NCBI GenBank assembly: GCA_000151295.1
Contig: GG745361.1
Span: 12,468 to 33,020, forward strand
Reading direction: 5' to 3'
Origin: Allomyces macrogynus ATCC 38327
Lineage: Eukaryota; Blastocladiomycota; Blastocladiomycetes; Blastocladiales; Blastocladiaceae
DNA: 20,553 nucleotides
In this document: positions 1 through 20,553 of the stretch, piece by piece
Numbering within the stretch: the stretch's first letter is position 1
Layout of the letters: every line of letters begins with the position of its first letter
Made by a program: the position numbers and the translations under genes
Notes under the pieces: generated by a model
Database searches by the model: none
Seen by the model: the letters and a program-made list of their open reading frames with translations, nothing else
What the model was told of the DNA's origin: nothing

Positions 1-1955
1 GCCAGATAATGGCCGCGAAGCATGAGCAGGCGGCGCACCAAGAAGCGTGGCAGGCGCCATGGGTGCTGTGGCCATGGCCATTCCAGCCGCGATTCCGGCC
101 GTAGCGGCAAGGCCCACGACCGGTGCACCGCTCGTGTTCGGATGCTTTGGCGGAGGCGGCGGAGCTGGAACGGGCATGGTCATGGACGCTGGAACCGTTG
201 CCGCGGGCGACCAGGGTGCAGAGGTCGACGGCGGCGGCGGGTACTGGGGTGCGGGAGCCGGCGGGTACGGCGGTGCGAGGGGTGGAGCTTGCTGGTACTG
301 CGGCAGCGTTGAAAACGGCTGCTGTTGTGGCTGCTGCGGGTGTTGTTGCATCTGCGGCGGGTACTGCGCCGCCGATGGCGGTGGCGGCGGTGGCGGGAAA
401 GTGCCGGCAACGGGCGCGACGGGCGCCATGGGCGGCGGTGACAGCGGCGCCGACTCGGGCACTGGCCGCGGCGTGCGGTTGGAGCGGATGCGATTGCGCA
501 TGACAAACAGCACGGCGGCTGCAGCCACCAAGACGCCGACCACGATGCCAACGATGGCGCCCGTGCCAAACGACGAGGACGACGGCATAGACGGATCATC
601 GGCACCCGGCGTGGTGGACGGCGTCGATGAGGTCCCACCCGACCGCGACGTGCTTGATGCGGTGCCCGTGACCCACTTGAACTGCAGCGACCCGTCGGTC
701 TGTGGCAAAATCTGTAGCAGGTTCAAAAACGACGCAAACGGACCCTCGGCAAGACCGAGATCGTTGGTCGTTTGGCGGCCGCCCACGTAGACAATCACAT
801 TGCCCTCGAGGTAGGCGCACCCGGTCACGAGCGACTTGGGCCCGTTCGACGGGTTGACAATGGTGCCCGCCTGCGACACGCTCAGCGACACGTCGAGGTA
901 CTCGATGAGCGTGTAGGGCGAGTTGGCCGAGAAGCCACCGATGTGAATGATGTAGCGATCGTCATAGAAGACGGTGCTGGAGAAGGCCGGGAGGTCAGTC
1001 GCGAGTTAGATGGCAAACAGGCAAGAGGGTGTGAGGAAGTGCGTACCGGTGTTGGTAGCGCGCGTGGTAGAGCGAGTAGTCGAGGCTGGTGAAGGTGCGC
1101 GAGCTTTCCTCGAGCAGCCACATGTCGTCGAGGAACTTGCCCGTGTCGACGAACCCGCCGCTGAGGTACAAGTGCGTCGAGTTGAGGCGACCCATAGACC
1201 CGAGCTGGCGCGCGGGCGGGCCCGACGACGTGATATTCGAGTTGGCGACGACGCCGCCGCTGTTCACGACGGCGAGCCAGCTAAGGTTGGTGATGTTGCC
1301 GAGCGCCACGCCGCCGTACAGGTAGAGCTTGGAGGAGCCGTCCGCAACGGCAGCCGACTGCTGAATGGTGTGCTTGAGCGCGAGGCTCAACGTTGTCGAC
1401 TGCGTGCTAGTCGAGCCCGCAGACGGATCAAAAACGTAGGTGGCCTTGTTGACGTCGGTGGCCGGGCTCGACGTGGTCGGCATGCGAATCCCACCGGCGA
1501 GGAAGACTTTGTTGTTGGACTGGACGAGCGCGACCTGGTTGATCATGCCGGCGAGCGACGAGTCGATGGCGCCGTGCGTCTTGAAGTCGGCAGCCGAGCC
1601 CGTGGAAATGGTCTTGTTGACGTCGATCGAGTAGACGCCATTGGCGAGCGAGGTCGACGTTGAACCCGAGTCTGTTCGTGACGAGAGGGGGCCGAAATAG
1701 GTCAGAAAGAGTTGTTCGCAGCGGCGGTCGACGGGTAATAAGACGCAGGTGGGCCGGACACGCACTGCCAGTGTAGCCGCCAAAGACGAACAAGCGCGAT
1801 CCAACGACGGCACAGGCACTGGCGGACGTGGCCTGCGAGGTGGTGATGGAAAATGAGGACGCGGCGTTGGTGGGCATTGGCGCTGCAGCGAGAAGGATGA
1901 CGATGGCCAGGCTCAGAGCCAGGCCGGCGCCGACCCACGAAGGTGACAACGGCAT
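1..1955 (-). CDS. Kelch-repeat type I membrane protein (copy 1), 3' end beyond window
   Basis: Likely a cell-surface protein with an extracellular kelch beta-propeller; the ligand is unknown. Exons are 1955-1766, 1671-1047 and 976-1, still open at the window edge (597 codons seen). The start at 1955 gives a signal peptide (hydrophobic stretch of about residues 11-25). Kelch-like strands follow, with motifs such as RLFVFGGY, KVFLAGG, LYLYGG and HLYLSGG. After a Ser/Thr/Pro-rich stalk comes one membrane span (GAIVGIVVGVLVAAAAVLFV), then a basic stop-transfer and a long Pro/Gln-rich cytoplasmic tail with QYPP and PYPP repeats. It is paralogous to the gene at 8035-10261, with introns at the same places and in the same phases (1 and 2). 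Its second intron is strikingly similar to that of the paralog. The exact family (attractin-like or another kelch group) cannot be fixed. The C-terminus is missing only because the window ends. Confidence 0.8.
977..1046 (-). repeat. Intron 2 of kelch copy 1, near-identical to intron 2 of kelch copy 2
   Basis: A 70-nt phase-2 intron with a gtacgc donor, a ctccag acceptor and a CTGAC branch-like site. Compared base by base with 9323-9392 it differs at 6 of 70 positions and has no gaps. Read through in frame, it encodes YALPHTLLPVCHLTRD followed by TGA. Confidence 0.85.
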
Positions 1956-2669
1956 GGCGGCAGCGCGGCCGTGGAGGCCGTGTGTTGGCGAAAAAGTCGT
2001 CGTGTCGTCGTCGGCGTCGTCGAGAGAGAGGCACGGCAAACGGTGCGGTACTTGTCGAGAGGTTGGCGACCACGGCAAGTAAACGTGCTTGCAAGTTGCC
2101 GCAGCGAGCAAGTCGAGGTGACGGCCGGCTGGTCGCTTGGCCGGCCGGATCGTGCGCGCAAGCAGACGGTGAGCAGAGAGCGGGTGGCCGGGGCGGCTGA
2201 GCAAAGGAGCGCGCAGGACGAGGGACGGACAGCCGCTTGCCCTGCTCGAGAAGGGTCGAGAAGAGAGAGGTCGCGCGTGCGGGCGAGCGTGAGGGGCGGG
2301 CGGGAGTGTGGGGCCAGGGCTGGCGGCCAGGTTGGCCGGTTGCCTGCGAGGCACGAGCGAAGCCGTGTGCGAAGCAGTCGACCAAAATGAGAGGCGCGAC
2401 CGCGCAGCCCAAACGCAGCATGAGCGTGCGCGCTGCACGAGGCGGCCGCTGCTTGTCGCACCGCCACGCGCAGCAGCCGGCGCGCACCAGGGGAAGGACG
2501 TGGCGTCACACTGCATCCGCGTCACTCTCCCCGCTCACTCAATGCTCAACCACCTTCCGTTCGCTCCACTCTGTCCCGTCCTGCTGACAGCCGACAGCCC
2601 GCAACAACCGCGACGCGACGCGCCTCCAATTCACGCCCGAGCGCCGCCCGCCGCCGTGAGCCGACAAGC
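1956..2669. promoter_or_regulatory. Divergent intergenic region, kelch copy 1 / GH16-like gene
   Basis: About 714 bp between two divergent starts. It should hold both promoters and 5' leaders. I see no convincing TATA box or repeat. The long open frames here on both strands are best explained by high GC content. Confidence 0.4.
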
Positions 2670-4181
2670 ATGGCCGCAACCACCGGCCTCGCTGCGGTCG
2701 TCGGCACTGCCTTCACATGCTGCACGCACGACAGCGCGCGCCAACTCGCGCCGGCGATCACCACAGGCACCGCACCCGACCGCGTCGGCGCTCCCACCTC
2801 GCGCGTCGACTGGGCCAAGGGCTACTTCCCGATCCCGCCAAAGCTCGCCAAACACACCAACGGCCTCGGCTTTGGCTACCTGGCCCTCAACGTTGTGCCT
2901 GTTGTCACGCTATCCAGGGGAACGCAGGTCGTCGTGGGAGGCCACCTCGAAGATCTTGCCACAGGCCATGTCCACGCTGCCTGGGGCCTGCCCGCTGCTG
3001 CCGACGCGTCGAGCGGACCATCGCCCATTGATTGCGTCGAGGTCGCCACCTTCTACACTTACCCGCGGTCGCGCGTCGAATATGCCGAGGGACCAGCAGC
3101 TCTGATCCCGGCTGCACTGCCCGCCCAAGTGGCCGTGCGCGTTGTCTTCCACTACGCAACCATCAACGACGCGGCGCACCGCAACGTCTGGGCCATTGAC
3201 GCGTTGCTCCACGCTGGTACTGTCGCATGGCCCGCCCAACCGAACAGCGCCGTGCCCGTGACTGGCGCGCGCGAGATCACGGTATTGCCGGACGTGCGCA
3301 CCTGGTCGACCCCACTCGCCGACCAAGTCGCCATGGACTTCAAGATGCGCGGGTGTGCCGTCGCCGTGCTCCCGTCGCCGCAAGTCATCCCCGACATGCC
3401 GATACGTGCCGATTTCGACGTTGCGCTGCACATGCGTGTGCACGCCGTCCTCGCGCACTGCGCTGGCTCCCAACCCGCCGCGATTGAAATGGCCGCGAAT
3501 CGCAGCGTCATCAACGACCAGTTTACTGGCCCGCACATCGAGCCGCACTGGACCGCTGCGACGCACACGTTCGAGGCCAACTTGGCCCAGTTCACGCCCA
3601 CCAACGCTGTCGTCAACCACGGCCTGCGCTTGCACGTCACCCCCTCGCGCCACGGCGGCAAGCCCTACACGGCCGCTGAGCTCCGCACCACCAACACGAT
3701 AGCACCGCCCACCCCCATCGTGCCCAGTACCCTGACGGCACTCGACATTGGCGCGCGCATGCGCGGCGCTCGCGCCTCGGGTCTCGTCTCAGCCGTGTTC
3801 CTCTACCGCGACCCGCCGCACATCCAGGAAGCCGACATTGTCGAGACACTCGGGTCGCGGCCGGGCCAGGTGCAGCTCAACCTGTTCCACACGCGCAAAG
3901 CCGTGGGCGACCGCAAGAACCACAAAGACCCGTACGTCGGTCCGCGCGAGCCGCCGAGCTACCCGATCTGGAAGCATATGCGCTTTGACCCGACGCTGCA
4001 CCACGACTACGCCGTGCACTGGGCCGCATGGACGCACGAAGCGTGTCCTGCTGGGCAAACATGCGGCCGCGCCATGTCTGGGTGCATCGATGGGCCCCCC
4101 GGTTCACGTCGTGTCGACGGCCCATTTTGCGGCCCGCGGTGGACTTCGAGACGGGGTCAAGGGTGGGCCCGTGCCGGATAG
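2670..4181 (+). CDS. GH16-like glycosidase (concanavalin A-like fold), C-terminal half not recognisable
   Basis: The start at 2670 has a good context (A at -3, G at +4) and a weak signal-peptide-like N-terminus (GLAAVVGTAFTCC). Residues of about 30-260 match no family I know. Residues of about 270-452 look like glycoside hydrolase family 16, whose members hydrolyse or transfer beta-glucan and related chains, often in fungal walls. Family features seen are NHGLRLHVTP, RMRGARASGLVSAVFLY, then EADIVETLG, the catalytic E-x-D-x-x-E at E387, D389 and E392 (about 3828-3845), and HHDYAVHW at 444-451. The strand and W-x-DG region expected right after this are absent. The frame instead runs through Cys/Gly/Arg-rich sequence to a stop at 4181. 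A different frame continues to 4476 and contains DSPTRLMLQCLGQ, weakly like the next GH16 strand. A frameshift, a missed intron or real decay are all possible. It is fairly secure as GH16-like but not secure at its 3' end. Confidence 0.6.
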   Translation: MAATTGLAAVVGTAFTCCTHDSARQLAPAITTGTAPDRVGAPTSRVDWAKGYFPIPPKLAKHTNGLGFGYLALNVVPVVTLSRGTQVVVGGHLEDLATGHVHAAWGLPAAADASSGPSPIDCVEVATFYTYPRSRVEYAEGPAALIPAALPAQVAVRVVFHYATINDAAHRNVWAIDALLHAGTVAWPAQPNSAVPVTGAREITVLPDVRTWSTPLADQVAMDFKMRGCAVAVLPSPQVIPDMPIRADFDVALHMRVHAVLAHCAGSQPAAIEMAANRSVINDQFTGPHIEPHWTAATHTFEANLAQFTPTNAVVNHGLRLHVTPSRHGGKPYTAAELRTTNTIAPPTPIVPSTLTALDIGARMRGARASGLVSAVFLYRDPPHIQEADIVETLGSRPGQVQLNLFHTRKAVGDRKNHKDPYVGPREPPSYPIWKHMRFDPTLHHDYAVHWAAWTHEACPAGQTCGRAMSGCIDGPPGSRRVDGPFCGPRWTSRRGQGWARAG

Positions 4182-4481
4182 CCCGACGCGGTTGATGCTT
4201 CAATGCCTGGGCCAAGCAGCACGGGAAGCTGCGGGGGGCCGGTGGTTCTCGACGAAAAAGTCATTTGCCGAGCATGCTGAGCATTGTCGGGTTCGAAGAA
4301 TATTGGGCGAGCCCGGCCCGACCCGCGGTGGCCAAGGAGGGGTTCCTCGGGCCGTTGACGCCAAGAACATTGCCCACGGCTGGAATACGCGCGCGGGGTG
4401 GGTCATGGAAAGACGTTTCATCTCGATTCCTGAGTCGCTCATGGGCGTTCAGCTTGGCATTTTACCCCGGAAATGAGTGTT

Positions 4482-5177
4482 TCTTTGATGCCGTGTCGAC
4501 ATTTGTTATGTAGCTTGTATCTTACCTTGTTTTTTCGAGTGTGATTTTGTTGGATCGGCTTTGGTCAGGGCAGGCGGAAGTGAGTGACGTGCCTCGTCCT
4601 ACATGTGTCGCGTCCACCCCGTTCCTGCCGGATCCCTCTGCTCTGCCCTCTCTCCCAGCCTTTGCAAATATTTTCGTCTCGCTGGCCTGTCCTCCCGGTA
4701 GCGGTTTAAAGACGAGGTTAAACATGAACGCTCGAAGTAGACACCAAGACAACAACAAGAACCCGAGCAACAACAAAGCAAGAGCAAAGAAGACAAACAA
4801 CGGCAGCTCTAAAAAGCAATCTCGGCATCACGATCGTATCGTGCTGACCGAGACCGACCCTGCCAAACTGAACTGGTGAGAAAAAGCATTGTGGGAAAGC
4901 TTGTCACACGCCCACACTTGGGCATGCAGACGACGACACCGACCACACAGCACCCAACTGACAAGAGAGGGGTAACCGCATGGATTGTCGAGAAAAAGAA
5001 GGAAGAAAATAAACCGGACACCGGCCAGGGAAAGAATGAAAAAGTCTCGGCACCCCTCCGAACTCGCACACGAGCGCGCACCGCGTCCCACCCGCGCACC
5101 CAACCAAGTCGCGATTCATTTCCCACAAATGAACCGAGACCACCTTGGGTCGGTAGAGCCGCCGCAACGCGCCCGTG
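4482..5177. other. Convergent intergenic region without a recognised gene
   Basis: Lower in GC than its surroundings, with purine-rich and CAA-rich stretches (about 4740-4810 and 4980-5045). It lies between two 3' ends and probably holds 3' UTRs. I found no tRNA-like or other RNA gene and no credible open frame. Confidence 0.4.
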
Positions 5178-5300
5178 TCATGCCGTTTTAAACTTGCGCC
5201 ACTCGGGCAACTCAACGTACTCGCCTGGCGGCGGCACCGTGTAGTTGAACCCCACGTCAGGCCAAACGGCATCGTCGATCCCCAGCCGGTCCGCGATTCA
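5178..5300 (-). other. In-frame TGA followed by a coding-like 39-codon continuation of the Vps3844 gene
   Basis: After TGA at 5300-5298 the same frame reads IADRLGIDDAVWPDVG, then FNYTVPPPGEYVELPEWRKF, and ends at a TGA at 5180-5178. Codon use (mostly G/C at third positions) and composition match the coding exons and suit a cytoplasmic tail after the membrane span. No GT..AG intron clearly removes the first TGA. It may be a base error (one change restores sense), a strain-specific truncation or readthrough. Confidence 0.55.
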
Positions 5301-6608
5301 ATCGATCCGCGACCCGCCGCCACTGTTGCCGTTGGCGGCACTCGCGACCATCATGATGGTGCCGGCCAGCATCGCAATGAACGCGATCGTGATGCCGCCA
5401 AACAGAGCCACCTCGGAGGAAATGTCGTCGTCGGCACACGACGCACCGGCGTACTTGCGGTACCCGGCCTTGGTGCACGTGCACTTCCAGCACGGGTGCG
5501 ACGCCGAGCCGCGGTTCATGCACGTGCCGTGCTGCGAGCACGAGTTGGTCGAGGACGAGCACGCCGACGCCGACGTGAAGCATGTCAGCTCGGTGAAGTT
5601 GGACGAGAGACGCGGCGCTGCAGCAGCGGCCGCGACCGGCGACGCTGATTGCGCGGTTGAGGCCGCGGTCGCGTCGGTCTGCTCGATCTTTCCGGCCGCC
5701 ACGGTGCCCGCCGAGTTCGGCGTGATGAGCGAGGTCGAGACGGTGGGCAGCGTTTGCGAAAGCTAATGAATGCGTGGTGAGCCCAAATTCGCAACTTTCC
5801 CTCAGTGATGCCGTACCTGCGAGATTAGGTCGCGAACCTTGGCGATTTGGTCCTGGTAGTCGTCGTCGTCCTGGTCGATGCCGTTGATGCGAATTGCGCC
5901 GAGTTTCGGGGTCTTGGACGACCATTGGCGGAGCTTGGCGAGCGCTTCTTCGAGATCCTGCACGGTGCCCGACGTTAGTACAGGTGATGACAGTGATCTT
6001 CTCGCGTGGAACGTGAGTAACGTACGTCGACGGCCACGTCCACCTCGTCAAAATCGGCTGCGTCCTCGGGGATGAAGTCGTCGTCGGCGTACTCGTCCAA
6101 GACGCGGTCCTTGACCGTGGAGACCAAGTTGGCGTCGAGGGGCAGGTCGTCCTGGACGTGGAACGTGGCATCGAAGCCGAGATCTGTCCAGGCAATGCGG
6201 GTAAGGAACGCGAACTTGGCCAAGCCAATGGAGACTGCGGTCGCTGCACGCACCCTCGTGGTTCACGCCCGGCGCGACGACGACAACGTGCTTGGTGGGC
6301 GCTTCGGGCGCAAACAGCGACGCCGTTGTGCTGCCACCGGCTGCAGCCGTCGCAGTACGCTCAAGGGCATCGGCGACGGGGCGATCGGCAAAGTTAGCGT
6401 TGCGCGAGCTGCCGACGAGGTAGGCGTAAATGTCGAGGGCCTGGTCACGGCTCAGTGCGGGTGCCGGCTGGTCGGGCTTGCGGGCAGCGGCATTCGGGTT
6501 GACGAAGACGGCGCTGGTCGACGTAGCATCGGCCGAGCACGCCAGCAGCGCGAGAAGCGCCACGGCGGCCACGAGCAGGCGCGTGCGGGTCAGGGTGCGA
6601 GCGGGCAT
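5298..6608 (-). CDS. Vps3844 (DUF3844) domain ER membrane protein
   Basis: This is a member of the fungal Vps3844 family, ER/secretory membrane proteins linked to vacuolar sorting. Exons are 6608-6254, 6183-6026, 5957-5817 and 5762-5298, joined in consistent phases (372 residues). Introns are 70, 68 and 54 nt; the second has a perfect TACTAAC branch site at 5980-5974. The start gives a clear signal peptide (LLVAAVALLALLACSADA). The lumenal part includes an ALSRDQALDIYAYLVG segment like the family N-terminus and the hydrophobic strand KHVVVVAPGV. Residues 279-327 form a Cys-rich EGF-like module (NSCSQHGTC, CWKCTC), followed directly by a membrane span at about 336-360, which is the diagnostic C-terminal layout. 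The frame stops at a TGA at 5300-5298, but the same frame stays open for another 39 codons of coding-like sequence to 5178. The gene is divergent from the Spo7-like gene 479 bp away. Confidence 0.85.
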
Positions 6609-7087
6609 GGATCGGGGCGGGTCCTGGCGGGTGAACGAGCGGACGAGGGCGTTGCAGCGGCGACACAGACGCGTTGCGCGTCGCAAGGCTTTTGCACGGG
6701 TTGCGAGTGGATGTTGCTGGCTGCAGCAAGTCTTTGCGACAGCAGCCGATGGCCGTGCACACGAGCAGAGCGTCGGCAGGCACGCGTGTCGCAACTAACA
6801 CGTGACCGCATCGAACAGCGGAACTTCGCTGCTGCTCTCTTGCGATATGAATATTCCAGTTGCTCGGTATGCCGACCCCCGACAGCACCAGAACCGGCTC
6901 ACGTCGCGCTCCACGGTCCTCCCACTTGCGGCATTCGGTGCCCGACGCTGACCAGCCAACTTGTCGTCGAAAAAACCGCCTTTCAGCTTGCTCCAGACCC
7001 AGTTTCCATCCTACCAAACCACATTTCAGTCCCACCCTGCACGTCAATCGTCTTGACTCAACAGCCCCTCGGCGCCTCCCCACGACC
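6609..7087. promoter_or_regulatory. Divergent promoter region, Vps3844 gene / Spo7-like gene
   Basis: The 479 bp between the two start codons must contain both promoters and leaders. I see no clear TATA box. The stretch before the Spo7-like start is pyrimidine- and C-rich on the plus strand, as is common in fungal leaders. Confidence 0.45.
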
Positions 7088-7783
7088 ATGGACCCCCGTC
7101 ATTCTTCGGTCGACCGGCCGCTCTACGCCAGCGCCGTCGCGCCGCCAGGAATCCCGCCGCAGGAGCACACGCCGCCGTCCTCGTCGCCACGCGACTTGGC
7201 CGTCTTCGAAGAGCGGCTGCGATCCAACCTGACTTATTTCCGCCGCCGCCGCCGAAAGTATCGCCGTACGCTCGCTATCGCCATGCATTCTTGCACCTGC
7301 GCCCGTCCCAGCCTGTAACGCGGTGCGACCATCTGCTCGCGCCGTTAGTGCTCCAACTTGCGCTCTTCATCGGCGTGTGCCTCGGCTTCCACGGCGGATT
7401 CATGGTCGACGACCACCGCTGGATATACTACCTACGCGTGCTCTTCCTCGCCTGCGTGATTGGCCTCTTTACCGTGCACCTCGGCGCCGACTACCAGCGC
7501 ACTGTCGATCAGGCGCGCATGTGCGTCTCGTCGCCTCGGTTCTTTGAGCGATGTGCGGACCCCATGGACTCATTTTCGTCCTCGGAAACGGTGCAGGTTT
7601 TCGCCGCGCGTCAACCGTGTCCTCCACTCGTTCAACATTGCCTTCAACCGGCCCGGTCGCGGCCCAGAACTCTCCTTTTCCAACCGCGTGCCCGCAGAGA
7701 TCGTCTCGCATTTCGACTTGGCACGCCAGGGCATTCAGCGCAGCTTGGCACGACTGTACGCCGGCAAACCCAAACGCAAATGA
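7088..7783 (+). CDS. SPO7: Spo7 / CNEP1R1 (TMEM188)-like regulatory subunit of the nuclear-envelope phosphatase
   Basis: In yeast and animals, Spo7/CNEP1R1 binds the Nem1/CNEP1 phosphatase at the nuclear envelope and ER. The complex dephosphorylates lipin and so controls phospholipid versus triacylglycerol synthesis and nuclear membrane growth. Exons are 7088-7265, 7349-7520 and 7597-7783, phases agreeing throughout (178 residues). Intron 1 (83 nt) has a CTGTAAC branch site; intron 2 is 76 nt. The family layout is complete. A disordered Pro/Ser N-terminus is followed by LAVFEERLRSNLTYF with a basic RRRRRKYR run at 52-59. Two membrane spans follow at about 60-77 and 86-106, then a C-terminal block with RVNRVLHSFNIAFN, NRVPAEIV and a basic tail. 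The size fits animal CNEP1R1 and the core of Spo7. The assignment rests on this order and on the N-R-x-L-x-x-F-N motif. Confidence 0.85.
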
Positions 7784-8034
7784 TCCCATTCTTCGCCTTG
7801 ATCGGTACGCTGGTGTGGGTGCTTCTTGTCCATAGTCATTTAATCTGTACTCTGTTTCGATCGACATGGACTGGTGATAGCTCTATCGTTCGAGAATGGG
7901 ATCCGAGAAACAAAACGGCCGAAATAGCACGTCTATTTGAAATTATCAAAACACTCGAACAAAACAAGACAAAATTGCCATTTCTGCGGCAAAAACAAAC
8001 AAGAACACAACCGAGACCCAAACGCACGTCTAAA

Positions 8035-10261
8035 TCACGCCAGGTACAGCGTCTCTTGATTCGCTGGCTGGGCCGGCCGGCCAGCAGGGCGAGCGGGGCC
8101 CGTTGGCAAATAAATGGGACCTTCTTCGACCTGGCCCGCGGGCTGCGCTTTCGGTGGAGAAGACGCGAGCTGCGGCGACGTGCTCGGCGCCGTCGTCGCT
8201 ACAGGACCAGTCGCGACAGATGGCATTGCGACGGGCGTGACCGTCGGCACAGTCGTGGGCGGATACGCGGCCATCATCGACGGACCGGGCGGTAGGCCAG
8301 ACGTCGGAAGTGGACCGGACGTTGGCGGATACGGGCTCGAGCTCGCCGTCGGCATGGTCGTGGTCGTCGGGTACGGGCTCCCCATCGTCGGCATGGTCGT
8401 GGGCGGATAAGGCGAGGCCACGGTGGGCGGGTACGACGGCGGTGGAGACATGGTGGGCGGGTAAGCCGGTGGGTACGGCGCGGTCCCATTCGACGACGGC
8501 AACGACGGGAACGAAGGACCGGGGACCCACCCGGCGGTTGGCTGGCTCGTGCTCGTCGCTGTCGAGTACATGCTGAGCCGATGGTCGTTGAGCGTCCCGG
8601 CCGGCTGCTGCGGCATGGGCTGCTGCGGCATGGCCCCAGTCGGCTGCGGCGACATGGTTGCCGCCGGCGGTGGGTAGGTCGGCGCCATCATCGATCCACC
8701 CGTCATGGCGACCGCCACGGGCGTCATGGTCGGCGGCGTGGTCGCGGCCGGAGGAGGGGGCGGCGGCGGGGGAGCCGGTGTCAACAAGGGCTTCTTGACG
8801 CGGTTGTGGCACCAGGCGAGGATGCGGTGACGGGTGAAAATCAGGATCAGAACAGCGACGGCGAGCACACCGAGCGTGGCGCCAGCCACCGTGCCAGAAG
8901 AAAATGACAGCGGCCCCAACTGCACATCGGAGCTACTGCCGCCGCTTGTTGACCCGCCCGTCGTAGAAGACGTGGAGTTCGATCCCGACCCCGACGACGT
9001 TGACGACGAGCCCGTGACCCATTGGAACGAGAGCGACCCGGGCTTGACCTCGTTGACGGCGAGCATGCTCATAAACGGTGCGGCGCTCTCATTGTCGTCG
9101 CCGCTCGTCGTCGTCGTGAGCCCGCCGAGATACGCGATCGTGTTGTCGACAATTGCGGCGCACCCACCCGTTAGGCTCGTGGGCCCACTCGACGGGTTCG
9201 AGATCGTGCCGGCGACAGGAATCGACGACCCGGCCGTATCAATGTACTCGACGAGCGTGTAGGGCTTGGCGACCTGGTACCCGCCAATGTGAATCACGTA
9301 GCGATCTTTAAAGTAAACCGTGCTGGAGAAAGCCGAGAGGTCAGTCGCGAGTTCGACGGCAAACAGGCAGGAGGGTGTGAGGAAGAGCGTACCGGTGCTG
9401 GTACCGCCCGTGGTAGAGCTTGATTCCAACTTTGGTCCAGGTGGCTGTTGCGTCATCGAGCGTCCACACGTCGTCGAGAAACGACCCGTCAGAGTTGAAC
9501 CCGCCTGAGAGAAGGTGGTGCGTCGAGTTGTAGCGCGACATGGACGCCAAGCGGCGCGGCGACGGACCCGACGTGGAATTGGTGTTGGCCGCGACGCCCT
9601 GCTCGGTAATCGTCTCGAGCCAGTTCAGGTCCTTGGTCTTGCCCGATGACGTGTCAGTGCCGCCGTACAGGAACATGGCGAGCTTCTTGGGCGAGTCGCC
9701 GGCGCTTACGGTCGTGCCGGGGACAGAATGCTTGTACCCGACAGGCACGTCAAACGACATGCGCTTCGTGCTGCCCGAGCTCGGGTCAAACTGGTACATG
9801 ACCTTGTTGGCAAAGTCGTCTTCGGACGTCTTGTTGAGCACCACGAGGCCGCCGGCAATGTACACTTTTTGGTTGACGACGAGCGTTGCCGGATTGATGA
9901 CGCCGGCAATGCTCGAGTTCATGGTCCCGTGCGTCGTTAAGCCCGTCGCGCGGCCCGCAGCGACCGTCTTGATGAGGTCCACCGAGTAGGCGCCATTAAC
10001 GTAGTCGACAAACTTGGTGGTGCCCGTGTCTACGCGAATAGAAATGTCGCGGCGAAAGGGTCAGCCGTTGATAAAGACGCAGAGACGCCGCTGCATCAGT
10101 TCAAATCAAAACGTACTCGCCAAGTACCCAAAAAACGAGTAAATCCGCGACCCAACAATGGCGCAGGCACCGCCCGACGTGGATTGCGACGTGGTCATGG
10201 TGAACGCCGCCATGGCGACGGGTACGAGGGCGAGAACAGCGACCAGGCGAGCCAGCGCCAT
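8035..10261 (-). CDS. Kelch-repeat type I membrane protein (copy 2)
   Basis: Complete paralog of the gene at the left edge, in the same orientation about 8 kb away. Exons are 10261-10117, 10029-9393 and 9322-8035 (689 residues from the chosen start). The start at 10261 gives a compact signal peptide (MALARLVAVLALVPVAMA); in-frame ATGs at 10300, 10348 and 10351 would lengthen its n-region. Kelch-like strands include KVYIAGG, MFLYGG, HLLSGG, YVIHIGGY and TIAYLGG. A Ser/Gly/Thr-rich stalk leads to one membrane span (AGATLGVLAVAVLILIF), a basic stop-transfer, then about 250 residues of Pro/Thr/Ser-rich tail. The tail has YPPT-type repeats and two PPxY motifs (PPAY, PPSY), known ligands of WW domains. 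Intron 1 (87 nt) does not resemble that of copy 1; intron 2 (70 nt) is nearly identical. The role is probably surface recognition or adhesion; the ligand is unknown. Confidence 0.85.
9323..9392 (-). repeat. Intron 2 of kelch copy 2, near-identical to intron 2 of kelch copy 1
   Basis: A 70-nt phase-2 intron matching 977-1046 at 64 of 70 positions without gaps. Read through, it encodes YALPHTLLPVCRRTRD followed by TGA. In the read-through frame, two of the four differences before the stop are silent and two change residues. Confidence 0.85.
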
Positions 10262-11242
10262 GGGGCCGTCGAGAAACCGCGACCGCGACCGGTTGGTCAT
10301 CGTGGTCCGCCGCCGGTCAGGGACTTGCATGAACGGTGAGTTCGGCATCATCGTTGCCTGCAGGACAGCGGCACGTCGATGGATGCGTGCCGGCCGCTGG
10401 TCGCGCGTCGAGACCGGGTGGACAGCGTCGGAAGAAATGGCGCGGCGACAGAAACGGGCAAACAGGCCCGGGCAACGTCTATCTCGCCCAAAGCTTGGGT
10501 TGGGGGCGCAGCGCCTATTTATCCCGCACACGGTATGCACTTGATGAGTCGAAGGCTGATGGTGGCGCTCCTGGAAAGAATCCGGGCGGGCAGAGCGCAA
10601 GATAGGCTCGAGGAAAGCACTTACGATGGCGAGGTCGACCAATGCAGACTCGTTTGCTTGAAGTACCGAGGATGGAGAGAAGCGAGGACGAATCGTTACC
10701 AGAGCGGACGGTTGCAGCGGGTTTGCAGAGGTTGAAGCGGTTACAGCGCTGACGAGTCCCGCCGCCAGCTTGTTCGTCGGCAACTTCAAAGTTGGGGATG
10801 GACAGGACAGTCTGAATCTCCATTTGCCGTCGAGCTTTGGGTCTTGCACGACAATGTTCGCTTGGTTGGAGGGACCGCCGAGGCGGAAGACTGCCTGGGA
10901 TGTGAACGCAGTGGCGAGAATGTGGCGTACTGCACATGCGCGCCCTCCCGCCATGTGCGAGAATAGGGGAATAAAAAATCATTGCTTCCGCGAACACGAC
11001 GAGAGCAATCTGGAATGTCGCGCCAAACGAGTCACTTGCTCTACTCTCAACCCAAAGGCGCGACCGAAGCATACAGGGGCCGCTGGCCGTGCGGGTGACG
11101 ACTTCCGCGAAAAATCGACATTAATCTATGTTCGCCGGCTCCATGACAAGTTGTCAAGGCCATCTCTCGACCGACAGCTTCCCCGTTACAAGCTGAAAAC
11201 TATACAAACTGAAACTTGTTGGTGAAACACGATCAATCGCCT
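10262..11242. other. Intergenic region upstream of kelch copy 2
   Basis: About 980 bp between the kelch copy 2 start and the thioesterase 3' end; both genes are on the minus strand. It should contain the kelch promoter and leader and the thioesterase 3' region. A minus-strand frame runs open into the kelch gene from about 10954, but its translation has no recognisable domain and lies upstream of a signal peptide, so I treat it as non-coding. Confidence 0.4.
10516..10522 (-). promoter_or_regulatory. Possible TATA box for kelch copy 2
   Basis: ATAAATA on the minus strand inside a GC-rich setting, about 255 bp upstream of the chosen start. If used, the transcript would contain the upstream in-frame ATGs, so the start choice would need a 5' end map. 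Confidence 0.3.
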
Positions 11243-12108
11243 TCACTCCTCGACCGGCATCCTTTGAATCCCGCGCACAAACTTGGTGTGACTACCACGA
11301 ACCGCGAGCGTTTCGTGGTCATGGCCGTCACGGAGCGTCGCAATCTCGACGCGCGTAAACGCGAGCGTCTTGCCGACCTTTTCAGCGAAGCCGCGAATCA
11401 CGAGCTGCTCGCCCGGCTTGGGCGCGGCGAGGTAGGACACTTGAATGTCGGTCGACACGCCCGTCGACTCGAGCCCCGCAGCAGCAATGGCGAGCGATCC
11501 TGATACCACAGGGTGGAAAGTCAGGGGCCATGAGAAGCATCGGAAAATAGCAAAGAACAGGCTTCGAAGTGACTTGCGCTAATGACAAGAAGAGCACGTA
11601 CCAACAATGTCCACCAATGTCGCGCTCACGCCGCCATGGAGAGTACCGGTCAAGTTCTAGTCATTTCAAAACGCGGTCAGTTTTCAATTGCGTCGCAAAG
11701 CCAGAGCTGCAACGGGCGCGACGCGTCCTTGGCCGCAAAAGTGGTGTTGGCAAGAAACGGACCAAGTGGCTGTGTTCAACAGGCATGGTGCACTTGACCA
11801 CGCCAGGTCGCTCGATTTCTTCGACCGAGAGCTGTATGATTTCCAGGTCAGCGTGATGGGTGGGTGGGTCAGGTACTATCAGTCATATTCTTGGAACGTC
11901 AAGCGCATCATCGGCCATTTGAGCTTGCTCATTCGAGCTGCTTGCCAACATGGCAACGCTTGCAGTCGTTTGCGACCCTTGCTGTTCACGCGCAGCCTCG
12001 GCGGCCCACCTTTTCCAAGATGAGCGTGTCGAATCGATTCTGCTTCACACATTGGCTCAGGACGGTGCGCGCGTTGCGCAGGGCAGCGACGCGGGTGATG
12101 GCGTGCAT
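11243..12108 (-). CDS. Hotdog-fold acyl-CoA thioesterase, ACOT13/THEM2-like
   Basis: Predicted to hydrolyse acyl-CoA thioesters to free fatty acid and CoA; the animal homologue ACOT13 is largely mitochondria-associated. Exons are 12108-12010, 11831-11763, 11656-11602 and 11499-11243, with matching phases (159 residues, close to the animal enzyme's usual length). Introns are 178, 106 and 102 nt, longer than elsewhere here. Key features are NLTGTLHGG at 57-65 and ATLVD ending at D72. The spacing from N57 to HGG and to D72 equals that of the catalytic Asn, HGG motif and Asp of human ACOT13. Later parts also fit the family: STDIQVSYLAAPKPGE, GKTLAFTRVEI and GSHTKFV. The start at 12108 has A at -3, and an in-frame TGA lies upstream before any other ATG. 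The N-terminus (MHAITRVAALRNAR) is basic and could act as a weak mitochondrial leader. The gene is divergent from the sorting nexin gene. Confidence 0.88.
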
Positions 12109-12512
12109 GGTCGTCTGAACTGTTGCAGCAAGTCGCGCTGGGTGGGCGGTGGGTGCAAGTCGAGCGTGTTGGCCAGCCAGGCGGAATGGCTTCAGTGTCG
12201 GCGTGCCGCGAAGCCGCCCGCGCAGGAGCAATCATCGTGGATGATGCGCCGAGTGTTGGCTGGCCTTGCGATCCGACCGCGCCGGACCACGTGGGGCGGA
12301 TCGGGGCGGGTCGGCTAGTTGCCCCAGGGCAGCTGCTCTGGTGACGATCTGGTGCCACGACGTCGCCCCCCGCTCCTCCGCACCCGCACCGCGCTGCAGT
12401 CCAGCTCCATTCTGCACTTCCCCCGACACAACTGCGACGGCCACGATCAGGCACGACAACGACGACAACGCGCGCCCGCAACTGCCCCGCACCGCACCTG
12501 CCGGAAAGCACC
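12109..12512. promoter_or_regulatory. Divergent promoter region, thioesterase / sorting nexin
   Basis: The 404 bp between two divergent start codons is very GC-rich, without a visible TATA box. The part before the sorting nexin start is C-rich, as expected of a leader. Confidence 0.4.
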
Positions 12513-14586
12513 ATGGAGGCCATCGCGATCCCCGAGCTGGCGCCGCGCCATCACACCGACCACGCGAACCCCGGCCGCCACGTCGCCGAACACGCCGCTC
12601 ATGCACCCGCAACGACCAACCAAACGACACCTGTTACAGCAGCTGCAACCGCCGACAATGCCGTGCGCGAATCACGGCCAGACTCGTCGTTGAGCCAAGG
12701 TCCCTCGGACCCGGACTTGTCGACGGCGAGCGCGTCGTGGGCCGCCGACGGTGCACCACCACCACCGGGCGACCCGACCCTCCAGACCGATCCCAATGTC
12801 GTGCACGCGCCGGATCCGCGGTTCATGGAGGCAACCGTTACGCTGCCATGCTGTTCCGTAGCGACAGTGCTTGATGCATTACGGCACGATCTGATCACGG
12901 CGGGCGAGCCCTACTCGGGCCGCCTCGTGCGCATCCTCGACGCGCAAAAGGTCACAGACGGGGCCGGGTTCGCCTTCACGGCCTACCTCATTCGCTATGG
13001 GGTACGCTTCCACCTCGGCCGCGCCCGAGTCGTGTGCGACCTCTGTTGACCACGTTCTGGCGCGCCAATGAAACAGGACACGGAAATCCGCCGTCGCTAC
13101 TCGGACTTCTACTCGCTGCGCAAGTGCCTGCTGCGAATGTACCCGGCGCTCCTGATCCCGCCGATTCCGGAAAAGCACTCGTTTGCCAACTATGCCACGC
13201 AGCCGGCCAGCGCAAAAGACGACCCTGTCATCATTGCGCGCCGCCAGCGTCGGCTGCAGGGGTTTCTCAATCGGCTCGCCTGGCACCCGACGCTCGGCGC
13301 CGACCATCTCGTGCACGGGTTCCTCAGCGCGACAGTCTCGTGGAACGACACGCTGCGGTCCGCCAAGGTCACGACCATGCCTTCGTCGCCGTCCAAGTCG
13401 TCCAAATCGGCTCACGCGTCCACGTCCGCACCGGCTGCCGCATTGGCAAGACCACGCACACTCATGCCACTGGACAATGCCCACCAGCTGCGACCGGACC
13501 CGCGGTTCGTGGACGTGCAGGTCTTTACGGACAAGTTTGCGCACCAAATCGCGTCGGTTGCTCGGCACCACGGCCGTCTCGTTCGGCGATACGTGGAGCT
13601 GCACCGCGAGTATGCCGAACTCGCGTCCGTTTACTGCACCTTGTCGCTCGAAGACGATGCGGCACCGGCCGTGGCCGCGGCCATGGAGCGCATCGGGCTC
13701 GCGCTCGATACCATGACGGCGACCACGCTGCAGCTGTCACACCAGCTCGATGAGAAGGTGGACGAGTCGCTGTTCGAGTACGGGCAGTACGCTCACGACA
13801 TCAAGGTGCGCACGCTCCGTTTCTCCTTGCGCGAAACGGACAGTAGTTTCACCCTCCCCTCTCGATCTAGACGATCTTGAAATTCCACCATGAGCAGTAC
13901 TCTGCCCTCTCGCACGCGGCCGCAGCGCTCCAAAACAAGCGCGCACAACTCGAACAACTCGAACGCGCCGACGAGGCCGCCAACCGGATTGCCGCGGCCC
14001 TCTCCACCCCCGAAGACTCGGCACCGCTCTCGCCGACCCCGACTCGCGCCCTTTCCCCCACGCGCGACGGCGCCGTCCCGCTCCCGTCCGCGGTCGACCA
14101 ACCACCACCGCCTTCCCCCGCACCACCACCTCGTGGCCTGCTGGGCACGCTCTCGGCGCTTCTGGCGGCGCTACTCGGACAGCGCGACTCGCCGACGACG
14201 GCACGGGTACACCAACTCGCGCAGGCGCGAGAGCTGTTGGCGCAGCTCGAAGACCAGACGGGTGCACGGGCGCACGAGGCGCAGCACGCGTCACACACGA
14301 TCTTGCTGGAGCTGAACTGGTTCCAGCGGCAAAAAGTGCGCGACTTGAAGGCGTTGCTCGTGCACATGGCGACGATTCACGCGCAGTATGCGCGAAAGGT
14401 ACGCATCCAAGTCGCCGCGCATTCGGCAAACGGGGTGTCTGGTGGATAGCTCACGCGAGCGAGCTGCGATTGTAGAACTTGGCCGTATGGAAGCACGCCA
14501 AGGACGAGATTTGCAAAATACCCTTGCCTGACCAGGAGGATCAGGACCAGAACCAGAAAAATAAGCTAAACCAGGACGATTCGTGA
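12513..14586 (+). CDS. PX-BAR sorting nexin, Atg20/Snx41-like
   Basis: Such proteins bind PI3P through the PX domain and curve endosomal or pre-autophagosomal membranes through a BAR domain, usually as heterodimers with Snx4/Atg24. Exons are 12513-13001, 13077-13805, 13871-14398 and 14476-14586 (618 residues). Introns are 75, 65 and 77 nt, all phase 0. Residues 1-130 are disordered. The PX domain spans about 138-242, with RRRYSDF at 168-174 (phosphoinositide-binding Arg and Tyr), IPPIPEKH at 190-197 and a basic RRQRRLQ at 218-224. The BAR-like helical region starts near 300, continues with ILKFHHEQYSALSH and NKRAQLEQLER, and ends with QYARKNLAVWKHAKDEI. About 70 Pro/Ser-rich residues plus a hydrophobic helix interrupt the BAR domain. 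The acceptor at 13870 was preferred because it keeps the helix preceding the KRAQLEQLER motif; the last exon restores the family's terminal helix. Atg20 and Snx41 cannot be told apart here. Confidence 0.85.
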
Positions 14587-14714
14587 TCTCATCATTTGAT
14601 TTCCGTTTTGAATCCGTTCAGCGGTTTTGCTCAGGACAGCTCAAACAACAACAAATGAGCCATTTGGGAGTCGCAAATTGATGTTCATTTAAGTCCCGAG
14701 TTCTTCCACATCTT

Positions 14715-17319
14715 TCACACAAGCACATTCACGAGAGACTCCTTGCTCGACGTGGCCACGGTCGCTTCCGACGCGCATCTCGCCGTTGTGGCCGTAACGT
14801 CGTCGCGTTTGTCTTCCGCAGGCGGTCCCGGATCGGCCTGAGTACGTCGCATCCACGAGCGTCGAACCAGGAACGCACCGCCGGCGAGAATCAGGATCGC
14901 GACAACGGATAGGATAACGATCACGACAACGTCTACATGTTCCGAAAAAAATTCGGTGAGTAAAGAGACGAACGGCCGCCGATCTGAGCTTGGGCAACGT
15001 ACTACCGGGTTGAGTGGCCCAACTTGTGGTCGGATCCCGTCGCACCGCGGAACCCGACTTGTCGGTGCAGATGCCATGGACGCATAATCCTCCTGGTCGA
15101 CAAACCCAGTCAGATAATCGGTCGCTGACCCAGGAACGAAGATCTCGCGTACCATTGCACGGCGTCCCATCCAGAAACGACCCACCGAGTTGCGCACACC
15201 CGTTCCCCGCGCCGTTCGTACATGCGATGGCGCACGAGTCGGACGATCCGCACGCGCTCGTCGCTCCGCGTAGCCGGCACTGGTGGTCCCGGCTCGTGCA
15301 CACGCCTGACGCACACTGGCCGACTGTCGCGTTCGATGTGCACGCGGCGCCGTTGGGCAGCCGCACGTCGGCGGGGCAGTCGCGACCGACACCGTCGCAC
15401 GTTTCGACTGGGTCGCATGCCGCGTCCATGGACGGGCGACACGTCACGGTGCGGCTGGCGACATGGCACGCGTCGGTGCAGCACCCATGGTTGGTCGGAT
15501 TGCACTGCGCGGTTGTGCGGAGCCGACACGTCGTCGGGTCGCAACAGGTGGTGCAGGTTGCAGCAAATGGTGTCGTTCCACAATCGCATTCCTCGCCCGC
15601 GTCGACGATGCCGTTGCCGCACGTCGCGACTTGGACGGGTTGTGCGGGTCGATCGGCGAAACAAGGCGGGTTGCGAGCTTGCGCCGCACGCACGGTTTGG
15701 CAAACGGCGTGGACCGAGCATGTCGAAAAGTCTGGGCAACCAGGGACAGTGCCGTCAGAATCGAAAGACGGTGACGGGGTCGAGGATGAGAAGCAACGAA
15801 CCCTGGCTCGCGCCGTTGCCGATTGCCGTCATCAAAAACTTGTTCTGGCACGAGCAGCTGGACGTGCACGGGCAGCACGCCGACGTCGAAGTGCTCGACG
15901 ACCCGTGGCATGTCCTATCGTCACAGTCGTGGATGGCACCAAAGACGTGGCCTAGGATGAGCAGAAACGTCATGTTGCGGTTCAAACTACCACAAACGGA
16001 TGCAGGACGACGAACCGAGTTCATGCGCCATGGTTTGCCACTCTTGTCCCGACGCGGCGAGCGACGAGACAGAGACGCCAACGGCACGCGCGAGCGCCGG
16101 ATCAGCCCCATCCACCTGGTCAAAGCCAGCACCCGTTTGGCACAGCGTCGCGTACCACGCTAACCCGACCGTGGCTCCTTCACTTGGCTCGGTGAGTGAT
16201 GCGACTTGCCAGCCAATGAATGCCGAAAGGAATCAAAGAGTACCTGCAACGCGTAAACAAGTGCCACGCGGCGACGCCGTCATTCGAATGACCCATACGC
16301 CATTGACCAAACGCTTGCAGCCGCGATTCGAGCGTCTCGTTGAGAGAACACCCGCGGTTCCATTCAGCCGTCCCGCAGCGCGGAGGGATCTCGACGCGGG
16401 CCACGACGAGCTCGATGTTAAACGCGGTCTTGTACGCCTGACTGACGCGATTGGCGACAGAGAGAATGCGCGCGAGTGCCACTGCGGGACCACCTGCGGC
16501 ATCGACGTATGTGCAATCGGCCGCTAGGCCAATGGTGGCGCGGACCAGGCCTATGCTGCAAGTCGTCATGTCGGCGGGGTCGAGCGCAACCGGGATCGGG
16601 TTGACAGGAAACGGCGAGCGGCGAGCGAGGTGGTGGGGTGGAGAGAAGAGCGACGAGAAGCGCGCTCGTGGATCTTGCGTGCAAAAGTGGACGGGCGAGC
16701 TCGTGTCGGGTGCCGACAGATCACGAGAGGGAATCGACCTTGGATGGAAATGCACACGAATCGCGACGACATGGCGCGCGTCCTCGACAACCGTCAGCCT
16801 GGTCAAGTTTACGGAAGAGAATGAGAACAGTTCAAATCCCACACCATGAACGTCCCCACACGCAAGCAACGGGGCACTCCCCAAGAACCTTTACCGAACA
16901 ACAGAATTGTCTTGCGGCCAGAGCACCCGGTCGGCGAGCCTCTTCCCATCCGCGTCCCGCACGCCATCATGGTCGTGACGCACCCGCAACACCCATTCGC
17001 GGCTGGCCACCTCCAAATGCACGAGTTCCCCACTCGGATCATGAACAGGCACCATGGCACGCGCATGGCCCTCCAAACAAACGCCCGGCATGAATCGCAG
17101 CAGCGGATTTTCTGCGTCGTTGTGCGTTTGCACAGGTTGAAGTGTGGCGGGAACCACCGTCAAGATTGTCCGCGGGTCAAGATCATCGTTGACGTCGTTG
17201 ACAAGAATAACTGCCGGAACTGCTCGACTGACGCTGTGCGAATCGGCTGCGACAATGTTCTGGTTGATGCACTGGCTTTGCAAGGAGTGGCCGGTCGTGA
17301 TCGGTGATTGAAGAGGCAT
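14715..17319 (-). CDS. ADAM (disintegrin and metalloprotease) membrane protein; first exon not placed
   Basis: A zinc protease of the reprolysin/ADAM family (M12B), expected at the cell surface or in the secretory path. Fungal members are known, including fission yeast Mde10, needed for normal spore envelopes. Exons are 17319-16895, 16798-16244, 16182-16016, 15951-15802, 15731-15153, 15092-15003 and 14932-14715 (727 residues, phases all agree). Introns are 96, 61, 64, 70, 60 and 70 nt. Residues of about 1-180 look like the propeptide. The protease domain runs from about AADCTYVDAAGG to FSTCS, with the full zinc site HELGHVFGAIHD at 380-391, split by an intron. A Cys-rich disintegrin region begins at CGNGIVDAGEECDCG (from about 470), followed by a Cys-rich/EGF-like end (GGLCVHGICTD). 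One membrane span (657-679) and a 48-residue tail close the protein. No signal peptide follows the ATG at 17319. An upstream exon ending before a TGCTAAC branch site (about 17600-17400) is likely, but its frame is ambiguous. Confidence 0.85.
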
Positions 17320-18262
17320 AGTGTGCAGTTAGCATTGGTTGACCGTGACTGCTGAACTGTTGTGGGCATTTGGAACGATACCCGACGAGTTTGCGCTGGT
17401 TGAGCAGAGCGCAGATGGCCCAAGGGCGCGAGGAGCGCGACAGAGACGCAATAAAACCAGCAATATGGGCAATATGGCCGGCGGCAAGGCAAGGCAGCTG
17501 GTGCAGCAAGCTGAACCGCGCCAGCGACGGCGTGGATCAGCTCCCTTCGAGCCGGCATGGTGATCTGCCCCGGTGAAAAATTCTGAATGGCCATGACAGA
17601 GGGCCATCGAGAGAGTGTTACGGGGTGCGGCAGGATAAAGCAGCAAAGGGACGAGAGAGTCTCGAGCCGTCGGGGTGAACAGGGTGGCCGAGCGCGTGGT
17701 GTTTGATGGGCGTCGTGCGACCGGTGGCGTGCTGTCGCGGCCAGGGGATCGTCGCGCGGGGCGCGGTAGTGGTGCGGTGCGTCGCCGTCGTCGGCGCCGT
17801 AGGCGAGTGGTGAACAGGGAAAACTGAGAAGCGGCTGCCCTCGTCAAGCGCACGGCGCCAAGGTCGATCTGGTCACCTGCGCCGTTGCTAGGCGGCCCGT
17901 CACGGTGAGCAAAAGTGACCGGTCGATGTCATTGACAGGGACAGAAATCGACGCGTGGGAGCTGTGATCACCGTCCTCGGCCACCACCTCTTCAACATCA
18001 TCCTGCCGCGCTCCCATCCCTCGGCTCCGTGCGCCCAACCCCGCTCGGCACTTCGCGACCCGACGCCCTGTGCCCCCGCTCCAGCACCTCCACCGGCCAA
18101 CGTTGGACGTCCTGTTCGCCACAGCCGCCCCAAGGTAGAGTTTGGCCTCGCCGACTGACCAGCGTGCTCCTGCCCCTCGTCGCACATTCTATATATCTCG
18201 CCACGCGCCCGCCGCCCGCCCGCTGCTCGAAATCGCTCCTAAAGCTCCGGTCCACCAGCACC
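17320..18262. promoter_or_regulatory. Divergent region, ADAM 5' end / coproporphyrinogen oxidase promoter
   Basis: The left part (to about 17600) probably holds the first ADAM exon and an intron with a TGCTAAC branch site. Three frames there each carry a hydrophobic stretch, so I cannot choose the signal-peptide exon. The right part is a GC-rich promoter ending in the TATA box of the oxidase gene. Confidence 0.45.
18190..18196 (+). promoter_or_regulatory. TATA box of the coproporphyrinogen oxidase gene
   Basis: TATATAT inside very GC-rich DNA, 67 bp before the start codon at 18263. This predicts a short leader of about 35-45 nt. It is the most convincing core-promoter element in the window. 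Confidence 0.6.
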
Positions 18263-19714
18263 ATGTCCAGCATCCTCGCCCAAACCGCGACCCGCCGTGC
18301 CCCGCGTGCCGTTGGTCAAGCGACGCGCCGTACTGCCGCTGCTGCACGCTACCATGCTTCCACTGGCGCGCGTGCCTCGCGCTCCAAGCTCGCCGCGTCC
18401 GGCGCTTCGGGCGCTGCCGCCGTGGCCGGTGCTCTCTGGTGGTGGTCTACTTCGACCTCGTCGCTCGTGGAGAATCTGGTACGGCTTGGGGCCATGTTGA
18501 ACGCGTCGCGATTCGACGAATGGTGTCACTGATCACCCATCTTGACGACGCGTCGCCAGATCCCCGCCGCCGAGTGCAAAGCCGGACCGATCAAGGTCGC
18601 CACCGACGCCGTCGACCTGCGCCCGCTCGGCCTCGATTTTGCGCACCGCGGCAACACCACCTTCAAGAGCCCCGTAATCATGGACACGAGCAAGCCCATG
18701 GGCGAGCGCATGGCCGCCTATGTCAAGGAGCTGCAAAACGAGATTGTCGGCGCGCTCGAGGAGCTCGAGCAGGCCGAGGCGCCGAGCTGCAAGGGCGCAA
18801 AGTTTGAGCGCGACGCATGGACCCGCACCGACGGCAACGGCGGCGGCATGTCGTGCGTGCTCGCCGGTGGTCGCGTCTTTGAAAAGGCCGGCGTCATGGT
18901 CACGGTCATGGAGAGTAAAATGTCGCCCGCAGGAGTCGCGCAGATGCGCGCTCGTGGCCGCGACTTCGGCGATATCCCCAAAGACGCGCACGTTCCCTTC
19001 TTTGCGGCGGGTATCTCGATTGTCATCCACCCAAACAACCCGCACGCGCCGACGGCGCACATGAACTACCGCTACTTTGAAGTGCGCGACCCGAAGTCGA
19101 ACAAGCCCGTGGCCTGGTGGTTTGGCGGCGGTGCCGACTTGACGCCGACGTTCCTCGATGCGAACGACGCCGCGCACTTCCATGCGCAGCTCAAGGCCCC
19201 TTGCGACCGGTCGCTCGGCAAGCACGCCTACCCGGCGCTCAAGGAATGGTGCGACGAGTACTTTTACCTGCCGCACCGCAAGGAGACGCGCGGCGTGGGT
19301 GGCATCTTCTTTGACGATCTCGACACGGACTCGCCGCACGCGCCCAAGGGCGCAACCAAGGAACAGCTGTTTGCGTTTGTCCGCGACGCCGGTCGTGCGT
19401 TTGTGCCTGCCTACGCACCGACCGTCGCGAGGCACATGCGCCAGCCCTACACGGCCGCCGAAAAGCGGTGGCAGCAACTGCGTCGTGGTCGCTACGTCGA
19501 GTTCAACCTGGTGCTCGACCGCGGGACCAAGTTTGGGCTCATGACGCCCAACGCACGCATCGAGTCGATTCTCGTGTCGCTGCCAGAGACGGCGCGGTGG
19601 GAAGAACTGCCAACACGCCCGTGGCCGGGTCGGCCCGAAGGCGCGCATTCCTCGACGTGGCTTCAAGACGCCGCGCGAATTGGCTTGAACGTGGGCATTG
19701 GGTGCCGCCCGTGA
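18263..19714 (+). CDS. HEM13: Oxygen-dependent coproporphyrinogen III oxidase
   Basis: Haem biosynthesis: oxidative decarboxylation of coproporphyrinogen III to protoporphyrinogen IX using O2. Exons are 18263-18478 and 18560-19714, with one 81-nt phase-0 intron (456 residues as read). Exon 1 encodes a leader rich in Arg, Ala and Ser with no acidic residue over about 60 positions, then a hydrophobic patch (GAAAVAGALWWW). This fits mitochondrial import with intermembrane-space sorting as in animals, unlike cytosolic yeast Hem13. Exon 2 is the complete catalytic domain. The family signature K-x-W-C-x2-(F/Y/H)3-L-x-H-R-x-E-x-R-G-x-G-G-x-F-F-D-D starts at K300 and matches fully. WWFGGGADLTP, GRYVEFNL, DRGTKFGL and ESILVSLPETARWE are also present. 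After ARWE the reading frame departs from the family; the expected last ~25 residues appear in pieces in other frames. Confidence 0.95.
19602..19688 (+). other. HEM13: CPOX C-terminal codons scattered over three frames
   Basis: Directly after ARWE, family-like pieces occur in order but in different frames: NTPVAGS, then PEGA in the annotated frame, then AFLDV, then FKTPRELA with a TGA at 19686-19688. Coproporphyrinogen oxidases usually end in a segment like (E)xLDVLKTPRDWV, so these look like one C-terminus broken by a few single-base indels. Confidence 0.55.
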
Positions 19715-20079
19715 TTCCCGAACGACTTGGTGGACGCCAACCTCGCAATCAATGCATAAAAGGCCACGAGCGTGATGGGGTTGGATCTTGCGTTGCTGGG
19801 ATCGGGTTTGTCGTTTCTCGATCGGTTTTATCTATAGTTTCCTCGCCGTTTTAGCTGGCGTTGGCGTTGGCGTGTGTCTCCATTCCACAAACACGTTCTC
19901 TATCCGCCCTTCCCTCGAATATGTGTGTCTTCCGTAATTTTCGTGCATTCGCTCCCTTCGTGTAGCAATGTTGCGCGCGACCGATTGATTAGTCGCATCG
20001 GGAGGATCGTCGTCGAAAGTGAGAAAACAGCACGAAGCGGTGGAGCACGCCTGCTCAAGCGCGTGTTTAGGCATGAAAG
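19715..20079. other. Region downstream of coproporphyrinogen oxidase, no recognised gene
   Basis: Less GC-rich than the coding regions, with a small GGCGTT tandem near 19857-19872. It probably holds the 3' UTR of the oxidase gene and perhaps the end of a minus-strand gene entering from the right. The minus-strand open frame over 19832-20224 shows no known motif. Confidence 0.35.
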
Positions 20080-20553
20080 TTATGTCTCGCACCACGATGG
20101 GAGACGCGGGCCGCTTCTCGTTTCTCGATTTTGACGGCGGTCTGCGCCTCTGACACGCCGACGATACCGACGCATTAACACCAAGCCGCTCGCCACAATA
20201 CTGCCCGCGGAGGCTAAATAACACGTCACATCATGGACAAGCCCCTCATGATCGGCGGTAAATGACTGTATGATAAGGATGAGCCGGCACGAGCTGGAAG
20301 ACGCAACAAGGGCATGGTGGCAACTCCGTTGGTACCAAGCGACCAAGCCCCAAGGACGAAGAACCCGAGCCAAGTCCTTTTCCATTCTTGCATATTTTGT
20401 CGATTTCGGCATCGCCGCTGACGAAGAAACAGAATTTGTGAGAATGCTTGATGTTAAGCGTTGGCCGAACATGGAGCTCTGAGGACTTGTGGAGGGCGTG
20501 AGATGAATGAATACCTGCTGGTCCAGCCCGATATCGACGCCAGTCGTTTCCCC
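20080..20553 (-). CDS. Unrecognised open frame entering from the right edge
   Basis: On the minus strand a frame is open without a stop from the last base of the window to a TAA/TGA-type stop at 20080 (158 codons counting the stop). It begins GETTGVDIGLDQQ, which could be the end of an exon followed by a gtattc donor. The rest, such as MPKSTKYARMEKDLARVL, is plausible protein but matches nothing I know and has codon use less GC-biased than the other genes. It could be a real C-terminal exon, an exon plus intron, or chance. No function is proposed. Confidence 0.25.
   Translation of the reverse strand, partial: GETTGVDIGLDQQVFIHLTPSTSPQSSMFGQRLTSSILTNSVSSSAAMPKSTKYARMEKDLARVLRPWGLVAWYQRSCHHALVASSSSCRLILIIQSFTADHEGLVHDVTCYLASAGSIVASGLVLMRRYRRRVRGADRRQNRETRSGPRLPSWCET

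Follow-up and report, generated by a model that had tools for sequence, protein, structure and literature searches.

An intron shared by two tandem kelch genes of Allomyces macrogynus and its probable transfer by short ectopic gene conversion

Where tandem duplicates undergo ordinary gene conversion, neighbors are locally more similar than their general divergence. Intron transfer is a named and rare mechanism in which an intron newly acquired by one paralog reaches another through recombination (PMC3443670), and it has been described as occurring via gene conversion (PMC3296678). Table 1 of the first of these sources, a review of 2012, lists three unambiguous transfer events, in Mycosphaerella, Aspergillus, and Chironomus, and the review also refers to transfer between paralogous globin genes of Chironomus (Hankeln et al., 1997, as cited in PMC3443670). 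Fungal introner-like elements, as presented in two further sources, are likewise recently gained, near-identical introns within one genome (PMC4457414, PMC9860276). The coding sequence of Allomyces macrogynus has been listed with 1.30 introns per kb, and the accessible part of the same source holds no introner report for this species (PMC8476143). The intron described below resembles the Chironomus-type transfer in that recombination would have moved it to the matching place of another paralog, but its host is a blastocladiomycete fungus, the earlier cases being compared here as cited (PMC3443670).

The window analyzed here is a stretch of 20,553 nucleotides on contig C42, on which two kelch genes, K1 and K2, lie as tandem paralogs on a common strand at a spacing of 8.3 kb. 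The products of both contain kelch repeats, a hydrophobic stretch, and a proline-rich tail, and each gene has two introns in the stretch examined. Their counterparts, K1' and K2', are found in a collinear region on contig C56 and are called homeologs throughout, a status that here means collinearity. The features on which the argument turns are the following.

1..1955, minus strand: kelch gene K1 (AMAG_14032), with its start codon at 1955 and its 3' end beyond the left edge of the window
8035..10300, minus strand: kelch gene K2, encoding 702 aa after splicing, in the same orientation as K1
977..1046, minus strand: intron 2 of K1, 70 nt (GTACGC...CTCCAG), phase 2, with the branch-like motifs CTAAC and CTGAC
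9323..9392, minus strand: intron 2 of K2, 70 nt, matching the K1 intron in position and phase, with the CTGAC motif kept
1672..1765, minus strand: intron 1 of K1, used as a control, 94 nt, 68/82 identical to intron 1 of K1'
10030..10116, minus strand: intron 1 of K2, used as a control, 87 nt, 64/82 identical to intron 1 of K2'
969..1057, minus strand: largest possible transferred tract in K1, made up of 11 nt of exon 2, the intron, and 8 nt of exon 3
9315..9403, minus strand: largest possible transferred tract in K2, bounded as in K1

K1 agrees with the deposited AMAG_14032 at 587 of 594 residues, the mismatch falling at the C-terminus, and K1' is identical to AMAG_11171 (668/668 residues); a deposited A. 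macrogynus model of K2 was not among the protein matches. AMAG_14032 ends in NCQLAVPLL; the 3' part of K1 at window positions 1-60 continues, like K1', in an open frame, and the C-terminal end of the AMAG_14032 gene model looks doubtful. Intron 2 has GT..AG boundaries in both genes and its removal keeps the reading frame, giving HR/TVFYDD in K1 and HR/TVYFKD in K2, where the stroke marks the junction. AMAG_14032 reads HRTVFYDD over this junction, that is, intron 2 of K1 is annotated as spliced, and frame and annotation together indicate that intron 2 would be spliced out. Toward the other end of the window, at 18542-19714, lies a coproporphyrinogen oxidase whose closest relative is A. macrogynus AMAG_12388 (93%).

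Intron 2 is far more alike between K1 and K2 than are the genes themselves. The two copies are identical at 64 of 70 positions without a gap and have GT, CTGAC, and AG in common; the initial annotation had reported this identity and the length of 70 nt for each copy, and the ungapped alignment confirms both. Of the neighboring exons, also compared without gaps, the exon-3 side gave the 51/70 previously counted, whereas the exon-2 side gave 45/70 in place of the 41/65 claimed. The first introns (94 and 87 nt), said not to align between K1 and K2, indeed reach a global alignment score of only 1.0, as against 58.0 for intron 2. A comparison of the intron with synonymous sites had been proposed and was carried out: dS between K1 and K2 is 0.77 (Nei-Gojobori, 366 codons), and intron 2 is far less diverged than the synonymous sites, with 6/70 differences versus about 133/277 (Fisher P = 2e-10). 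That one copy is an assembly artefact is unlikely in view of these six differences and the separate loci.

The C56 region is collinear with window positions 4-16071 in five main BLASTN pieces of 80-89% DNA identity, and outside these positions the window found no match in the C56 stretch compared. K1' and K2' lie 8 kb apart there in the same orientation. K1' is uninterrupted at the intron 2 site, for BLASTN of the window breaks at 979/1049, where the intron sits, and the alignment of K1 with K1' contains a 70-nt gap between flanks matching at 49/60 and 56/60. Exon length around the site is unchanged between the two genes and, because K1' reads through it, K1 presents a clean 70-nt insertion. 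One base upstream from the phase 2 position in K2, K2' carries a phase 1 intron of 77 nt (C56:950249-950325; GTGCGT...AACAG). Its alignment with intron 2 of K1 and K2 stood out little from shuffled sequences (global P 0.43-0.51, local P 0.06-0.10, the best local stretch lying around CTAAC), homology with them, although possible, is not accepted, and BLASTN of the K2' intron in the genome found itself only; it may be read as an independent gain or a replacement at the same codon. Across about 28 kb of aligned homeologous DNA, the K1 intron was the sole gap of 35-300 nt recognized as an intron, the gaps not being checked singly; for this reason, and because many gaps come from non-aligning stretches, the survey yields no rate of intron gain. 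In homeologous DNA of two other contig stretches, about 5.5 kb on C47 (~442532-448016) could not be aligned with the corresponding 1.1 kb or so on C42 (~223038-224168), possibly through insertion of a mobile element on C47.

Intron 2 of K1 and K2 differs by 0.091, which compares with a homeolog dS of 0.231 (K1) and 0.257 (K2) and with homeolog intron-1 distances of 0.194 and 0.260. Tested against homeolog synonymous sites, the difference gave Fisher P = 0.024 and 0.011, and against pooled homeolog first introns a borderline P = 0.052, values of the moderate significance that six differences in 70 nt afford. As the intron divergence is below homeolog synonymous divergence, the sharing of the intron by K1 and K2 looks younger than the homeolog split. 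The extent of the exchange can be read from a four-gene codon alignment, in which 341 columns have the orthologous pattern (K1=K1', K2=K2'); since the nearest of these stand at -12 and +8, the exchanged stretch measures at most 89 nt. Four columns unite K1 and K2 against K1' and K2' (-681, +4, +165, and +237), and a single one (+6) is common to K1' and K2' only. Over the first 7 nt of exon 3, a stretch picked after the alignment had been seen, the homeologs differ at 3/7 (P = 0.008) and 4/7 (P = 0.002) when set against the background rate; K1 and K2 differ there at 2/7, as do K1' and K2'. This pattern fits an exon-3 stub carried along with the intron. At the second codon of exon 3, K1' and K2' share TTG (Leu), and 13 of 20 other kelch matches, judged by eye, have Val as in K1 and K2, so that part of the exchange may belong to the C56 lineage; an event there could stand in place of one in the C42 lineage or have occurred alongside it.

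When its own genome was searched with K1, 29 matches were obtained, five of which (L003, L004, L006, L008, and L028) belong to K1, K1', K2, and K2'. An intron at the site is found in none of the 20 informative matches among the remaining 24; in the other four (L010, L025, L030, and L031) the site is missing or cannot be judged. Independent intact loci number fewer than 20, since L022 and L024 represent a single locus that entered the count twice and seems frameshifted, L019 and L020 read alike, and L029 contains a short gap (a few residues). L019 (C40:81550-82149, plus strand) and L020 (C40:102628-103161, minus strand) lie about 20 kb apart in opposite orientation and are alike around the site, for which an inverted duplication of recent date or an artefactual duplicate in the assembly may account. 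Contig C49 has many kelch matches, and one of them, L010 (C49:129074-129676), seems to be a decayed gene, with stops in the matching stretch and sequence deleted over the RYQHR region. Phylogenetic analysis placed K1/K1' and K2/K2' in separate clades, with an unresolved fork that also involves a clade of other kelch genes, and set A. arbusculus GGF31_005428 beside K2' (support 93/89). Among the protein relatives of K1', the A. arbusculus match is a K2 ortholog and the A. javanicus match a different paralog, and no K1 ortholog from another species was found among these protein matches (4 and 3 proteins). The separate clades imply an old K1-K2 split, from which an intron still 91% identical could not credibly have been inherited.

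Any history that we can construct needs a recent exchange between K1 and K2 in the C42 lineage. We consider it quite probable that short ectopic gene conversion copied a young intron 2 between the two genes after the homeolog split. Gene conversion, one of three candidates put forward in the initial annotation, is the one that draws support, from a tract of at most 89 nt, an intron divergence below homeolog dS, and homeologs without the intron, while constraint and an introner-like origin fall away. We infer conversion as the copying route, and the intron itself is probably new at the site; its absence from K1' and from 20/20 informative paralogs makes copying likelier than mere homogenization. 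Under this mechanism, intron 2 would have been a young spliceosomal intron present at first in one paralog, and a break or gap in the other would have been repaired with the intron-bearing paralog as template, pairing taking place at the similar exon stretch around RYQHR. The copied stretch of at most 89 nt would have held the whole 70-nt intron with no more than 11 nt of exon 2 and 8 nt of exon 3, and templated repair at the RYQHR stretch would explain why position and phase of the intron agree to the nucleotide between the two genes. Were K1 the donor, K2 may have swapped a K2'-like intron for that of K1; were K2 the donor, K1 would have gained its intron outright. Against gene conversion stands the 64-73% identity of the K1 and K2 exons beside the intron, which is low for homologous recombination, although in the last 27 nt of exon 2 as many as 24 agree by eye.

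The other histories differ chiefly in what they ask of the homeologs. Constraint, whether for regulated splicing or for an embedded RNA, had been offered as one explanation of the likeness, and it fails because intron 2 is absent from K1' and an unrelated intron occupies K2'. An Rfam search of window positions 850-1200 gave a single match, outside the K1 intron and at 16.2 bits compared with a gathering score of 40; an embedded RNA in intron 2 of K1 was rejected, nothing having come near the Rfam threshold. Alternatively, the intron may predate the split, having been lost from K1', replaced or diverged beyond recognition in K2', and homogenized between K1 and K2 by conversion. K2' does carry an intron one base away, a one-base slide of an intron is possible, a control pair of homeologous introns on C61 and C58 is visibly but poorly conserved, and the TTG codon of K1' and K2' just past the site hints at exchange in the C56 lineage. 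We nevertheless regard an old intron as unlikely, because the site is empty in K1' and in all 20 informative kelch matches, because homeologous first introns align at 78-83% and intron 2 of K2 and K2' does not, and because even this history requires post-split conversion between K1 and K2. Transposition of the intron, by reverse splicing into the other kelch transcript at the homologous junction followed by reverse transcription and cDNA recombination, would account for a transferred stretch that is almost exactly the intron, for insertion at the same nucleotide, and for an exon length equal to that of K1'. A bare intron would not, however, carry the first 7 nt of exon 3, which switch affinity too, and intron 1 is kept in K1, K1', K2, and K2' with no sign of cDNA recombination there, so that this route appears very unlikely. 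A related and rather improbable conjecture makes a hot spot of intron gain out of the Arg codon in the kelch motif (RYQH-R): two or more unrelated introns would have appeared there, no further than a single base apart, in the two homeologous lineages, and one of them would then have homed into the paralogous site, copied by the spliceosome through reverse splicing instead of by passive repair.

An introner-like element, in the form of one mobile intron inserted twice independently, is scarcely conceivable, though it too had been among the candidates proposed. Genome-wide BLASTN, the check suggested for it, recovered two loci for intron 2 of K1 in 54 Mb, namely the query and its K2 counterpart (E = 3.0e-21), with no third match. 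A similar search with intron 1 of K1 served as sensitivity control and found the homeolog, 66 of 94 nt aligning at 78% identity, so copies diverged to that degree would probably have shown. Both matches occupy the same nucleotide, within one codon of two paralogs, and on this count an introner family is rejected. What speaks for it is an intron of an unrelated gene, C61:950306-950377, whose first 16 nt are exactly those at the start of intron 2 of K2 and near whose end CGACTGAC is likewise found; compared with shuffles, its alignment gave P = 0.002 (K1) and 0.008 (K2), for a sequence picked by a genome scan. BLASTN of the C61 intron found itself only, and the homeologous intron on C58, at the corresponding position, begins differently at its 5' end, by which the resemblance is best read as probably chance and shared splice motifs. 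Pattern scans of the genome, set against reversed-pattern controls and with K1 and K2 included throughout, returned 4 matches versus 1 and 5 versus 5; a pattern built after the C61 intron had been seen gave 3 versus 0, and a further one 43 versus 18, an excess that would be unsurprising given its splice-site-like start. Target-site duplication on insertion is a trait of some introner families only. A CCAGCACCG-like repeat does flank the intron, but removal of one copy leaves the exon 5 nt shorter, against the length in K1', and a target-site duplication was rejected; CACCG occurs on both sides of the intron and also in tandem, as CACCGCACTG, in the intronless L009. Unlike the fungal introner-like elements as described, no dispersed copies were found here, and the two copies share a single homologous position in the paralogs (PMC4457414, PMC9860276).

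Transfer by gene conversion thus remains the preferred reading, and the K1/K2 case would add a further example to a rare mechanism that already has a name. What is unusual about it, also beside the Chironomus-type transfer as cited (PMC3443670), is the very short tract of at most 89 nt, the control within the same genome, where the homeologous gene set shows an intronless K1 site, and the unrelated second intron one base away in the homeolog of K2. With ordinary conversion of tandem duplicates the case has in common a local similarity of neighbors above their general divergence; it differs in that the tract is practically the intron, and in that conversion here probably created one, at least if K1 was the recipient. 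Likeness of an intron between paralogs does not necessarily mean functional constraint. The spread of new introns is a question of long standing, and unequivocal transfers between paralogs were few when counted in the 2012 review, three being listed in its Table 1 (PMC3443670). Because one genome holds two copies of the intron together with homeologs that lack it or carry a different one, the event can be dated here and its ends can be read to within about 20 bases.
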